This document shows, in pieces, positions 1-64,000 of a stretch of DNA of 64,000 nt; the stretch's first letter is position 1, and each line of letters begins with the position of its first letter. Source of the DNA: Limnobacter litoralis (GTDB taxonomy: Bacteria; Pseudomonadota; Gammaproteobacteria; Burkholderiales; Burkholderiaceae_B). Made by a program: the position numbers and the translations under genes. Under the pieces are notes generated by a model, which ran no database searches, was not told the origin of the DNA, and saw nothing but the letters and a program-made list of their open reading frames with translations. Location: NCBI RefSeq assembly GCF_030160455.1, contig NZ_BSOJ01000009.1, positions 62,001 through 126,000 of the forward strand. Reading direction: 5' to 3'.

Positions 1-937
1 CGCCTGATCCGCCGATGACATCCAGCGGGCCCGTCACCGGAAAGGCTGCTACTGGGCAGCCACACGCCATGGCCTCTAGCAGCACCAAACCAAAGGTGTC
101 GGTCAGGCTCGGAAACACAAAGACGTCGGCAGTGCGGTAAAGCTCGGACAGCGCTGCGTGTTTCAGCATGCCGAACCAGCGCACGCCTGGAAATTTTTTC
201 TCAAGCGCCTTGCGCGCAGGGCCATCGCCGGCCACCCATTTTTCGCCTGGCAAATTCAGGCTCAAAAATGCCTCCAGGTTTTTTTCCACGGCCACTCTGC
301 CTGCATACAGGAAGACAGGCCGGGTCACCAAGGTATTGTTCAGTTGGCGAATCAGCTCCAGTTGTTGCTGATCACACGCGGTCAACGCCGCTGGCGCGTG
401 GGCCATTGAGTAGGCTGCCTTTGATGGGGCCGGGTTGAAGCACTGGGTGTCAACACCGCGTTGCCAAAGCACGCAGTTGGACAATCCACGGCTTTGCAGT
501 GTGGCAATCATGCTGGGCGTGGGCACCATGACGGCCTTGGCGGGCTTGTGGAACCAGCGAAGTAGCCGAGCCGTCCAATTGACGGGGAGGCCAAATCGCG
601 CCTTGACGTATTCCGGAAACTGGGTGTGGTAGGCCGTCGTGAAGGGAATGGACTTGGCCCGAACCAGCAATCGTGTTGCTAACCCGATTGGCCCCTCAGT
701 CACGATATGCACCGCGTCTGGATTGAAGCCTTTCAATGCACGCATCACTTCTTTCCATGGCCACAGCGCCAACCGTATTTCAGGGTAAGTGGGGCAGGGC
801 ACCGTCTTGAAAAGACCAGGGTGAATGACTTGCACTTCATGCCCCTGATCGGCAAGCTTTTGGGTCAATTGGGTCAGGGTTTGAACCACGCCGTTGACCT
901 GCGGGGCCCAGGCGTCTGTTGCGATCAGGATTTTCAT
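1..937 (-). CDS. Glycosyltransferase, GT4 family (partial, 3' end outside window)
   Basis: Retaining GT-B glycosyltransferase of the GT4 (glycosyl transferases group 1) type, similar to the alpha-mannosyltransferase MgtA group, probably acting on a cell-envelope lipid or glycan at the inner membrane. The reading frame opens with MKILIATDAWAPQVNGVV, the acceptor-side N-terminus of this family. Close to the window edge it shows FGLVLLEAMACGCPV, the E-x7-E nucleotide-sugar donor region, so only the last few dozen residues are missing. The start ATG overlaps the stop of the upstream phosphatase gene in an ATGA of four bases (934-937), so the two are translationally coupled. A GT4 enzyme next to an LpxH-like phosphatase is a common beta-proteobacterial pair. 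The sugar and acceptor cannot be told from the sequence. Confidence 0.88.
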   Translation of the reverse strand, partial: MKILIATDAWAPQVNGVVQTLTQLTQKLADQGHEVQVIHPGLFKTVPCPTYPEIRLALWPWKEVMRALKGFNPDAVHIVTEGPIGLATRLLVRAKSIPFTTAYHTQFPEYVKARFGLPVNWTARLLRWFHKPAKAVMVPTPSMIATLQSRGLSNCVLWQRGVDTQCFNPAPSKAAYSMAHAPAALTACDQQQLELIRQLNNTLVTRPVFLYAGRVAVEKNLEAFLSLNLPGEKWVAGDGPARKALEKKFPGVRWFGMLKHAALSELYRTADVFVFPSLTDTFGLVLLEAMACGCPVAAFPVTGPLDVIGGSG

Positions 938-1857
938 GCGTGCGAGTCCTCTTTTTGGTCGCTCAATTCGACGGCTTTGCGCTTTTTGACGCGATCTGAG
1001 TCCCGGTAAGGCCAATGGACGATCGAAAGATCTCCCTGAGGGCTTTCGACCAGTGCGGTCAGACTTTCAACCCAGTCCCCATCGTTGCAGTAGGTCAGGC
1101 CCTCGACTTCCTTGATTTCAGCCTTGTGAATGTGTCCGCACACCACGCCGTCATAGCCACGCTGACGCGCCTCTGCGATCAGGATGTGTTCGAACTCCAG
1201 GATGAAATTGACCGCGTTTTTGACCTGGTGTTTCAAGTACTGGCTTAAAGACCAATAGGGGTAGCCAAGCTTGATGCGAATGTTGTTGACCAAGCGGTTC
1301 AGTGTGAGTGCGAAGTTGTAAAGCGTGTCGCCGAGGTAAGCCAGCCATTTGGCGTACCGCACCACTTGGTCAAATTCATCGCCATGCAGCACCCAAAGGC
1401 GTTTGCCTTTGACTGTGACGTGCACGGTGTCATGCAGAATCGGGATTTCACCGAAGGTCATGCCGCAAAACTGACGTGCTGCCTCGTCGTGATTGCCCGG
1501 AATAAAGACCACATGTGTGCCTTTTCGGGCTTTTCTGAGCAGCTTTTGAATCACGTCGTTGTGGCTTTGTGGCCAGAACCAGCCTTTCCGAAGTTGCCAC
1601 CCGTCGATGATGTCGCCCACCAGATAGATGGTGTCGGCTTCGTGGTGGCGAAGAAAACTGAGCAGAGCGTCAGCCTGACAGCCCGGCGTGCCAAGGTGGA
1701 TGTCGGATAACCAGATTGTGCGGTGAACCGATTTGGGCAGACCCGTGGGAGGTTCTGACAAATGGTCAGTGGTGTCGTCGAACGCGAGGGTGGCAGTGGC
1801 CTGCCTGGTCAGGTTCTGGAGCGTGTCTTTTTTCATGAATGAAGTAATGGCTTTCAT
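934..1857 (-). CDS. LpxH-like metallophosphoesterase (UDP-2,3-diacylglucosamine diphosphatase family)
   Basis: Calcineurin-type metallophosphoesterase of 307 residues, nearest in motif layout to UDP-2,3-diacylglucosamine diphosphatase (LpxH). All metal-binding motifs are present: D52-x-H54 in LSDIHLG, G81-D82-x-x-D85, PGNHD at 120-124, H158 in VLHGDEFD and GHIH at 241-244. The first 45 or so residues are an extension without motifs, and an internal Met8 is a possible alternative start. It is longer than classical LpxH (about 240 residues) and belongs to the longer group that travels with a GT4 glycosyltransferase, here the overlapping next gene. A role in glycolipid or lipid A metabolism is inferred from family and neighbour; the true substrate is not certain. 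Confidence 0.85.
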   Translation of the reverse strand: MKAITSFMKKDTLQNLTRQATATLAFDDTTDHLSEPPTGLPKSVHRTIWLSDIHLGTPGCQADALLSFLRHHEADTIYLVGDIIDGWQLRKGWFWPQSHNDVIQKLLRKARKGTHVVFIPGNHDEAARQFCGMTFGEIPILHDTVHVTVKGKRLWVLHGDEFDQVVRYAKWLAYLGDTLYNFALTLNRLVNNIRIKLGYPYWSLSQYLKHQVKNAVNFILEFEHILIAEARQRGYDGVVCGHIHKAEIKEVEGLTYCNDGDWVESLTALVESPQGDLSIVHWPYRDSDRVKKRKAVELSDQKEDSHA

Positions 1858-1926
1858 GAAAACTCATTGGACACCCTCTATTTGACCCCCTCGTGACAAA
1901 TTGATGACGTTAATGTGACAAGGTGC

Positions 1927-2193
1927 TCAAGCCTCAAGGCTTTTCGGCAACCACCAGGTAAAACCATACAGCAGCGTTTTTGAAGCCACTTCCAGCGTGG
2001 GCAGGTTCTTGCCACGCAGCTTGATCAGCGCCACGGGAATTTCCAGGGCATGTAACACAGTCAGCACCAATGCCATCAGGACCAGGAAGGGCATGAACAG
2101 GCTAAGCACCATGTAAGCGGGGACAACAATCCAGAAACCGTTCAATAGTTTGCGGGCAGATTCAAAAGATTTGGGGGACAAATTCAGGGCCAT
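1927..2193 (-). CDS. Small membrane protein, DUF1145-like (uncertain)
   Basis: An 88-residue protein starting MALNLSPKSFESARKLLNG. A long hydrophobic stretch (about residues 20-55) forms one or two membrane helices, followed by a basic LRGKN segment and a second hydrophobic patch with WW. It resembles small inner-membrane proteins of the DUF1145/YhhL kind, but this is a loose resemblance. The frame stays open upstream to a TTG at 2229, giving 100 residues; I prefer the ATG at 2193 because it begins the conserved-looking part. Neither start has a strong ribosome-binding site. It lies 69 bases upstream of the LpxH-like gene on the same strand. Confidence 0.6.
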   Translation of the reverse strand: MALNLSPKSFESARKLLNGFWIVVPAYMVLSLFMPFLVLMALVLTVLHALEIPVALIKLRGKNLPTLEVASKTLLYGFTWWLPKSLEA

Positions 2194-2283
2194 GTTGACT
2201 CGAGTGATAAAAAAGTAACGGACTGACAATATTTCTTGTCAGAAGTTGTGTCAAGCAAATCGTGTAATTCGATGGGCAAAGCT

Positions 2284-2311
2284 TTGACAAAACTTTCGAA
2301 TGCTGTAGAAT
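2284..2311 (+). promoter_or_regulatory. Sigma-70 promoter of tRNA-Val
   Basis: TTGACA (2284-2289), 16-base spacer, TAGAAT (2306-2311). A GC-rich discriminator (GCGCCC) follows, as is usual for stable-RNA promoters under stringent control. The tRNA begins about 8 bases after the expected start point. Confidence 0.8.
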
Positions 2312-2325
2312 TGCGCCCTCAGCAC

Positions 2326-2402
2326 AGGCGCGTAGCTCAGTTGGTTAGAGCATCACCTTGACATGGTGGGGGTCGTTGGTTCGAATCCAATCGCGCCTAC
2401 CA
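2326..2402 (+). tRNA. tRNA-Val(GAC)
   Basis: A 77-base cloverleaf with a fully paired acceptor stem (AGGCGCG with CGCGCCT), discriminator A and encoded CCA. The D-arm is GCTCAGTTGGTTAGAGC, and the anticodon loop TTGACAT gives anticodon GAC at 2360-2362. The T-arm contains GGTTCGAATCC. The sequence closely follows the E. coli tRNA-Val2 pattern. Confidence 0.97.
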
Positions 2403-2476
2403 GAAGGCTTTCAAGCTTTCTGTGGCATATTGTGCAAAACCTTGGTTTTGGTCTTTGGGGCCAAGGCTAAAATAGA

Positions 2477-2504
2477 AAGTGCGACCTAGGCCGCACTTTT
2501 TTTT
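2477..2504 (+). terminator. Intrinsic terminator between tRNA-Val and thrS
   Basis: Stem AAGTGCG (2477-2483) with CGCACTT (2492-2498), an eight-base loop, then a run of T to 2504. It ends 38 bases before the thrS start codon. It most simply ends the tRNA transcript. It could instead act as an attenuator in a thrS leader, since no convincing separate thrS promoter lies after it. Confidence 0.8.
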
Positions 2505-2542
2505 CGTCCATCGATTTGTACCAACAAGGTAAGGGAAGAACA

Positions 2543-4450
2543 ATGCCAGTAGTCCGCCTTCCTGACGGTTCTGAACGTCAATTTGAAGCCGCTGTCACCA
2601 TTGATCAGGTTGCTGCCAACATTGGCCCCGGTTTGGCCAAGGCCGCACTGGCAGGCAAAGTCAACGGCAAACTGGTTGATACGTCTTACCGAATTGAAAG
2701 CGATGTAGACCTGGCCATTGTGACTTCGAAAGACGCTGAGGGTCTGGACCTGATCCGCCACTCAACCGCGCACCTGCTGGCTTATGCCGTCAAGCAATTG
2801 TTCCCCAGTGCGCAAGTCACCATTGGGCCGGTCATTGAAAACGGCTTTTATTACGATTTCTCCTTCGAACGCCCCTTCACGCCTGAAGACCTTGAGGCCA
2901 TTGAAAAGCGCATGCAGGAACTGGTCAAGCTGGATGAAACCGTTACTCGTGAAGAATGGCTTCGCGACGACGCAGTGGAATTCTTTAAAAAGCAAGGCGA
3001 GCATTACAAAGCAGAGATCATTGCCAGCATTCCGGGCAATGAAACCATTTCGCTGTATCGGGAAGGCGAGTTCATCGACTTGTGCCGCGGTCCCCACGTT
3101 CCGTCAACCGGCAAGCTCAAATACTTCAAGTTGATGAAGGTGTCTGGCGCTTACTGGCGCGGCAATTCAGACAACGAAATGCTGCAGCGTATCTATGGCA
3201 CCGCCTGGGCCACCAAAGAAGACCTGGCCGCTTACCTGCATCGCCTCGAAGAGGCGGAAAAACGCGATCACAGGAAGCTGGGCAAGCAACTCGACCTGTT
3301 CCACATGCAGGATGAAGCGCCTGGCCTGGTGTTTTGGCACCCCAAAGGATGGGCCATGTGGCAAGAGGTGGAGCAGTACATGCGCCGCGTCTATCGTGAG
3401 GGTGGCTACCAGGAAATTCGCTGCCCGCAGATTTTGGACCGCAAGTTGTGGGAGCGGTCAGGCCACTGGGAGGCCTATCGCGAAAACATGTTCACGACTG
3501 AATCTGAAAAACGCGACTATGCCCTGAAACCCATGAACTGCCCTGGGCATATCGAGGTGTTCAAGTCTGATCTGCGGTCCTATCGCGATCTGCCGCTGCG
3601 CTACGGCGAGTTTGGTGCATGCCACCGAAACGAGAGTTCCGGTGCACTGCACGGCATTATGCGTGTGCGCGGTTTTACTCAAGACGACGGTCATATTTTC
3701 TGCACCGAAGAGCAGGTGAAGGCTGAGGTAACCCGATTTAACCAGGATGCAATGCGGGTGTATGCCGATTTCGGTTTCACTGACATTGCCGTCAAGCTTG
3801 CTTTGCGCCCGGCAGTGCGTTTGGGCACCGATGACGTGTGGGACAAGGCTGAGGCGTCGCTGCGTGACGCGTTGACCGCCTGTGGCGTGCAATGGGAAGA
3901 GTTACCCGGCGAGGGCGCCTTCTATGGTCCGAAAATCGAGTACCACATGAAAGACAGCATTGGGCGCTCCTGGCAGTGCGGCACCATCCAAGTGGACTTC
4001 ATGTTGCCGGGGCGTCTGGGTGCCGAGTATGTGGCCGAAAACAACGAGCGCAAAGTGCCAGTGATGTTGCACAGGGCCATTGTTGGCTCTATGGAGCGAT
4101 TCATCGGCATTCTGATTGAAAACCACGCCGGCAACATGCCGCTCTGGTTGGCCCCGGTTCAAGTGGTGGTCGCCAACATCACAGAGGCGCAGTCAGACTA
4201 CGCCGCTGATGTTGTACAAATGTTGAAAAATAAAGGCTTACGCGTTGAGGCTGATTTGCGAAATGAAAAAATCAATCGTAAAATCCGTGAGCACACTTTG
4301 CAAAAAGTGCCTTACATTGCCGTGGTTGGTGACAAAGAGCGCGATGAGCGCAAAGTGGCCGTCCGCGTTCGTGGCAATGAAAACCTGGGTGCTGTGCCTG
4401 TCGAAGAATTCGTCGAGCGTCTGCTCGGCGAAATTCAAAGCCGTGGCTAG
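2543..4450 (+). CDS. thrS: Threonine--tRNA ligase
   Basis: Cytoplasmic class II threonyl-tRNA synthetase of 635 residues, the normal full length. It has an N-terminal TGS domain (about 1-60) and an editing domain with HSTAHLL and CRGPHVP. The catalytic core has motif 2 ([16 protein letters not shown]) and motif 3 ([11 protein letters not shown]), followed by a C-terminal anticodon-binding domain. The chosen ATG is preceded by AAGGGAAGA. An in-frame TTG 27 bases upstream lacks support. The infC start lies 33 bases after the stop in the same frame, so thrS and infC are very likely co-transcribed, as in many proteobacteria. Confidence 0.98.
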
Positions 4451-4483
4451 CACAAATATTATTTAGAACAAAAGAGGTTAAAC

Positions 4484-5002
4484 ATCGTAGCTGAAAAGAA
4501 ACACCGTATAAACGGTGAGATTCGCATTCCCGAAGTTCGTCTGATTGGCATTGAGGGTGAACAACTTGGCATCGTAAAAACGCTGGATGCCATACAGATG
4601 GCCGAAGAGGCCGAGGTTGATCTGGTTGAGATCGCGCCTCAAGCCACCCCACCTGTGGCCAAGCTCATGGATTACGGCAAGTTCCGTTACCAGGAGCAGA
4701 AAAAGGCTCAGGAAGCCAAATCCAAACAGAAGCAGGTTCAGATCAAGGAAATCAAGTTCCGCCCTGGAACAGATGACGGCGATTACAAGGTCAAGCTCAA
4801 GAATTTGATTCGCTTTCTTGAAGACGGCGACAAGTGCAAGGTGACTTTGCGTTTCCGGGGTCGAGAAATGGCCCACCAGGAAATTGGTGCCCGCCTGCTT
4901 GAGCGAGTGCGAACAGATCTCGATGAGTTGGCCGCAGTGGAGCAGATGCCGAAGATGGAAGGTCGGCAAATGGTCATGATGATTGCGCCCAAAAAGAAGT
5001 AA
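4484..5002 (+). CDS. infC: Translation initiation factor IF-3 (ATC start codon)
   Basis: IF-3 of 172 residues, which binds the 30S subunit and monitors start-codon and initiator-tRNA pairing. The N-domain motif [15 protein letters not shown] is followed by the IF3 signature around [10 protein letters not shown] and the C-domain ending MIAPKKK. The frame holds no ATG, GTG or TTG before residue 39, although the conserved N-domain is intact upstream of that Met. The only sensible start is ATC at 4484, six bases after an AAAGAGG ribosome-binding site. Non-AUG starts are a known hallmark of infC: IF-3 discriminates against them and so limits its own synthesis. Standard ORF callers would truncate this gene to 134 residues. 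Confidence 0.96.
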
Positions 5003-5022
5003 TTAAATTCCCGAAAATACGA

Positions 5023-5051
5023 TTGCTGTTTGCAAGCCTACGCGTTATAAT
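5023..5051 (+). promoter_or_regulatory. Internal sigma-70 promoter for rpmI-rplT
   Basis: TTGCTG (5023-5028), 17-base spacer and a perfect TATAAT (5046-5051), just after the infC stop. It would give L35 and L20 a source of transcript independent of thrS-infC. Confidence 0.75.
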
Positions 5052-5059
5052 CGCGGGCT

Positions 5060-5101
5060 TGCCAAACGGCTTTTGGTTTTTATGGCCAAATTCGTTTGGC
5101 A
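5060..5101 (+). promoter_or_regulatory. Nested hairpin in the rpmI leader, candidate L20 autoregulatory site
   Basis: A perfect nine-base stem (TGCCAAACG at 5060-5068 with CGTTTGGCA at 5093-5101) encloses a second stem (TTTGG at 5072-5076 with CCAAA at 5086-5090). It lies about 95 bases upstream of the rpmI start in an unusually long infC-rpmI gap. In E. coli and Bacillus, L20 represses this operon by binding an rRNA-like structure in the leader. The position fits such a site, but the role is inferred. Confidence 0.5.
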
Positions 5102-5196
5102 GAATGTCGATCAAGACAGTGTCGAGCAAAACAGGTCTACAAGGATTTCGTCGAAATCACCTGCAAGCCGATGAGTATTCAATCAGGAGCACCAAG

Positions 5197-5394
5197 ATGC
5201 CCAAGATGAAGACCAAGAAAAGCGCCGCAAAGCGTTTTCTGGTACGCGCAAGCGGTTCAATCAAGCGTGGTCACGCTTTTAAGCGCCACATTCTTACCAA
5301 GAAGACGACCAAGAGCAAGCGTCAGCTGCGCGGTATGGAGACAGTGCATGCCTCCGATATCGGTCGTATTCGCGACATGATGCCTTACGCATAA
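5197..5394 (+). CDS. rpmI: 50S ribosomal protein L35
   Basis: Large-subunit protein L35, 65 residues, very basic, with the family opening [14 protein letters not shown] and the conserved KRQLRGM segment. The start is fixed by family length and by AGGAG eight bases upstream; the frame is open further upstream but that part is not protein-like. rplT follows after 18 bases, so the two are co-translated. Confidence 0.98.
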
Positions 5395-5412
5395 CTGGTA
5401 GGAGATTGAAAC

Positions 5413-5769
5413 ATGCCTAGAGTAAAACGTGGTGTAACGGCCCGTGCCCGTCACAAGAAAGTAATCGCCCAAGCCAAAGGCTTCCGCGGTCGTCGTAACA
5501 ATGTATTCCGCATTGCCAAGCAAGCGGTCATGCGCGCAGGCCAATATGCCTACCGCGACCGTCGCAACAAAAAGCGAGTATTCCGCGCCCTGTGGATCAC
5601 CCGTATCAACGCCGCTGTTCGTGAACACGGCATGACATACAGCGTGTTCATCAACGGCCTGAAGCGCGCTGCGATCGGCTTGGACCGCAAGGTACTGGCT
5701 GATCTGGCTGTGACCGACAAAGCAGCGTTTGCTGCGATCGTCAAACAGGTGCAAGCAGTGCAAGCCTAA
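5413..5769 (+). CDS. rplT: 50S ribosomal protein L20
   Basis: Large-subunit assembly protein L20, 118 residues, with an extended basic N-terminus ([18 protein letters not shown]) that threads into 23S rRNA and a globular C-terminus. In well-studied bacteria it is also the translational repressor of its own operon. TAGGAG precedes the ATG at good spacing. A strong intrinsic terminator follows 22 bases after the stop. Confidence 0.99.
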
Positions 5770-5791
5770 AACGCTTTCACTCGCAGATCTG

Positions 5792-5820
5792 AAAAAAGGA
5801 ACCTTCGGGTTCCTTTTTTT
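5792..5820 (+). terminator. Intrinsic terminator after rplT
   Basis: Stem AAAAAAGGAACC with its complement, closed by a C(TTCG)G tetraloop at 5803-5808, then seven T residues. The UUCG loop is the most stable tetraloop class. It separates rplT from pheS, so pheST needs its own promoter or read-through. Confidence 0.93.
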
Positions 5821-5960
5821 ATTGCCTAAGCCATTCATTTGGTGACCTATTTTCTGGGTGGATGTGCATCTGGCCGATAAAAATTGGGCCTTGAAGCAAG
5901 TACAATCACCGTCTTACGCAAAGACACGTTCAATACTCAAAACTCTAGACGGAATCACCC

Positions 5961-6962
5961 ATGGATGCATCTTTATCCGCCATCTTGTCAGAGGCCGAAC
6001 TGGCCATGCAGGGTGCCAGCGATCCAGCTTCTCTCGAGAATATCAAGGCGCTCTATCTCGGCAAAACAGGCAAGGTTACCGAGTTGTTGAAAGGCCTTGG
6101 CCAGCTCAGCGTTGAGGAAAAGAAAACCCGTGGCAAGGAAATCAATGAGCTGAAACAGCAGGTTGAGGCAGTGTTGAATGCCCGCCGTCAGGCATTGGCC
6201 GATCAGGCCATGCAGTTGAAACTGCAGGCACAGGCCATTGATGTCACCAAGCCCGGTCGGCAGCGTGGGCCCGGTGGTTTGCATCCCGCCATGCTAACGC
6301 TCGAACGAATTGAATCCATCTTTTCGTCGATCGGGTTTGATCTCGCCGATGGCCCTGAAATCGAAACCGATTTTCACAACTTCACCGCGTTGAATACGCC
6401 CGAAAATCACCCTGCAAGGTCCATGCACGACACTTTTTACGTCGAGGGCGGTCATTTGCTGAGAACCCACACCTCGCCCATGCAGGTGCGCTACATGCAG
6501 ACCAATCAGCCTCCCATTCGGGTTATCGCGCCAGGGCGCGTGTATCGCGTGGACAGCGACGCCACGCATTCGCCGATGTTTCATCAGGTTGAAGGGTTGT
6601 GGATTGACAAAGGCGTCAGTTTTGCCGACCTGAAGGCCGTTTTTATCGATTTTCTCAAAACCTTTTTTGAAACCGACGATCTCACGATCCGCTTTCGGCC
6701 GTCGTTTTTCCCATTCACGGAACCTTCCGCTGAAATTGACATGGCTTTTACGTCAGGGCCGAACAAGGGCAAATGGCTTGAAATTGCTGGTTCTGGTCAA
6801 GTTCACCCCAATGTGTTGCGTCACGTTGGCATTGATCCCGAGGTGTACACCGGGTTCGCTTTCGGGGTAGGGCCAGATCGTCTGACCATGCTGCGCTATG
6901 GCATCAATGACCTTCGTCTCTTTTATGAAAACGACATCCGTTTTCTGCAGCAGTTCAACTAA
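5961..6962 (+). CDS. pheS: Phenylalanine--tRNA ligase alpha subunit
   Basis: Catalytic alpha chain of the heterotetrameric phenylalanyl-tRNA synthetase, 333 residues. An N-terminal coiled-coil arm (about 1-90) binds tRNA. The class II core follows, with [10 protein letters not shown] (motif 2 region) and [18 protein letters not shown] (motif 3) near the end. pheT starts 20 bases downstream. No phenylalanine-rich leader peptide like E. coli pheM is visible in the 140 bases between the rplT terminator and pheS, so the enterobacterial attenuation mechanism is not evident here. Confidence 0.98.
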
Positions 6963-6982
6963 TTCAAATCGGATACTGTCAA

Positions 6983-9403
6983 ATGCAATTCACAGAATCG
7001 TGGTTAAAGTCCCTTGTTGAAACAACTTTGGGCACTGAAGATCTGGCTGAAAAATTGACCATGGCCGGCCTGGAAGTTGAAGAACTGAATCCGGTTGCGC
7101 CGCCTTTTCACGGGGTTGTTGTGGCCAAGGTGCTTGCCAAGGAAAAACACCCTGACGCAGATCGCCTCAGTGTGTGTCAGGTCGACACGGGTGATGGCCA
7201 AGTTCGACAAATCGTGTGCGGCGCACCCAATGTGGACGTGGGTCTAAAGGTGCCCTGCGCATTGCCCGGTGCTGTTTTGCCCGGTGATTTCAAGATCAAA
7301 CCCACCAAAATGCGCGGTGTTGAAAGCGGTGGCATGCTGTGTTCCGCCAAAGAAATTGGCATTGCAGCCGACGCTTCGGGTCTTTATGTGTTTGCTGAAG
7401 ATGCGCCCCTGGGTGCAGATGTTCGCGAATACATGGGTCTGAACGAAATGGTGTTCACCTTGAAGATGACGCCCAATCGTGCAGATTGCTTGTCAGTCTG
7501 GGGTGTTGCGCGTGAAGTTGCTGCACTCACGGGTGCCCCGTTGAAAGCCAAGGATTTCACACCCGTTCAGCCCGTCATTCAAGACACTTTGAAGGTCAAT
7601 GTCGAAGCCAAGGATTTGTGCGGTCGTTTTGTGGGTCGAGTGCTGAGTGGTGTGAACAATCATGCCAAAACACCCGCCTGGATGGTTGAACGCCTGGAGA
7701 AAGCAGGGCAGCGCAGCTTGGGCGCGTTGGTGGACATTTCAAACTATGTGATGCTTGAACTGGGTCGGCCTACACACGTGTTTGACCTTGCAAAGCTGAA
7801 AGGTGATCTGCAGGTGCGTTGGGGCCGTGAAGGTGAAGCCCTTAAGCTGCTGAACGAACAAGAGGTCAAATTGTCCCCGCGTTTTGGGGTCATTTGTGAT
7901 GAAGCGGGGCCGCAGGCACTGGCCGGTATCATGGGTGGCGATCACACCGCAGTGTCGGATGACACCACAGACATTTTCATTGAGGCCGCATTCTGGTTTC
8001 CTGCCGCCATTGCTGGCCGTGCACGAGAATTGAATTTTTCATCAGACGCTTCCCACCGCTTTGAACGCGGCGTGGATTTTCAGATGCTGCCCGAGCACAT
8101 GGAGTACATGACCCGGCTCATTTTGGAGATCTGTGGTGGCCAGGCAGGGCCCTTGGTTGATCAGGTGTTGGACTTGCCCGTTCGTAAAACCGTGCGCATG
8201 CGTCATGCCCGGGCCGAAATGGTCATCGGGATGTCGTTCACCAATCAGCAAGTTTGTGAGGTGTTTACGCGTCTGGGCTTTGAATTTGAGCAAAAGGGCG
8301 AGGCTCAGCAGGCGGAGTACCTTGTGAAGGCCCCTTCATACCGCTTCGACATCGAAATTGAAGAAGACCTGATCGAAGAACTGATTCGGGTTATCGGCTA
8401 TGAAAATCTGCCCCTGCGTGCACCAGTGGGTAAGTTGAAGATGTTGCCCTCACAAGAAAGCAAGCTGGGGCGTCACGAACTTCGCCACAAGGTGGCTGCC
8501 CTGGGCTACCAGGAAGTGGTGTCCTACAGCTTCGTGCCCGCCAGCTGGGAGTCTGATTTTGCCGGCAATGACGATCCTGTTCGTCTGTTAAACCCAATTG
8601 CGAGCCACCTTCAGGTAATGCGCTCCAGCCTAATCGGCAGCTTTGTGGATATCTTGAAGCACAACCAAAGCCACCGTGTAGACCGTCTGCGTATTTTCGA
8701 GGTGGCACGCACGTTCCGCCGGGATGAGAATGCGAAAGAGGGTGCGCTGGCCGTTCAAGGTTTCGATCAACGCTGGAAGGTCGGTGGCATGGCTTTTGGG
8801 CTGGCTGACCAGTTGCAGTGGTCCGCCGGCAACAACCGTGCACTCGATTTTTTTGATGTCAAGGGCGACGTGGAAGCCCTGCTGAACGGACTTCGAGTCG
8901 AGTTTCGGCCTGGTCAGCATCCGGCACTGCACCCTGGGCGCACTGCAGAGGTGTTCGTGAATCGCAAGTCTGCAGGTTTTCTGGGTGAATTGCATCCACA
9001 ATGGGTGCAGGCCTATGAGTTGAATTCTGCACCCGTGTTGTTCGAATTGGATGTTCAATCCATCGTTGATTTCAACTTGCCTTCGTTCAAGGACGTGTCG
9101 AAGTTGCCGGTGGTCATTCGTGACCTGGCGCTTGTGGTCGATCGCAATGTTCAAGCAGGTGAGTTGAAAAAAGCCTTGATGGATCTGAAAGATGACAACC
9201 TTTCATGGCTTAAATCGGTTATTCTTTTCGATGAGTTTGTGCCTAAAGAAGAAGGTAAAGGACTGAAAGAAAACGAGAAAAGTTTGGCTTTCAGGTTGAC
9301 CCTTCAGGCCTCAGACCGCAGTCTGACCGACGCCGATGTTGAACCTTTGCTTAAGAAAATGTTGAGTGCCGCCGAAGCCAAGTGCGGCGCTCGCCTTCGT
9401 TAA
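6983..9403 (+). CDS. pheT: Phenylalanine--tRNA ligase beta subunit
   Basis: Beta chain of phenylalanyl-tRNA synthetase, 806 residues, the usual length. An N-terminal EMAP-like tRNA-binding domain (about residues 40-150, with [10 protein letters not shown]) is followed by the B3/B4 editing region and the B5 DNA-binding-like fold. A catalytically silent class II domain and the C-terminal ferredoxin-fold anticodon-binding domain complete it. The 3' end overlaps the longest possible frame of ihfA, the classical pheST-ihfA arrangement. Confidence 0.98.
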
Positions 9404-9429
9404 AACAAATCAAGATTGGGTTATACAAA

Positions 9430-9798
9430 GTGGATCAAGTCGTACTAAATGAGAACAGGATTGATGACGTGCAAGTACAGTCCGACCGAAAAGAATTGAT
9501 TGAAGATGGTCTGGCCTCAGGCTCGCTGACCAAGGCAGAACTGGCCGAAATGCTGTTTGACAGTCTTGGTTTAAACAAACGCGAGGCCAAGGACTTTGTG
9601 GATGCGTTTTTTGATGAAATCCGCACAACCCTGGAAGCAGGCGTCTCGGTGAAATTGTCAGGTTTTGGCAATTTCCAGTTGCGAGACAAACCCCAACGGC
9701 CAGGAAGAAACCCGAAAACTGGCGAAGAGATCCCCATTGCAGCGCGCAGGGTGGTAACCTTTCATCCCAGCCAAAAACTTAAAGCTTTGGTTGAATAA
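9430..9798 (+). CDS. ihfA: Integration host factor subunit alpha
   Basis: DNA-bending IHF alpha subunit, which pairs with IHF-beta. From [26 protein letters not shown] onward it follows the family, with the DNA-intercalating loop [12 protein letters not shown] and [13 protein letters not shown] at the end. It carries about 25 extra N-terminal residues compared with the E. coli protein, as seen in Burkholderiales. The start is uncertain: GTG at 9430 gives 122 residues, while GTG at 9382 overlaps pheT and gives 138. It is relevant to the consensus IHF site at 18328-18340 in this window. Confidence 0.93.
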
Positions 9799-9833
9799 TT
9801 TTTTCTAAATTATTTAAAGTAAAGCCCGACCGT

Positions 9834-10220
9834 ATGCAAAAGTCTTCAAGTGATTTGAAAGCTGCTCCCACTGCCAGCCTGCCACCCATACCGGCCAAGC
9901 GGTACTTCACTATTGGTGAAGTTAGCGAACTGTGTGGCGTAAAAACCCATGTGTTGCGCTATTGGGAGCAAGAATTTACTCAGTTGAAGTCGATCACACG
10001 GCGTGGAAACCGGCGGTACTACCAGCATCACGAAGTGCTGTTTATTCGCCGAATTCGTGAATTGTTGTATGAACACGGCTTTACCATCAGCGGTGCACGC
10101 AACCGTTTGGATCAAGAGAAAAACGGACCGGCTGGTGACGAGCCGCTGCCTGTTTTGATTGATCGCGAAATATTGAAAGAACAATTGCTTAATTTGCGCG
10201 AATCCCTCATGACACCTTAG
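9834..10220 (+). CDS. MerR family transcriptional regulator
   Basis: A 128-residue protein with an N-terminal winged-helix MerR DNA-binding domain: YFTIGEVSELCGVKTHVLRYWEQEF (about residues 24-48), then RRGNRRYYQHHEV and FIRRIRELLYEHGFTI. The short C-terminal part carries no metal-binding cysteines, so its signal is unknown. A MerR-like gene directly after ihfA is a conserved arrangement in beta- and gamma-proteobacteria. It lies 35 bases after ihfA and is probably co-transcribed. Confidence 0.92.
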   Translation: MQKSSSDLKAAPTASLPPIPAKRYFTIGEVSELCGVKTHVLRYWEQEFTQLKSITRRGNRRYYQHHEVLFIRRIRELLYEHGFTISGARNRLDQEKNGPAGDEPLPVLIDREILKEQLLNLRESLMTP

Positions 10221-10243
10221 TTTCATGTATAATCGCGCCTTCA

Positions 10244-10320
10244 CGGAATGTAGCGCAGCCTGGTAGCGCACTTGCATGGGGTGCAAGGGGTCGGAGGTTC
10301 GAATCCTCTCATTCCGACCA
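10244..10320 (+). tRNA. tRNA-Pro(GGG)
   Basis: A 77-base tRNA with acceptor CGGAATG paired to CATTCCG, discriminator A and encoded CCA. The anticodon stem is CTTGC/GCAAG and the loop ATGGGGT gives anticodon GGG at 10278-10280. A TATAAT sits at 10228-10233 just upstream, suggesting its own promoter, but no good -35 is visible. Confidence 0.97.
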
Positions 10321-10326
10321 AAAAGG

Positions 10327-10357
10327 AAAGGCCTGAGTCCAAGACTCAGGCCTTTTT
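10327..10357 (+). terminator. Intrinsic terminator after tRNA-Pro
   Basis: A 13-base perfect stem (AAAGGCCTGAGTC with its complement), a three-base loop and a T run. The A-rich left arm means it can also work on the minus strand for the convergent DUF1178 gene. Confidence 0.93.
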
Positions 10358-10386
10358 CATTTGCGACGCAGTGGCTGACTTCGCGT

Positions 10387-10860
10387 TCAATTAAGCGAAG
10401 AAGTGTTGGGCCCCAGGTTCGGCAGCGCGACGATGTCAATTCCTTCGTCGCGCAGTTCTTCACATTCCTCGTGGCTGGCCTGTCCGCGTATTGCGCGGGC
10501 AGGCGCTTCCTCATAATGAATTTTTCGGGCTTCTTCAGCGAAGCGCTCGCCAACGTCCTCTGAGTGGGCAACCAGCGCTTGAATGACTTGCTTGGCCATC
10601 ACAAATGCAGTGGCCACATCCACAGTGTTTGGTTTGCCTGCGCTGAAAGATCCATTGGCCGGGATGTCTGCGACACTTCTGGATTGGTCGTTAGAGCCTA
10701 TGTTGATGCGTGAGGGCACCTTGCGAACGCTGGATGACCCACACTGCGGGCAGGTGATCAAATGTCTGCCATGTTGCGAATCAAAATCTTCGGCGGAACG
10801 AAACCAGCCTTCGAATCGGTGTGCGAAATCGCACTCAAGGTCGTAAATGATAGTTGCCAC
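10387..10860 (-). CDS. DUF1178 family protein
   Basis: A 157-residue protein of the DUF1178 family, recognised by IIYDLECDFAHRFEGWFRSAEDFDSQ at the N-terminus followed by a CPQCG zinc-ribbon-like half-site near residue 37. The middle is low in motifs and the C-terminus has a helical segment with conserved acidic residues. No biochemical role is established for the family. It is convergent with tRNA-Pro and shares its terminator. Confidence 0.87.
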   Translation of the reverse strand: MATIIYDLECDFAHRFEGWFRSAEDFDSQHGRHLITCPQCGSSSVRKVPSRINIGSNDQSRSVADIPANGSFSAGKPNTVDVATAFVMAKQVIQALVAHSEDVGERFAEEARKIHYEEAPARAIRGQASHEECEELRDEGIDIVALPNLGPNTSSLN

Positions 10861-10978
10861 AGTCTTGTCTGAAACTTGAAACTTCGCTATTTTACAATGG
10901 AATGGTTCTTCTACAGTTCAGGCCGGAACCCTTCTAGAATCATGCCTCACTTTGATTTGGACAACATAGAGGAATTGC

Positions 10979-11347
10979 ATGTCCCAAAAACGGTCGGTTG
11001 AGCCTCACTTGCGTGGCCTTGTTGATCTGATTTCCGCCAGCATTGACGAGGGTACGCGTCAGGTGGAGTCAGTCCACCGTCGTATTGCTGACATTCCGTT
11101 TTCTGTGCTCGGAAAGATCAAGCCCATCGCGCCGGTGTCTTCGGTGGTCCATATGATCGAGAAGAAAATTACCCATTCGGCTTACGACACTGTCCGATTT
11201 GTGTCCAAAGTAGGGGCGCAGGCCGTGCACAATGCCTTGCCCACTGATCCGGTCAGACACGGCATTTCCAAACCCGACTACTTAATTGACCACGAAGCGA
11301 TTCGTCAACAAACCGGCAAAAAAAAGCCTGGTTCGAAAAAATCCTGA
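10979..11347 (+). CDS. Small orphan protein resembling the N-terminal segment of PGAP1-like esterases
   Basis: A 122-residue protein with a GAGG ribosome-binding site. Residues 8-45 (LRGLVDLISASIDEGTRQV and on) resemble the N-terminal segment that precedes the hydrolase domain in some beta-proteobacterial PGAP1-like alpha/beta hydrolases. The hydrolase domain itself, with its GxSxG serine, is absent. The C-terminus is Lys/Gly rich (KKKPGSKKS). It is convergent with the receiver-TPR gene. The family resemblance is from memory of sequence style and is weak; otherwise unknown. Confidence 0.6.
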   Translation: MSQKRSVEPHLRGLVDLISASIDEGTRQVESVHRRIADIPFSVLGKIKPIAPVSSVVHMIEKKITHSAYDTVRFVSKVGAQAVHNALPTDPVRHGISKPDYLIDHEAIRQQTGKKKPGSKKS

Positions 11348-11355
11348 ACCCTTAT

Positions 11356-11381
11356 AAACAGACGCTATTACTCGTCTGTTT
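11356..11381. terminator. Hairpin in the convergent junction
   Basis: Perfect nine-base inverted repeat AAACAGACG (11356-11364) and CGTCTGTTT (11373-11381), loop of eight. The stop codon of the minus-strand regulator (11368-11370) lies in the loop, so one arm is coding. No long T run follows on either strand, so termination would be weak. Confidence 0.45.
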
Positions 11382-12765
11382 CCGTCTGTTTGGCCGATGC
11401 GATCGCGTTTTTGATGCGATCGAGAATCGCCTTGTTGGGTTTGCGTTTTGAAATGTTGCGCGCAAGGTCCAAACCGCGTTGCTGCATGTTGGTGGCAAAG
11501 CACTGCTCCAACAAACTGGTTTGGGTTTCGTTTTCCATGGTTTGAATCTGTTCCGCGTGGGTTTGAAAAAACTCCTCCAGCTTTTCAGCCGCCGCTTCAA
11601 TTTTGCCCTCGCTGATCTGCTTTTGAATGTTCATCAGCGAGCGGGCAAATTCCAGTTCAGTGGAATTGACTGCAGTGCGCATTTTGGAGGTCAAACGCTC
11701 GGCCTCATCAACCTTGCCCTCACGAATGTAGATCTTTGACAATTGCAGGTAATCGGCCAGTTGTGAAAGTGAGCTATTCCGGGAGCGATCAATCACTTTG
11801 GTCAGGTAGTTTTTTGATCGTGTGTCATCGCCGACTCGCACGGCCAGATCAGCCAATTTTCGCAATCGGGTCGTTGAGTTCAAGGCTTTCGCGCCCAGTC
11901 TTTCAAGCACTTCCAGTGCTTCATCGGGCTTGTTCTGCTCCCAAAGCACTTCTGAAAACAGGTCTGTGGCCGCCAGGTATTCCGGATTGGTTCTTACGAC
12001 TTCCTCCAGCAAGCTTCCGGCCTCTGCATAGCGCTTTTGTTCGCTTTTGACCTTGGCCAACTTCAGTTGCATCCAGGGTTTTGGTGAAATGCTGATCAGT
12101 CGGTTTAATTCGTCTTCGGCATCTGTGAAACGCGCAGAAAGAACGAGAGAGTCGATACGGAGACGCTGAATTTCCTGTTCATACAGCGGGTAGCTTTTTT
12201 GCAATTGTTCGCAGATTGCGGGCATTTCGTCATGGCGGCCCTCATAGAGAGCCGAGTAAGCCTCGCCCAGGCGGGCCTTGCGATTGAATATCCGGACAAC
12301 ACGGTCTGAAAGAATGGATGCAGTGAACGGTTTGATCAGATAATCATCAGGCTCGAATTCAGCCACGGCCACCACGTTTGAATAGGTTCTTTCGCCAGTT
12401 ACCATCATGAAGGCGATGTTCCAGTGCAATTTCTTGCCAACACGCAATTCTTCAAGCAATTGCTGACCGTTTCTGTCGCCTTCCAGTTGATATTCACACA
12501 CGATCAAGGCGAATTCGCGGCTTTCCAGCATTTGCTCAACTTCGCTGACTGAGCTTGCAAATATGACGCTGCGAGCCCCCAGTTGGGAGAGTTGTTCCTG
12601 AATGGCGCGTCTTGTGGCCAAAGCGGTGTCAACCACCAGAGCCGTTTTGCCTTTCAGGGGCGTCATGTCTTTGACTGCTTGCTGCATCTTGCTGGGTGCT
12701 TGCTCTTGCTTGGTGTTCGAGAAGGCCTGGTCAACCAGATCCCAAGGGGTTGCTGCGTCGCTCAT
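11368..12765 (-). CDS. Response-regulator-like protein with TPR domain (Glu at the phospho-acceptor position)
   Basis: A 465-residue cytoplasmic protein. Residues about 40-160 form a receiver (CheY-like) domain: TALVVDTALATRRAI (D46), MMVTGE with T123, and LIKPF with K145. The expected phospho-acceptor Asp in the family pattern CDYxL is Glu here (CEYQLEG, E91), and one residue of the acidic pair on strand 1 is missing too. Residues about 165-445 are TPR helices (for example LKLAKVKSEQKRYAEAGSLL). There is no DNA-binding or enzymatic output domain, so it probably acts through protein contacts. The Glu may mimic a constitutively phosphorylated state; this is inference. No histidine kinase gene is adjacent. 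Confidence 0.9.
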   Translation of the reverse strand: MSDAATPWDLVDQAFSNTKQEQAPSKMQQAVKDMTPLKGKTALVVDTALATRRAIQEQLSQLGARSVIFASSVSEVEQMLESREFALIVCEYQLEGDRNGQQLLEELRVGKKLHWNIAFMMVTGERTYSNVVAVAEFEPDDYLIKPFTASILSDRVVRIFNRKARLGEAYSALYEGRHDEMPAICEQLQKSYPLYEQEIQRLRIDSLVLSARFTDAEDELNRLISISPKPWMQLKLAKVKSEQKRYAEAGSLLEEVVRTNPEYLAATDLFSEVLWEQNKPDEALEVLERLGAKALNSTTRLRKLADLAVRVGDDTRSKNYLTKVIDRSRNSSLSQLADYLQLSKIYIREGKVDEAERLTSKMRTAVNSTELEFARSLMNIQKQISEGKIEAAAEKLEEFFQTHAEQIQTMENETQTSLLEQCFATNMQQRGLDLARNISKRKPNKAILDRIKNAIASAKQTETDE

Positions 12766-13043
12766 GATTCAATTTCAGGAAATTGTAATTACTTCAGTGT
12801 GCGCCCGTTTTGATCGTCTTGATGGTCTTAAAAGCACCGTCTTCAAGGCCTATTCTGGCCTTTTGAACGGACTGTCTTTAAGAACTCGCTCATATTCACC
12901 ATTCTTTGTCATCACTAGAGGTGAATACATCCCTTGGATGGGCCATATTTTCATGGTTTAATAGCACCACAACGCTTGTTACTCATCAGTCAAATCCAAA
13001 CTGACCGAGGCAAGGTATAAAAGAAAAATCATTGGAGACATAA
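12766..13043. other. Divergent intergenic region
   Basis: 278 bases between the receiver-TPR gene and the TRAP locus. It contains a short hairpin (AAGGCC 12845-12850 with GGCCTT 12857-12862) and an inverted repeat ATTCACC (12894-12900) / GGTGAAT (12920-12926) that could be an operator. A TATAAA (13016-13021) close to the lipoprotein start has no clear -35. No convincing small gene was found. Confidence 0.4.
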
Positions 13044-14081
13044 ATGACCAGACTCGGCTTCATCCGTGCCGCAGCCACCCTTGGTGTATTCGCGATTACC
13101 TTATTTTCTGCAGGCTGTGCCAAAGTTGAAGGAGGCGCAACCAACCTCGCCATCAACTTGATCGAACGACGGGTGATTCCACCCCAGCTGGAGCTGGATG
13201 ATGTGGACATGGGATGCCGGTTCGCACAAAGTAACTTTCCGCTGCTGTCCGCCGGAACGCGGGCTTTCCATGGCGATCCTTCTCTGCTCGAAACACTGCT
13301 TTACACTTCTGCAGGCGTGTGTTCTGAAAAGCGTGCGGTGGAAGAGGAACTTCGCTACTTGAGAGCTTCTCGCCAAAACAACATCGAAGAGGCCCAAGAC
13401 GCCCGTATCGCTCAAAAGCGTCTGCTGGAAGTCACTGCACGTCGCCAGCTGGCTGCCTTTGAGCGCATGCGCGACAAACTCCAGGACAAATACAATTTCA
13501 AGTACGGTGACGGATGCCCCGCATTCACACGTGACTTTGATGAACTGGTTTATTTGCTCGGCACCATCGCTGGTCTTCAGGCCGTGGTCAATGACATCGC
13601 CTCCCAGCAGATGGTCGGTGTGCCTACCGACATCGCACCCAAGGCAGAGCGGGCATTGACCTGCATTTCAAACGCCAAATGGTGGGGTGCGCCGAACGCC
13701 GCGCGCGCTGTGGTCTGGAATATTCTTCCCGGCATGTCTGCTGGCAAAGATGTGTGGGGAACGTTTAACTTGTCCATGTACATCGGTGAGCGTGAAGGTG
13801 TTCGCCTTTCCCATGTGCTGTACGCGCTATCCGCACTCTCCATCGGAGACACTCAACGCTTCCGCGACGCGACAAAGCGCTTCGCCGGGGTTAAAGACTT
13901 CACACCGAGCAAAGACTACCGCTTGATTGAAGAAATTGCAGACAGCACCATGCAGAACCTGTCTGATCGTTATTGGACTGAAAACGTGGGCACTAGAACC
14001 CCCGTGGGTTCAATGGGCAAATATTGGGATGAGAAAGCAGCGCTACCAGCCGGTTTGAATGTAGACGACCTGCTGAAGTAA
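13044..14081 (+). CDS. TatT-like TRAP-associated lipoprotein
   Basis: A 345-residue lipoprotein with a basic N-terminus, a hydrophobic core and lipobox FSAGC (Cys25). The mature part is nearly all helical. The stretch FPLLSAGTRAFHGDPSLLETLLYTSAG and the later WWGAPNAARAVVWNILPG region follow the pattern of the TatT family (T. pallidum Tp0956), whose TPR-like helices bind the TRAP solute receptor. Two more cysteines near residues 57 and 92 may form a disulfide. It is the first gene of a three-gene locus with a TRAP solute-binding protein and permease, which supports the call; TatT proteins partner exactly such genes. TTGGAG precedes the ATG. Confidence 0.68.
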   Translation: MTRLGFIRAAATLGVFAITLFSAGCAKVEGGATNLAINLIERRVIPPQLELDDVDMGCRFAQSNFPLLSAGTRAFHGDPSLLETLLYTSAGVCSEKRAVEEELRYLRASRQNNIEEAQDARIAQKRLLEVTARRQLAAFERMRDKLQDKYNFKYGDGCPAFTRDFDELVYLLGTIAGLQAVVNDIASQQMVGVPTDIAPKAERALTCISNAKWWGAPNAARAVVWNILPGMSAGKDVWGTFNLSMYIGEREGVRLSHVLYALSALSIGDTQRFRDATKRFAGVKDFTPSKDYRLIEEIADSTMQNLSDRYWTENVGTRTPVGSMGKYWDEKAALPAGLNVDDLLK

Positions 14082-14092
14082 GGCGTTATATC

Positions 14093-14123
14093 AGCGGGTC
14101 GAACAATTTTGTGTCGACCTGCT
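14093..14123 (+). terminator. Hairpin between lipoprotein and solute-binding-protein genes
   Basis: Ten-base stem AGCGGGTCGA (14093-14102) with TCGACCTGCT (14114-14123), one G-T pair, loop of 11. There is no T run, so it is more likely an mRNA-stabilising or processing element that favours the downstream binding-protein message than a full terminator. Confidence 0.4.
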
Positions 14124-14148
14124 AAATACAGAGACACAGGAGAAATTT

Positions 14149-15189
14149 ATGAAGTTGAAGAAAATTGCGATCGCCGTTGGTCTTGGAATGAGCGCCGCTG
14201 TAGTGGCCGCGCCTGCCATGGCTGGCAACAAGGTTTGCGTCTATGACATTCTGGGTGCTGGTGGTGACGTGTACAACATGGCCAAAGACTACGCACTGTT
14301 TGCCAAAGGTCAGGGTGTAACCCTTGATCTGGAAGCTTTGACCGACGAAAAGATCGCGTCCGAGAACTTCAAGACAGGTCAGTGCGACATGTTGGTCGCC
14401 ACTTCCTTCCGTACTCGCCCCTACAACACAGTGGCCGGTTCACTGGATGCACTGGGCGCCGCCTCTGTGGTGAAAGACGGCAAAGTGGACATGCCTTTGA
14501 CCTACGAAGTACTGCATCGCGCCATTGAGTTGTTTGCCACCAAAAAGGCCGACAATCTGATGACCAATGGCAATTATCAGGTGGCTGGTATTGTGCCCTT
14601 CGGTGCAGCCTATTTGTACGTGAAGGATCGTGGTATCAATTCTGTCGAAAAACTGGCCGGCAAGAAGATAGCCTCTTTTGACTACGACTCAGCCCAAAAA
14701 GAGATGATCTCCAAAGTAGGCGCGTCGCCCGTGTCCGCAGATATTTCCAACTTTGGCGCGAAGTTTAACAATGGTTCTGTGGACATCATTGCTGCGCCAG
14801 CCGCCGCATACAAGCCCCTGGAGCTATATAAGGGCCTGGGCACCAAGGGTGCAATTATCCGTTTCCCGGTTGCCGTGTTGACTTATCAGCTGATCCTGAA
14901 TAAGACGAAGTTTCCTGATGGTTTCGCACAGAAATCACGCGAGTACTGGGCTGGCAAGTTTGACCAAGGCATGAACATCATTCACAACGCGGAAAAGGGC
15001 ATTCCTTCAAGCGCCTGGATGGACATTCCCGCAGCCGACTCTGTGAAATACACCGTGTTGCTGCGTGAATCACGTGTTGCCTTGTCCAAGGCTGGGTCTT
15101 ACGATCCCCGCACTTTGAACATCATGAAGCAGATTCGATGCGGCGTGAACCGCGCCGATTCAGAGTGTGCAACACCCAAAGAGCTTTGA
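14149..15189 (+). CDS. TRAP transporter solute-binding protein (DUF6091-like)
   Basis: A periplasmic protein of 346 residues with a clear Sec signal peptide, cleaved near AMA-GNKVC (about residue 26). It has the two-lobe pattern of TRAP receptors, including the segment AGKKIASFDYDSAQKEM and a C-lobe PVAVLTYQLILNKTKFPDGF. It belongs to the DctP-related putative solute-binding group often called DUF6091 rather than to classical DctP. Three or more cysteines in the mature part (for example near the ends) could form disulfides. It lies between the TatT-like lipoprotein and the permease. The ligand is unknown; TatT-associated systems are thought to carry hydrophobic ligands. Confidence 0.75.
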   Translation: MKLKKIAIAVGLGMSAAVVAAPAMAGNKVCVYDILGAGGDVYNMAKDYALFAKGQGVTLDLEALTDEKIASENFKTGQCDMLVATSFRTRPYNTVAGSLDALGAASVVKDGKVDMPLTYEVLHRAIELFATKKADNLMTNGNYQVAGIVPFGAAYLYVKDRGINSVEKLAGKKIASFDYDSAQKEMISKVGASPVSADISNFGAKFNNGSVDIIAAPAAAYKPLELYKGLGTKGAIIRFPVAVLTYQLILNKTKFPDGFAQKSREYWAGKFDQGMNIIHNAEKGIPSSAWMDIPAADSVKYTVLLRESRVALSKAGSYDPRTLNIMKQIRCGVNRADSECATPKEL

Positions 15190-15245
15190 TTTGGGGTTAA
15201 GTAGGGTGGGTGACCTGACAGACGCCCGCTTTACGTCCTGAAGTA

Positions 15246-15269
15246 GGGGGCTTAGGCCCCCGTTTTTTT
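15246..15269 (+). terminator. Intrinsic terminator between binding protein and permease genes
   Basis: GGGGGC (15246-15251), loop TTAG, GCCCCC (15256-15261), then T7. It probably lowers transcription into the permease, giving excess binding protein over permease. Confidence 0.9.
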
Positions 15270-15327
15270 GCAGCAATTATTTTTTTATTGAAAATCTAGC
15301 CAGCGCTAGTACCGACAAGGACAAGTC

Positions 15328-18057
15328 ATGCAAAATTCTTCCAATAAAAAATGGCTGGGGCGATCTCCGTCGGAGTGGCTTTTCAGCCTGCCGATTTTCT
15401 CCCTGCTACTTCTGACACTGATCATTGGTACTGGCGAAATGGTACACGGGCAACTGTTGCGCCTCGGCGAGCGGATGTTTGGTGACCCTGCTCACAACGT
15501 TCAATATTTTTTGTTGCGTGCCGATCCGTCCAAGCCGACCTGTGATCGCAATCCTGACATTGATGCGCTGGTTCAAAAGCAGGTTGACGACGCCAAAAAT
15601 GCACCCAAAACCGACATGGACGCCTTGTTCGGTGACACGCCCATCGATCCGCAGGCCATTCGGGAATCTCTGGTTGCGGCCCAAAAGCTGTGCGAGGAAA
15701 GATACAACCTGTATGACAGGGTAAGTACACACATCACGCCCAGTGTGAAGTTTTACCGAAGCATTGAGACCGGATTCTTCGGGATTTTCAGGTTTGGTAC
15801 AGAAAATCGCCCTTTGATTTTGTTGCTTATGGTTGCTATTGCTGCCGTTTCAACCACATTGCAGTACCACCACATCAACCTTAGGCCACCCAGAACCAAA
15901 AAAGACTTCCAGGTGTACTCGCTGGCCATGCTGGCTGCGAACTTGTTGGTGTTCGTCTCCAGCGTGTATTACCTGAAACTCCAGTACGCCTCGGGTATCA
16001 AGGTTGAACATCCAGTCTTGAATTGGCTGACCATTCTGCTGTTTGCCGTGCTCAGTTTGATCAGTTTGCGGGATGTGCTGCGTGGCAACAAGAATGCGGA
16101 ACCTGGCGGAAGTTATGCCATGGGTTTGCTGTCCATTCCACTGTATGCGTTCATGGCTTTGAATGCGGGCATTAACTTTGTTCTGCAAGATTACACGGCG
16201 GGTCTGGCCATTTATTTTGGTCAGATTACTGAATTGTCGGGCATTTTCTTGAACTTGGCGCTGTACCTGTGGGCCGGTATGCTGTTGAAGCAAACCCGCG
16301 TGGTGTCGCTTTTCATGGACATCCTTCGTCCCTGGAAGCTACCACCCGAGGTGTTCACCTGGATCATCATGTTGGCGGCTGCTGTACCCACCGCATACAC
16401 AGGTGCCTCAGGTGTGTTCGTGATTGCCGCGGGTGCAGTGGTTTATCGGGAGGTGCTGGCCACCGGTGCCCGTCGTCACTTTGCCTTGGCTGCCACCGCC
16501 ATGTCCGGTTCTTTGGGTGTGGTGTTGCGCCCCTGTTTGCTGATCGTGGTGATTGCCGCGCTGAACAAGCAGGTGACGACCACCGAGCTGTATGGCTGGG
16601 GTCTGTTCGTCTTTATTTTGACGTCCACCATCTTCCTGTTCTACGCACTTCTGAAGTCAGAGGCGCGTGTCACAGAGCGAGCAACCGTCAAAGAGGCCCT
16701 GCCACAATCGCTTCGCGCATTGGTGCCAGTTTCTCCTTACATCGTGATTATGCTGGCCGTGGTGTACGGTTACGAGTACCTGCTTGACACCAAGCTGGAC
16801 GAGTTCACAGCACCAGTGATGTTGCCAGTGATCATGTTGTTTGTGATTATCTTCGACAAGCTGCGTGGCGGCCCTACCAAGGTAGGCGGCGACACTGTGG
16901 CTGAAAAGAAGAAGAATCAGGGCTTGGAACACGCGGTGCGAAGCGCCACCAACGAGACCATTGGTCACATTGGTGCGCTGATCATGTTGATGGCCTTGTC
17001 GGTCAGCGTGGGTGGTATGATCGAGCGTTCCGGCGTGATGGAGCTTGTTCCGCAAAACCTCGGAAACGTCTGGCTGGCACTGACCATGTTCATGTTCTTC
17101 CTGGTGTTTGTGGGCATGGTGATGGACCCGTTTGGTGCGGTTATTCTGGTGTCCGCAACCGTTGCACCGATCGCCTACAGCAACGGCATTCAACCCGTGC
17201 ACTTCTGGATGATCGTGGTGACAGCCTTTGAGTTGGGCTACCTGTCGCCACCCGTGGCATTGAACCAGTTGCTGGCCCGCCAGGTGGTGGGTGAGGAGCA
17301 GATGGACATTGCCGATGAGGAAACCAAGGGCAAGTCGTTCTACTACCGGCACGAGCGTTGGAATTTGCCAGTGATGGCGATGTTCACAGGCCTGCTGATT
17401 GTGACTTACGGTGGCCAGCTTTTGATCGAAAACTCGGACAAATTGCGCCCTGTCAGCCATTTCTTCGGTCTGGACCAGTTGAATCCCCCGCAATTTGACG
17501 ATTCGTCGTCTACGCCTGCTGCTGCACCAACGGCGCCAGCCGCTGCGACCGACGCATCTCTGGCTGCTCCGGCTGCAGAGCCAGCAATGCCAGCCGCAGC
17601 ACCTGGTGAGCCTGCCCCCGCTCCTGTGGCTCCCCCAGTTGCTGCGCCTGCGGCAGCCCCGGCTGCAGTTGCACCTGCTGCGCCAGCGGCCGCACCAAAA
17701 GTAGCGCCTCAGGAAGACGTTCAGTCAGTGATCAAAGACATCGTCGGAAATTGGGCAGCAGCCTGGAGTTCTCGGGATTTCAATGGCTACATTGGCTTTT
17801 ACTCACCCAACTTTGAAGTTCCGAAAGGAATGAGTCGCGCAAAATGGGAAGCCGACAGAAAGGCCAAGATCGAGAAGAAAAGCAACATCGAGGTGTCTAT
17901 CGACGACTTGACCGTGCAGGGGGTGACAGCCAAGGCTGTGGCCACCTTCACACAGCATTACAAGTCAGACAGCTACTCCGACACCACGAAAAAAGCGTTG
18001 ACCTTCGCGAAGGAAGCGGATGGCTGGAAAATCGTGAAGGAAGAGGCCGTGAAATAA
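15328..18057 (+). CDS. TRAP transporter large permease (DctM type) with C-terminal NTF2-like domain
   Basis: A 909-residue inner-membrane protein. TM1 (about residues 18-40) is followed by a loop of roughly 100 residues with two cysteines, then at least four more helices before the DctM-type core. This suggests a DctQ-like part fused to DctM. The core has SGVFVIAAGAVVYREVLATGARR, AMSGSLGVVLRPCLLIVVI and the conserved ELGYLSPPVALNQLL near residue 640. After the last helix comes an Ala/Pro-rich linker (about 725-790), then a globular domain of about 115 residues (GNWAAAWSSRDFNGYIGFYS to the end). That domain looks like the NTF2/SnoaL-like domain found at the C-terminus of some periplasmic L,D-transpeptidases. 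This fusion is not usual for TRAP permeases; its role is unknown. Confidence 0.85.
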   Translation: MQNSSNKKWLGRSPSEWLFSLPIFSLLLLTLIIGTGEMVHGQLLRLGERMFGDPAHNVQYFLLRADPSKPTCDRNPDIDALVQKQVDDAKNAPKTDMDALFGDTPIDPQAIRESLVAAQKLCEERYNLYDRVSTHITPSVKFYRSIETGFFGIFRFGTENRPLILLLMVAIAAVSTTLQYHHINLRPPRTKKDFQVYSLAMLAANLLVFVSSVYYLKLQYASGIKVEHPVLNWLTILLFAVLSLISLRDVLRGNKNAEPGGSYAMGLLSIPLYAFMALNAGINFVLQDYTAGLAIYFGQITELSGIFLNLALYLWAGMLLKQTRVVSLFMDILRPWKLPPEVFTWIIMLAAAVPTAYTGASGVFVIAAGAVVYREVLATGARRHFALAATAMSGSLGVVLRPCLLIVVIAALNKQVTTTELYGWGLFVFILTSTIFLFYALLKSEARVTERATVKEALPQSLRALVPVSPYIVIMLAVVYGYEYLLDTKLDEFTAPVMLPVIMLFVIIFDKLRGGPTKVGGDTVAEKKKNQGLEHAVRSATNETIGHIGALIMLMALSVSVGGMIERSGVMELVPQNLGNVWLALTMFMFFLVFVGMVMDPFGAVILVSATVAPIAYSNGIQPVHFWMIVVTAFELGYLSPPVALNQLLARQVVGEEQMDIADEETKGKSFYYRHERWNLPVMAMFTGLLIVTYGGQLLIENSDKLRPVSHFFGLDQLNPPQFDDSSSTPAAAPTAPAAATDASLAAPAAEPAMPAAAPGEPAPAPVAPPVAAPAAAPAAVAPAAPAAAPKVAPQEDVQSVIKDIVGNWAAAWSSRDFNGYIGFYSPNFEVPKGMSRAKWEADRKAKIEKKSNIEVSIDDLTVQGVTAKAVATFTQHYKSDSYSDTTKKALTFAKEADGWKIVKEEAVK

Positions 18058-18079
18058 ATTTTCACGTCTTAGGCTCAAC

Positions 18080-18109
18080 AAAAAACCCCTCGGTACGAGG
18101 GGTTTTTTT
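18080..18109 (+). terminator. Intrinsic terminator after the TRAP permease
   Basis: A 13-base perfect stem (AAAAAACCCCTCG with CGAGGGGTTTTTT), loop GTA, T run to 18109. The A run on the left arm makes it bidirectional, so it also serves the tRNA-Arg gene on the minus strand. Confidence 0.93.
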
Positions 18110-18111
18110 AT

Positions 18112-18186
18112 TGGTCCCCCCGGCAGGAATCGAACCTGCATCTAACGCTTAGGAGGCGCTTGTACTATCCATTGTACTACGGCGGG
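18112..18186 (-). tRNA. tRNA-Arg(CCT)
   Basis: A 75-base tRNA on the minus strand with encoded CCA. D-arm GTAC/GTAC, anticodon loop CTCCTAA with anticodon CCT (18151-18153 on the plus strand), and T-arm GCAGGTTCGATTCCTGC. The acceptor stem CCCGCCG/CGGGGGG has a G-G mismatch at pair 4-69, unusual for a functional tRNA; every other pair is Watson-Crick. It decodes AGG. Confidence 0.92.
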
Positions 18187-18245
18187 AATGGCCGTAGTTT
18201 ACACGCTTAAGGCGAGGATATCAGCCTCTTAACCTGGGTTAGCTC

Positions 18246-18298
18246 TTGTAAATTTTACAACTGCTTTTTGGCCTTAATCGGATTCATTGAAGTTCAAT
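18246..18298 (+). promoter_or_regulatory. Two palindromes, candidate enhancer sites for a sigma-54 activator
   Basis: TTGTAAATTTTACAA (18246-18260) and ATTGAAGTTCAAT (18286-18298) are both perfect palindromes about a central base. Their centres lie at about -129 and -90 from the predicted sigma-54 start point. That is the normal distance for activator-binding sites, and an IHF site lies between them and the promoter. They differ in sequence, so they may bind different dimers. Confidence 0.5.
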
Positions 18299-18327
18299 AT
18301 TGGAGTTAGCCCAAAAAGATCTTTATA

Positions 18328-18340
18328 AATCAATGGTTTG
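18328..18340 (+). promoter_or_regulatory. IHF-binding site (consensus match)
   Basis: AATCAATGGTTTG matches the IHF consensus WATCAANNNNTTR at every position. It sits in AT-rich DNA between the palindromes and the -24/-12 promoter, where IHF bends DNA in many sigma-54 systems. Confidence 0.65.
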
Positions 18341-18355
18341 TTTTTTTTCTCGAGG

Positions 18356-18371
18356 TGGCACGTCGTCTGCA
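18356..18371 (+). promoter_or_regulatory. Sigma-54 (-24/-12) promoter upstream of the first ECF sigma gene
   Basis: TGGCACG-TCGT-CTGCA: the -24 element is perfect, the -12 element differs from TTGCA only in its first base, and GG-N10-GC spacing is exact. The predicted start is near 18382, 30 bases before the sigma-factor ATG at 18412. Confidence 0.8.
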
Positions 18372-18411
18372 CATTGTAAGGCAGACAACAACGCTAACTC
18401 AGGGGCGAATC

Positions 18412-19002
18412 ATGACAGACCACACACAGGCAAAAATTCAGATCCACTTCAAGGCCGAATCTTCGTTTCAGACTCTTGCAAATGCGCCAGTCATCGAAAG
18501 CCTAAAATCTCTGGAACAGCTTCTTCTTGCCCAACGCTCCAGACTGACCCACTTCATCCGTAAGCATTTGAAAAGAGACGAGTCGGTTGAAGACGTGCTT
18601 CAACAGACCCATATGGCGGCCTTTCGCAGCTGGGAACGATTTAGGGGCGAGTCTAAACCCGAAACCTGGTTGTTCGGGATTGCCATGAATTTGATTCGAA
18701 ACGCGCGTGCTCGGGACACGCATTCCAGCTGGATGGTCGATGACGCTGAAGAGCAGTTGCTGAATATACCGACTGAGCCGTGTGATGAGCCCATTGAACT
18801 ATTGCAACGTGCCCAGCAGATGGAGCTTCTGAGAGAGGCAATCTGCAATTTGCCCGCACGGATGCAGGCAGCAGTGCATCTGGTCTTTCTTGAGGGTCTT
18901 TCCTATCAGGATGCTGCCGAGGAACTCAATTTGCCAATCGGTACAATCCGCTCACGTCTTTCTCGTGCAAGGGATTTATTGCGCACTAATTTCGATATTT
19001 GA
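18412..19002 (+). CDS. ECF-type RNA polymerase sigma factor (sigma-54-controlled, HrpL-like position)
   Basis: A 196-residue sigma-70 family protein. Region 2 (about residues 45-105) includes VEDVLQQTHMAAFRSWERFRGESKPETWLFGIAMN. Region 4 (about 130-190) ends IGTIRSRLSRARDLLRTNF, a clear helix-turn-helix. There is no region 3, as in ECF factors. The ATG at 18412 has AGGGG upstream; the frame is open for 19 more codons but those precede or overlap the promoter. It is closely similar to the second sigma factor at 21449-22024. The gene is 3' to a sigma-54 promoter with an IHF site and palindromes, and 5' to a sigma-54 activator gene. This is the logic of HrpRS-HrpL in Pseudomonas and Erwinia. No anti-sigma gene is adjacent. 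Confidence 0.9.
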   Translation: MTDHTQAKIQIHFKAESSFQTLANAPVIESLKSLEQLLLAQRSRLTHFIRKHLKRDESVEDVLQQTHMAAFRSWERFRGESKPETWLFGIAMNLIRNARARDTHSSWMVDDAEEQLLNIPTEPCDEPIELLQRAQQMELLREAICNLPARMQAAVHLVFLEGLSYQDAAEELNLPIGTIRSRLSRARDLLRTNFDI

Positions 19003-19114
19003 ACTGAGGTTGTTAACCCGCCGAGGTGGGTATGACTAATTCCATTGAACGATAGAATCAATCACGAGTTTGACCGTTAATTAAACAGGACATGGTCAAC
19101 CAGGAACTTCGTGA

Positions 19115-20497
19115 ATGATGAATCTCACTTTGTGCCTGCACTCTGAAGAATTGAAAAGTCGCATTGTGGCGGCGGCTGTCATGATGCAGGCCAACGTTCG
19201 GGAATTGGATCTGGATTATTTGCTGAAAAGCAGGAATCTGGGCTGCGCTCAAATATTAATTGATCACGACGTTCAGCAGATTCGCAGACTTATCATGCAT
19301 CTGCAGGCTTTGGGTGTGGATCCCAGAAGACAGGTTATTCGCTTTATTGACAAGCCATGGCACGCCTACGTCTATCACGACATTCCCATCTTTGCATCCA
19401 TTGTCAATCCACCTGATCCCATTGCTGCGGTTGAAGTCATTCGGAAGTTACAGAGTGCTGTGCCTTTCGCAAAGCAACTGACCGCTTCAGACACCGACAT
19501 GCCACAGTCGGTGTCAGATCCTTTGGATGAGCCCTTTGTGCAGTCGTCGGCGATGCGTCGGACGGTCGAGCAGCTGAAGAAACTGGCAGGCCTGTCGGTT
19601 GATACAATCTTGATGGGTGAAACAGGGGTGGGTAAAGACACGTGTGCATTGTGGCTGCATGAAAAGTCAGGCTTGAAAGGTGCATTTGTACATGTCAATT
19701 GCGCGGCCTTGCCCGAACAGTTGTTTGAGTCGGAATTGTTTGGCGTCACCGCTGGTGCATTCACTGGTGCACAGAAGGATCGGGCCGGCAAGCTCGAACT
19801 GGCTCATCAAGGTACCCTTTACCTGGATGAAATTGACAGCATGCCGTTGGCCTGTCAGGCCAAGCTGTTGAACGCACTTCAGTACCGCGGCGCAACCCGT
19901 CTGGGTGCGGTGAAGCCCTACACCTCAGACTTTCGGGTAATTGCGTCAACCAAGGTTGATTTTGAATCGCTTATCCGTCAGGGTAGGTTTCGTGAAGATC
20001 TGTATTTCAGGCTCAATATCTCCAAAATTCACATTCCTGCTCTTCGTGAAAGACTGGACGATCTGATCCCTCTTTACCTTCATTTTTTGAAACTTGCAGC
20101 GGAGGCATTCAAACTTCCAGAACCTTGTTTAGTCCCGACCGACTGGGATAGATTGCTGGCGCATCCATGGCGTGGCAATGTAAGGGAACTAAAGGCCCAT
20201 GCACAGCGTTTCGTCCTCGGCCTGGATTTATGGGGTGCCGAAAAGGACTCTGAAGGTGAGGGGCTGAAGGATCGTTTGACCCAATTTGAGCGCATGATCA
20301 TTGAGCAGACTTTGCGCCAGTGCGATGGATGTACAAAAAAGACCAGTGCAGTCCTCAAAATTCCCTTGCACTCGCTTTACTACCGCTTGCGCAGACTGGG
20401 TATACCCATCGAAGATTCGCAAGGGCTCGCCTCCGAAGCCAGTGGGTCTCAGGGTGAGGGGAACTCTTTGACGTATCTGGACACTCAAGGTTATTAG
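19115..20497 (+). CDS. Sigma-54-dependent activator (bacterial enhancer-binding protein) without canonical receiver
   Basis: A 460-residue AAA+ activator that would remodel sigma-54 polymerase. It has Walker A GETGVGKD (168-175), the sigma-54 contact loop GAFTGA intact at 214-219, Walker B LYLDEID (235-241), an arginine-rich sensor segment and a C-terminal Fis-type helix-turn-helix (about 395-435). The N-terminal 115 residues look like an alpha/beta domain with a receiver-like strand (QILIDHD) but lack the acidic pair and the lysine of true receivers. It is therefore probably not phosphorylated, and may be controlled by a partner protein or simply by its level. It follows the sigma-factor gene by 112 bases. 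An inverted repeat ATTGA-N9-TCAAT (19044-19062) lies upstream. Confidence 0.9.
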   Translation: MMNLTLCLHSEELKSRIVAAAVMMQANVRELDLDYLLKSRNLGCAQILIDHDVQQIRRLIMHLQALGVDPRRQVIRFIDKPWHAYVYHDIPIFASIVNPPDPIAAVEVIRKLQSAVPFAKQLTASDTDMPQSVSDPLDEPFVQSSAMRRTVEQLKKLAGLSVDTILMGETGVGKDTCALWLHEKSGLKGAFVHVNCAALPEQLFESELFGVTAGAFTGAQKDRAGKLELAHQGTLYLDEIDSMPLACQAKLLNALQYRGATRLGAVKPYTSDFRVIASTKVDFESLIRQGRFREDLYFRLNISKIHIPALRERLDDLIPLYLHFLKLAAEAFKLPEPCLVPTDWDRLLAHPWRGNVRELKAHAQRFVLGLDLWGAEKDSEGEGLKDRLTQFERMIIEQTLRQCDGCTKKTSAVLKIPLHSLYYRLRRLGIPIEDSQGLASEASGSQGEGNSLTYLDTQGY

Positions 20498-20516
20498 CTC
20501 CACTTTATTCAAGAAA

Positions 20517-20699
20517 ATGCAAATAAATCCAGGTGATTCAGTGTCGAGTGCACGTTCCGGTTCCACCGATCCGGCGTCGATTCTTCAGCGCTTTCGTCAG
20601 GACTTGAATGCCCTGCGCATGAAGCCCCTTCGAGTGGTGCCCAATACCCCTTTGAAGTCTCAAAGCGACGAAATGAATTTCGACGTGGGAATTCACTGA
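20517..20699 (+). CDS. Small unknown protein of the sigma island
   Basis: A 60-residue hydrophilic protein beginning MQINPGDSVSSARSG, with no signal peptide, membrane segment or known motif. It starts 19 bases after the activator gene and its TGA stop directly abuts the ATG of the next gene, so the two are translationally coupled. The ATG has a weak ribosome-binding site; a GTG at 20541 preceded by AGGTG is an alternative giving 52 residues. I do not recognise a family. Its place between a sigma-54 activator and a chaperone-like gene suggests a regulatory or secretion-linked job, which is inference. Confidence 0.55.
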   Translation: MQINPGDSVSSARSGSTDPASILQRFRQDLNALRMKPLRVVPNTPLKSQSDEMNFDVGIH

Positions 20700-21005
20700 A
20701 TGACCGAATACATCGAACCGTCGTTTGGTGTTTTCAGGGTTGAGTTGCTTCCTCAGCCCTCATCAGGTTTGCGCCTCTTGTTACAGCTTGATTATTACCA
20801 GAGCAACTGTCTGCGTATGTGGCTGGACATGCGATGGCAATCTTCGTCATTGCGAAACACAACCTTGCTGTTGCAGAAGCCAGGTCAGTTGGTGATTCAC
20901 AAGACAATACCTGAGTCAGCTTCTGGCAAACCCGCTGAACTTCTGAAGCAGTGGAGTACGGAAGTGACGCGACAGTTTAATTTGTTCATCAACAAACGTC
21001 GTTAG
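20700..21005 (+). CDS. Unknown 101-residue protein of the sigma island
   Basis: Begins MTEYIEPSFGVFRVELLPQP and contains a predicted beta-rich first half (LRLLLQLDYY, CLRMWLDMRW) and a helical end (LLKQWSTEVTRQFNLFINKRR). No signal peptide or membrane helix. The ATG is immediately after the stop of the 60-residue gene and is preceded by TGGGAA. It converges on the chaperone-like gene with 13 bases between. I do not recognise the family. It may be a small regulator or secretion accessory protein; nothing in the sequence proves this. Confidence 0.65.
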   Translation: MTEYIEPSFGVFRVELLPQPSSGLRLLLQLDYYQSNCLRMWLDMRWQSSSLRNTTLLLQKPGQLVIHKTIPESASGKPAELLKQWSTEVTRQFNLFINKRR

Positions 21006-21018
21006 TCACTCATTCTGA

Positions 21019-21444
21019 TCAGCTTTTTTCCAAAAAAGTTTTCTTGAACACAAAGCTGAAGTTTAAAAAATTCTGGAATTGCCCCGCGCAGCGTTCTGCA
21101 GTTTCTGAGGGGCCAATTTCAATGACATGCCGCAGACAGCCGTCATGATCCGACACGGAAAGTGAGCTGCCTTCTGGCGCTTCTGTTTGAACTTCGCAAT
21201 ACAATTGCATGGCTTTAAGCAGTTGGTTTTCTTGTGCACTCAGACTTTTGCCCATCAAGCAAATGCGAGCGCTCACCCTGCATGCCTGATCGGGTAGTTC
21301 CACCAGTTCGATGACGAAGTGATGTTCAAATGTGATTCGATACGCGTCTTGATTGGCATTCAATAGCGCCTTGTCGTCGGCATCCAGTTCCAGGAATTCG
21401 AGGATGGCTCGAAGCGGCGACTTGAGTTGGGTGCTGGCTGTCAC
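21019..21444 (-). CDS. Protein resembling CesT/SycE-type secretion chaperones
   Basis: A 141-residue acidic protein with a GTG start four bases after the stop of the upstream sigma gene, so it is certainly in that operon. Size and layout fit the CesT/SycE class of type III secretion chaperones. A helix (LRAILEFLELDA) is followed by strands YRITFEHHFVIELVEL and RVSARICLMG, a helix ENQLLKAMQL, strands SSLSVSDHDGCLRHVIEI and a long C-terminal helix SETAERCAGQFQNFLNFSF. This is a fold-level resemblance judged by eye; sequence identity to known chaperones would be low. If not a chaperone, it could be an anti-sigma or co-regulator of the sigma factor it is cotranscribed with. Confidence 0.6.
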   Translation of the reverse strand: MTASTQLKSPLRAILEFLELDADDKALLNANQDAYRITFEHHFVIELVELPDQACRVSARICLMGKSLSAQENQLLKAMQLYCEVQTEAPEGSSLSVSDHDGCLRHVIEIGPSETAERCAGQFQNFLNFSFVFKKTFLEKS

Positions 21445-21448
21445 GCGA

Positions 21449-22024
21449 CTATTCCATGTGCATGTCGTAAATGAACTTAAGTTGAGCTCGAGACCTTGAA
21501 ATTCTTGAGCGAACTGTTCCGATTGGTATGCCCAGTAAATCTGCCGCCTCTTGATAGGAGTTGCCGTGCTTCACGACTAGCATCAGTGTGTCTTTTAAGT
21601 CGGTGGGCAGCTTGTCGATGGCGGTGTCTAGCGACACACTGAATTCATTTTTCATGCAAATCTGTATGGGATCTGCACCTTCAGCCTGTTCCAGCTCAAG
21701 TGATTCATCGGTCGTGAAGTTAAAGCGGTATTGTGGAGACCTTCTGGCCACGTTTCGGATGATGTTCAGGGCAATGCCAAACAGCCAGGTTTCTCGTTTT
21801 GAGTCGCCTCGGAAGTTGTCCCAACTGCAGTAGGCCTCAATCAGGGTTTGCTGAAAGAGATCCTCGACAGCACTTTCATCGCGAAAGTGTTTGGTGATGA
21901 AGTTTTTGAGTCGCTTTTCCTGCTTGGCCATGAGCAATTCAAAATCGGAGCGCATCGATGTGGATGCAGTTTGCGCACATCGTTTCACGGAGGTGATTTT
22001 TAACTTCGGTTGGGCTTGTGTCAT
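21449..22024 (-). CDS. Second ECF-type RNA polymerase sigma factor
   Basis: A 191-residue sigma-70 family protein. Region 2 includes VEDLFQQTLIEAYCSWDNFRGDSKRETWLFGIALN and region 4 ends IPIGTVRSRISRSRAQLKFIY. It is a clear paralogue of the sigma factor at 18412-19002: long stretches of region 2 match with small changes, while the N-termini differ. The start ATG at 22024 has a strong GGGGTGA; an upstream in-frame ATG (22060) lacks one. The chaperone-like gene follows after four bases. It points toward the activator and sigma genes, so the two sigma factors bracket the island. A possible -24/-12 promoter lies about 50 bases upstream. Confidence 0.9.
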   Translation of the reverse strand: MTQAQPKLKITSVKRCAQTASTSMRSDFELLMAKQEKRLKNFITKHFRDESAVEDLFQQTLIEAYCSWDNFRGDSKRETWLFGIALNIIRNVARRSPQYRFNFTTDESLELEQAEGADPIQICMKNEFSVSLDTAIDKLPTDLKDTLMLVVKHGNSYQEAADLLGIPIGTVRSRISRSRAQLKFIYDMHME

Positions 22025-22323
22025 TTCACCCCCCCTAGTGTTGCAGTCCAGAAGATTCATGGGAATGGAGTCGCAGCAAAGTGAATACCTTTATAGAGTA
22101 GCAACGCGGATAAAAATGCCCATCTGGTGTAATCAGAAAGGATGATTCAAGGAGCAAAAGCTTTTCATGACATCCAGTTTCTGATAACGAAGAGAATTTC
22201 CCTCACAGACTCCATTGCTGGGTGGAATCTTGTGGATGAATGGTTCCATTGAAGGAATTGCCGGGGTGTATGTTGCTATCATTGGATAGCTTTAAATCCA
22301 CTTACTCACCAGTCAAATCTCAC
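22025..22323. other. Divergent intergenic region between second sigma gene and parE
   Basis: 299 bases. It holds the candidate minus-strand sigma-54 promoter (22076-22089), the palindrome AAAAGCTTTT (22156-22165 region), TTCC-N6-GGAA upstream of parE, and a perfect hairpin GCTATC-ATTG-GATAGC (22275-22290) in the parE leader. No small gene is convincing. Confidence 0.4.
22076..22089 (-). promoter_or_regulatory. Possible sigma-54 promoter of the second sigma gene
   Basis: Read on the minus strand, AGG-TATTCACTT-TGCT gives GG-N10-GC with a good -12 element (TTTGCT) but a weak -24 element (AGGTAT against TGGCAC). The start point would be near 22064, 40 bases before the ATG. No consensus IHF site is present nearby, unlike the first sigma gene. 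Confidence 0.35.
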
Positions 22324-24285
22324 ATGAGTCAATACCAAGAGTCATCCATTCGAGTTCTCAAAGGACTTGAGCCAGTCAAGCAGCGCCCGGGTATGTACAC
22401 CCGAACCGATTGCCCCCTGCATGTTATTCAGGAGGTGATTGACAACGCGGCTGACGAGGCGCTGGGTGGGTTTGGAAACCGGATTGCAGTAACCCTCTAT
22501 GAGGACGGCAGCATTGGTGTTGAGGACGAGGGGCGTGGCATTCCAATCGGACTGCACCCAGAGGAGCAGGTGCCAGTCGTAGAGCTTGTGTTTACTCGTC
22601 TGCATGCCGGTGGCAAGTTCAACAAGACCGATGGCGGGGCCTATCGCTTTTCAGGTGGACTGCATGGCGTCGGCGTGTCGGTGACCAATGCACTTGCGCG
22701 TCGCCTTGAAGTGACCTCCTACAGAGACAAACAAGTTGGGCACCTCGTGTTTTCTGGCGGCGATGTGCTTGAACCGCTGGTCATTCGTCCCCAAACCTCC
22801 TCTGATCGCAAGAAGGGTACCTCGGTTCGGGTGTGGCCTGATGCCAGTTATTTTGATTCACCGGTGCTGCCTTTGTCCGAGCTGGAAAGGTTGTTGCGCA
22901 GCAAGGCGGTGTTGCTCAAAGGGGTGGAGGTCACACTTCGAGTTGAAAAAACGGGTGAGCAAAAAAGTTGGCGTTTCGAAGAAGGATTGCTGGGTTTTCT
23001 GAACGAGGAGCTTGCCGGGCGCGAGTTGGTGGCACCTGCTTTCACCGGTGATCTCGTGGTTGATCCTTCAAGAGAAGAGGGGTTTGCTGAAGGGGAAGGT
23101 GTGTCTTGGGCCCTGGCTTTTGTGGCTGAAGGCAACGCCGTGCGTGAAAGTTACGTCAACCTGATTCCGACTCCGGCTGGCGGTACCCATGAGGCGGGTC
23201 TTCGGGATGCTGTTTTTCAGGCGGTCAAGGCCTTTTGTGAACTGCACTCCCTGATGCCCAAAGGCATCAAACTGATGCCAGATGACATTTTTTCCAGAGC
23301 TAATTTCGTGCTGTCAGCCAAGGTTTTGGACCCCCAGTTTCAGGGGCAAATCAAGGAGCGTTTGAATAGCCGGGACGCGGTGAAATTGGTCAGCAGTCTG
23401 GTCAAGCCTGCCCTTGAACTGTGGTTGAATCATCACGTGGACGACGCCAAAAAGATTGCGGAGCTGGCCATTCGGCAGGCGCAGGCACGTTCCAGGGCTG
23501 CGCAAAAAGTCGAAAAGCGAAAAAGCTCTTCAGTGGCGGTGTTGCCCGGCAAGTTGACCGATTGCGAAAGCACAGACATCGCCTTGAATGAAGTGTTTTT
23601 GGTGGAGGGCGATTCTGCGGGTGGATCTGCCAAAATGGGGCGTGACAAAGAGTTTCAGGCGGTGTTGCCCCTGCGTGGGAAGGTCTTGAACGCCTGGGAG
23701 ACCGACAAGGACCGGCTGTTCGGCAATCAGGAGATTCACGACATTGCGGTGGCCATTGGGGTAGACCCCCATGGGGCTGACGACCAGCCGGATCTCAGTG
23801 GATTGCGTTATGGCAAGATCTGCATTCTTTCAGACGCCGACGTTGACGGTTCGCACATTCAAGTGCTGTTGTTGACCTTGTTTTTCAAGCATTTCCCCGC
23901 GTTGATTCGCAATCAGAATGTTTATGTGGCTCGACCACCCTTGTTCAGGGTGGATGTGCCAGCCCAGGGCAAGCGGCCTGCCCGCAAAATTTACTGTCTG
24001 GATGAGGCTGAGCTGGCTGCTGTTCAGGACAAGCTCGCCAAAGAGAACATCAAGGAAGCCGCTTTGAAAGTGTCCCGATTCAAAGGCCTGGGCGAAATGA
24101 ATGCCGAGCAGCTCTGGGAAACGACCTTGAACCCGGACACCCGTCGACTGCTGCCGGTGACTTTGGGTTCGATGGATCTTGATCAGACCAATGCCATGAT
24201 GCACATGCTGATGGGACGTAATGAAAGTGCATCCCGACGCAGTTGGCTGGAGGAAAAGGGCAATCTGGTTGAGGTCGACATTTGA
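22324..24285 (+). CDS. parE: DNA topoisomerase IV subunit B
   Basis: ATPase subunit of topoisomerase IV, 653 residues, which decatenates chromosomes together with ParC. A GHKL ATPase domain at the N-terminus (VLKGLEPVKQRPGMYTR, DEGRGIPIG, SGGLHGVGVSVTNA) is followed by a transducer domain. The TOPRIM domain (LVEGDSAGGSAK and DADVDGSHI) and the C-terminal KGLGEMNAEQLWETT segment complete it. It is the shorter ParE type without the gyrase insert. The start ATG at 22324 follows family alignment; the frame is open to 22240, but the extra 28 residues are not family-like. parC is not next to it: the following gene is convergent dnaE2. Confidence 0.95.
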   Translation: MSQYQESSIRVLKGLEPVKQRPGMYTRTDCPLHVIQEVIDNAADEALGGFGNRIAVTLYEDGSIGVEDEGRGIPIGLHPEEQVPVVELVFTRLHAGGKFNKTDGGAYRFSGGLHGVGVSVTNALARRLEVTSYRDKQVGHLVFSGGDVLEPLVIRPQTSSDRKKGTSVRVWPDASYFDSPVLPLSELERLLRSKAVLLKGVEVTLRVEKTGEQKSWRFEEGLLGFLNEELAGRELVAPAFTGDLVVDPSREEGFAEGEGVSWALAFVAEGNAVRESYVNLIPTPAGGTHEAGLRDAVFQAVKAFCELHSLMPKGIKLMPDDIFSRANFVLSAKVLDPQFQGQIKERLNSRDAVKLVSSLVKPALELWLNHHVDDAKKIAELAIRQAQARSRAAQKVEKRKSSSVAVLPGKLTDCESTDIALNEVFLVEGDSAGGSAKMGRDKEFQAVLPLRGKVLNAWETDKDRLFGNQEIHDIAVAIGVDPHGADDQPDLSGLRYGKICILSDADVDGSHIQVLLLTLFFKHFPALIRNQNVYVARPPLFRVDVPAQGKRPARKIYCLDEAELAAVQDKLAKENIKEAALKVSRFKGLGEMNAEQLWETTLNPDTRRLLPVTLGSMDLDQTNAMMHMLMGRNESASRRSWLEEKGNLVEVDI

Positions 24286-24293
24286 TTGCCTGC

Positions 24294-27200
24294 TCAGTGA
24301 AAGTCTCTGGATTTTAATTTGAGTTCATTGAGCAACGGGGTGTAGTCCACCAGCTTTTTGGCAAGCAGGCTGCACACCCCGTTCTGGTTTTGCCACACAC
24401 CGAATACCCCCATGACGGCTGCATTGCGCAGGGTTTGGCGTTGGGCCTCTGCCAGCGTATTCCAGACGATCACGTTGATTGAGCCGCTTTCATCTTCCAG
24501 GGTTAAAAACACGGTGCCTTTGGCAGTGGCGGGCCTTTGGCGATGTGTGACCAAGCCGCATGCCCTTGCCAAGCGCCTGTCAGGGTATGTTTTCAGCACA
24601 TGCGCAGGTTCAATTCGCGCGGCTTTCAGCTGGTCCCGCAGAAATGCAATCGGATGATGGTTCAAGCTGGCCCCCCAGCTGCGATAGTCTGCAACCATTT
24701 CTTCAAACTGGCTGGGGGCCTTCAGCGTGACGTCACTTTCTTCCCGACGCGTTTCGGTCAGCAGGTCCCCATGCACGGTGTTCAGCCCGGTGGTGGCCCA
24801 CAAGGCTTGCTTCCGGTTGCCTGTGATGCAGGCCAAGGCATTGGCGTCGGCCAACGCTTGAAGGTCTTGCTTGCTCAACGTGGCACGTTTGGCCAGGTCT
24901 TCCACCGAGGTAAATTCGCCATTCTTTCTGCTTTCCAGCAGTCGATGGGCGCCATTTGCCGACAGGCCCTGAACCAGATGAAACCCCAATCGGACCCGGT
25001 GCAAACCGTTTTGGTGAGTGGTTTGTTCCAGGGTGGTTTGCCAGCCGCTGTGGTGCAAATCGATCGGTTCAACCTGTACGCCGTGGCGTCGAGCATCCTG
25101 TATCAATTGGGCGGGTTGGTAAAAGCCCATGGGTTGCGCATTGAGCAAACCACACAGGTAAGCATCCGGGTGATGCCGTTTCAGCCAGGCTGACACATAG
25201 ACAATCAATGCAAAGCTGGCGGCGTGGCTTTCAGGAAACCCGTATTCACCAAAACCCTCAATTTGCCGGAATATTCCCTTTGCGAACTCTGGGTCGTATC
25301 CGCGCTGCACCATACCGCCTACCACACGGTCGTAAAAATGTTGCAGGCCCCCTTTGCGCTTCCAGGCTGCCATGGAGCGCCTAAGCTGGTCTGCTTCACC
25401 GGGGCTGAACCCCGCAGCCAGAATGGCGATCTGCATCACCTGTTCTTGAAAAATGGGAACGCCCAAGGTGCGCCCGAGTGCCTGTTTGAGCGCCTCGGAT
25501 GGGTAGCTGACCGGGGCAATGCCTTGTCTTCTCAGCAGGTAGGGGTGAACCATGCCGCCTTGAATGGGGCCAGGCCTTACGATGGCCACTTGAACCACAA
25601 GATCGTAGTAGCAGGCCGGGCGCAAGCGGGGCAACATGCTCATTTGCGCCCGGCTCTCCACTTGAAACAGGCCGACGGTGTCGGCTGCTGAAATCATCGC
25701 GTAGGTTTCAGGGTCTTCCGCGGGGATGTCTTGCAGGCTACGGGGCGCCTCTTTCTTGACTGCAAGCGCGTTCAAGGTGTTCTGTACGGCGGTGAGCATG
25801 CCCAGCGCCAGTACGTCGACCTTAAGCAGCCCCATGGTTTCAAGGTCGTCTTTGTCCCATTGAATGACGCTCCGATCGGCCATGGATGCATTTTCCACGG
25901 GCACCAGTTCTTCAAGTGTGTCGCGTGCAATCACAAACCCGCCGGTGTGTTGGGACAGATGTCGCGGGTAACCAAGCAGTTGCTCAGCAAAATACAGGCA
26001 GCGCGCCACCGCGGGTTCGTCCGTGGGTATGCCAGCCTGTTTGGCGTGTTCCGTGTCGAGGTGACGGCTGTAGCCGCCATCTTGCGATTTGGCCAGTTGA
26101 TCAATCAACTCAGCGGGCAGCCCCAGGGCTTTTCCGGCATCCCGTATGGCTGATCGCGGGCGATACACCACCACGCTGGCAACCAGTGCAGCTCTGTGTC
26201 TGCCGTATTTTTCATAGATGTACTGGATGACCTCCTCTCGGCGGTGGTGTTCAAAGTCCACGTCGATGTCTGGAGGTTCATTGCGTTCCTTGCTGATGAA
26301 GCGCTCAAACAGCATGGCCATCCGGTTGGGGTCTACTTCGGTAATACCCAGGCAGTAACAAACGGTGGAGTTGGCTGCTGAACCTCGCCCCTGACACAAG
26401 ATCCCCTGGGTGCGTGCAAAACGGACAATGTCATACACAGTCAGGAAGTAGGGCTCATATTCAAGATCTTCAATCAGAGCCAGTTCGTGTTCAAGTTGCT
26501 GGATGATTTTTTCGGGCAAGGGCGACTGAAAACGTCTGTAGGCACCTTCCCAGGCCAGTTGTCGCAGGTATTGCATGGGGCTGACGCCTGTGGGGGCGAT
26601 TTCACGCGGGTACTGGTAGCGCAACTCATCCATTGAGAACACACACCGCTGGGCCAGTTCCAATGCATTGTTCAGCAGAGTGGAGGGGTAACGCGTGGCC
26701 AACACAGTCTGGCTGTGCAGTCGCCGTTCGGCGTTTGCCAGCAATTTGTCTTTTGCGTCATCCAGGCTTTGGTTCAAATCAATCGCTGTCAACAAGTCCA
26801 GCAAGGGCTTTTGGTCTTCGGTGCTCATCAGTGGCTGGCTGCTGGCAAACAACGTGACACCGTACAAGCTTGAAAGGCCTTGCAGCCAATGTAGCCACGC
26901 TTGATCGTAGCCTGACAGGGTGTTGGTAAAGGCCATTGCCAGGTCTTGGGGATGCTTTGCCTTGCACCACTGTAGCAGCTCCGGAAAACCCGTCTTGTGG
27001 GCTTCGTCCGGGCAAAGCAAAACAAGCAGCTCGCTGGTGTCTTGCTGCAAGTCTTCCCGGGTGAACAGGTAATCGCCTTTGTCGGCGCGTCGTCTGGCGT
27101 GGGTAATCAGTCTGCACAGTTGGCTGTAGCCTTGCCTGTTTTTGGCCAGCATGGCAATGCGCTGTCCGGCAAAAGTGCATGTTCTGGCAAACCTGAACTG

Positions 27201-27413
27201 GGCACCCACAATCAGTTTGATGGGATGTTGTTTTGCTGCCTGATGAGCCCGTACAACACCCGCGAGTGAGCATTCATCGGTGATGGCAATGGCCCGATAG
27301 CCCAACTTTGCAGCCTGCTCAACCAGTTCCTCGGGGGCTGTGGCTGATTTCAAAAAACTGAAATGGCTCATTGCCAGCAGTTCGGCAAAGCCCTGTTCAG
27401 GCAAAGTATCCAT
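24294..27413 (-). CDS. dnaE2: Error-prone DNA polymerase DnaE2
   Basis: Alternative C-family polymerase of 1039 residues used in SOS translesion synthesis with ImuA and ImuB. An N-terminal PHP domain (AMSHFSFLKSATAPEELVEQA) is followed by a catalytic palm with the acidic triad in PPDIDVDFEHHRREEV and GRGSAANSTVCYCLGI. The OB-fold end has ALVTHRQRP-like and GSINVIVWNTLAEA segments. The start at 27413 overlaps imuB by 17 bases and matches family N-termini; the frame also offers ATG at 27440. It is the last gene of lexA-imuA-imuB-dnaE2 and converges on parE with 8 bases between. Confidence 0.95.
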   Translation of the reverse strand: MDTLPEQGFAELLAMSHFSFLKSATAPEELVEQAAKLGYRAIAITDECSLAGVVRAHQAAKQHPIKLIVGAQFRFARTCTFAGQRIAMLAKNRQGYSQLCRLITHARRRADKGDYLFTREDLQQDTSELLVLLCPDEAHKTGFPELLQWCKAKHPQDLAMAFTNTLSGYDQAWLHWLQGLSSLYGVTLFASSQPLMSTEDQKPLLDLLTAIDLNQSLDDAKDKLLANAERRLHSQTVLATRYPSTLLNNALELAQRCVFSMDELRYQYPREIAPTGVSPMQYLRQLAWEGAYRRFQSPLPEKIIQQLEHELALIEDLEYEPYFLTVYDIVRFARTQGILCQGRGSAANSTVCYCLGITEVDPNRMAMLFERFISKERNEPPDIDVDFEHHRREEVIQYIYEKYGRHRAALVASVVVYRPRSAIRDAGKALGLPAELIDQLAKSQDGGYSRHLDTEHAKQAGIPTDEPAVARCLYFAEQLLGYPRHLSQHTGGFVIARDTLEELVPVENASMADRSVIQWDKDDLETMGLLKVDVLALGMLTAVQNTLNALAVKKEAPRSLQDIPAEDPETYAMISAADTVGLFQVESRAQMSMLPRLRPACYYDLVVQVAIVRPGPIQGGMVHPYLLRRQGIAPVSYPSEALKQALGRTLGVPIFQEQVMQIAILAAGFSPGEADQLRRSMAAWKRKGGLQHFYDRVVGGMVQRGYDPEFAKGIFRQIEGFGEYGFPESHAASFALIVYVSAWLKRHHPDAYLCGLLNAQPMGFYQPAQLIQDARRHGVQVEPIDLHHSGWQTTLEQTTHQNGLHRVRLGFHLVQGLSANGAHRLLESRKNGEFTSVEDLAKRATLSKQDLQALADANALACITGNRKQALWATTGLNTVHGDLLTETRREESDVTLKAPSQFEEMVADYRSWGASLNHHPIAFLRDQLKAARIEPAHVLKTYPDRRLARACGLVTHRQRPATAKGTVFLTLEDESGSINVIVWNTLAEAQRQTLRNAAVMGVFGVWQNQNGVCSLLAKKLVDYTPLLNELKLKSRDFH

Positions 27414-28764
27414 GCAGGAACCAGGCAGTGTGGGGATCATTCAGGTCGTGGTAAATCCAGGCCTGTCGTTTCTCGCTGTTGATTGCACGGTAGTAGTCGC
27501 GCTGACAGGCGCTGTCACTCCACCAGGCAAAGGCAATGCGCTCAGGGCCACTGAGGATTTGCCAGTCGCTGGGCTTGTCATTGCCGTTAAGCGACAGACG
27601 CTGGGGCGTTTCGAGCAGCCAAAGCGGTCTTGGCGTGCTGCTTTGCAAAGCCGTGTGGTCTGCATGAAAACCCATTGAAAAGCGCTTGTCATTTGATTTG
27701 GAGCGGGCTTTTGCCGGTGTGTGGGTGTATTGGAAGCCGTGTTCAGGTCTGGGGTCTGCCTGCGTGACGGGTATTTGCACGACGTCGTCGCCAAGCCGGG
27801 CCTGAAGCTGACTGCACACAGCATTCCACTGCACCGTTTGGCTACCTGGGTCAGGCAGCAATGTCAGGTTTTGATTGCTCAGCGCCACAGTGCGTGTGCA
27901 GCGCAAACGAACCGAACTGACGTCGTCTTTGAACTGTAAGCGATGCAGGCGGTGTTCAAGCAATTTGGCCCACATACTGGCTTGGTCGTTCGCCTGTGCG
28001 GATCGCAGTTCAATGGTTTGATGAAAGTCGTAACCCGAGGAAAATTCGAGCTCAATGCAATTGCATGCGGCCTTGTGTTGCTTTAACCAGTTTTCAAGTG
28101 CATGAAAGAGCTCGTTGCAGTGCGCGTGAATAAGATCTGCCCTGTTTGAATGAAAGGGCAATTCACGTTCAAGATTGAATTCAGCGACAGGGCGATGCGC
28201 AGGAACGTGGGAATGGGAAAGTCCATATCCTTCATCCAGTGTATTCAGGCAAGCTTTTCCGAATCGGGTGATGAAGGCGTCGCGTGGAATTTGCCGCAGT
28301 TCGCCCAGGGTGTTGAACCCGCACTTCATCAGCGTGTCGATGCTGCTGGCTGTGGTGTCAAGCACCCACAGCGGCAATGTGTCCAGACTGCCTGTTTGCA
28401 GGTCGCGCATGTTCACGAATGAACTGCAACTGCGGGCAGGCGCAGCTTTTGCCAACCAGCAGGCGGCCACCGGGTTGCTGTAAAGCCCCAATTGAATCGA
28501 CTGATCGAGGCGAACAGCCTCGGTCTGCATGTCATGCCAGATCAGGGTCAGCAGTTGTTGTTCGCCGCCAAATAGACGATGACTTGATCGCACTTCAAGC
28601 AGCACACCCTTGTGCAGCGTTTGAGCGGCATCACAATGCTGGCTTTGCCACACGTTTGCCATGGGTGTGTATTTCAATGCAAGTTCAAGCAAAACCGATT
28701 GTGTCGCGGTCAGTGTGGGTGATTCAGAGGCCTTGCAGGCCATGCTCACGGCGATCCATTGCAT
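27397..28764 (-). CDS. imuB: ImuB, Y-family polymerase-like SOS mutagenesis protein
   Basis: A 455-residue inactive relative of Y-family polymerases that links DnaE2 to the beta clamp. It opens MQWIAVSMACKASES instead of the catalytic D-x-D/E strand of true Y-family enzymes, as expected of ImuB. The palm continues with LEVRSSHRLFGG, a helix-hairpin-helix region GFNTLGELRQIPRDAFITRFG and a little-finger-like domain. QNLTLLP near residue 355 fits a clamp-binding peptide. The start at 28764 has GGAG seven bases upstream and overlaps imuA by 41 bases; the longer frame from 28890 runs deep into imuA and is rejected. Confidence 0.92.
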   Translation of the reverse strand: MQWIAVSMACKASESPTLTATQSVLLELALKYTPMANVWQSQHCDAAQTLHKGVLLEVRSSHRLFGGEQQLLTLIWHDMQTEAVRLDQSIQLGLYSNPVAACWLAKAAPARSCSSFVNMRDLQTGSLDTLPLWVLDTTASSIDTLMKCGFNTLGELRQIPRDAFITRFGKACLNTLDEGYGLSHSHVPAHRPVAEFNLERELPFHSNRADLIHAHCNELFHALENWLKQHKAACNCIELEFSSGYDFHQTIELRSAQANDQASMWAKLLEHRLHRLQFKDDVSSVRLRCTRTVALSNQNLTLLPDPGSQTVQWNAVCSQLQARLGDDVVQIPVTQADPRPEHGFQYTHTPAKARSKSNDKRFSMGFHADHTALQSSTPRPLWLLETPQRLSLNGNDKPSDWQILSGPERIAFAWWSDSACQRDYYRAINSEKRQAWIYHDLNDPHTAWFLHGYFA

Positions 28765-29473
28765 GCTCTCGCTCCGGTGAACTGGGTGAATTGAATTCCG
28801 TGGCCTCAGGAGGCATGCTGAACAGACCGGGCAACGCTGCGCGCGGAGAGGGAAGATCGATGTAAATCGGATCATCAAACACCGGCCCACGGCGCTTTAG
28901 CAACTGTATTCGCAGTGATTCCGGACTGTGCGCAGTCAGAACAAGTCTCAAGGTGGCTGGCGAAGGATTGTGTTGGGCCACCGACGGGCGAAATACAAAG
29001 CTAAGGCCAGACGTGCGTGAAGCATGGTATTGAAGCCTGCGCAGGCTGTTTGGCGGCAAGGCTTTCTCCCCTGTTTTTTCGGGTAGCCAGATCACTGTTG
29101 CCCCAAATGAATCACTTTGAATGATTTGTTCAGTGGCCCACAGTTTGTCCAGTGGTTTCGGTGTTTGAATCAGAATCAATCGATCTGTGGGGACCCCGTA
29201 TTGCTCAAACACATTGGGAACCGGAATAAAGGGGGGCGCAATGAAGACAATGGCCTTTTTCTCCAGTGCCAACCTTCTGAGGCAGGGCATCAGAAACCGA
29301 AGTTCTCCGATGCCATGATGCTTGATCAGCAGTTCAATCAGGTTTCTGCTGGGCCACCCCCCGCCCGGCAGTTGTGCGTCCAGCGGGGGAAAGCCGCTGG
29401 GCACGCATTGGGTTGAAGAGCCACCGAGCTGATGTGCTCGCCACAATGAAGGATGTAAATCGGTTAAATTCAT
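28724..29473 (-). CDS. imuA: ImuA, RecA-like SOS mutagenesis protein
   Basis: A 249-residue RecA-like (SulA-related) protein of the ImuA-ImuB-DnaE2 mutasome. It has FPPLDAQLPGGGWPSRNLIELL, the RecA-family entry segment, followed by a degenerate P-loop region without a proper GKT. The later strands (KAIVFIAPP, GATVIWLP, SGLSFVFRP) keep the core fold, so ATP binding by a normal Walker A is doubtful. It starts 22 bases after lexA and its end overlaps imuB by 41 bases, which points to one polycistronic SOS message. Confidence 0.9.
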   Translation of the reverse strand: MNLTDLHPSLWRAHQLGGSSTQCVPSGFPPLDAQLPGGGWPSRNLIELLIKHHGIGELRFLMPCLRRLALEKKAIVFIAPPFIPVPNVFEQYGVPTDRLILIQTPKPLDKLWATEQIIQSDSFGATVIWLPEKTGEKALPPNSLRRLQYHASRTSGLSFVFRPSVAQHNPSPATLRLVLTAHSPESLRIQLLKRRGPVFDDPIYIDLPSPRAALPGLFSMPPEATEFNSPSSPEREHAMDRREHGLQGL

Positions 29474-29495
29474 AGGGCAAGAACATGGTCAGTGG

Positions 29496-30146
29496 TTAGT
29501 GCAACTGCCCCTGGCGAATCAGACCGACAGCAAGACCCTCAATGGCGAACTGGTCTTTTCGCAGGTCCACTTCAATGGGCGAAAAGTCTTCATTTTCAGC
29601 TTGCAGTTCGACCGTTGCGCCTTTCTGGAAGTACCGTTTCACCGTGACTTCGTCGTTGACCCGTGCAACCACAACCTGACCAGCGCGTGCGGTACTGCTG
29701 CGTTTGACTGCCAGCAGGTCGCCATCCAGAATGCCGATGTTTTTCATGGACATGCCTTTCACCTTCAGCAGATAGTCGGGCTTTTCACCAAAGAGATCGG
29801 GATCGACCGGAATGTGTTTTTCGACATGTTCCTGCGCCAGAATGGGATTGCCTGCAGCAACCCGGCCAATAATCGGCAATTGCATGATGTTTTCCAGCAT
29901 GCGCGAGCCCAGGTCTTCAAGACCTTCAGCGTATTCACCCAGCAAACGGATGCCGCGTGATGTGCTTGCATCGAGCGCGATGACATTCTTTTTCGCCAGG
30001 GCTTGCAGGTGATCTTCTGCTGCATTGGCCGATTTGAAACCCAACTCGCGCGCAATCTCGGCACGGGTGGGTGGGCGCCCGGCATTGGCGATTTGTTCAC
30101 GGATCAGATCAAGAATTTGCTGTTGACGGGCGGTGAGACCTTTCAT
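29496..30146 (-). CDS. lexA: SOS repressor LexA
   Basis: A 216-residue repressor and self-cleaving protease. The N-terminal winged helix ([16 protein letters not shown] ... [14 protein letters not shown]) binds the SOS box. The scissile Ala98-Gly99 lies in GRVAAGNP, the catalytic Ser133 in KGMSMKNIG and Lys148 in LLAVKRSS. Start ATG 30146 gives the standard Burkholderiales length; 27 further upstream codons are open but would cover the operator. It is first in the lexA-imuA-imuB-dnaE2 operon and has a LexA box 24 bases upstream, so it represses itself and the mutasome. Confidence 0.98.
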
Positions 30147-30169
30147 GGGGATAACCTGTAATTGATATG

Positions 30170-30185
30170 CTGTGATTGTATCCAG
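30170..30185 (-). promoter_or_regulatory. LexA (SOS) box
   Basis: CTGTGATTGTATCCAG keeps the CTG-N10-CAG core of the E. coli-type SOS box and matches 11 of 16 consensus positions. It lies 24 bases upstream of lexA. No second box appears in front of imuA, so it should control the whole operon. Confidence 0.8.
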
Positions 30186-30414
30186 TAATTGGCGGATTTG
30201 CCAAGTCCTTCTTTGCCTTGAATCCAAATGGATGGTTCAGCAGTATCAATTGAGAACTCTAAGGGAGAGACAGGGCCCGGGAGACTGGCCAGAAGCGGAG
30301 CGACAAAGTCGCATCCGCGGCCAACCTGCGATTTCTTGCGTGTTGATTCAAACCCGGCCGCATATCCTGCGATAATGACAGCCGTAGTGATTCTCCGTGA
30401 TTCAAGATATGTCC
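30186..30414. other. Divergent lexA / yaaA intergenic region
   Basis: 229 bases between the SOS box and yaaA. The main structure is a hairpin at 30295-30318 (GCGGAGCGAC with GTCGC-A-TCCGC, loop AAA, one bulged base) without a T run. No clear sigma-70 promoter for yaaA and no small gene were seen. Confidence 0.4.
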
Positions 30415-31194
30415 ATGCTTGTCGTCCTGTCGCCAGCCAAATCGCTGGATTTTGAAACACCTGCACACATTTCCAAGTCGACAAAACCTGCTTTCGTACC
30501 GCAAAGCGAGGCCCTTGTTGATATTTTGCGCCCCATGTCGCCTGCCGATCTGTCGTCTTTGATGTCCATCTCTGACGCACTGGGCACTTTGAATGCGGCA
30601 CGGTTCGAGCAGTGGTCGCCCAAGTTTCCAAAATCACAATCCAAGCAGGCGCTTCTGGCTTTCAACGGCGATGTGTACGACGGACTCGATGCAAAAACGC
30701 TCAGTGAGAGCGACATTGAATTTGCACAGCAACACATTCGCATGTTGTCTGGCTTGTATGGTGTTTTGCGCCCTCTGGACCTCATGCAGCCTTATCGCCT
30801 TGAAATGGGCACAAAGCTCTCCAACCCCGCCGGAAAAGACCTTTACGCCTATTGGAAGCCCCACATTGCACCCGCTTTGAACAAAGAGTTAAAGGGCAAC
30901 CGGGCTGTGCTTGTTAACCTGGCCTCTGACGAATATTTCAAGTCGGTTGATCTCAAATCTTTGAAAGCGCGCGTTATTCAACCTGTTTTCCAGGATTTCA
31001 AAAATGGCCAATACAAGGTCATCAGTTTTTTCGCAAAAAAGGCCCGTGGCATGATGGCACGCTACATCATTGACCACCGCATTACTGAACCCGAAAAGCT
31101 CAAGCAATTCGACGTTGCAGGTTATGGCTATGATTCGCAGGCCTCCTCAGCTGACGTTTGGGTATTCCGTCGCAAGGATCCTTCCATTTCATGA
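30415..31194 (+). CDS. yaaA: Peroxide stress protein YaaA
   Basis: A 259-residue YaaA/DUF328 protein. E. coli YaaA limits free iron during peroxide stress and binds DNA junctions. The start [16 protein letters not shown] and the [15 protein letters not shown] segment are typical. ATG 30415 gives the E. coli length; ATG 30409 and GTG 30397 are alternatives with no better ribosome-binding site. Its stop overlaps the surE start in ATGA (31191-31194). Confidence 0.95.
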
Positions 31195-31964
31195 AACCAC
31201 TGCGGATATTAATCAGCAACGACGATGGCTACAGCGCCCCCGGCATATTGGCGCTTCATGCCGCTTTGCTGGATCGCCTGGGTGATCGCTTGCACATCGA
31301 CGTCATGGCGCCCGAGCAAGACCGTTCTGGCGCATCCAATTCGCTCACGCTGGATCGCCCGTTGACGGTCAGAACCGCCACCAATGGCTTTCGCTATGTC
31401 AATGGCACACCCACAGACTGCGTGCATGTGGCCGTCACCGGTTTGCTTGAGCAGCGCCCCGATCTGGTTTTGTCCGGCATCAACAATGGCGCGAACATGG
31501 GCGATGACACCATCTACTCAGGCACTGTGGCCGCAGCCATGGAAGGTTTTCAGTGCGGCCTGCCGGCCATCGCTTTTTCCCTGGCCGGCAAGGGCTATGC
31601 CAATCTTGAATCTGCAGCCAGGGTGAGCGCAGAGTTTGTGGAGCGTTTCATCGACAACATGGCCGCCTTTGGTCATTGCCTGCTCAATGTCAACATTCCA
31701 CCCATTGCCTACGACGACATGCTGGGCTACGAGGCAACCCGGCTTGGCAAACGCCATCATGCCGAACCGGTTGTACCGGCGACGACACCGAAGGGCGACA
31801 CCGTGTATTGGATCGGCCCCCCTGGTGAAGCCAAAGACGCTGGCCCTGGAACTGACTTCCATGCAGTGCGGCAGGGGCGCATTTCGGTCAGCGCATTGAA
31901 AGCCGATTTAACCCAGACCGATGAGCTGGACGCGCTGGCGGCGTGGTTGAAATCTCATGAATGA
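31191..31964 (+). CDS. surE: 5'/3'-nucleotidase SurE
   Basis: A 257-residue metal-dependent survival phosphatase that hydrolyses nucleoside monophosphates. [15 protein letters not shown] at the N-terminus carries the metal-binding acidic pair, followed by [27 protein letters not shown] and [25 protein letters not shown]. Its start is coupled to yaaA by a four-base overlap and its end overlaps pcm by eight bases. surE-pcm-nlpD is a conserved proteobacterial stationary-phase cluster. Confidence 0.98.
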
Positions 31965-32694
31965 CAAACCCAGGTTCAGGCCCGCACCCGTTCTGATGCC
32001 GCAATCTGCGCGCAAAGTGGATCGCTTGCCTGAGCGGATGGGTGGTTTGGGCCTGACCTCGGAGCGCACGCGTGCAGCCTTGGTTCAAAAGTTAAAGGCG
32101 CAGGGTATTGCAACCCAGCCGGTTCTGGATGTGATCGGCAAAGTGCCGCGTCACCAGTTTGTAGACGAAGCTTTTGCCTCGCGTGCCTATGAAGACGCCG
32201 CTTTGCCGATTGGGCATCAACAGACCATTTCCCGGCCATTCACAGTGGCCCGCTTTGCCGAATATGCGCTCAATGGCAAGACAAGATTGGGCAATGTGCT
32301 GGAGGTGGGCGCAGGTTGTGGTTATCAGGCGGCCGTGTTCGCTGAGTTTTGCGATAGGCTTGCCAGTATTGAACGGATTGAAGGTCTTTACCAAAAAGCC
32401 CGAAAAAACCTGAAACAAGCGGGCTACACCAAGGTCAAAGTGGTGCATGGTGATGGTCTGGCCGGTCTGCCAGAGTTCGCACCGTTCGACGTCATCGTTG
32501 TTGCAGCCGCAGGTCTGGAGATTCCCAGCGCCTTGCTCAAGCAGCTTAAAATTGGTGGTCGATTGATCGTGCCCGTGGCTGATCAGCGCCAGCAGGTTCT
32601 GGTCACCGTTGATCGCCAGGCGGAAAACAAATGGCATCGTGAAAACAGGGACCTTGTGAAGTTCGTACCGTTGGTCCAAGGAATTTCAAATTGA
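31957..32694 (+). CDS. pcm: Protein-L-isoaspartate O-methyltransferase
   Basis: A 245-residue SAM-dependent repair enzyme that methylates isoaspartyl residues in damaged proteins. The SAM-binding motif EVGAGCGYQAAVFAEF is followed by DVIVVAAAGLEIPSALLKQL and GGRLIVPV. The N-terminal 30 residues extend beyond the E. coli protein, as in Burkholderiales. It overlaps surE by eight bases and is followed after 16 bases by the nlpD-type gene. Confidence 0.96.
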   Translation: MNDKPRFRPAPVLMPQSARKVDRLPERMGGLGLTSERTRAALVQKLKAQGIATQPVLDVIGKVPRHQFVDEAFASRAYEDAALPIGHQQTISRPFTVARFAEYALNGKTRLGNVLEVGAGCGYQAAVFAEFCDRLASIERIEGLYQKARKNLKQAGYTKVKVVHGDGLAGLPEFAPFDVIVVAAAGLEIPSALLKQLKIGGRLIVPVADQRQQVLVTVDRQAENKWHRENRDLVKFVPLVQGISN

Positions 32695-32710
32695 AAACGG
32701 AGATAAAGCA

Positions 32711-33547
32711 TTGACTAAAAAAGCACGCATGGGACTTGTGTTGGCGAGTTTGCTGATGCTGGCATCTTGTGCCTCAACCAATCATGCCCCGGTTGTGGAT
32801 CGTTTGCCCTCGCGCTCTCTTGATTCATCGGTGAGCCCTGACGGTTATTACACAGTCAAGCCCGGTGACACCTTGTACAGCATTGCCCTTGATTTCGGCC
32901 TGGACTGGAAAGATCTGGCCAAGGCCAACGGCCTGAGCGACCCCAACAAGATTTCGATTGGTCAGAAGTTGCTTGTGCAGGGTGTGGGTGGCAACGCGCC
33001 CGTGGCCTCGTCCACAGGCAACGCGACCGCAACTCCCACTGACAATGCATCGGGTGTTGTCGTGACCCCGGTGGTGCCGCCTTCTGTCGCCAAACCAATC
33101 GACGCCCAGCCCGGCGCATCCAAGCCTGTGCCCGTGCCCGATCAAACCGCCAAGTCCGAGCCGCCCGCTCCGGCCAACGCTTCTTATGGTTTTATCTGGC
33201 CCAGCGACGGCAAAATCATTCAGACCTACAAACCCGGAGTCAACAAGGGCGTAGACCTGGCCGTGAAAGTGGGTGACCCAGTCGTTGCGTCTTTGGGGGG
33301 CAAGGTGGTGTATTCCGGCAATGCACTGCGAGGGTATGGCAATTTGATCATCATCAAGCACGAAGGCAATTTGTTGACGGCCTACGCACACAATAAAACC
33401 TTGTTGGTGAAAGAGGGCGATTCCGTCAAGAAAGGTCAGAAAATTGCGGAGGCAGGGCAGTCTGACACAGACAAACCCATGCTGCATTTTGAAGTGCGCA
33501 AGCAGGGCAAACCCGTCAATCCCATGGATTATTTGCCTGCACGGTAA
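32711..33547 (+). CDS. nlpD: NlpD-type lipoprotein with LysM and degenerate LytM domain
   Basis: A 278-residue outer-membrane lipoprotein. The lipobox LASC is near residue 20, LysM is at about 45-92 (YYTVKPGDTLYSIALDFG ... KISIGQKL), a Pro/Ala/Thr-rich linker follows, and the M23/LytM domain is at about 160-275. The peptidase is degenerate. The first metal His-containing motif reads NKGVDLA (Asn for His) and the HxH motif reads MLHFEVR (Met for the first His). It therefore fits the NlpD/EnvC role of activating amidases rather than cutting peptidoglycan. The TTG start has GGAG eight bases upstream; ATG 32729 is a shorter alternative. Confidence 0.9.
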   Translation: MTKKARMGLVLASLLMLASCASTNHAPVVDRLPSRSLDSSVSPDGYYTVKPGDTLYSIALDFGLDWKDLAKANGLSDPNKISIGQKLLVQGVGGNAPVASSTGNATATPTDNASGVVVTPVVPPSVAKPIDAQPGASKPVPVPDQTAKSEPPAPANASYGFIWPSDGKIIQTYKPGVNKGVDLAVKVGDPVVASLGGKVVYSGNALRGYGNLIIIKHEGNLLTAYAHNKTLLVKEGDSVKKGQKIAEAGQSDTDKPMLHFEVRKQGKPVNPMDYLPAR

Positions 33548-33552
33548 TTGGC

Positions 33553-34914
33553 ATGGGACGTTCGAAAAACCGCAAACCGCGCCAGCCGGTTCGATTGACG
33601 CTGGACATTGAATCGCTGGACTTTGAAGGCAGCGGGATCGCTCACCACGAGGGCAAAGTGTTTTTTGTGGAAGGAGCCCTTACCGGTGAGCGCGTGGTTG
33701 CTGAAGTCACCAAAGACAAGGTGCGTTACGCCAGGGCAACAACGCTGGAAGTCTTGAAGGCGGCGTCAAGCCGTGTAGAACCGCGTTGCCCCCACTATCA
33801 GGCTTGCGGAGGGTGTTCCATGCAGCACATGGACATCGGAGTGCAAGTGGCCACCAAAGCCCGGGCGCTTGAAGACTTGCTGTCAAGAATTGGCAAAACC
33901 AGGCCTGAGGTTGTTCTGCCGCCGATGTATGGGCCCATCTGGCACTATCGACATCGCGCACGGCTGAGCTGCCGTTACGTGTTCAAGCGCAATGAAATGA
34001 TGGTGGGTTTTCACGAAAAGCATTCGTCGTTCGTGGTACCCATGGATCAATGCGAGATTTTGCCAAAACATGTGTCCGATCTGATTTCTGCATTGAAGGT
34101 TCTGATCAGTGGCATGAATGCGCGCGATCACATCGCCCAGATCGAACTGGCAGTGGGGCACGAGACAACCGCCATGGTCCTACGGCATCTTGAACCCCTG
34201 TCTGACAATGATCTTCAGGCCCTGCGTCAATTCGGCAATCAGCATGGCATTGATTGGTGGCTGCAGCCCGGCGGAATTGACAGCATTCATCGCTTGCAAG
34301 CGGAGAAACCCGCCCCCCTGTATTTTTTGATTCCCAGTTTTGGCATCAAAATGCACTTTCTACCCACCGACTTTACCCAAGTCAATCATCAAATCAACGA
34401 TTCCATGGTGTACAGGGCGGTCAACCTTCTGGATCCTCAACCCCAGGACAGGGTGCTTGATCTCTTTTGTGGTCTTGGTAACTTTAGTCTGCCTTTGGCT
34501 ACTCGATGTGCCAAGGTGAAAGCATTCGAAGGCTCCGATGATTTGGTTCAAAGGGCGCAAGACAACGCGCGCCAGAACGGCCTGGACGGTTGTACTGAAT
34601 TTCATGTGCGAAATCTTTTCGAGGTTGAGACACCCGAGTGGCAATCTTGGGGGCAATTCGACAAGGTACTGATCGATCCGCCTCGCGATGGCGCTTTTGC
34701 TGTCTGCAAAGCCATTGCCGGGGCTGCGGATGATTTCAAGCCGGGCCGAATTGTTTACATCAGTTGCAACCCGTCCACGCTTGCGAGAGATGTTGAGGTG
34801 TTATGTGGTCAGGGCGGCTATTTGCTCAAAAAGGCCGGGGTTATGAACATGTTTCCGCACACGGGGCATGTGGAATCGATTGCGGTGCTTGAGCGACAGA
34901 CGACGACCTTTTGA
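33553..34914 (+). CDS. rlmD: 23S rRNA (uracil(1939)-C(5))-methyltransferase RlmD
   Basis: A 453-residue rRNA methyltransferase with an N-terminal TRAM domain (IESLDFEGSGIAHHEGKVFF). The iron-sulfur cysteines are C79, C85 and C88 in CPHYQACGGC, plus a fourth Cys in MDQCEIL. The SAM-binding core (DLFCGLGNFSLPLA) and the catalytic YISCNPSTLARD motif follow. It starts five bases after nlpD and is the last gene of this run. Confidence 0.96.
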   Translation: MGRSKNRKPRQPVRLTLDIESLDFEGSGIAHHEGKVFFVEGALTGERVVAEVTKDKVRYARATTLEVLKAASSRVEPRCPHYQACGGCSMQHMDIGVQVATKARALEDLLSRIGKTRPEVVLPPMYGPIWHYRHRARLSCRYVFKRNEMMVGFHEKHSSFVVPMDQCEILPKHVSDLISALKVLISGMNARDHIAQIELAVGHETTAMVLRHLEPLSDNDLQALRQFGNQHGIDWWLQPGGIDSIHRLQAEKPAPLYFLIPSFGIKMHFLPTDFTQVNHQINDSMVYRAVNLLDPQPQDRVLDLFCGLGNFSLPLATRCAKVKAFEGSDDLVQRAQDNARQNGLDGCTEFHVRNLFEVETPEWQSWGQFDKVLIDPPRDGAFAVCKAIAGAADDFKPGRIVYISCNPSTLARDVEVLCGQGGYLLKKAGVMNMFPHTGHVESIAVLERQTTTF

Positions 34915-34947
34915 TGCGCCGTTTGATGCATTTTCGAAGGCAATAAA

Positions 34948-34972
34948 AAACGGGGCCATTGCGGCCCCGTTT
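34948..34972 (-). terminator. Intrinsic terminator, best in minus orientation
   Basis: Ten-base stem AAACGGGGCC with GGCCCCGTTT and a five-base loop. The plus-strand left flank is a run of A, which becomes a T run on the minus strand. It therefore ends the minus-strand YccA-family gene well and can also end rlmD on the plus strand. Confidence 0.85.
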
Positions 34973-35091
34973 GCGTTGGTGCTTTTGCCCCACCAACTGG
35001 GCGGTCGGTACAGATACCGACTACTGAAATTTCAGTGTGCTACCAAAAATTCCACAGTGCAAGCACTTTCCATGTTGCACCGTGTCATGGC

Positions 35092-35799
35092 TCACCTGCG
35101 GTCACCACCAGCAAAAATCATCAACAGTTGCAACAGGTTTACAAACAGGTTGTACAGGTCGAGATAAATGGCCAGCGTGGCGGTCACGTAGTTGGTCTCG
35201 CCGCCACGCATGACGCGTTGCAGGTCAAACAACAGGAACAACGAGAACAGGCCCACACAGACGGTCGAAATGGTCATCTGCAGTGCTGGCATTTGCAAGA
35301 ACACGTTGGCAATGGATGCCACAATGACCATCATCAGGCCGATAAACAAAAATTTGCCCAGGTTTGAGAAGTCTCGCTTGGTGACTGCTGCGTAGCTGGC
35401 CAAACCAAAGAAAATGCCACCGGTGCCCAAAGCAGCGGTCGCAATGATTCCACTGCCGTTTGGCAAGCGCAAGGCAATCGACAGGATGCCTGAGAGCATT
35501 AGCCCCATAAAGAAGGTAAAGCCCAGCATGAGATAAACACCCAGTGCGCTGTCTTTGTTGCGCTGAATACCCCACACAAATCCGAACATGGCAGCCAGCA
35601 TGACCACGAAGCCCAGAATTGGATTCCTTCCGAAGAGGGTGAAGAAACCGTATTCAATACCAACCCATGCGCCAACGGCCGTTGGGATCATGGATAAAGC
35701 CAGCAGAAAGTAGGTGTTTCTCAACACCCGGTTGCTGTCTACCGCTCTGACACCGCCAGATTGCGTACGACCAAATTCCACAGTTTTAAAGTCCGACAT
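35092..35799 (-). CDS. Bax inhibitor-1/YccA family membrane protein
   Basis: A 235-residue inner-membrane protein with about seven hydrophobic helices and the family residues in LLFDLQRV and LAIYLDLYNLFVNLLQLL near the end. E. coli YccA modulates the FtsH protease, and BI-1 relatives can act as calcium leak channels; which applies here is unknown. The N-terminal 25 residues are soluble. An AAGGAGTG-like ribosome-binding site precedes the ATG. It is transcribed alone. Confidence 0.92.
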   Translation of the reverse strand: MSDFKTVEFGRTQSGGVRAVDSNRVLRNTYFLLALSMIPTAVGAWVGIEYGFFTLFGRNPILGFVVMLAAMFGFVWGIQRNKDSALGVYLMLGFTFFMGLMLSGILSIALRLPNGSGIIATAALGTGGIFFGLASYAAVTKRDFSNLGKFLFIGLMMVIVASIANVFLQMPALQMTISTVCVGLFSLFLLFDLQRVMRGGETNYVTATLAIYLDLYNLFVNLLQLLMIFAGGDRR

Positions 35800-36017
35800 G
35801 GTGCATCACTCCTTGTTTACCAATGTTCTTGTGACCTATGTTAAGGCCTAAAAGTTTCAAATCAAGCCCCACCTGACAAAGTTTCACATTTTGAGAGCCT
35901 GGCGGTGGTGGCGGGCATGTTCGTTGCATGCTCACGGCATTTTGTCATGCAATTTACACGCCAACGCGCTATAATCGCAGGTTATCTTTCGCCTAATCTA
36001 TTTTGGAGTGTTAACAA

Positions 36018-36443
36018 ATGGCAATCGAACGCACCCTGTCAATCATCAAACCTGACGCCGTTGCAAAAAATGTCATCGGTCAGATCTACAGCCGCTTCGA
36101 AGCAGCTGGCTTGAAGGTGGTTGCCGCAAGAATGGCTCACCTGTCTCGCGCTGAAGCAGAAGGTTTCTACGCTGTTCACAAAGCACGTCCTTTCTTCAAG
36201 GATCTGGTGGATTTCATGATTTCCGGCCCTGTGATGATCCAGGTTCTGGAAGGTGAAAACGCAATTGCCAAGAATCGCGAACTGATGGGCGCCACAAACC
36301 CCAAAGAAGCTGCAGCCGGCACCATTCGTGCTGACTTCGCCGACAGCATCGACGCCAATGCCGTTCACGGTTCAGACGCCCCTGAAACAGCAGCTGTTGA
36401 AATCGCCTATTTCTTCCGCTCTTCACAGGTGTTTGCACGCTGA
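36018..36443 (+). CDS. ndk: Nucleoside diphosphate kinase
   Basis: A 141-residue enzyme that exchanges gamma-phosphate among nucleoside triphosphates. It has Lys11 in IIKPDAV, the phospho-accepting His117 in NAVHGSD, and the full family length. TTGGAG precedes the ATG. A perfect TATAAT at 35970-35975 marks a probable promoter, though the -35 is poor. A terminator-like hairpin separates it from rlmN. Confidence 0.98.
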
Positions 36444-36484
36444 TTCATCTGAAGCGTTTCTTCGGAATCGCAATCAGCCGTGTA

Positions 36485-36510
36485 AAAGGGGCGCCCTAGG
36501 GCGTCCCTTT
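36485..36510 (+). terminator. Hairpin terminator after ndk
   Basis: Stem AAAGGGGCGCC with GGCGTCCCTTT (one G-T pair), loop CTAG. Only three T follow directly, with a TTTT a few bases later, so termination may be partial. Confidence 0.65.
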
Positions 36511-36584
36511 GCGTTTTGTGTGTGTCCAATTCAGTCTTAATGTATACTTCCAGTTCTAAGCAACTGAGTTAAAAAGAAATTTTA

Positions 36585-37748
36585 ATGAGTTTGAGTTCAG
36601 CTTCCGCAGTCACCGAAGTGTTGTCTGTTCCGCAAAACCTGTTGGGTATGTCTGTGCCGCAACTCGTTCAGTGGTGTGCCGGCCATGGCGAAAAAGCTTT
36701 CAGGGCCAAACAGCTTTCCAAGTGGGTGCACCAGCAAGGTGTTTCCAGCTTCGATGAGATGACCGATCTCGCGAAGTCCTTCCGCGCAAGCCTTAAGGAA
36801 AAGGCCTGCGTGCAGGCACCGGCCATCGTCTCCGATCATCAGTCTCGCGATGGCACTCGCAAGTGGTTGTTTGATGTTGGCAATGGCAATGCCGTTGAAA
36901 CAGTGTTCATTCCCGAAGCGCGTCGTGGCACCCTCTGCGTAAGCTCGCAGGCGGGCTGTGCAGTCAACTGCCGTTTTTGTTCAACCGGAAAGCAGGGCTT
37001 TTCCCGCAATCTGACCAGCTCTGAAATTGTTGCCCAATTGTGGCAGGCCAATGTGTTGCTGAAGGACACCCACAAGCGTGCCGAGCAACAAGAGCGCGCC
37101 GTTACAAACGTAGTGATGATGGGCATGGGCGAACCGTTGCTGAACTACGACGCCCTGGTGCCCGCTTTGCAGCTGATGCTTGATGATGCGGCTTATGGGC
37201 TTTCCCGCAGGCGCGTAACAGTGTCAACGTCTGGGGTGGTGCCCTTCATGGATAGGCTGTCTCAGGACTGCCCGGTGGCGTTGGCTGTCTCCCTGCATGC
37301 ACCCAATGACGCGTTGCGAGACCACCTGGTGCCTTTGAACAAGAAGTATCCCTTGAGCGATTTGCTGGATGCCTGTCTGCGGTATCTGAAATTTGCACCA
37401 AGGGATTTCATCACGTTTGAATATGTGATGCTGAAAGGGGTGAACGACAAGCCTGAACACGCGCGTGAATTGGTTGAGATTTCAAAGCGTGTGCCTTGCA
37501 AGTTCAACCTGATTCCATTCAATCCATTTCCAGAATCTGGCTTGTTGAAGTCAACCCAGCCGGTCATCGCAGCGTTTGTTGACATCCTTGCTGAAGCGGG
37601 TGTGGTGACAACAGTTCGTAAAACGCGGGGCGACGACATCGACGCCGCCTGCGGACAATTGGCCGGTGAAGTGATGGACCGCACCCGTGTGCAAGAGCGC
37701 ATGGCCAAAACCGTGCCAGTGTCAGTCTTGAAAACAGGATTGAAGTAA
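36585..37748 (+). CDS. rlmN: Dual-specificity RNA methyltransferase RlmN
   Basis: A 387-residue radical SAM enzyme that methylates C2 of A2503 in 23S rRNA and of A37 in some tRNAs. The Cys triad is C125, C129 and C132 in CAVNCRFC, and the methyl-carrying Cys lies in [12 protein letters not shown] near the C-terminus. [12 protein letters not shown] is the SAM-binding GGE-type motif. The place between ndk and rodZ is conserved in beta-proteobacteria; pilF, often found after rlmN, is absent. Confidence 0.97.
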
Positions 37749-37849
37749 GTCATTAAGAGGCCGCCGTCTAATGCGGCTTTCGAGAATGGCATAGAATATG
37801 AATTGCTTTTTTAAATGCTTAAACCACGGCCAGCTGGATATTTGACCCA

Positions 37850-39013
37850 ATGAATGAAAATCGTGCCACGAATGACCCAGAGAAGTACGGGGCAGAAAAC
37901 AACTTGAATGCCGCAAAACCTGCTGAGGCCTCGGTCCCATCACCCGAACGTCATCCGAATTTGACTTTGCTCGAGTCGGGGCAAAACCCTGGCGAATTGT
38001 TGAAATCAGCCCGCGAGAAGATGGGCTTGAGTCTGTCGGACATCAGCGTACAAACCAAAATCAACGAGCGCCAGCTGCGTGCCATTGAATCCGGCATTGT
38101 TGAAAAGCTGCCCCCTGAAACCTTCGCCAAAGCATTCATCAAGAGCTACTGCAAAGTGGTCCGCCTTGAGGCAGGCCCCGTGTTGCGTGCTTTCGGATTT
38201 GAAGCCACGCCTGCCGGTACGGCTACCCCCAGCGCGTCTGCCGATCCCAATCGTGGCGAACCCAAAATGCCCAGCAGTTCACGTCGCCTGTCGTCTTTGA
38301 GCTTTGACCGAAAGCCGGTCAAGCGTCGGCTGGGTTTGATGATTGTGCTGGCCGCGTTGGTGGTGTTGGCCGTCTTCTACATTCCCGTGTTCATGGAAGG
38401 GCATGGCGACAAGGCGGCATCCCAGCCTGTTGCCTCATTGCCAGCCAATGTTGAGCCCGTGCCGCAAGCGCCTGTCAATTCAGAGCCTGTTCCTATTGGT
38501 CAAGCGGTGTTGCCAGGTGTTGAGTCTAGTGCTGCTACCACCGCGCCAGCGGCTTCTGCCCCAGCCCCTGCCTCCGTCGGTAATCCTGTGTTTCCGGCCA
38601 TTCAGGCAGAAAACCAGAAAGCCGTGCAGGCTGCTGCCGCGGCCCAAGCCCCAGCTTCACCTGCTCCGGTAGCGCCCGCTGCTACTGAGGCTGACACTTC
38701 CACCAAATCAGCCAAATCGGCAGTGCCCGCCAGCGCTCAAGGTGATACGACAACCGTCGCCGGCGTTGGCAAGCCCGATTCAAACCTGAAATTCAGCTTT
38801 GACGATCAAAGTTGGGTAACGGTTCGGGATGCCAACGACAAAGTGCTTTTGTCTCAAATGAACAGCCCCGGCTCGACCATGCAGGTGCGCGGCCAGGCGC
38901 CGTTCAAAGTCATCGTGGGCAATGCAAAAACGGTCAAATTGACCATGAACGGCAAACCCGTTGACCTGACCTCGTCCATTCGCGGCGAAGTGGCAAGGCT
39001 GACTCTGGAGTAA
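37850..39013 (+). CDS. rodZ: Cytoskeleton protein RodZ (HTH domain and DUF4115)
   Basis: A 387-residue single-pass membrane protein that ties MreB to the cell-elongation complex. A cytoplasmic helix-turn-helix domain (about 45-115: GELLKSAREKMGLSLSDISVQT ... KLPPETFAKAFIKSYC) precedes a basic stretch and one TM helix (about 163-182). A long periplasmic Ala/Pro-rich linker and a C-terminal DUF4115 beta domain (SWVTVRDANDKVLLSQM) follow. ispG starts three bases after its stop, so the two are coupled. Confidence 0.92.
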   Translation: MNENRATNDPEKYGAENNLNAAKPAEASVPSPERHPNLTLLESGQNPGELLKSAREKMGLSLSDISVQTKINERQLRAIESGIVEKLPPETFAKAFIKSYCKVVRLEAGPVLRAFGFEATPAGTATPSASADPNRGEPKMPSSSRRLSSLSFDRKPVKRRLGLMIVLAALVVLAVFYIPVFMEGHGDKAASQPVASLPANVEPVPQAPVNSEPVPIGQAVLPGVESSAATTAPAASAPAPASVGNPVFPAIQAENQKAVQAAAAAQAPASPAPVAPAATEADTSTKSAKSAVPASAQGDTTTVAGVGKPDSNLKFSFDDQSWVTVRDANDKVLLSQMNSPGSTMQVRGQAPFKVIVGNAKTVKLTMNGKPVDLTSSIRGEVARLTLE

Positions 39014-39016
39014 GTC

Positions 39017-40264
39017 GTGATTGTCAACAAACCGCTTGTGCGTAAGCACACCCACGAAGTGATCGTTGGGTGGAATGGTCATGAGGTCAAAGTAGGTGGG
39101 GGCAACCCGGTTGTGGTTCAGTCCATGACCAACACAGACACTGCAGACGCCCTGAATACCGCCTTGCAGGTTAAAGCCCTGTATTTGGCTGGCAGCGAGG
39201 TGGTTCGTATCACGGTTAACAATGAAGAGGCGGCCAAGGCGGTGCCCTACATTCGTGAGCAGCTCGACAAAATGCGCATCCCGGTGCCGCTGGTGGGCGA
39301 TTTTCATTACAACGGCCATTTGCTGCTTCAGAAGTTTCCAGATTGTGCCCGTTCCCTGTCCAAATACCGCATCAATCCCGGCAACGTTGGGTCTGCCCGA
39401 TCTCGAGACGACAACTACGCCAGCATGATCGAAATGGCCATTCAGCATGACAAGCCAGTGCGAATCGGCGTCAATTGGGGCAGCCTGGATCAATCATTGC
39501 TTGCGCGCATGATGGATGAAAACGCCCAACTGGCTGACCCCTTGCCACCAGAGCAACTGATGTATCAGGCGCTTATTGAGTCCGCGCTGTCCAGCGCCTA
39601 CAAGGCCATTGAGCTTGGTTTGCCCGAGAATAAAATTCTGCTCTCCTGCAAGGTCAGCCAAGTGCAGGATCTGATTGCCGTCTACCGCGAGCTCTCCAAG
39701 CGCAGTCCTTTCCCGCTTCACCTGGGTTTGACCGAAGCAGGCATGGGCAGCAAAGGCATTGTGGCTTCAACTGCGGCTTTGGCTGTTTTGTTGCAAGAGG
39801 GCATCGGCGACACCATACGCATCTCGCTGACGCCTGAGCCCAATGGGGATCGAACGAAAGAAGTGATCGTGGCCCAAGAAATCCTTCAGTCCATGGGTTT
39901 GCGTGCATTCACCCCCCAGGTGATCGCTTGTCCCGGGTGTGGTCGAACCACCAGCACGGTTTTTCAGGAATTGGCGCAGCAAATCCAGAACTATCTGCGC
40001 GACCAGATGCCAGTCTGGAAAAATCAGTTCAGCGGTGTTGAAGAAATGAAAGTGGCCGTCATGGGATGTGTGGTCAACGGACCCGGCGAGAGCAAGCACG
40101 CCGACATTGGTATTTCCTTGCCCGGCACGGGTGAGGCGCCCTCCGCCCCCGTATTTCTGGATGGCAAGCGGGTCACAACGCTCAAGGGCGAGCGCATTGC
40201 CGAAGAATTTCAGGCCATTGTGCAGCGTTATGTTGAACAAAGGTACGTGAAGGTCTCTCACTGA
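39017..40264 (+). CDS. ispG: 4-hydroxy-3-methylbut-2-enyl diphosphate synthase
   Basis: A 415-residue iron-sulfur enzyme of the MEP isoprenoid pathway that converts MEcPP to HMBPP. It has [14 protein letters not shown] at the N-terminus and the Fe-S cysteines in ACPGCGRTT and [11 protein letters not shown]. It contains the middle insertion seen in proteobacterial forms longer than about 370 residues. The GTG start has GGAG seven bases upstream, lying inside the end of rodZ. Confidence 0.97.
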
Positions 40265-40316
40265 GGCCAGAATCAGCGACAATAACGGGCTGATAAATCT
40301 GATTGACACCTCGCTG

Positions 40317-41642
40317 ATGAGTACCGCAGACAACGCTGATAACACTTCTTCAAAAAAGCCAGTCAAACTTCAGGCCGTTAAAGGCATGAACGACGTGCTG
40401 CCGGTTGCCGGCATCCACTGGGAAAACCTGGAGATGCTGCTCCGTGAGTGGCTTTCTGCCTATGGTTATCGTCTGATCAAGACGCCCGTGCTTGAAAACA
40501 CTGCCTTGTTCCGCCGTGGCATTGGTGAAGTGACCGACATTGTCGAAAAAGAGATGTTCAGTTTTGTTGATCGTCTCAACGGTGACGAACTGACCTTGCG
40601 CCCCGAGTTTACGGCAGGCATTGCGCGGGCAACCATTGAACACAATCTGACCTACGCCGCGCCACAACGCGTGTATTCGATGGGGCCGGTGTTCAGGCAT
40701 GAACGCCCTCAACGCGGTCGATATCGCCAATTTCACCAGCTCGACGTTGAGGCCCTAGGGTTTTCCGGGCCAGACATTGACGCTGAACTGATTGTGATGC
40801 TTTCACGTTTGTGGCGTGAAATGGGTTTGGACGATGTGCGCCTTGAAATCAACTGCCTTGGCGAAGCCAGCGAGCGTTTGGCGCATCGACAAGCCTTGAT
40901 TGCCTACTTTGAGGCCAATGCTGACCAACTGGACGAGGACGCAAAGAGGCGTTTGCACAGCAATCCCCTTCGCATTCTGGACACCAAAAATCCAGCGATG
41001 CAGGAATTGGCCAACAAGGCGCCCCGTCTGTCCGAATTCCTGGGTGATGAATCACGCGCCCATTACGAAGGTGTCAAAAGCCTTCTCAACGATGCGGGCA
41101 TTCAATACATTGAAAATCCGCGCCTCGTGCGCGGTCTGGATTATTACAACCTGACTGTATTTGAGTGGATCACCGACCGACTCGGTGCCCAGGGCACCAT
41201 TTGCGGCGGTGGTCGATACGATGGTTTGATCGAGGTGCTGGGTGGAAAGCCGACCCCGGCCATCGGGTTTGCCATTGGATTGGAGCGCCTGTTGGAGCTT
41301 TATCTCGAGGTGAATCAGCCAGATGACATGCCTGATCTCGATATTTACGTGGTGCATCAAGGTGAGGGCACTGCGCGAAGGGCTTTTTCCTTGGCGGAAG
41401 AGCTTCGGGATGCCGGCTTTGCAGTTGTGCTGCATGCCGGTGGCGGCAGCTTTAAAAGCCAGATGAAGAAGGCCGATGTCAGTGGCGCATCCATGGCCCT
41501 GATTCTGGGTGAGAATGAATTGGCCAATGGCACTGTCATGGCCAAGCTGCTGCGCGAGGAATCGTCGCAGCACGAGCTGAAACAAGATGAACTTGCAGAC
41601 GCGGTGTTTCAACTGCTGTACGGAGAAGGAGAAGAGGATTGA
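40317..41642 (+). CDS. hisS: Histidine--tRNA ligase
   Basis: A 441-residue class II synthetase. Motif 2 is [21 protein letters not shown], the histidine-specific signature is [15 protein letters not shown], motif 3 is [17 protein letters not shown], and the anticodon-binding domain is at the C-terminus. The stop overlaps the TTG start of the next gene (41639-41642). Confidence 0.98.
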
Positions 41643-42280
41643 GTCGTTATACCCTGGAAGAAGAAGAGCAACTGGCCGAGTTAAAGGCGTTCTGGAACAA
41701 ATACGGCAATTTCATTCTGACCCTGCTCATTATCGGGTTCGGCGCTTATGCGGCCTACAACGGCTGGCATTGGTGGAAGGCCCGTCAGGCTTCACAAGCC
41801 GTGAAAGGATATGAGTCTTTGCAAAACGCCCTGGCAAAAAACGACCTTGCACTGGTTAAGAAGGTCGAGCAAACACTCGTTCAAGAGGATGGCGGTTCAC
41901 CTTACGCCCAGCGCGGCGCACTTCTTGCCGCCAAGGCGGCCTATGCGTCGGGCGACAGTGCGTTTGCCAAAACCCAACTTCAGTGGGCGGTTGATCACGC
42001 CAAACTTGACGAATACGCCGCCACTGCACGCCTTTTGCTCAGCGGTATTCTGATCGAAGAAGGCAAGCTTGATGCGGCCACGAAACTGGTCTCGGAGAAG
42101 TCCTACACTGGTTTTGAAGGGTTGTTCTCGGACCGTCTGGGTGACATTGCCGTGGCCCGTAAAGACAACGAAGCCGCCACAAAGGCCTATAAAAAGGCAC
42201 TTGAAGAACTGAAACCCAATAACCCCTGGAGTCAGGTTGTCCAGCGCAAGCTGGCTGCCTTGCCCAAGGCCGGAGAGTAA
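41639..42280 (+). CDS. YfgM-like TPR protein (ancillary SecYEG translocon subunit)
   Basis: A 213-residue protein with an N-terminal cytoplasmic tail, one TM helix ([17 protein letters not shown], about 22-40) and a periplasmic TPR-like region. It matches the DUF2133/YfgM family, which in E. coli assists PpiD at the Sec translocon. The TTG start overlaps hisS by four bases and has a strong GAGAAGAGG before it. bamB follows after three bases; hisS-yfgM-bamB-der is a conserved order. Confidence 0.9.
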
Positions 42281-42283
42281 TCC

Positions 42284-43435
42284 ATGAAGCCCGTGAACAT
42301 GTTGCGTACCTTGTGTGTCAGTGTGGTTGTACTGGCGCTTGCCGGTTGCTCCTCACTGAATCCATTTTCATCCTCACCGCTGAAGCCCGAAGAACTCAAA
42401 AGTTTCAAACAAGACCTGTCAGTGAAGACACGCTGGTCTGTCAAAGTCGGTGAATCGGAGTCTGGCGTTTTTACCCCTGCCGTGTATGACGACACTGTCT
42501 ATGTGGCCTCTGCGAAGGGTCGCCTGATGGCGATTTCCAAGAGCACGGGGCAGGTCAAGTGGACTGTCGAGGTCAAGGAAGGACTGAAGGCCGGTGTGGC
42601 TGCCACAGTGGACACGGTTGCTGTGATTGACAGTAAAAACCAGCTGATTGGTTTCGATGTGGATGGTCGTCAAAAATGGAAATCGCAACTGCCAGATGAC
42701 ACCACTTCTGTACCTGTTGGGGCAGGCGATGCCATTCTGATCAGACCGATTGATTACTCTGTGGCCAGTTATTCCACTGAAACGGGCGGGTTGCGCTGGA
42801 AATTCCAGCGTCAGCTGCCTGCTTTGACATTGCGTGAGAATGCACCCGTGGATGTTCAAAATGGGCGCGTTTATGCCGGTTTTCCAGGCGGACGCCTGGT
42901 GGGTATTGACCTCGCCAAGGGCACAGCCGTTTGGGAAGGATTGTTGGCCCTGCCATCCGGAACCACCGAGATTGAGCGAATTTCGGACGTCACCGGTTCG
43001 CCAGTCTACAATTTCAGGGAAGTGTGCGCGGCCACTTTTCAGGGAAAAGTGGGTTGTCTGGACGCAGTGTCTGGTCGTCCAGTCTGGACAAAGCCCTTTT
43101 CATCTCCCACAGGGGCCAGTGTCGATGACCGCTATCTGATTGCAGCCAATGAATCGGGCGAGTTGTTTGCGTTTTCCAGAAATGGCGGTGACGAAGTGTG
43201 GCGCGTGAAGACCTTGCTCCGCAGAAAGCCCACTGTAGGCCTCTCTGTCGGTAGAGCAGTTGCTGTGGGTGATTTTGACGGGTATCTTCACTTCATCAGC
43301 CGAGACACGGGCGACACCATTGCGCGGGTTCGGGTTGGTTCGGAAGCCTTTACGGTGGGGCCTGTTTCAGCGGGCGAGAACAGCCTGATTGTGCAGTCCA
43401 AGGGCGGCGAAGTCGCCCTGTTGTCGGTCGATTAA
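42284..43435 (+). CDS. bamB: Outer membrane assembly lipoprotein BamB
   Basis: A 383-residue lipoprotein of the BAM complex that folds outer-membrane proteins. The signal peptide ends in lipobox LAGC (near residue 21). The mature part is an eight-bladed PQQ-type beta-propeller with repeated AxxGxLxALxxxTGxxxW patterns such as SAKGRLMAISKSTGQVKW and ETGGLRWKF. The first gene downstream is der, 35 bases away. Confidence 0.96.
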   Translation: MKPVNMLRTLCVSVVVLALAGCSSLNPFSSSPLKPEELKSFKQDLSVKTRWSVKVGESESGVFTPAVYDDTVYVASAKGRLMAISKSTGQVKWTVEVKEGLKAGVAATVDTVAVIDSKNQLIGFDVDGRQKWKSQLPDDTTSVPVGAGDAILIRPIDYSVASYSTETGGLRWKFQRQLPALTLRENAPVDVQNGRVYAGFPGGRLVGIDLAKGTAVWEGLLALPSGTTEIERISDVTGSPVYNFREVCAATFQGKVGCLDAVSGRPVWTKPFSSPTGASVDDRYLIAANESGELFAFSRNGGDEVWRVKTLLRRKPTVGLSVGRAVAVGDFDGYLHFISRDTGDTIARVRVGSEAFTVGPVSAGENSLIVQSKGGEVALLSVD

Positions 43436-43470
43436 TTGATCATTCGAGTTTGAGTTTTTAAAGAGTATCC

Positions 43471-44796
43471 ATGAAACCTGTCATTGCCCTGGTGGGCCGT
43501 CCCAATGTGGGCAAGTCAACGTTGTTCAATCGCTTGACCCGCACCCGCGACGCCCTGGTCGCCAATCAGCCAGGGCTGACCCGCGATCGCCATTACGGCA
43601 TCGGGCGCATGGGTCCCAAAGAATACCTGGTGATTGACACGGGTGGACTGGAGCCGGTTGCCAAGGAAGGCATTTTTGCCGAAATGGCCAAGCAAAGCAG
43701 ACAGGCCATCGTCGAAAGCGACCTCGTGCTGTTCATTGTGGATGGGCGTCAGGGCATTACGCCGCATGACCATGTGATCGCCGCAGAGCTGCGCAAGGCC
43801 CGTCGTGAAGTCATTCTCGTCGTCAACAAGACCGAGGGCCTGAATCACACGGTGGCCGCGTCTGACTTTTATGAATTGGGCTTGGGCGAACCCGAGACCA
43901 TTTCTGCAAGCCACGGCGACGGTGTTCGTCAGTTGATGGATCTCGCATGCGAGAAGTTGCCCGAGCTGCCTGAGGACGAGGAGGGTGGTCATCGCATCAA
44001 GGTGGCCATTGCGGGCCGGCCGAACGTGGGCAAATCCACCATGGTCAATACGCTGCTTGGTGAAGAACGGGTAATCGCCTTTGACATGCCCGGCACCACC
44101 CGCGACAGCATCTACATTGATTTCGAGAGAAACGACAAACCGTACACCTTGATTGACACGGCTGGCTTGAGAAAGCGCGGCAAGGTTTTTGAATCGGTTG
44201 AGAAGTTTTCCGTGATCAAGACCCTGCAGGCCATTGAAGACGCCAACGTGGTCATTCTGATGCTGGATGCCCAGCAGGAAATTTCTGATCAGGATGCCTC
44301 GATTGCCGGCTTTATTGTTGAAACAGGCCGTGCCTTGGTGCTGGCTGTTAACAAGTGGGACAGTCTGGACGAATACCGTAAGGAACGCATTAAAACAGAA
44401 CTGAATCGCAAATTGGTGTTCTTGGGCTTTGCCCGCCTTCATTTCGTGTCAGCCACAAAGCCATTTGGCATTGGGGCGATGATGCGGTCTGTGGACGAGG
44501 CCCACGCGGCTGCCTTCGCCAAGTTGTCTACCCCCAAGCTGACCCGCCTTATCCAGGAATGTGTTGAGCATCAACAACCGCCGCGCAAAGGCATTTTCAG
44601 GCCCAAGTTGCGTTACGCACACCAAGGCGGGCAAAACCCGCCGATTGTGGTGGTTCACGGCACTGCGCTGGACGCCATTCCAGACAGCTACAAGCGGTTT
44701 CTGGAGGGTCAAATTCGCGATCGTTTTAATTTGGCTGGCACGCCTCTGCGGGTTGAATTCCGAAGCGCGACCAACCCCTTCGTCAAAGAAAAATAA
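43471..44796 (+). CDS. der: Ribosome biogenesis GTPase Der
   Basis: A 441-residue double GTPase needed for 50S assembly. Two G domains each carry GRPNVGKST (about residues 8-16 and 188-196), DTxG, and NKxx motifs ([16 protein letters not shown]). The C-terminal KH-like domain contains [19 protein letters not shown]. hfq normally follows der in many beta-proteobacteria, but here a convergent DUF962 gene comes next. Confidence 0.98.
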
Positions 44797-44801
44797 GCCA
44801 G

Positions 44802-45116
44802 TTAGCGCTGAATTTTTCCGGTGATGATGTCTTTGTACATCACCCAGTCGCCCATGAAACTGTACAACGGATGCTTGAATGTGGCGGGCCGGTTTTTCTC
44901 GAAGAAAAAGTGCCCGACCCAGGCGAAGGCATAGCCACTGAGCAAGCCGTACAACAGCCAAATCAGCCCAGCGCCAGTGAGTAACTTGAACAGGCAAAAT
45001 AGAGCCAATGTAGAGCCAACGAAATGCAATCTGCGACAAGTCAGGTTGCTGTGCTCGGCCAGATAGAACGGATAAAAATCGGCGAAAGTCTGAAATCGGT
45101 TGCCCTGTTTTGGCAT
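44802..45116 (-). CDS. DUF962/Mpo1-like membrane protein
   Basis: A 104-residue protein with two hydrophobic helices and the conserved His/Asn-rich motifs of the DUF962 family: FYLAEHSNLTCRRLHFVGS and WVGHFFFEKNRPATFKHP. The yeast relative Mpo1 is an iron-dependent dioxygenase that shortens 2-hydroxy fatty acids; in bacteria the role is not settled. ATG 45116 has GGAG eight bases upstream, so it is preferred to the ATG at 45134. It converges on der with five bases between. Confidence 0.88.
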   Translation of the reverse strand: MPKQGNRFQTFADFYPFYLAEHSNLTCRRLHFVGSTLALFCLFKLLTGAGLIWLLYGLLSGYAFAWVGHFFFEKNRPATFKHPLYSFMGDWVMYKDIITGKIQR

Positions 45117-45256
45117 TTTATGGTCTCCATGCATCGGTTTTTAGGTGTTTTATGTAGTGTAGCCGAATGGCCGCTTCAAAATGCACTTGAAAGAATGCCT
45201 GTATGCGTTACGATAGATCAAGCCGTCTACATAACAACCATCAAGGAGGAAGGTCG

Positions 45257-45739
45257 ATGCAAGTCAAGGAAATATTGAGGGTCAAAGGCAATACGCTTTT
45301 TACTGTCACACCAGACACCCGTCTGTCTGACTGCGTTGTCACCATGGCCGAGCATGACGTAGGTTCCCTGGTGGTCATGGACAAAGGTGTTGTCGCAGGT
45401 ATTGTGACTTTTCGTGAGGTCATTGCGATTCTTGCAAAACGTCAAAAGGAACATCGCACCGGGCCCACCCCGCCTGTGTCTGAAATTTTCGTCAATGAGG
45501 TGATGAACCCCAGCCCTACGGTTGCGGCGCTGAACATGGAAGTAGATGCCCTGCGCAAGCTCATGCTCGAAACCCATCAGCGCTATCTGCCTGTGCTGGA
45601 TGGTTCCACACTGTGTGGCGTTATTTCATTCCACGACGTGGCCAAAGCAGTGCTTGAAGAGCAAAGTTTCGAGAATAAAATGTTGAAGGGCTACATTCGT
45701 GACTGGCCTATGGAAGAAGAGAGTAGTTCAAACTCATAG
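45257..45739 (+). CDS. CBS-domain pair protein
   Basis: A 160-residue protein made almost only of two CBS domains (about 8-60 and 78-140), with DVGSLVVMDKGVVAGIVTFREV and RYLPVLDGSTLCGVISFHDV. Such proteins sense adenosine nucleotides or act as small regulatory modules. The start is set by GGAGG seven bases upstream of ATG 45257. The flavoprotein gene follows within a few bases. Confidence 0.93.
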   Translation: MQVKEILRVKGNTLFTVTPDTRLSDCVVTMAEHDVGSLVVMDKGVVAGIVTFREVIAILAKRQKEHRTGPTPPVSEIFVNEVMNPSPTVAALNMEVDALRKLMLETHQRYLPVLDGSTLCGVISFHDVAKAVLEEQSFENKMLKGYIRDWPMEEESSSNS

Positions 45740-45742
45740 CAG

Positions 45743-46792
45743 TTGGTGAGCGCAGTGAAAAAAAATATCGCGGTGATTGGGGCGGGGCTTGCCGGGCTGG
45801 CCTGTGCCAGAGAACTTGGCAAAGGCGGGCATCAGGTCTGTATTTTCGAAAAAAGCAGAGGGGCAGGAGGGCGTATTTCCACGCGCTGGACCGACCGTGA
45901 TCTGAACCCACCTGTGGGTTTTGATCACGGTGCCCAATACATTCACGCCCGATCGCCCAGCTTCAGTGCCCTCATGGAGGCCGCGCAGGCAGCAGGGGCA
46001 GCCAAGGTCTGGAACGGGCGCGTGGTTCATCTGGCTTATGGCGTGCAGTCTGAAGAGCAGCCAGCCCGAAGCGCCCGCTGGGTAGGTGTCCCCGGAATGA
46101 CCAGCCTGGCCCGATTTCTGGCTGGCGATGCGGATCTTCAGTTACAAAAAAAGGTAACTGAGGTGGTTCGTCAAGGCGACACCCACACCCTGAAAATTGT
46201 CAAAACCGATGGCACGGTGGAGTCCCGAAGCGGATTCGACTTTGTGGTGTCGGCCATTCCTGCCGAACAGACAGCCCAGTTGTTTTCGGCCAAAATCGAT
46301 TCGCTTGCCGATGCGGCCATGCAGGTTACCTCAGAGGTGAACTGGACCGTCATGGTCAGTTTTGCCAATCGCACCCCCGTCAATTTTGACGGTGCTTTTG
46401 TGGCGGACAGTCCTTTGGGGTGGATTTGTCGTGACTCCTCCAAGCCGGGTCGTGCAGCGGGTGAGCGCTGGGTTCTGCAAGCAACCTCAGACTGGTCCTC
46501 CCTGCACAAGGATTATCCCAAGGAAGTGGTGGCAGACTTGCTAATGGACGTTTTCATGTCCTTGATCGGCAAGCAAATCGAACCGCTCGATTTGACCGCC
46601 CACCGCTGGCTGTACGGTGTGCCTTCCAATCCCTTGACTGAACGTTTTTTCGTTGACATGTCGGCTTCAGTGGCTGCATGCGGCGACTGGCTGTGCGGAA
46701 GCAGCGCCGAATCCGCATTTTCGAGCGGTGAAGCACTTGGGCAGGTACTCAGTCGCCATTTTGAAGCGCAACTGTCCGGTTCTTCAGCCTGA
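45743..46792 (+). CDS. FAD-dependent oxidoreductase (renalase-like amine oxidase family)
   Basis: A 349-residue soluble flavoprotein with an N-terminal Rossmann FAD-binding motif (NIAVIGAGLAGLACAREL) and EKSRGAGGRISTRW, typical of the NAD(P)-binding/renalase-like amine oxidase group. The C-terminus has CGDWLCGSSAESAFSSGEALG, the second FAD-contact motif. Substrate unknown. The start is uncertain among TTG 45743, GTG 45746 and GTG 45755; all are within 12 bases. It is probably co-transcribed with the CBS gene. Confidence 0.88.
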   Translation: MVSAVKKNIAVIGAGLAGLACARELGKGGHQVCIFEKSRGAGGRISTRWTDRDLNPPVGFDHGAQYIHARSPSFSALMEAAQAAGAAKVWNGRVVHLAYGVQSEEQPARSARWVGVPGMTSLARFLAGDADLQLQKKVTEVVRQGDTHTLKIVKTDGTVESRSGFDFVVSAIPAEQTAQLFSAKIDSLADAAMQVTSEVNWTVMVSFANRTPVNFDGAFVADSPLGWICRDSSKPGRAAGERWVLQATSDWSSLHKDYPKEVVADLLMDVFMSLIGKQIEPLDLTAHRWLYGVPSNPLTERFFVDMSASVAACGDWLCGSSAESAFSSGEALGQVLSRHFEAQLSGSSA

Positions 46793-46844
46793 TTTGACAG
46801 GCAGAATCCGTTAAAATGCGCCTTTAATCATTGGATTTCGCAAC

Positions 46845-47951
46845 ATGTCGAATAGCAGCCTAGGTCATTTGTTTGTTGTCAGCAACTTCGGTGAAAGCCA
46901 CGGGCCTGCCATTGGATGCGTTGTGGATGGATGTCCCCCAGGTTTGCCGCTGTGTGAAGCTGACTTGCAAGCGGATCTGGATCGACGCAAGCCTGGTACT
47001 TCCAGGCATGTGACACAGCGCCAAGAGGGCGATCAAGTCGAAATTCTGTCTGGCGTATTTGAAGGGGTCACCACCGGTGCGCCGATTGGTCTTTTGATTC
47101 GCAATCAGGATCAGCGCAGCAAAGACTATGGCAACATCGTGGACAGCTTTCGTCCTGGCCACGCGGATTACACCTACTGGCACAAATACGGCATTCGAGA
47201 TCACCGCGGTGGCGGCCGTTCCTCTGCCCGAATGACAGCACCCATGGTGGCTGCAGGTGCCATCGCCAAGAAATGGCTGGCAATGCAGTTTGGCATTGTG
47301 GTTCGTGGCTGCATGACTCAAATTGGCGATGTGGAAATACCGTTTCAGTCCTGGGAAGAGGTTGCTAAAAACCCGTTTTTTGCACCCAACGCCACAGTCG
47401 TGGATTCACTGGAAAGTTACATGGATGCACTGCGCAAGTCGGGCGACTCCTGTGGTGCCGGGTTGCGTGTTCAGGCCACTGGTGTGCCGGTGGGTTGGGG
47501 CTCGCCCCTGTACGACAAGCTCGATGCCGACATTGCGCATGCCATGATGAGCATCAATGCCGTGAAAGGCGTGGAGATCGGCGCTGGTTTCGGTTGCATC
47601 ACTCAGAAAGGTTCTGAACACGGTGATGAAATGTCACTTGACGGGTTTGGGTCCAACCACGCTGGTGGTGTATTGGGTGGCATTTCAACAGGCCAGGACA
47701 TCGAAGTGCGCATGGCCATCAAACCCACATCCAGCATCCGATTGCCAAGAAATTCCATCAACAAAGCGGGTGAGCCGGTGGTTGTCGAAACCTTTGGTCG
47801 TCACGATCCTTGCGTGGGCATCCGTGCGACACCGATTGCCGAAGCGATGCTGGCATTGGTCTTGATCGATCACGCCTTGATGCACAGGGCCCAATGCGCC
47901 GACGTGCGGGTTGATACGCCGGTTGTACCCGCCGGTCGTTCTGACTACTAG
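46845..47951 (+). CDS. aroC: Chorismate synthase
   Basis: A 368-residue FMN-dependent enzyme of the last shikimate step (EPSP to chorismate). It has the family signatures [19 protein letters not shown], the [10 protein letters not shown]-type segment and [20 protein letters not shown]. It supplies the aromatic branch that includes trpF, trpB and trpA downstream in this window. The MFS gene starts eight bases after its stop. Confidence 0.98.
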
Positions 47952-47959
47952 CGGTATCC

Positions 47960-49135
47960 GTGCAGTCCCGCTGGATCGCCAGCTTTTATGCGGCGTACTT
48001 CGCCTTTGTCGGGCTGTACTCTCCTTTTCTGGGTCCTTACCTCAAACTCAAAGGCCACACACTTGAACTGATCGCCCTGGCGCTCGGGTTGATGCAGGTG
48101 ATGCGCATTTTCGGGCCTTTCCTTTGGGGGTGGGTCGCCGATCATTCTGCCAATCGTGTGGTCTGGATTCGCTTGGGGTCTATCGGTGGTCTGGCGTTCG
48201 CGGCCTTGGCTTTTGCGGGTGTTAATCAGTCGCTTTGGCTGGTGGTCATGTTGATCATTCTGAATTTTTTCATTTCAGGACTGGTGCCTTTGTCAGATTC
48301 CCATGCGATGGACAGTTGCGGTGGGTCTGCCGGGCAATACGGACGGATGCGTTTGTTTGGCTCGCTGGGTTTTATCGCCAGTGTGGTGCTGTTTGGGCAA
48401 TATGCGCAGCATTTCGGCTTGTACAGTTATCCGTTGTGGGCGGTGGCCACTCTGGTGTTGGCGGTTACTGCAGCCTGGAATTTCAGAGAGCCTGTGCATC
48501 ACCACGTTGACCCGGAAGGCCAGGGCGGGCAGGGTGCACCGTCATGGCCGCAGTTGCTCCGACACATGTTGGGCCCTCGCCGAATGCAGTTGTTCTGGCT
48601 GGGCGGCTTTTTCATGATTTTTGCGCATGGCGTCTTTTACGCCTTCCTGTCGCTTTATCTGCTCAAATTCAGTTATGGCGAATCTTCCATCGGCCTGCTG
48701 TGGGGGTTTGGCGTGCTGTGCGAAGTCGGGTTCTTCGCGCTTCAGTCTCATGTTTTTCATCGCCTGAAACTGGTGAACTGGCTGTGCATTTCATTTGCCG
48801 CCTGCGCGGTGCGCTTCTGGTTGGTGGCCCTGTATCCTGAATTGTGGTGGGTGGTGGCTTTTTCCCAAAGTCTGCATTGCCTGACCTTTGCGGCGCATCA
48901 CACAGCCTGTGTGGCCTGGTTGCGTCATGAATTGCCACGCAAGCTGTGGGTTCGCGGGCAGGCCTTGTATGCCACCATTGCCTATGGGCTGGGCGGAACA
49001 GCAGGCACGTTTGCAGGCCGATGGGTCTGGTCATCCATTTCACCCCAGTGGGCGTTTGGCATGGCAGGTTGTGCGGGGTTTGTCGCCTTGTTGATTGGTT
49101 TGCACCTGCGTCAATTGATGTATAAATCGATTTAA
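47960..49135 (+). CDS. MFS transporter, HcaT/LacY-like group
   Basis: A 391-residue inner-membrane protein with 12 predicted helices. It has GLYSPFLGPYLKLKGH at the first periplasmic loop and the cytoplasmic loop 2-3 motif WGWVADHSANR, which is typical of the PPP (3-phenylpropionate transporter, HcaT-like) subgroup. The substrate is not determined by sequence. GTG start; closely follows aroC. Confidence 0.88.
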   Translation: MQSRWIASFYAAYFAFVGLYSPFLGPYLKLKGHTLELIALALGLMQVMRIFGPFLWGWVADHSANRVVWIRLGSIGGLAFAALAFAGVNQSLWLVVMLIILNFFISGLVPLSDSHAMDSCGGSAGQYGRMRLFGSLGFIASVVLFGQYAQHFGLYSYPLWAVATLVLAVTAAWNFREPVHHHVDPEGQGGQGAPSWPQLLRHMLGPRRMQLFWLGGFFMIFAHGVFYAFLSLYLLKFSYGESSIGLLWGFGVLCEVGFFALQSHVFHRLKLVNWLCISFAACAVRFWLVALYPELWWVVAFSQSLHCLTFAAHHTACVAWLRHELPRKLWVRGQALYATIAYGLGGTAGTFAGRWVWSSISPQWAFGMAGCAGFVALLIGLHLRQLMYKSI

Positions 49136-49164
49136 ATATTGTGATAGAAAACGGAATGTCCTGA

Positions 49165-50016
49165 ATGAATTCGATGAGCCTGATTGTCCGATTGACAAAG
49201 CGTGCCCTGTTGATGGGCGTAAGTAGCCTGTTGGTGCTGCCTTTGAGCGGTTGTTTGACCACGCAAACCACCAATGCCGGTGAAGTGGGCGTGACCCGAC
49301 AGCAATTCGTGTTGGTGAGTTCCCAAGAGGTCGACGCCAGTGCCCAGAAGGCCTATGCGCAGGTGCTAGCCAAGGCCTCTGCAGAGGGCAAACTGAACCG
49401 CAACCCACAGGAAGTGACACGGGTGAGGGCAGTTGCACGGCGCTTGATCGCGCAGACAGGCGCTTTTCGGGCCGATGCCCCCAACTGGAAATGGGAGGTG
49501 AATGTGCTGACTTCCCCTGAATTGAATGCCTGGTGTATGGCGGGCGGAAAAATTGCGGTCTACACGGCCTTGCTTGAGAAGCTCAACCTGACCGACGATG
49601 AACTGGCTGCAGTGATGGGTCACGAGATCGCCCACGCCTTGCGCGAACACACACGCGAGCGAGTTTCACAGCAAATGGCAACCAATCTCGGGCTGAACAT
49701 CTTGTCAGCCGGTTTGGGTTTGTCGGCGGGTGTCAGTGATCTGGCTGGTCAGGTTCTGAATGTGACAGTGGCTCTGCCTTACAGTCGGGAGCATGAAACC
49801 GAAGCGGATCGAATTGGAGTAGAGCTTGCCGCCAGAGCGGGCTACAACCCGAGAGCGGCCATCAGCCTTTGGCAGAAAATGGAGCAGGTAGGGGGTGGTG
49901 CACCGCCCGAGCTGCTGTCTACCCATCCGTCACCTGAACGGCGCATGCAGGACCTTGAGGTGTACTCTCAAAGGGTATTCCCCTTGTACGAGCAGGCAAG
50001 AAAGCGGTCCCAGTAG
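49165..50016 (+). CDS. M48 family metallopeptidase lipoprotein
   Basis: A 283-residue zinc protease with an N-terminal lipoprotein signal (lipobox LSGC, near residue 29). The HEIAH zinc motif is in VMGHEIAHALREHTRE and the third ligand region is EHETEADRIGVELAA. It belongs to the LoiP/BepA type periplasmic proteases of the envelope. ATGAATTCG is used as the start; a second ATG lies three codons on. Confidence 0.94.
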   Translation: MNSMSLIVRLTKRALLMGVSSLLVLPLSGCLTTQTTNAGEVGVTRQQFVLVSSQEVDASAQKAYAQVLAKASAEGKLNRNPQEVTRVRAVARRLIAQTGAFRADAPNWKWEVNVLTSPELNAWCMAGGKIAVYTALLEKLNLTDDELAAVMGHEIAHALREHTRERVSQQMATNLGLNILSAGLGLSAGVSDLAGQVLNVTVALPYSREHETEADRIGVELAARAGYNPRAAISLWQKMEQVGGGAPPELLSTHPSPERRMQDLEVYSQRVFPLYEQARKRSQ

Positions 50017-50099
50017 GCAGGCCGATATGGCATAATAACAAGTTAACTTGAATGTAATTTTCGCCTCACTTGGAGGCAGATTCGGGGTCCGATTCAAAA

Positions 50100-51500
50100 A
50101 TGGCAAAGACACTTTACGACAAGCTTTGGGAAAGTCACGTTGTTCGCACAGAGGCGGATGGCACATCCCTGATTTACATTGACCGCCACCTTCTTCACGA
50201 AGTGACAAGCCCCCAAGCCTTTGAAGGGCTAGAGCTGGCGGGTCGTGATCTCTGGCGCAACAGCGCCAACCTGGCCGTGGTGGATCACAACGTGCCTACC
50301 ACTGACCGAAGCAAGGGCATTGCCGATGCCACCTCCCGATTGCAGGTTGAAACGTTGGACAAGAACGCGAAGGCGCACCATCTGACCTACTTTGACATCA
50401 AGGATCAGCGGCAAGGTATTGTGCACGTGATCGGGCCTGAGCAGGGTGCAACCTTGCCAGGCATGACCGTGGTGTGCGGCGATTCCCACACCAGTACGCA
50501 TGGCGCTTTGGGTGCTTTGGCCTTTGGTATTGGCACTTCTGAGGTGGAGCATGTCATGGCCACCCAGTGTTTGATCATGAAAAAGTCCAAAAACATGCTG
50601 GTTCGTGTTGAAGGCGAACTGGGTGCCGGTGTGGGCGCCAAAGACGTGATTCTGGCTGTCATTGGTAAGATCGGCACAGCAGGTGGCACGGGTTACGCCA
50701 TTGAGTTCGCAGGGTCCGCCATCCGTGGTCTGTCTGTCGAAGGGCGCATGACTCTGTGCAACATGGCCATTGAGGCTGGTGCAAGGTCTGGCATGGTTGC
50801 CGTAGATGAAAAAACCATTGATTACGTGAAAGGCAAGCCGTTCAGCCCCAAAGGCAACGATTGGGAAACGGCAGTGGCCTACTGGAACACCCTGCATTCT
50901 GACGCGGGTGCCAGCTTTGACAAGGTGGTCGAACTGAGCGCTGAAGACATTCTCCCGCAGGTGACTTGGGGTACATCGCCCGAGATGGTCACCGATGTGC
51001 ATGGGCAAGTGCCGAATCCGGCGCAAGAATCTGACCCGGTTCGCAAAGGCAGTATCGAGCGCGCTTTGCAGTACATGAATTTGAAAGCGGATCAAAAGAT
51101 CGAAGAGATTGCCATCGACAAGGTGTTTATTGGCAGCTGTACCAACTCGAGAATTGAAGACCTGCGCCAAGCTGCAGCGGTCATCAAGGGCCGCAAGAAG
51201 GCCAGCAGCGTCAAGCTCGCCATGGTGGTGCCCGGTTCAGGTCTGGTCAAGGCTCAAGCCGAGCAGGAAGGTCTTGACAAAATATTTCTGGAAGCTGGCT
51301 TTGAATGGCGTGAACCGGGTTGTTCCATGTGTCTGGCCATGAATGCCGACCGCTTGGAGCCGGGTGAGCGTTGTGCGTCCACCAGCAACCGAAATTTTGA
51401 AGGCCGTCAGGGTGCTGGCGGCAGAACCCATTTGGTCAGTCCTGCCATGGCTGCAGCCGCTGCAATTGCAGGCCACTTCGTTGATTCAAGAAATTTCTGA
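50100..51500 (+). CDS. leuC: 3-isopropylmalate dehydratase large subunit
   Basis: A 466-residue aconitase-family enzyme that isomerises 2- to 3-isopropylmalate with LeuD in leucine synthesis. Fe-S ligands lie in [10 protein letters not shown] and GCSMCLAMN. Start [15 protein letters not shown] at 50100 matches the family; the longer frame from 50070 adds a non-conserved leader. leuC, an entericidin gene, leuD and leuB form one tight operon. No leucine-rich leader peptide was found upstream. Confidence 0.98.
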
Positions 51501-51512
51501 GGAGATTGAACT

Positions 51513-51647
51513 ATGCGCTTGTTTTCAATTGTAATTATGGCTGCTTTTGTGTGGGCACTTTCTGCTTGCAATACCATCGAGGGCATGGGAAAGGACATCA
51601 AACAAGCTGGCAACGGAATTGAAAAGGCTGCAGACCGCAGCAAGTAA
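51513..51647 (+). CDS. Entericidin A/B family lipoprotein
   Basis: A 44-residue lipoprotein between leuC and leuD. It has the signal [18 protein letters not shown] with lipobox LSAC, then a short mature peptide [19 protein letters not shown] typical of entericidins (small toxin/antidote-like envelope lipoproteins). GGAG precedes the ATG. It is 12 bases after leuC and 13 bases before leuD. Its presence in this operon is known in Burkholderiales; the link to leucine synthesis is not understood. Confidence 0.92.
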
Positions 51648-51660
51648 ACTGGATCTAAAC

Positions 51661-52302
51661 ATGGACAAATTTGTGAAGCACACGGGAGTTGCCGTGGCAT
51701 TGAATCGGGCCAACGTGGACACCGATGCCATTATCCCCAAGCAATTTCTGAAGTCGATCAAGCGCACCGGCTTTGGGGTGCATCTGTTTGACGGGTGGCG
51801 TTATCTCGACGAAGGCCAACCGGGGGTGGACTGCAGCAAGCGCCCGCTTAATCCCGAGTTTGAGTTGAATCGACCTGAATTCAAAGGGGGCACAGTGCTT
51901 GTGGCTGGCCCCAACTTTGGCTGTGGCTCCTCACGCGAGCACGCGCCCTGGGCGCTGCAACAGTACGGCTTCAAAGTGATTGTTGCACCCAGCTACGCCG
52001 ATATTTTCTTCAACAATTGCTTCAAAAATGGTTTGTTACCCATTGTTTTAAAAGAAGAAGAGATCAAGCGCATTTTTGCAGCCATCGAAAAGTCGCCCGG
52101 TCTGACGATGACGGTTGACCTCGAGTCTCAGCAGGTTGAAATCGACAGCATGCGTTTTTCATTTGATGTTGAGCCGTTCCGCAAGCACTGCCTGATGAAC
52201 GGGCTGGATGACATTGGCCTCACCTTGAATCACGCTGATGAAATCAAGGCTTTTGAAGCCAAACGGTTGGCCAGCCAGCCATGGCTCGCCAACACCATCT
52301 AA
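51661..52302 (+). CDS. leuD: 3-isopropylmalate dehydratase small subunit
   Basis: A 213-residue swivel subunit of isopropylmalate isomerase. It has [16 protein letters not shown] and [17 protein letters not shown], the substrate-contact loop. The start ATG 51661 gives the family length; an upstream frame (from 51547) reads through the entericidin gene out of phase and is rejected. Confidence 0.98.
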
Positions 52303-52316
52303 ACCAAGAGAAAACA

Positions 52317-53408
52317 ATGACTTATAAAATTGCCGTACTGCCTGGTGATGGCATCGGCCCTGAAATTACAGCCCAGGCTGTTCGGGTGTTGGAGGCCTTG
52401 CGCTCTGACGGATTGAACATCGAATTCGAGCAGGCCTTGATCGGCGGTGCGGCTTATCGCGCCCATGGCGAGCCTTTGCCTGAATCAACGCTGGCATTGG
52501 CCAAGGCTTCCGATGCAGTGTTGTTTGGCTCAGTGGGCGATTTTTCACTGGATACACTGCCCAGGCATTTGCGGCCCGAGCAGGCCATTCTTGGTATTCG
52601 CAAAGCGTTGAACCTGTTCGCAAACTTCCGCCCAGCTGTGGTTTATCCAGAGTTGGCCGATGCTTCTTCCATGCGACCAGAAGTGGTTGCCGGCATGGAT
52701 ATTCTGATTGTTCGCGAGCTTACCGGCGACATTTATTTTGGTCAGCCCAGGGGTGTGCGTGAATGTCCGGATGGCCCTTTTAAAGGTCAGCGCGAAGGCT
52801 TCGACACCATGCGCTATGCCGAGGGTGAAGTGCGTCGCATTGCCCATGTCGCTTTTCAGGCCGCTCAAAAACGGGGTAAAAAATTGTGCTCCGTGGACAA
52901 GGCCAACGTGCTCGAAACCACGCAGTTCTGGCGAGACGTGGTGACGGATGTGGCCAAAGAATATCCGGAGGTCGCATTAAGCCACATGTATGTGGACAAC
53001 TGTGCCATGCAGCTTCTGAAAGATCCGAAGCAGTTTGACGTCATCGTGACGGGCAACCTGTTTGGCGATATTCTTTCGGATGAGGCATCCATGTTGACGG
53101 GTTCAATCGGAATGTTGCCTTCTGCGTCTTTGAACGAGAGCAACTTCGGCTTGTACGAGCCCATTCATGGCTCGGCGCCTGACATCGCCGGCAAAGATCT
53201 TGCGAACCCCATGGCCACGGTGCTGTCCGCAGCCATGATGCTGCGTTACACCTTTGGACTTGAAGAGTACGCGGCGCGCATTGAGCGTGCGGTGCAGGCG
53301 GTGTTGGCCAATGGCCCTAGAACAGGTGACATTTGGCGTGAAGGAAAAGAGCGGACCGGCACCTCTGGAATGGGTGGTGCCTTGTTGAAGGCGCTGGCGG
53401 CGCAGTAA
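52317..53408 (+). CDS. leuB: 3-isopropylmalate dehydrogenase
   Basis: A 363-residue NAD-dependent oxidative decarboxylase, third step of leucine synthesis. It starts [17 protein letters not shown], has the Asp-rich metal site [14 protein letters not shown] and the NAD loop [18 protein letters not shown]. It is 14 bases after leuD. asd follows after 48 bases. Confidence 0.98.
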
Positions 53409-53456
53409 GCGCAGGCGCTGGTAACGAATTTTTAAATCGGGAACAATGGAGTAAAC

Positions 53457-54581
53457 ATGTTGAAAGTTGGCTTGGTAGGCTGGCGTGGAATGGTTGGTTC
53501 CGTGCTGATGCAGAGAATGCGCGAGGAAGGTGATTTCGGGCACTTTGAGCCGATTTTCTTCTCCACGTCCAACGCCGGTGGCGCGGCGCCCTCGTTTGTT
53601 CCGGGGGCTGGGGCACTTCAGGATGCAAACAACATTGATGCCCTGCAAAAAATGGATGTGATCCTGACCTGTCAGGGCGGCGATTACACCAATGAGGTGT
53701 TTCCAAAGCTTCGTTCTGCTGGCTGGAATGGCTACTGGATCGATGCGGCTTCAAGTCTGCGCATGAAAGACGACGCCATCATTATTCTCGATCCGGTTAA
53801 CCAAAACGTGATCGACAAAGGTTTGTCGAGCGGCGTCAAAAATTACATTGGTGGCAATTGCACGGTTTCTTTGATGCTGATGGGCTTGGGTGGTTTGTTC
53901 CAGAACAATCTGGTTGAGTGGGCCACTTCCATGACCTATCAGGCAGCTTCAGGCGCTGGCGCACAAAACATGCGTGAACTGATTGCTCAGATGGGGTCCA
54001 TCCATGCAGAGGTCAAGGGCCTTCTGGCAGACCCAGCCTCTGCCATTCTGGAAATTGATCGCAAGGTGGCTGATCATTTGAATTCGGCCGAGTACCCCAA
54101 AGATCATTTTGGGGTACCACTGGGCGGCAGTCTGATCCCCTGGATCGACAAAGACCTGGGCAACGGTCAGTCCAAAGAAGAATGGAAGGGCGGCGCTGAG
54201 ACCAACAAAATTTTGGGCAAGCCCGCCATGGGCGAGGCTGGCAGTGTGTTGATCGATGGTTTGTGTGTGCGGATCGGGGCCATGCGTTGTCATTCTCAGG
54301 CCTTGACCATCAAGCTGACCAAAGACATTCCACTGGATGAAATTTCCGACCTGCTCGCGAAGGCCAATCCTTGGGCCAGAGTGGTGCCCAACGAACGCGA
54401 GGCCTCAATGAGAGACCTGACCCCTGCTGCCGTGACTGGCCGCATGCACGTGCCTGTTGGTCGACTGCGCAAGATGGCCATGGGTGGGCAGTATTTGAGC
54501 GCATTCACGGTCGGTGACCAATTGCTATGGGGCGCGGCAGAGCCTCTGCGTCGTATGTTGAGAATCTTGATCGAACGTTGA
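53457..54581 (+). CDS. asd: Aspartate-semialdehyde dehydrogenase
   Basis: A 374-residue enzyme that reduces aspartyl phosphate to aspartate semialdehyde for lysine, threonine, methionine and diaminopimelate synthesis. The NADP-binding start is [18 protein letters not shown] and the catalytic Cys is in [17 protein letters not shown]. It is the longer gamma/beta-proteobacterial form (E. coli 367 residues). Confidence 0.98.
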
Positions 54582-54666
54582 ATCAGACAACCTTGCCACC
54601 CAAAGAAAACCTGAAGGAATAATCGGGTATCTTTGAGTGGTGAATCCACTTTTCAGGAGCGAACGG

Positions 54667-56883
54667 GTGACTCGAATTCAAAAGAATTCCCTCAGTATTG
54701 CTGTAGCTTCCCTCTTTTTTTCCTGTTCGCTGAGCGCCCAAGCAGCCCAGCTTGGCAAATTGACGGTGTTGTCGTCTGAAAACCAGCCTTTCCGGGCTGA
54801 AATACAGATTGATGCCGTGCAAGCAGGTGAACGTGCCACTCTGAAAGCCGGGCTCGCCCCTGAAGACGCATTCAAGGCTGCGCGTCTGCAGCTGGATCCA
54901 AAACTCAAGGATTTGACTTTTGCGGTGGTGGACGGCCCAAAACCCAACACGGTCATCGTCAAGGTGTCGTCCGAGAAGCCTTTCCCCGCCGGGTTTACCG
55001 ATGCGCTGGTTCAGCTGGTTTGGGCCGGGGGTAAGGTGTCTCGCGAGTACACGCTGGATGTCCCGACGGGCCAAAGCAAGCCGGGCCCAAGCCTGCCGGA
55101 TATTCGTCCTCCGATGACCCTGCCTGCGCCAACTGGGCAGGCAAAACCTGCACCTGCACCTGCAGTTGCGCCTCCAGCTGAGGCTGCCGACAAGCCGCAA
55201 ACCCCTGAAAAGCCCCAGGCAAAGGAGGAGAGTAAAGCCGCTTCCGAGCCTGCGCGTGCTGACGCCATGGCTTCGACCGAGCGAGTCAGAAAGGGGCAGA
55301 CCTTGTGGGGAATTGCCAGCAAGCTGGCGGGCAATGGTGTAACAGTCAATCAGGCGATGGCTGCTGTGTATGAAGCCAATCAGGGTGCGTTTATTGGTGG
55401 CAGTGTGCACTTAATCCGAGAGGGTGTCCAAATTCGGATTCCTGAACGCAGTGCAATGGTGTCCAGAAGTGGCAATGAAGCGCTGTTGGTGCTTGCACAA
55501 CACGATGATCGCAATGTGTATTCCAGCTACGCAAAACAGCTTGGATTGTTGAAGGTTAGTCCGCAAAAGGGTGGCAATGAATCGGGTCAGGTGACTCAGG
55601 GCAAACTGGAAAGCAATTCGGACAGCGCCTCCGGTGCAACGGCTGAAGTCGATCGCTTGAAAATTTCTCCCGGGGCTGCCCAGGTGGGTGCCGGTGAGGC
55701 CAAGGCTGACGCCAGCGCCGAAGAACTGATCGCCAAGACGAAGGCTTTGCAAGAAGCGAACGAGCGAATTGCTCTGCTTGAAAAAAATGTAAATGATTTG
55801 CAGAAGCTGCTTGAACTGCAAAAGGACCAGGCTGCACCGGCCATTGCGCCTGGTTCCAAGGCCACCGAAGAAGCCGCTGCGCCGCAGTCTAGCCCTGCCG
55901 CAACTGCGCCGGCCGAGCAAGCCAAGGCCCCGGAGGTTGAAGCCAAGCCCGCCGAGAAGACGCCCCCAGTGGAGGCTGACAAGCTTGAAAAGGCTCAAAA
56001 GCTGGCTGAGACGAAGCCAGTGCCCTGGTACAGCTCACTCTGGTTCCTGGGTTCCATGGGCGGGTTCGGTGTGGTTTTGCTGGGCGCTTTGCTTCTATTG
56101 CTGAAAAAGAAGCGCGAAAGCGGATTGGCTCAAGACCTTGAAGAGGTCGACGAGCCCAGTTCCGAGCGATTTGATGAGGTGCTGGCTTGGGCCAGTGCGC
56201 CGGCGCAGCAAACTGAAGAACCCACCGAAGCCCCGGCGAAGTCAGTCAATGCGGTTGAGTCTGAAGAGTTTGATCTGGATGAAGTGCTGTCTGAACCAAC
56301 TCCTGCACCGACTCCAGCGCCCACTCCTGCACCCACTCCTGCACCCACTGAGCCCGCGCCGGTTGAAGAGAGTGCAACCATTCCTGATCTGGGCCAGGCT
56401 TCTGAGGACGCTGGCCAGCAATCCGGTTCTCTGAATAACGACGTTGAGCTGGATTTTCCCGAAGAGGAAAGCAAGGCCCCTGAGTCATCCATTCTGGATG
56501 ATTTGGATTCTCTGGAGAAGGGGGCTGCGGCTGCGCAAAGCGAACTGGATGAATTGCGCAAGAATGCGCCGGTTGAAGCTGAGTCGTCTGCTGAAAATGA
56601 TCCTGACATTGAGGAGGAATCGGAAGTGGTGTTGGCCTCTGATGCCGAAGTTTCAAGTGACGCATTTGACAAGGCGGTAGAGAACATTGATCTTGACATT
56701 GATGTCCCCAAGCCACCGGTTGACGAAGCAACCTGGCAAGAGGTGGAAACCAAGCTCGACTTGGCGGGTGCCTACGTTGAAATCGGCGATGCCGACGGCG
56801 CAAAAGAGTTGCTCAATGAGGTTATACAGCGTGGTGATGCAGAACAAGTACAGAAGGCAAAGAGCTTGCTGGCAGGCCTTTAA
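54667..56883 (+). CDS. fimV: FimV/HubP-type polar membrane protein
   Basis: A 738-residue protein. The signal peptide is cleaved near AQA-AQLGK, followed by the FimV N-terminal domain and a LysM peptidoglycan-binding domain (about 205-270, RKGQTLWGIASKLAGNG). A coiled coil (about 355-400), one TM helix (WYSSLWFLGSMGGFGVVLL, about 460-480) and a very acidic cytoplasmic part follow. The C-terminal FimV helical motif is VETKLDLAGAYVEIGDADGAKELL. In Pseudomonas and Vibrio these proteins organise the cell pole and type IV pili. The GTG start at 54667 has AGGAG seven bases upstream; GTG 54637 is the longer alternative. Confidence 0.9.
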   Translation: MTRIQKNSLSIAVASLFFSCSLSAQAAQLGKLTVLSSENQPFRAEIQIDAVQAGERATLKAGLAPEDAFKAARLQLDPKLKDLTFAVVDGPKPNTVIVKVSSEKPFPAGFTDALVQLVWAGGKVSREYTLDVPTGQSKPGPSLPDIRPPMTLPAPTGQAKPAPAPAVAPPAEAADKPQTPEKPQAKEESKAASEPARADAMASTERVRKGQTLWGIASKLAGNGVTVNQAMAAVYEANQGAFIGGSVHLIREGVQIRIPERSAMVSRSGNEALLVLAQHDDRNVYSSYAKQLGLLKVSPQKGGNESGQVTQGKLESNSDSASGATAEVDRLKISPGAAQVGAGEAKADASAEELIAKTKALQEANERIALLEKNVNDLQKLLELQKDQAAPAIAPGSKATEEAAAPQSSPAATAPAEQAKAPEVEAKPAEKTPPVEADKLEKAQKLAETKPVPWYSSLWFLGSMGGFGVVLLGALLLLLKKKRESGLAQDLEEVDEPSSERFDEVLAWASAPAQQTEEPTEAPAKSVNAVESEEFDLDEVLSEPTPAPTPAPTPAPTPAPTEPAPVEESATIPDLGQASEDAGQQSGSLNNDVELDFPEEESKAPESSILDDLDSLEKGAAAAQSELDELRKNAPVEAESSAENDPDIEEESEVVLASDAEVSSDAFDKAVENIDLDIDVPKPPVDEATWQEVETKLDLAGAYVEIGDADGAKELLNEVIQRGDAEQVQKAKSLLAGL
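56296..56349 (+). repeat. 12-base tandem repeat in fimV
   Basis: About 4.5 copies of a 12-base unit encoding Pro-Thr-Pro-Ala in the acidic cytoplasmic region. The last two full units are identical, which suggests recent slippage; copy number may vary among strains. Confidence 0.85.
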
Positions 56884-56910
56884 GTTGCATTTGAACTGAA
56901 AAGGGAAGTG

Positions 56911-57693
56911 ATGCCACGATTCGCCATGGGCCTTCGGTACGATGGGTCTGCATTTGAAGGATGGCAGACCCAACCCCATCGCAACACTGTACAAGACACC
57001 GTGCAGGCGGCCATTGCAAAAATTGCTGGTCACAATGTGACGGTGTATTGCGCCGGCCGAACAGACACAGGCGTGCACGCCCGCCAACAGCTGGTGCATT
57101 TTGACACCGAGGCCGTCCGGCCCGTGTCGGCCTGGGTCCGGGGCGTCAACAATTTCTTGCCCAGCAGCGTGGCAGTCACCGGGGTGAAGCCGATTGATCC
57201 AGCGTTTCACGCCCGCTTTTCCGCGTTTGCCAGAACCTACCGGTACTATTTTTATTCATCGCCTGTCGAGGATCCGTTTCGTCCATTTATGACCTGGGTA
57301 CATTACCCTTTGAATCTGGAAGCCATGCGGAAGGCGAGCCAATGCTTGATCGGCACCCACGATTTCAGTGCATTTCGGGCTTCTCAATGTCAGGCCAAAT
57401 CCCCTGTTAAAACACTCGATCGTGTTGAGCTGGTTGATCTTGGGGAAAGCTGCTACCTTGAAGTCCATGGGAACGCGTTTCTCCATCACATGGTGCGAAA
57501 CATGGTGGGTGCCCTGATGGAAGTGGGTCTTGGACGTGAGAGCGAGGATTGGGTGCAAGAAGTGCTGGCATCCCGAGACCGCTCAAAGGCCGCCAAAACC
57601 TGGCCTGCGCGTGGATTGACCCTCTGGGAAGTGCATTACCCGTCGCATTTTGAGGTGTCTGAATTATTTGATGTACGTTTTGTGGAAGCGTGA
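56911..57693 (+). CDS. truA: tRNA pseudouridine(38-40) synthase TruA
   Basis: A 260-residue pseudouridine synthase for positions 38-40 of the anticodon arm. It has the catalytic Asp in CAGRTDTGVHA and NAFLHHMVRNMVGALMEVG near the C-terminus. ATG 56911 follows AGGGAA; a GTG directly upstream is an alternative. It lies 27 bases after fimV, conserved fimV-truA-trpF order. Confidence 0.97.
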   Translation: MPRFAMGLRYDGSAFEGWQTQPHRNTVQDTVQAAIAKIAGHNVTVYCAGRTDTGVHARQQLVHFDTEAVRPVSAWVRGVNNFLPSSVAVTGVKPIDPAFHARFSAFARTYRYYFYSSPVEDPFRPFMTWVHYPLNLEAMRKASQCLIGTHDFSAFRASQCQAKSPVKTLDRVELVDLGESCYLEVHGNAFLHHMVRNMVGALMEVGLGRESEDWVQEVLASRDRSKAAKTWPARGLTLWEVHYPSHFEVSELFDVRFVEA

Positions 57694-57702
57694 GGCCCAT
57701 TC

Positions 57703-58365
57703 ATGCAGAAAACCATGGCGAGAACCCGAATCAAGATCTGTGGCCTGAAAACGGCGCAGGCTGTGTCAGCTTGTGTGGCCGCTGGCGCAGATGCGGTCGG
57801 GTTTGTATTTTATCCACCTTCACCCAGAGCTGTGGTGCCAGACCTGGCGGCCGACCTGGCTTCGGGTTTGGGCGCTTGGCAAACCCCGGTGGCTTTGTTT
57901 GTGAATCCGGAACCCACTTTGGTCAACGAAGTCATTCGGAAAATACCGCAAGTGCTATTGCAGTTTCACGGCGATGAATCTCCGGATTTTTGTGAGTCGT
58001 TTGGACGGCCCTATCTGAAGGCTGTCCGTATGAAGGATGGCGTGGATGTCATCAAGGAAAGTCGTCGATATGGGCGTGCGCAGGCGCTGTTGCTGGATTC
58101 CTGGAGTGATCAATATGGTGGAAGTGGGCACGCTTTCGACTGGACTTTGTTACCTCGACAAAGCGAAATGTCTCAGCCTTTGGTATTATCCGGGGGGTTG
58201 AGCGCAAATAACGTGGAGATGGCAATTTCGCAGGTTGCACCCTATGGGGTCGATGTGTCCAGCGGGGTTGAAAGCGCACGGGGCGTTAAAAGTGAATCCT
58301 TGATTGAGTCTTTTTGTCGGGCTGTCCAGCTTGCGGATTTCAATCAGGTGGCCAATCGCATGTAA
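57703..58365 (+). CDS. trpF: Phosphoribosylanthranilate isomerase
   Basis: A 220-residue TIM-barrel enzyme of tryptophan synthesis. RIKICGLKTAQ carries the catalytic Cys, VLLQFHGDE and the loop GGLSANNVEMAI bind phosphate, and GVDVSSGVESARGVKS ends the barrel. ATG 57703 has TGAGG upstream; ATG 57715 is a shorter option. trpF-trpB-trpA are separated from other trp genes, as in Burkholderiales. Confidence 0.97.
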   Translation: MQKTMARTRIKICGLKTAQAVSACVAAGADAVGFVFYPPSPRAVVPDLAADLASGLGAWQTPVALFVNPEPTLVNEVIRKIPQVLLQFHGDESPDFCESFGRPYLKAVRMKDGVDVIKESRRYGRAQALLLDSWSDQYGGSGHAFDWTLLPRQSEMSQPLVLSGGLSANNVEMAISQVAPYGVDVSSGVESARGVKSESLIESFCRAVQLADFNQVANRM

Positions 58366-58377
58366 AGAGTAGTAGCA

Positions 58378-59628
58378 ATGAACAAACCCTATGATTTTCC
58401 AGATGCATCTGGTCATTTCGGACCTTATGGCGGAACTTTTGTCTCAGAGACGCTGGTTCACGCCTTGGAAGATCTGAAAGAAAAATACGCGTTTTATCAA
58501 CACGATGAAGCGTTTTTGGCCGAATTTCGTGACGAACTGAAGCATTTCGTGGGTCGTCCCAGCCCCGTTTACCATGCCAAACGCTGGTCCAGCATGCTGG
58601 GCGGTGCCCAGATTTATTTCAAGCGTGAAGACCTGAACCACACGGGTGCCCACAAGATCAACAATTGCATCGGGCAGGCCCTGTTGGCCAAGCGTCTCGG
58701 AAAGCCAAGGGTTATTGCCGAAACCGGTGCCGGGCAACACGGTGTAGCCACCGCCACCATTGCTGCGCGGTACGGTTTGAAATGCGTGGTGTACATGGGC
58801 CAGGAGGATGTGGCCAGGCAAGCGCAGAACGTGTTCAGGATGAAGCTGCTGGGTGCAGAGGTGGTTCCGGTGACTTCTGGATCCAAAACCCTGAAAGACG
58901 CCCTGAACGAGGCCATGCGCGATTGGGTCACCAACGTCGAGGACACGTTTTACATCATCGGCACTGTGGCCGGGCCACACCCTTACCCAATGATGGTTCG
59001 CGATTTCCAAAGCGTGATCGGGCATGAGTGCATTGAGCAGATGCAAGAACAGGTTGGTCGCCAGCCCGATTACGTGTTGGCATGTGTGGGCGGCGGCTCC
59101 AATGCCATGGGCATTTTTTACCCTTATTTGAATGTCGAGGGCGTTCGTTTGGTCGGCGTAGAGGCTGGTGGGGATGGCATTGAGACTGGGCGTCATGCGG
59201 CGTCCCTGTCTGCAGGTTCCCCCGGCGTGCTTCACGGCAACCGCACCTATTTGCTGCAAAGCGACGACGGCCAGATTATTGAGACGCACTCTGTGTCCGC
59301 GGGTCTTGATTATCCAGGTGTTGGCCCTGAGCACGCCTGGCTCAAAGACACCCACCAGGCAGAGTACGTCAGCATTACAGACAAAGAAGCCTTGCAGGCG
59401 TTTCACGATTGCTGCCGCATTGAGGGCATCATTCCTGCGCTGGAAAGCAGCCATGCGCTGGCCCAGGCTGCGAAAATGGCTGCCGGTCTCGACAAAGACC
59501 AGATCATTCTCGTCAATTTGTCGGGACGTGGTGACAAAGACATGCACACAGTCGCCCGCATGAGCGGAGCCGAGTTTTACTGTCATCCAGACTGCAAGAC
59601 CGGTCAGGCACGGTCATGCGGCCAATAA
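58378..59628 (+). CDS. trpB: Tryptophan synthase beta chain
   Basis: A 416-residue PLP enzyme that joins indole and serine. The PLP Lys lies in [19 protein letters not shown], the PLP phosphate loop in [12 protein letters not shown], and the family C-terminal [12 protein letters not shown] is present. It starts 12 bases after trpF and is followed by trpA after 18 bases. Confidence 0.99.
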
Positions 59629-59646
59629 TTATTTCAGGCAATTGAC

Positions 59647-60456
59647 ATGTCAAGAATCAAGCAGACCTTTGAAAGGTTGGCCAAACAGGGGCGAAAGGGT
59701 TTGATCCCGTTTGTCACGGGTGGCGACCCGGAGCCAACACACACAGTGGAGGTGCTACTGGCACTGGCCAAAGCCGGTGCCGATGTCATCGAGTTGGGTG
59801 TTCCGTTCAGTGACCCCATGGCCGACGGCCCTGTGATTCAGCGATCCAGTGAGCGAGCGCTGTCCAAGGGCATTTCCACCAAAGCCATCCTCGACTATGT
59901 GCGCGAGTTTCGCAAGTCGAATCAAGACACACCGATCGTGCTGATGGGATATGCCAATCCCATTGAACGCATGGGTGAGGGCGCGTTTGTTGCCGCCGCA
60001 CATGACGCTGGGGTAGATGGCGTTCTGGTGGTGGATTACCCGCCCGAGGAGTCCTTGAGCTTTGCAGACCTCCTGAGAAAATCCGGAATGGACCCGATTT
60101 TTCTGCTGGCCCCGACCTCGTCTGACGAGCGGATCAAGAAAGTGGCCCAAACAGCCAGCGGTTATGTGTATTACGTTTCCTTGAAAGGTGTAACTGGTGC
60201 ACAGCACTTGAACACCACGGAAGTCAGTTCCAAACTGCCAGTGATCAGGCAGCACACCCAGGTACCAGTCGGGGTTGGCTTTGGCATTCGCGACGCAGAA
60301 TCCGCTTGTCGGGTGGCTTCTTCAGCCGATGCTGTGGTCATTGGTTCAGCCCTGATTCAGGCGCTTGAAGCACGCGGTGAACAATCTCCTGCCGACACCG
60401 CATACGCATTTCTACACCCCATCAGATTGGCGCTGGACGACGCATACAGTGCCTGA
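59647..60456 (+). CDS. trpA: Tryptophan synthase alpha chain
   Basis: A 269-residue TIM-barrel subunit that cleaves indole-3-glycerol phosphate. Catalytic Glu in [19 protein letters not shown], Asp in [14 protein letters not shown], and phosphate-binding GFGIRDAES and VIGSALIQ segments are all present. Confidence 0.98.
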
Positions 60457-60486
60457 GGGATACAAAAATCATAAGGATGTGACCCA

Positions 60487-61365
60487 ATGAGTTGGTTAGA
60501 CAAGATCATTCCGCCGCGCATTTCATCGCGCGCACCCGGTGAGGCCGCAAAAAAGAGCGTGCCCGAGGGGCTGTGGGTGAAATGCAAGAGTTGTGACGCA
60601 GTGCTTTATCACAACGAGCTTGCCGCAAATGCCATGGTGTGCCCAACCTGCAATTACCACATGCGGATTGGTGCCCGTGCGCGTCTTGACCTGCTGTTTG
60701 ACGATGACAAGCGTGAAGAAATCGGCCAGGAAGTGGTGCCGATGGACAGCCTCAAGTTCAAGGACAGCAAACCTTACCCCAGTCGCCTGAATGAGGCCAA
60801 GCTGGCCACCGACGAGACCGATGCATTGGTTGTGCAGGCGGGCAACATGGGTGGCGAGAAGGTCGTGATTGCCTGTTTCGAATTTGAATTCATGGGCGGC
60901 TCGATGGGTTCTGTGGTGGGCGAACGTTTCTGCCGTGGAGTGCAGCGTGCCATTGAATTGAAAGTGCCGTTCATCAGTATCACGGCTTCGGGTGGCGCAC
61001 GCATGCAGGAGGGCTTGGGGTCGTTGATGCAAATGGCCAAGACCTCCGCCATGCTGGCCAAGCTGGGTCAAGAGGCCTTGCCCTACATTTCCATATTGAC
61101 CGACCCCACCATGGGGGGCGTGTCAGCAAGCTTTGCATTTTTGGGCGATGTCGTAATTGCCGAGCCCAAAGCCTTGATTGGCTTTGCCGGCCCACGCGTG
61201 ATTGAGCAGACGGTTCGCCAAACCCTGCCGGAGGGTTTTCAGCGCGCCGAGTTTTTGCTGGAAAAGGGCGCTGTTGACAGCATTGTGGACCGTCGCAACA
61301 TGAAGCAGACCCTGATTGACCTTTTGGCCATGTTGACCCGAAAGCCAGTCGATTCACCGCATTGA
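60487..61365 (+). CDS. accD: Acetyl-CoA carboxylase carboxyltransferase subunit beta
   Basis: A 292-residue subunit of the carboxyltransferase that makes malonyl-CoA. The N-terminal zinc finger has four Cys (CKSC at about 32-35 and CPTC at about 54-57), followed by the crotonase-like core with [19 protein letters not shown] and [14 protein letters not shown]. It follows trpA and precedes folC, a common proteobacterial order. Confidence 0.98.
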
Positions 61366-61388
61366 TTCAAACAGGAAGGTAGTACCAC

Positions 61389-62768
61389 GTGCATTCAATC
61401 CCGACCGAAAATTCATCTTTGGGTGAGTGGCTGTCCTATCTGGAGGCCATTCACAGCAAACCGATTGACATGGGCCTGGAGCGGGTTCACGAAGTTCGGC
61501 AGCGCTTGAATTTGAATCCGTCCTGTCTGGTGTTTACCGTGGCTGGAACCAATGGCAAGGGTTCAACCTGTGCCATGCTTGAGAGCATTTTGGTGCAGGC
61601 TGGTTACAAAGTGGGTTTGTACACCTCGCCGCATTTGCTGCGCTTTACCGAGCGTGCCCGCATCAATGGTCAGGAAATTGCCGAGGCAGACCTGGTGAAG
61701 GCCTTTGCGCGTGTTGAACAGGCCCGCAATGCAGCACCCTCTGTCATTTCACTGACCTATTTTGAGTTCACAACCCTGGCGATCGTGTTGCACTTTGCGG
61801 GGCTTGAGCTAGACGCCATGGTGCTTGAGATCGGTCTTGGTGGCCGATTGGATGCGGTTAACGTGTTTGATCCTGACTGTGCGATTTGCACCAGTGTAGA
61901 CCTGGATCATCAGGCCTTTTTGGGCAACGACCGGGAAAGCATTGGTCGGGAAAAGGCCGGTGTATTCAGACCCGGAAAGCCCGCGGTTGTCAGCGACCCC
62001 AGCCCGCCTGCCAGCGTGATCAAACATGCCAACGACATTGGCGCGGATCTGTGGTTGTTCGGTCGTGATTTCAACTACAGCGGTGACAAGCAACAATGGG
62101 CCTACGGTGGCCGCGGAATGCGCAGGGCTGCGCTGGCTTATCCCGCCCTGCGGGGTGCGAACCAGTTGCTGAATGCATCAGCCGCCATTGCCGCGCTGGA
62201 AACCGTACGCGACCGCTTGCCTGTGCCAGCGCAAGCCATTCGGCAAGGCCTCTTGCTGGTTGAATGGCCGGGGCGCTTTCAGGTGTTGGCTGGTCAGCCA
62301 ACCATCGTGCTGGATGTGGGCCACAATCCACACGCCGCAGCCCACCTTCGTGAAAGCCTAGACAACATGGGGTTTTTCCCCTTCACGCACTGCATTTTCG
62401 GCATGTTGGCCGACAAGGACGCCGTGGGCGTGGTACGGGCTTTGAAGGACCGCATTGACCACTGGCACTTGGTGCCGACCGAGGGAGATCGCGGTCGCAG
62501 TGCAGACCAGTTGAGGTCGGTGGTTGAGCAGGAAGTGGGCAGTGCGGAGGCATTCGACTGGGAAGCCAATGCCCAGGCGCTTAAAAAAGGCGGAATTGCT
62601 CGCCAAGCGCCAGAAAAATCTGTTCAGACATACGCCAGTGTGGATGAAGCTTACCGTACGGTCACTCAGGCCGCGGCGGCGAGTGATAGAATTCTGGTTT
62701 TCGGATCTTTTGTGATCGTCGGGCAGGCCTTGCTCGTGCGTGAAGCGCTGAAAAAATCAAACCATTGA
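61389..62768 (+). CDS. folC: Bifunctional folylpolyglutamate/dihydrofolate synthase
   Basis: A 459-residue Mur-ligase-family enzyme that adds glutamate to folates and makes dihydrofolate. The P-loop is TVAGTNGKGSTCAMLESIL, the central domain has LEIGLGGRLDAVN, and the C-terminal domain includes DVGHNPHAAAHL. GTG start after GGAAGG at usable spacing. accD-folC-dedD-cvpA is a conserved block. Confidence 0.97.
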   Translation: MHSIPTENSSLGEWLSYLEAIHSKPIDMGLERVHEVRQRLNLNPSCLVFTVAGTNGKGSTCAMLESILVQAGYKVGLYTSPHLLRFTERARINGQEIAEADLVKAFARVEQARNAAPSVISLTYFEFTTLAIVLHFAGLELDAMVLEIGLGGRLDAVNVFDPDCAICTSVDLDHQAFLGNDRESIGREKAGVFRPGKPAVVSDPSPPASVIKHANDIGADLWLFGRDFNYSGDKQQWAYGGRGMRRAALAYPALRGANQLLNASAAIAALETVRDRLPVPAQAIRQGLLLVEWPGRFQVLAGQPTIVLDVGHNPHAAAHLRESLDNMGFFPFTHCIFGMLADKDAVGVVRALKDRIDHWHLVPTEGDRGRSADQLRSVVEQEVGSAEAFDWEANAQALKKGGIARQAPEKSVQTYASVDEAYRTVTQAAAASDRILVFGSFVIVGQALLVREALKKSNH

Positions 62769-62787
62769 TTAATAACCTGAGGTGTCC

Positions 62788-63573
62788 GTGAGTTCCAATC
62801 CACGTACTGGCAGCAAAAACAAAGTCAATAACGATCCCGTTGATGAGTTGAAGCGCCGTTCGAGACGTCGATTGGTTGGGTCAATCGCGCTGTTTCTTTT
62901 TGCGATTATCGTGGTGCCTGCGCTGGTCGAGAAAGAACCCGCCAAAAAGGACGCTCCCGTTGAACTGGTGGTGCCCTCACGTCCGAATTCGGACCCCAAG
63001 GCTGATTTTGCAAACAACGAGGGTGTGGCAGACACAAAAGCGGCGAAGCCGACCCTTGATGAACCCGCTTCCAATTCTGTAGCGCCTGATTCGAAACCCA
63101 CTGCTGCAAGCGAAAAGCCATCCGCCCCAGAGGCACCAAAAGTGGCGACAGCACCAAAAGCGGAGCCAGCGCCAAAAGCGGAGCCCGTACCCAAGCCCGC
63201 ACCCGAAGTGAAGTTTGATGCCAAGCCGCTCGCCAAGACTGAGGCCCCCAAAGAAACAAAGCCAGTACCCAAGGCTGAACCCAAAGTGGAACCCAAGGTT
63301 GAACCTGCCAAGCCCACTGAGGACCCGATTGCCAAGTTTGCACAAGGTGAAGTGTTGTGGGTGCAGGTGACTGCCCTGAAAGACGGCGCTCATGCCGAAC
63401 AGATTCGAAGTGAATTGGTCAGCAAAGGGTTTCCAGCGAAAGTGGAGTCCGTGAGTGCGGGCGCAAGCAAGGTGTACCGGGTCAGGGTCGGACCTCTGGC
63501 AGGTCAGGACAAAGCCAATCAGACCAAGGCGGCCTTGGCCAAGCAGGGTTACAACGGCAGGGTGGTTCAGTGA
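62788..63573 (+). CDS. dedD: SPOR-domain protein, DedD-type
   Basis: A 261-residue inner-membrane protein with a basic cytoplasmic start, one TM helix (LVGSIALFLFAIIVVPALV, about 30-48) and a long periplasmic linker rich in Lys, Pro, Ala and Glu with repeated PKAEP units. The C-terminal SPOR domain (about 187-261: EVLWVQVTALKDGAHAEQIR) binds denuded septal peptidoglycan. GTG 62788 is chosen because GAGG lies close upstream; GTG 62782 is the longer option. Its stop overlaps cvpA by four bases. Confidence 0.9.
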   Translation: MSSNPRTGSKNKVNNDPVDELKRRSRRRLVGSIALFLFAIIVVPALVEKEPAKKDAPVELVVPSRPNSDPKADFANNEGVADTKAAKPTLDEPASNSVAPDSKPTAASEKPSAPEAPKVATAPKAEPAPKAEPVPKPAPEVKFDAKPLAKTEAPKETKPVPKAEPKVEPKVEPAKPTEDPIAKFAQGEVLWVQVTALKDGAHAEQIRSELVSKGFPAKVESVSAGASKVYRVRVGPLAGQDKANQTKAALAKQGYNGRVVQ

Positions 63574-64000
63574 CGGTCTTTGATTACATTGCCATTGCGA
63601 TTGTCGGTTTGTCGGTGGTGTTGGGTCTGTTCCGTGGCATGGTCAAAGAGGTTTTGAGCCTGGCAAATTGGATTTTGGCCTTTTGGCTGGCGAATCATTA
63701 TGGCGATCGTCTGGTTGTTTACCTGGATTGGGCAGAAGGTTTGAGCCCTGCCATGAAGGCGCTGGTGGGTTGTGCGGGCACTTTCTTTGCCGCGATGATC
63801 GTTGGTGCCATACTGATCGGGCTATTGGGAAGAATTGTGTCTGCGGCCGGACTGGGTTTCGCAGACAGGGGTTTGGGCGGCATGTTTGGTGCTGCCCGGG
63901 GTTGTTTTATTGTATTGGTGCTTGTGACAGCGGCGGGTTTCACTTCACTTCCGAAAATGCCATTCTGGACGCAGGCCAAGTTGTCTCCTGTGGCGGTGGA
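63570..64000 (+). CDS. cvpA: CvpA family membrane protein (partial, 3' end outside window)
   Basis: The first 143 residues of a CvpA/colicin V production family protein: TVFDYIAIAIVGLSVVLGLF, then FRGMVKEVLSLANWILAFWLANHYGD, further helices and the GLGGMFGAARGCFIVLVLV segment. The GTG start lies in GTGA overlapping the dedD stop. In beta- and gamma-proteobacteria purF normally follows; it would be beyond the window. Confidence 0.92.
   Translation, partial: MTVFDYIAIAIVGLSVVLGLFRGMVKEVLSLANWILAFWLANHYGDRLVVYLDWAEGLSPAMKALVGCAGTFFAAMIVGAILIGLLGRIVSAAGLGFADRGLGGMFGAARGCFIVLVLVTAAGFTSLPKMPFWTQAKLSPVAV

Follow-up and report, generated by a model that had tools for sequence, protein, structure and literature searches.

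The window, by which we mean the whole 64-kb stretch of Limnobacter litoralis DNA that was analysed, holds a regulatory cassette in which a gene for an HrpL-like ECF sigma factor (ECF1) lies behind a sigma-54 promoter and beside a sigma-54 activator gene, Table 1. Downstream are two small genes (orf60 and orf101) and, on the opposite strand, orf141 and a gene for a second HrpL-like ECF sigma factor (ECF2). The two palindromes, IHF site and -24/-12 promoter of the original prediction are present exactly in the sequence, and its ECF gene next to a GAFTGA activator was borne out. The second HrpL-like ECF gene, the class I chaperone fold and the two hrp-box-like promoters next door had been overlooked.

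Table 1. Features of the cassette, numbered from the first nucleotide of the window
Feature	Position	Strand	Basis or remark
Palindrome 1, TTGTAAATTTTACAA	18246..18260	.	exact, 7-bp arms; candidate activator site
Palindrome 2, ATTGAAGTTCAAT	18286..18298	.	exact, 6-bp arms; candidate activator site
IHF-like site, AATCAATGGTTTG	18328..18340	+	fits WATCAANNNNTTR
sigma-54 promoter of ECF1, -24 TGGCAC, -12 TGCA, TGGCACGTCGTCTGCA	18356..18371	+	motif and conservation
ECF1, HrpL-like ECF sigma factor, 196 aa	18412..19002	+	Pfam sigma70 r2 and r4; tree with T3SS-linked ECFs
sigma-54 activator, 460 aa: N-domain, AAA+ with GAFTGA, Fis-type HTH	19115..20497	+	Pfam, alignment, model
hrp-box-like promoter for orf60-orf101, GGAACT-N15-ACACTCA	20460..20487	+	17.6 bits, second best in window
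orf60, small Ser-rich protein	20517..20699	+	homologues of 68-76 aa in 12/13 relatives
orf101, conserved protein with YxSxCxRxWL stretch	20700..21005	+	in 13/13 Limnobacter cassettes
orf141, class I T3SS chaperone fold (VecA/ExsC/SicP-like)	21019..21444	-	AF2 and Foldseek
ECF2, second HrpL-like ECF sigma factor	21449..22060	-	Pfam and tree
hrp box upstream of ECF2-orf141, GGAACC-N16-CCACCCA	22219..22247	-	19.5 bits, best in window

The ECF1 promoter and the activator

The ECF1 promoter is the sole exact match to TGGCAY-N5-YTGCA on either strand of the window. The motif alone is weak evidence, since one mismatch yields 9 matches against 10.75 expected. TGGCA is found in all 15 aligned upstream regions and the -12 TGCA in 14 (TCGCA in L046). 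An IHF-like site precedes the -24 element by exactly 28 bp in the window as well as in 11 of 14 relatives, if either A or G is accepted at one position; L044, L046 and L047 have none at that offset. The window contains five IHF-like sites (1.9 expected; at least five in 5 of 100 shuffles). Judged from the alignment, conservation of the sigma-54 and IHF elements among Limnobacter relatives goes beyond chance. By sequence, the arrangement is that of the HrpRS-sigma-54-HrpL cascade, with a -24/-12 promoter and IHF site ahead of an ECF gene, and the genome has one copy of rpoN. In 0.7% of Markov sequences modelled on the region, a 7-bp and a further 6-bp palindrome occur together. The two palindromes of the window show no conservation: 11 of 14 aligned relatives lack any palindrome with 6-bp arms there, and L041, L042 and L046 carry different ones. 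This rules them out as conserved activator sites.

The AAA+ match of the activator (Pfam) starts at residue 143 and GAFTGA occupies residues 214-219. The predicted lack of a canonical receiver agrees with the lack of a Pfam receiver match; the N-terminal ∼ 130 residues, conserved in 10 aligned sequences, are however modelled as a receiver-like domain, in a part of the protein that the structural comparison barely covered. HrpR/HrpS-type activators are not known to have a regulatory N-domain. Because of this conserved domain, the activator is not HrpR/HrpS in architecture, so that the HrpRS/HrpL-like cascade of the original prediction holds for the wiring and the conserved IHF/sigma-54 promoter but not for the activator itself. 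Among the 15 matches listed as its plasmid relatives, the first is from Eleftheria and none is labelled HrpS, but 12 of them carry no gene label.

Two sigma factors, their boxes and a chaperone fold

A tree separates ECF1, ECF2, three T3SS-linked plasmid ECFs (two of them nearly identical), an ECF from Azospirillum and another linked to a T6SS from four generic ECFs (split 100/99); its inner forks are partly weak and carry a long-branch warning. Where YRF or HRF stands in the other Limnobacter ECF1s, ECF1 of the window has SSW, in a stretch that we take to be the part reading the -10 element. A later ATG of ECF2, at 22024, appears to have the better ribosome site.

As motifs, the boxes fit the GGAACC-N15/16-CCAC type of promoter of HrpL (ECF32) regulons. 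Two sites of at least 17.6 bits arose in 2 of 60 simulated 64-kb windows, so the case for the boxes rests on position and conservation. The GGAACC/CACNNA pattern is present upstream of ECF2 in 13/13 relatives and the window, and the box ahead of orf60 has a counterpart in the corresponding position, scoring at least 11 of 13, in 11/13 relatives. In relatives, boxes also lie upstream of sctV and of genes for putative secreted proteins and putative chaperones. A matrix trained solely on relatives' boxes outside the T3SS was applied to 11 sctV loci (10 relatives and the L. litoralis stump described below). Ten scored at least 5.2 bits and six exceeded 6.8 bits, the best value among 112 other genes; four of the ten (5.2-5.5 bits) fall between the 95th (3.0 bits) and 99th (5.8 bits) percentiles of the background. 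The L061 locus had no box site (-0.6 bits). In stretches of two T3SS plasmids from Gammaproteobacteria, both of which carry related ECF genes, the best site of this matrix was the promoter before sctW. These patterns support a tie between the locus and type III secretion through hrp-box-like promoters, and the regulon, originally thought to be possibly new, need not be new, given the boxes at T3SS-linked genes in relatives. Matrix scans of whole T3SS regions gave further sites; they had no background control and were not counted.

Elsewhere in the L. litoralis genome, a GGAACC-N15-CCACTCAAT box (G000:C30:66660) stands 35 nt ahead of the start codon of a 411-codon gene. This putative T3SS substrate gene has homologues, including one marginal case, in 14 of the 15 other Limnobacter genomes (the query started one codon before the presumed ATG). 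Weak sites were seen at the chaperone-like homologue (10 of 13), the sctV stump (5.5 bits) and a motA-like gene (5.3 bits); scoring of the chaperone-like and substrate homologues covered all but the second G010 match (L149). The genome search for ECF promoter motifs, suggested by the original prediction, showed no enrichment: 3 matches against 5 for the reversed pattern, and 18 against 56 with a looser pattern, which rules out reading a large regulon from such counts. Over 16 genomes, there were 54 matches against 32. Two strict matches at G000:C1, whose neighbours are presumably nadA and curlins, were treated as chance.

The region had been described as free of visible secretion genes, which orf141 contradicts. 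Its AF2 model (mean pLDDT 87.4) adopts the alpha-beta(3)-alpha-beta(2)-alpha fold of class I T3SS chaperones, proteins of ∼ 110-150 aa. All 17 Foldseek matches in the PDB at E ≤ 1e-3 are T3SS chaperones or their complexes, and the matches include the structure of ExsC-ExsE, a regulatory T3SS chaperone pair; weaker ones include the non-T3SS proteins 2plg, 3cxj, 8q8o and YbjN. Sequence searches of Pfam and the PDB with orf141 gave nothing significant, and orf101 has no Pfam family match over the cut-off. Comparison of profiles did not make orf101 orf141-like (only 13 aligned columns, probability 4.6). The product of orf60, whose homologue in L046 is a doubtful reading, may be a secreted regulator.

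Distribution of the cassette and loss of the T3SS

The cassette is syntenic in 13/13 Limnobacter genomes with the activator found, and T3SS markers are present in 14 of the 15 other Limnobacter genomes. In L. litoralis itself, an sctV stump, open over 452 codons and 72.6% identical to G007, lies no more than 90 bp from a truncated motB-like gene; the same points are ∼ 22 kb apart in G007. A motA-like gene lacks about residues 95-190 of 341. Most of the T3SS cluster has been deleted here, ∼ 22 kb as measured in G007. A T3SS elsewhere in the genome was rejected: TIGR01399 found FlhA and the stump, the one PF01313 match sits among flagellar genes, and SctJ and SctC gave nothing over the cut-off. 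The proposed search for sct/hrp genes yielded the stump only, all that this genome keeps of a T3SS for the cascade to control. The cassette has been retained with both its boxes, as has one putative substrate gene that carries a box.

The five main cassette genes are open in the window. Its branch accounts for 0.249 (ECF1), 0.172 (activator, bEBP), 0.204 (ECF2), 0.134 (orf141) and 0.242 (orf101) of tree length at fixed topology; the corresponding share is 0.212 for four neighbour genes combined and 0.138-0.247 when they are taken singly. Faster protein evolution is not clearly seen, with ECF1 just over the top single control, and the long ECF1 branch of a 20-row tree found no support in this test. 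As near copies of L038, L036 and L039 were omitted from two comparisons, including this one; L047 (from G027) was omitted for ECF2 and orf101, which it lacks.

Role of the cassette

The locus probably serves as the master regulatory cassette of a Limnobacter T3SS. Since most of the cluster is gone and the sctV stump lies close to a cut motB-like gene, what remains in L. litoralis is an apparently intact sigma-54-to-ECF cascade with HrpRS/HrpL-like wiring. Judging by the promoter anatomy, the adjacent activator, IHF and sigma-54 would switch on ECF1. ECF1 and/or ECF2 would then read the hrp-box-like promoters of ECF2-orf141, orf60-orf101, sctV, the chaperone-like gene and putative secreted proteins, and perhaps of further T3SS operons. 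Together with orf60 and orf101, orf141 probably couples sigma or activator activity to secretion, like HrpG/HrpV or ExsC/ExsE. Across the genus, the regulon appears to be the T3SS with its chaperones and putative substrates, mostly deleted here. Points against this reading are the weak or missing sites at some sctV loci, the lack of box enrichment in the L. litoralis genome and the weakness of several of its sites, the SSW of its ECF1, and the persistence of cassette genes in two genomes in which no T3SS marker was seen (G015 and G027).

Possibly, though somewhat less likely than not, ECF2 is the functional HrpL, and ECF1, with another promoter specificity, triggers only ECF2 or something else: ECF2 is the more conserved (66-74% local identity against 54-63%) and has its box in all 13 relatives, and G027, which has ECF1, lacks ECF2 as well as any T3SS marker seen, and the stretch behind its activator gene holds no box that rises above background. 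However, both proteins fall among the ECFs linked to T3SSs, their region 4 stretches are almost the same, and it is ECF1 that occupies the sigma-54 promoter position of hrpL. A new regulon unrelated to secretion is highly improbable; the housekeeping flanks and the missing apparatus would suit it, but not the chaperone fold in the cassette, the boxes at relatives' sctV or the stump.

That the cassette is a decaying relic, unbroken by drift only because the T3SS was lost recently, is somewhat doubtful. The stump is still open, the motA-like gene is already damaged, the box at the chaperone-like homologue is weak and ECF1 has changed in a conserved stretch, whereas the main genes remain open without clear acceleration, neither of the cassette boxes has been lost and the box of the putative substrate gene reaches the full score. 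We think it unlikely that the cassette persists for an older, T3SS-independent core regulon that the T3SS later tapped. G015 keeps the cassette and G027, of another genus, ECF1 and the activator only; these genes are intact with no T3SS marker seen in either genome, and the cassette proteins show no clear excess divergence on the window branch. Absence in G015 and G027 is weak evidence because the former, a MAG judging by its contig, is at 93% and the latter 97% complete, and unchanged rates are also expected after recent loss. Against a core regulon also stand the chaperone fold and the recurrence of boxes at cassette, T3SS, chaperone-like and putative-substrate genes.

The master cassette that we favour resembles the HrpRS-sigma-54-IHF-HrpL-hrp-box cascade of Pseudomonas syringae, as outlined in PMC5263251, in its ECF gene behind an IHF/sigma-54 promoter and in having T3SS genes with promoters of the GGAACC/CCAC type. 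A further likeness is that the regulators include proteins with a chaperone fold, and HrpG/HrpV likewise combine a class I chaperone fold with T3SS regulators (PMC6069116). Where P. syringae has HrpR/HrpS, Limnobacter has a single activator that carries an N-terminal domain; it further differs in its pair of HrpL-like sigmas and in a cassette unlinked from the T3SS, which L. litoralis has lost. ExsC/ExsE share the class I chaperone fold beside T3SS regulators, with a small Ser-rich partner candidate here; no sequence match was found, and orf60 and orf101 are candidate partners only. Within the Betaproteobacteria, Herbaspirillum has an HrpL whose consensus in PMC3487950 equals the box at the 411-codon gene; there the H. 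rubrisubalbicans system is reported without a sigma-54 promoter. A Limnobacter T3SS came out as the sister group to Hrp1 and nearest to H. seropedicae (PMC4224133). In Burkholderiales, the Bordetella ECF sigma BtrS controls T3SS genes and, unlike Limnobacter ECF1, is switched on by BvgA and not by a sigma-54 promoter, according to PMC7498569.

The sigma-54-to-HrpL wiring is already known; the case here differs in being betaproteobacterial, unlinked from the T3SS and equipped with two HrpL-like sigmas, and so extends that wiring from plant-pathogenic Gammaproteobacteria to a betaproteobacterial genus. This water bacterium keeps an intact two-step switch by which its relatives apparently activate a machine for injecting proteins, most of it deleted here. 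With the machine lost in one lineage and the switch kept, this natural experiment makes the remaining role of an orphaned master regulator directly testable. More speculative, and in our opinion rather improbable, is that the sigma-54/double-ECF cascade is a self-standing module, kept intact by lineages that lack a T3SS because of an older regulon, to which secretion systems were recruited as plug-in targets via hrp boxes. In Eleftheria terrae, a related ECF gene and a pair of sigma-54 activators neighbour a T6SS, and an hrp-box-like site is present; this locus fits such a reusable module.

The cassette, its promoter and its activator

The cassette of L. litoralis (genome G000, 3.01 Mb; the window lies within contig 9) comprises two HrpL-like ECF sigma genes, a sigma-54 activator gene and three further ORFs (see table). 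It is flanked by a TRAP transporter/tRNA-Arg on one side and, beyond ECF2, by a parE-like gene that we take to be parE. The activator was recovered at high identity (51–60%) from 13 of the 15 other Limnobacter genomes and was missed in G002 (85% complete) and G010 (65% complete); the order ECF1, activator, orf101, orf141, ECF2, parE is identical in all 13. DNA coding for the activator N-domain was obtained from 12 loci (L. parvus, L. alexandrii, L. humi, Limnobacter sp. MED105, 130 and P1, and six MAGs). Outside the genus, a homologue with 44% identity was found in a single genome, G027, at a locus that consists of ECF1, activator and parE only. At 15328–18057 of the window, a DctM-type TRAP transporter protein has a linker rich in proline and alanine and ends in a Cds6_C NTF2-like domain.

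Coordinates of the cassette genes (window) and of the T3SS deletion scar
Feature	Position	Strand
ECF1	18412-19002	+
sigma-54 activator	19115-20497	+
orf60	20517-20699	+
orf101	20700-21005	+
orf141	21019-21444	-
ECF2	21449-22060	-
scar: sctV stump + cut motAB-like genes	L048:11746-14303 (G000:C6)	

The palindromes, IHF site and −24/−12 promoter originally predicted upstream of ECF1 were all found in the window sequence. TGGCA is present in 15/15 and the −12 TGCA in 14/15 aligned upstream regions, and an IHF-like site lies exactly 28 bp ahead of the −24 box, both in the window and in 11 of 14 relatives; the palindromes occur in the window but not in the relatives compared. A single copy of rpoN is present in G000. 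Upstream of the IHF site (18303–18319) 12 of 14 relatives carry GAGYTAATCAA, altered in the window to GAGTTAGCCCA; this element may be the true activator site. The gap between ECF1 and the activator holds a stretch like TGACTAATTCCAAG (19033–19055), with similar sequence in 9 of 12 aligned relatives.

The activator has an AAA+ domain, a lid and a Fis-type HTH, and a motif match bears out its intact GAFTGA. Its N-terminal part gave no Pfam match, is conserved in the aligned homologues and was modelled with alternating strands and helices (mean pLDDT 75–88 for residues 1–80, 45 for 81–90, 65 and 76 for 91–110, and < 50 for 111–130). Structural alignments starting at residue 1 or 2 include FleQ, VpsR, NtrX, NtrC1 and NtrC4 chains, with rmsd values of 11–18 because the domains are placed differently; by the tool's own statement, residues outside 129–379 were barely tested in this comparison. 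From the model we infer a pseudo-receiver. Residue 50, which follows the third strand, is an Asp in nearly all aligned homologues, so that the N-domain might still be phosphorylated there.

Distribution of hrp-box-like promoters

Computational footprinting upstream of ECF2 identified a GGAACC and a CACTCA element, and GGAACC-N15..17-NCACNNA is found there in the window and 13/13 relatives. In PMC3487950 the consensus for HrpL is written GGAACC-N15-CCACTCAAT. Where the activator gene ends, ahead of orf60–orf101, there is a second box, with a score of at least 11 of 13 in 11/13 relatives (weaker at loci L045, 9, and L046, 10) and of 11 in the window. The third precedes a gene for a 153-aa protein beside an htpG-like gene, presumably htpG; 12 of 16 genomes give it a score of 12 or 13, with lower values in G000 (10), G015 (11), G014 (9) and G002 (9), and a homologue of the gene is absent from G027. 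As background, 49 of 3000 random 330-nt genomic stretches reach at least 11.

A weight matrix was trained on 22 boxes from relatives, leaving out T3SS operons and the window. Over the whole 64 kb it ranked the ECF2 box top (19.5 bits) and the orf60 box next (17.6), followed by a third site at 13.6; a top site of at least 17.6 bits arose in nine of 60 simulated windows, and a second-best site of that strength in two. Applied to the 150 nt upstream of sctV at 11 loci, including the G000 sctV stump, it gave at least 5.2 bits at 10 and more than 6.8 at six (relatives being non-independent samples), with only −0.6 at L061; 112 other genes gave a best score of 6.8, a 95th percentile of 3.0 and a 99th of 5.8. 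Related ECF genes adjoin sctW and sctV on plasmids of Pantoea dispersa and Pseudomonas antarctica; in these plasmid stretches the best site lies ahead of sctW (14.7 and 13.9 bits).

A genome search for ECF promoter motifs, proposed with the original prediction, gave no enrichment in G000, with 3 strict matches vs 5 in the control; over 16 Limnobacter genomes the numbers are 54 vs 32. Judged by sequence, the low G000 count argues against a large regulon in this genome. A gene on contig 30 of G000 has the box GGAACC-N15-CCACTCAAT 35 nt ahead of its ATG (24.7 bits). Of the 15 other Limnobacter genomes, 14 have a homologue (the one in G015 at E 5e-4 only) and G002 has none; a box of at least 11 is present at 8 of the 14 homologous loci scored, and the product is a putative secreted substrate.

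The chaperone-fold protein and the ECF sigma factors

The orf141 gene starts a few bases past ECF2. Its AF2 model (mean pLDDT 87.4, 14 sequences) matches VecA, ExsC, SigE, SicP, SchA and others; T3SS chaperones or complexes thereof account for all 17 structural matches with E of at most 1e-3, and weaker ones include non-T3SS proteins such as YbjN. According to PMC5398634, AmyR/YbjN shares the T3SS chaperone fold without a secretion role.

Plasmid matches include ECFs of Pseudomonas, Pantoea and Enterobacter for ECF1, and of Pantoea and Enterobacter for ECF2; in all three with context examined the ECF adjoins T3SS genes. In a 20-row tree, ECF1, ECF2, the T3SS-linked plasmid ECFs and those of Azospirillum and Eleftheria stand apart from four generic ECFs (100/99), the inner forks being partly weak and long branches flagged. 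Cassette protein rates show no clear rise on the window branch. On the Eleftheria terrae plasmid NZ_CP106952.1 (607726–616187), an HrpL-like ECF gene and two sigma-54 activators, one lacking a GAFTGA match, adjoin T6SS genes, and the Limnobacter matrix gives 15.9 bits upstream of tssA; the module was possibly reused for T6SS.

T3SS genes in Limnobacter and their loss in L. litoralis

In the T3SS cluster of G007, SctV, SctR, SctC and SctJ exceed NCBIfam cut-offs and SctD, SctN, SctQ, SctT and SctU fall below; by Pfam, HrpE/SctL- and SseC-like proteins are over and an SctI-like one below. The cluster adjoins a MotAB-like pair and a metH-like gene, which we assume to be metH. The gene order (sctV, FHA protein, sctN, small protein, sctQ, sctR, sctS, sctT, sctU) is resembled by that of the P. 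dispersa plasmid T3SS. Of the 15 other Limnobacter genomes, 14 have at least one T3SS marker. SctS-like copies (E 1e-17 to 1e-21) occur in 13 of 16 Limnobacter genomes; among 17 genomes searched, SctJ passes its cut-off in 13 and SctC is found in 11. No marker was found in G015, and G027 yielded no SctJ, SctC or non-flagellar SctV. Published studies place Limnobacter T3SSs as sister group of Hrp1 (PMC4224133), give MED105 a 1 in a table column taken for T3SS (PMC2702493) and report type III homologues, possibly flagellar, in L. thiooxidans (PMC4557100); the matches listed in the literature searched do not mention regulation of Limnobacter T3SSs.

At the equivalent place in G000, a 452-codon remnant of sctV comes after the metH-like gene and shares 72.6% identity with G007. 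A motB-like gene starts at most 90 bp past the stump and matches only residues 4–132 of 265; the motA-like gene after it lacks about residues 95–190 of 341. The break points span ∼ 22 kb in G007, and the junction is not at a contig end (contig of 488 kb). On this sequence evidence the remnant is the scar of a lost T3SS cluster, and the loss looks recent because the stump is still open.

The search of G000 for sct genes yields a stump and no T3SS to control. The proposed HrpRS/HrpL-like cascade holds in its logic, from HrpRS, IHF and sigma-54 to HrpL and on to the hrp box, but not in the activator, which departs from the HrpR/HrpS architecture, nor in its target, the HrpRS–HrpL system controlling a T3SS that G000 lacks. 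For these two reasons the cassette is not filed as an HrpRS–HrpL system proper; we class it as a betaproteobacterial variant that has lost its machine. The analysis shows the conserved promoter anatomy, the shared boxes, the chaperone fold and the deletion scar; beyond these, the neighbouring activator would act on ECF1, ECF1 and/or ECF2 would read the hrp boxes, and feedback would run through orf141, orf60 and orf101.

In G007, the MotA/MotB-OmpA-like pair adjoining the T3SS (L055:7094–9003) has a 19.7-bit box 63 nt ahead of its motA-like gene, and a site in G009 scores equally (L057:814–841; ORF start unassigned there); this proton-channel pair is a possible member of a T3SS regulon. In G010 (65% complete), sctV does not run in a single frame and contains two stops (C93:6980–8336), either an assembly error or a pseudogene. 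Contigs C24, C25 and C27 of G014 hold two strong FliQ-like matches and two FlhA-like genes, perhaps from two flagellar systems.
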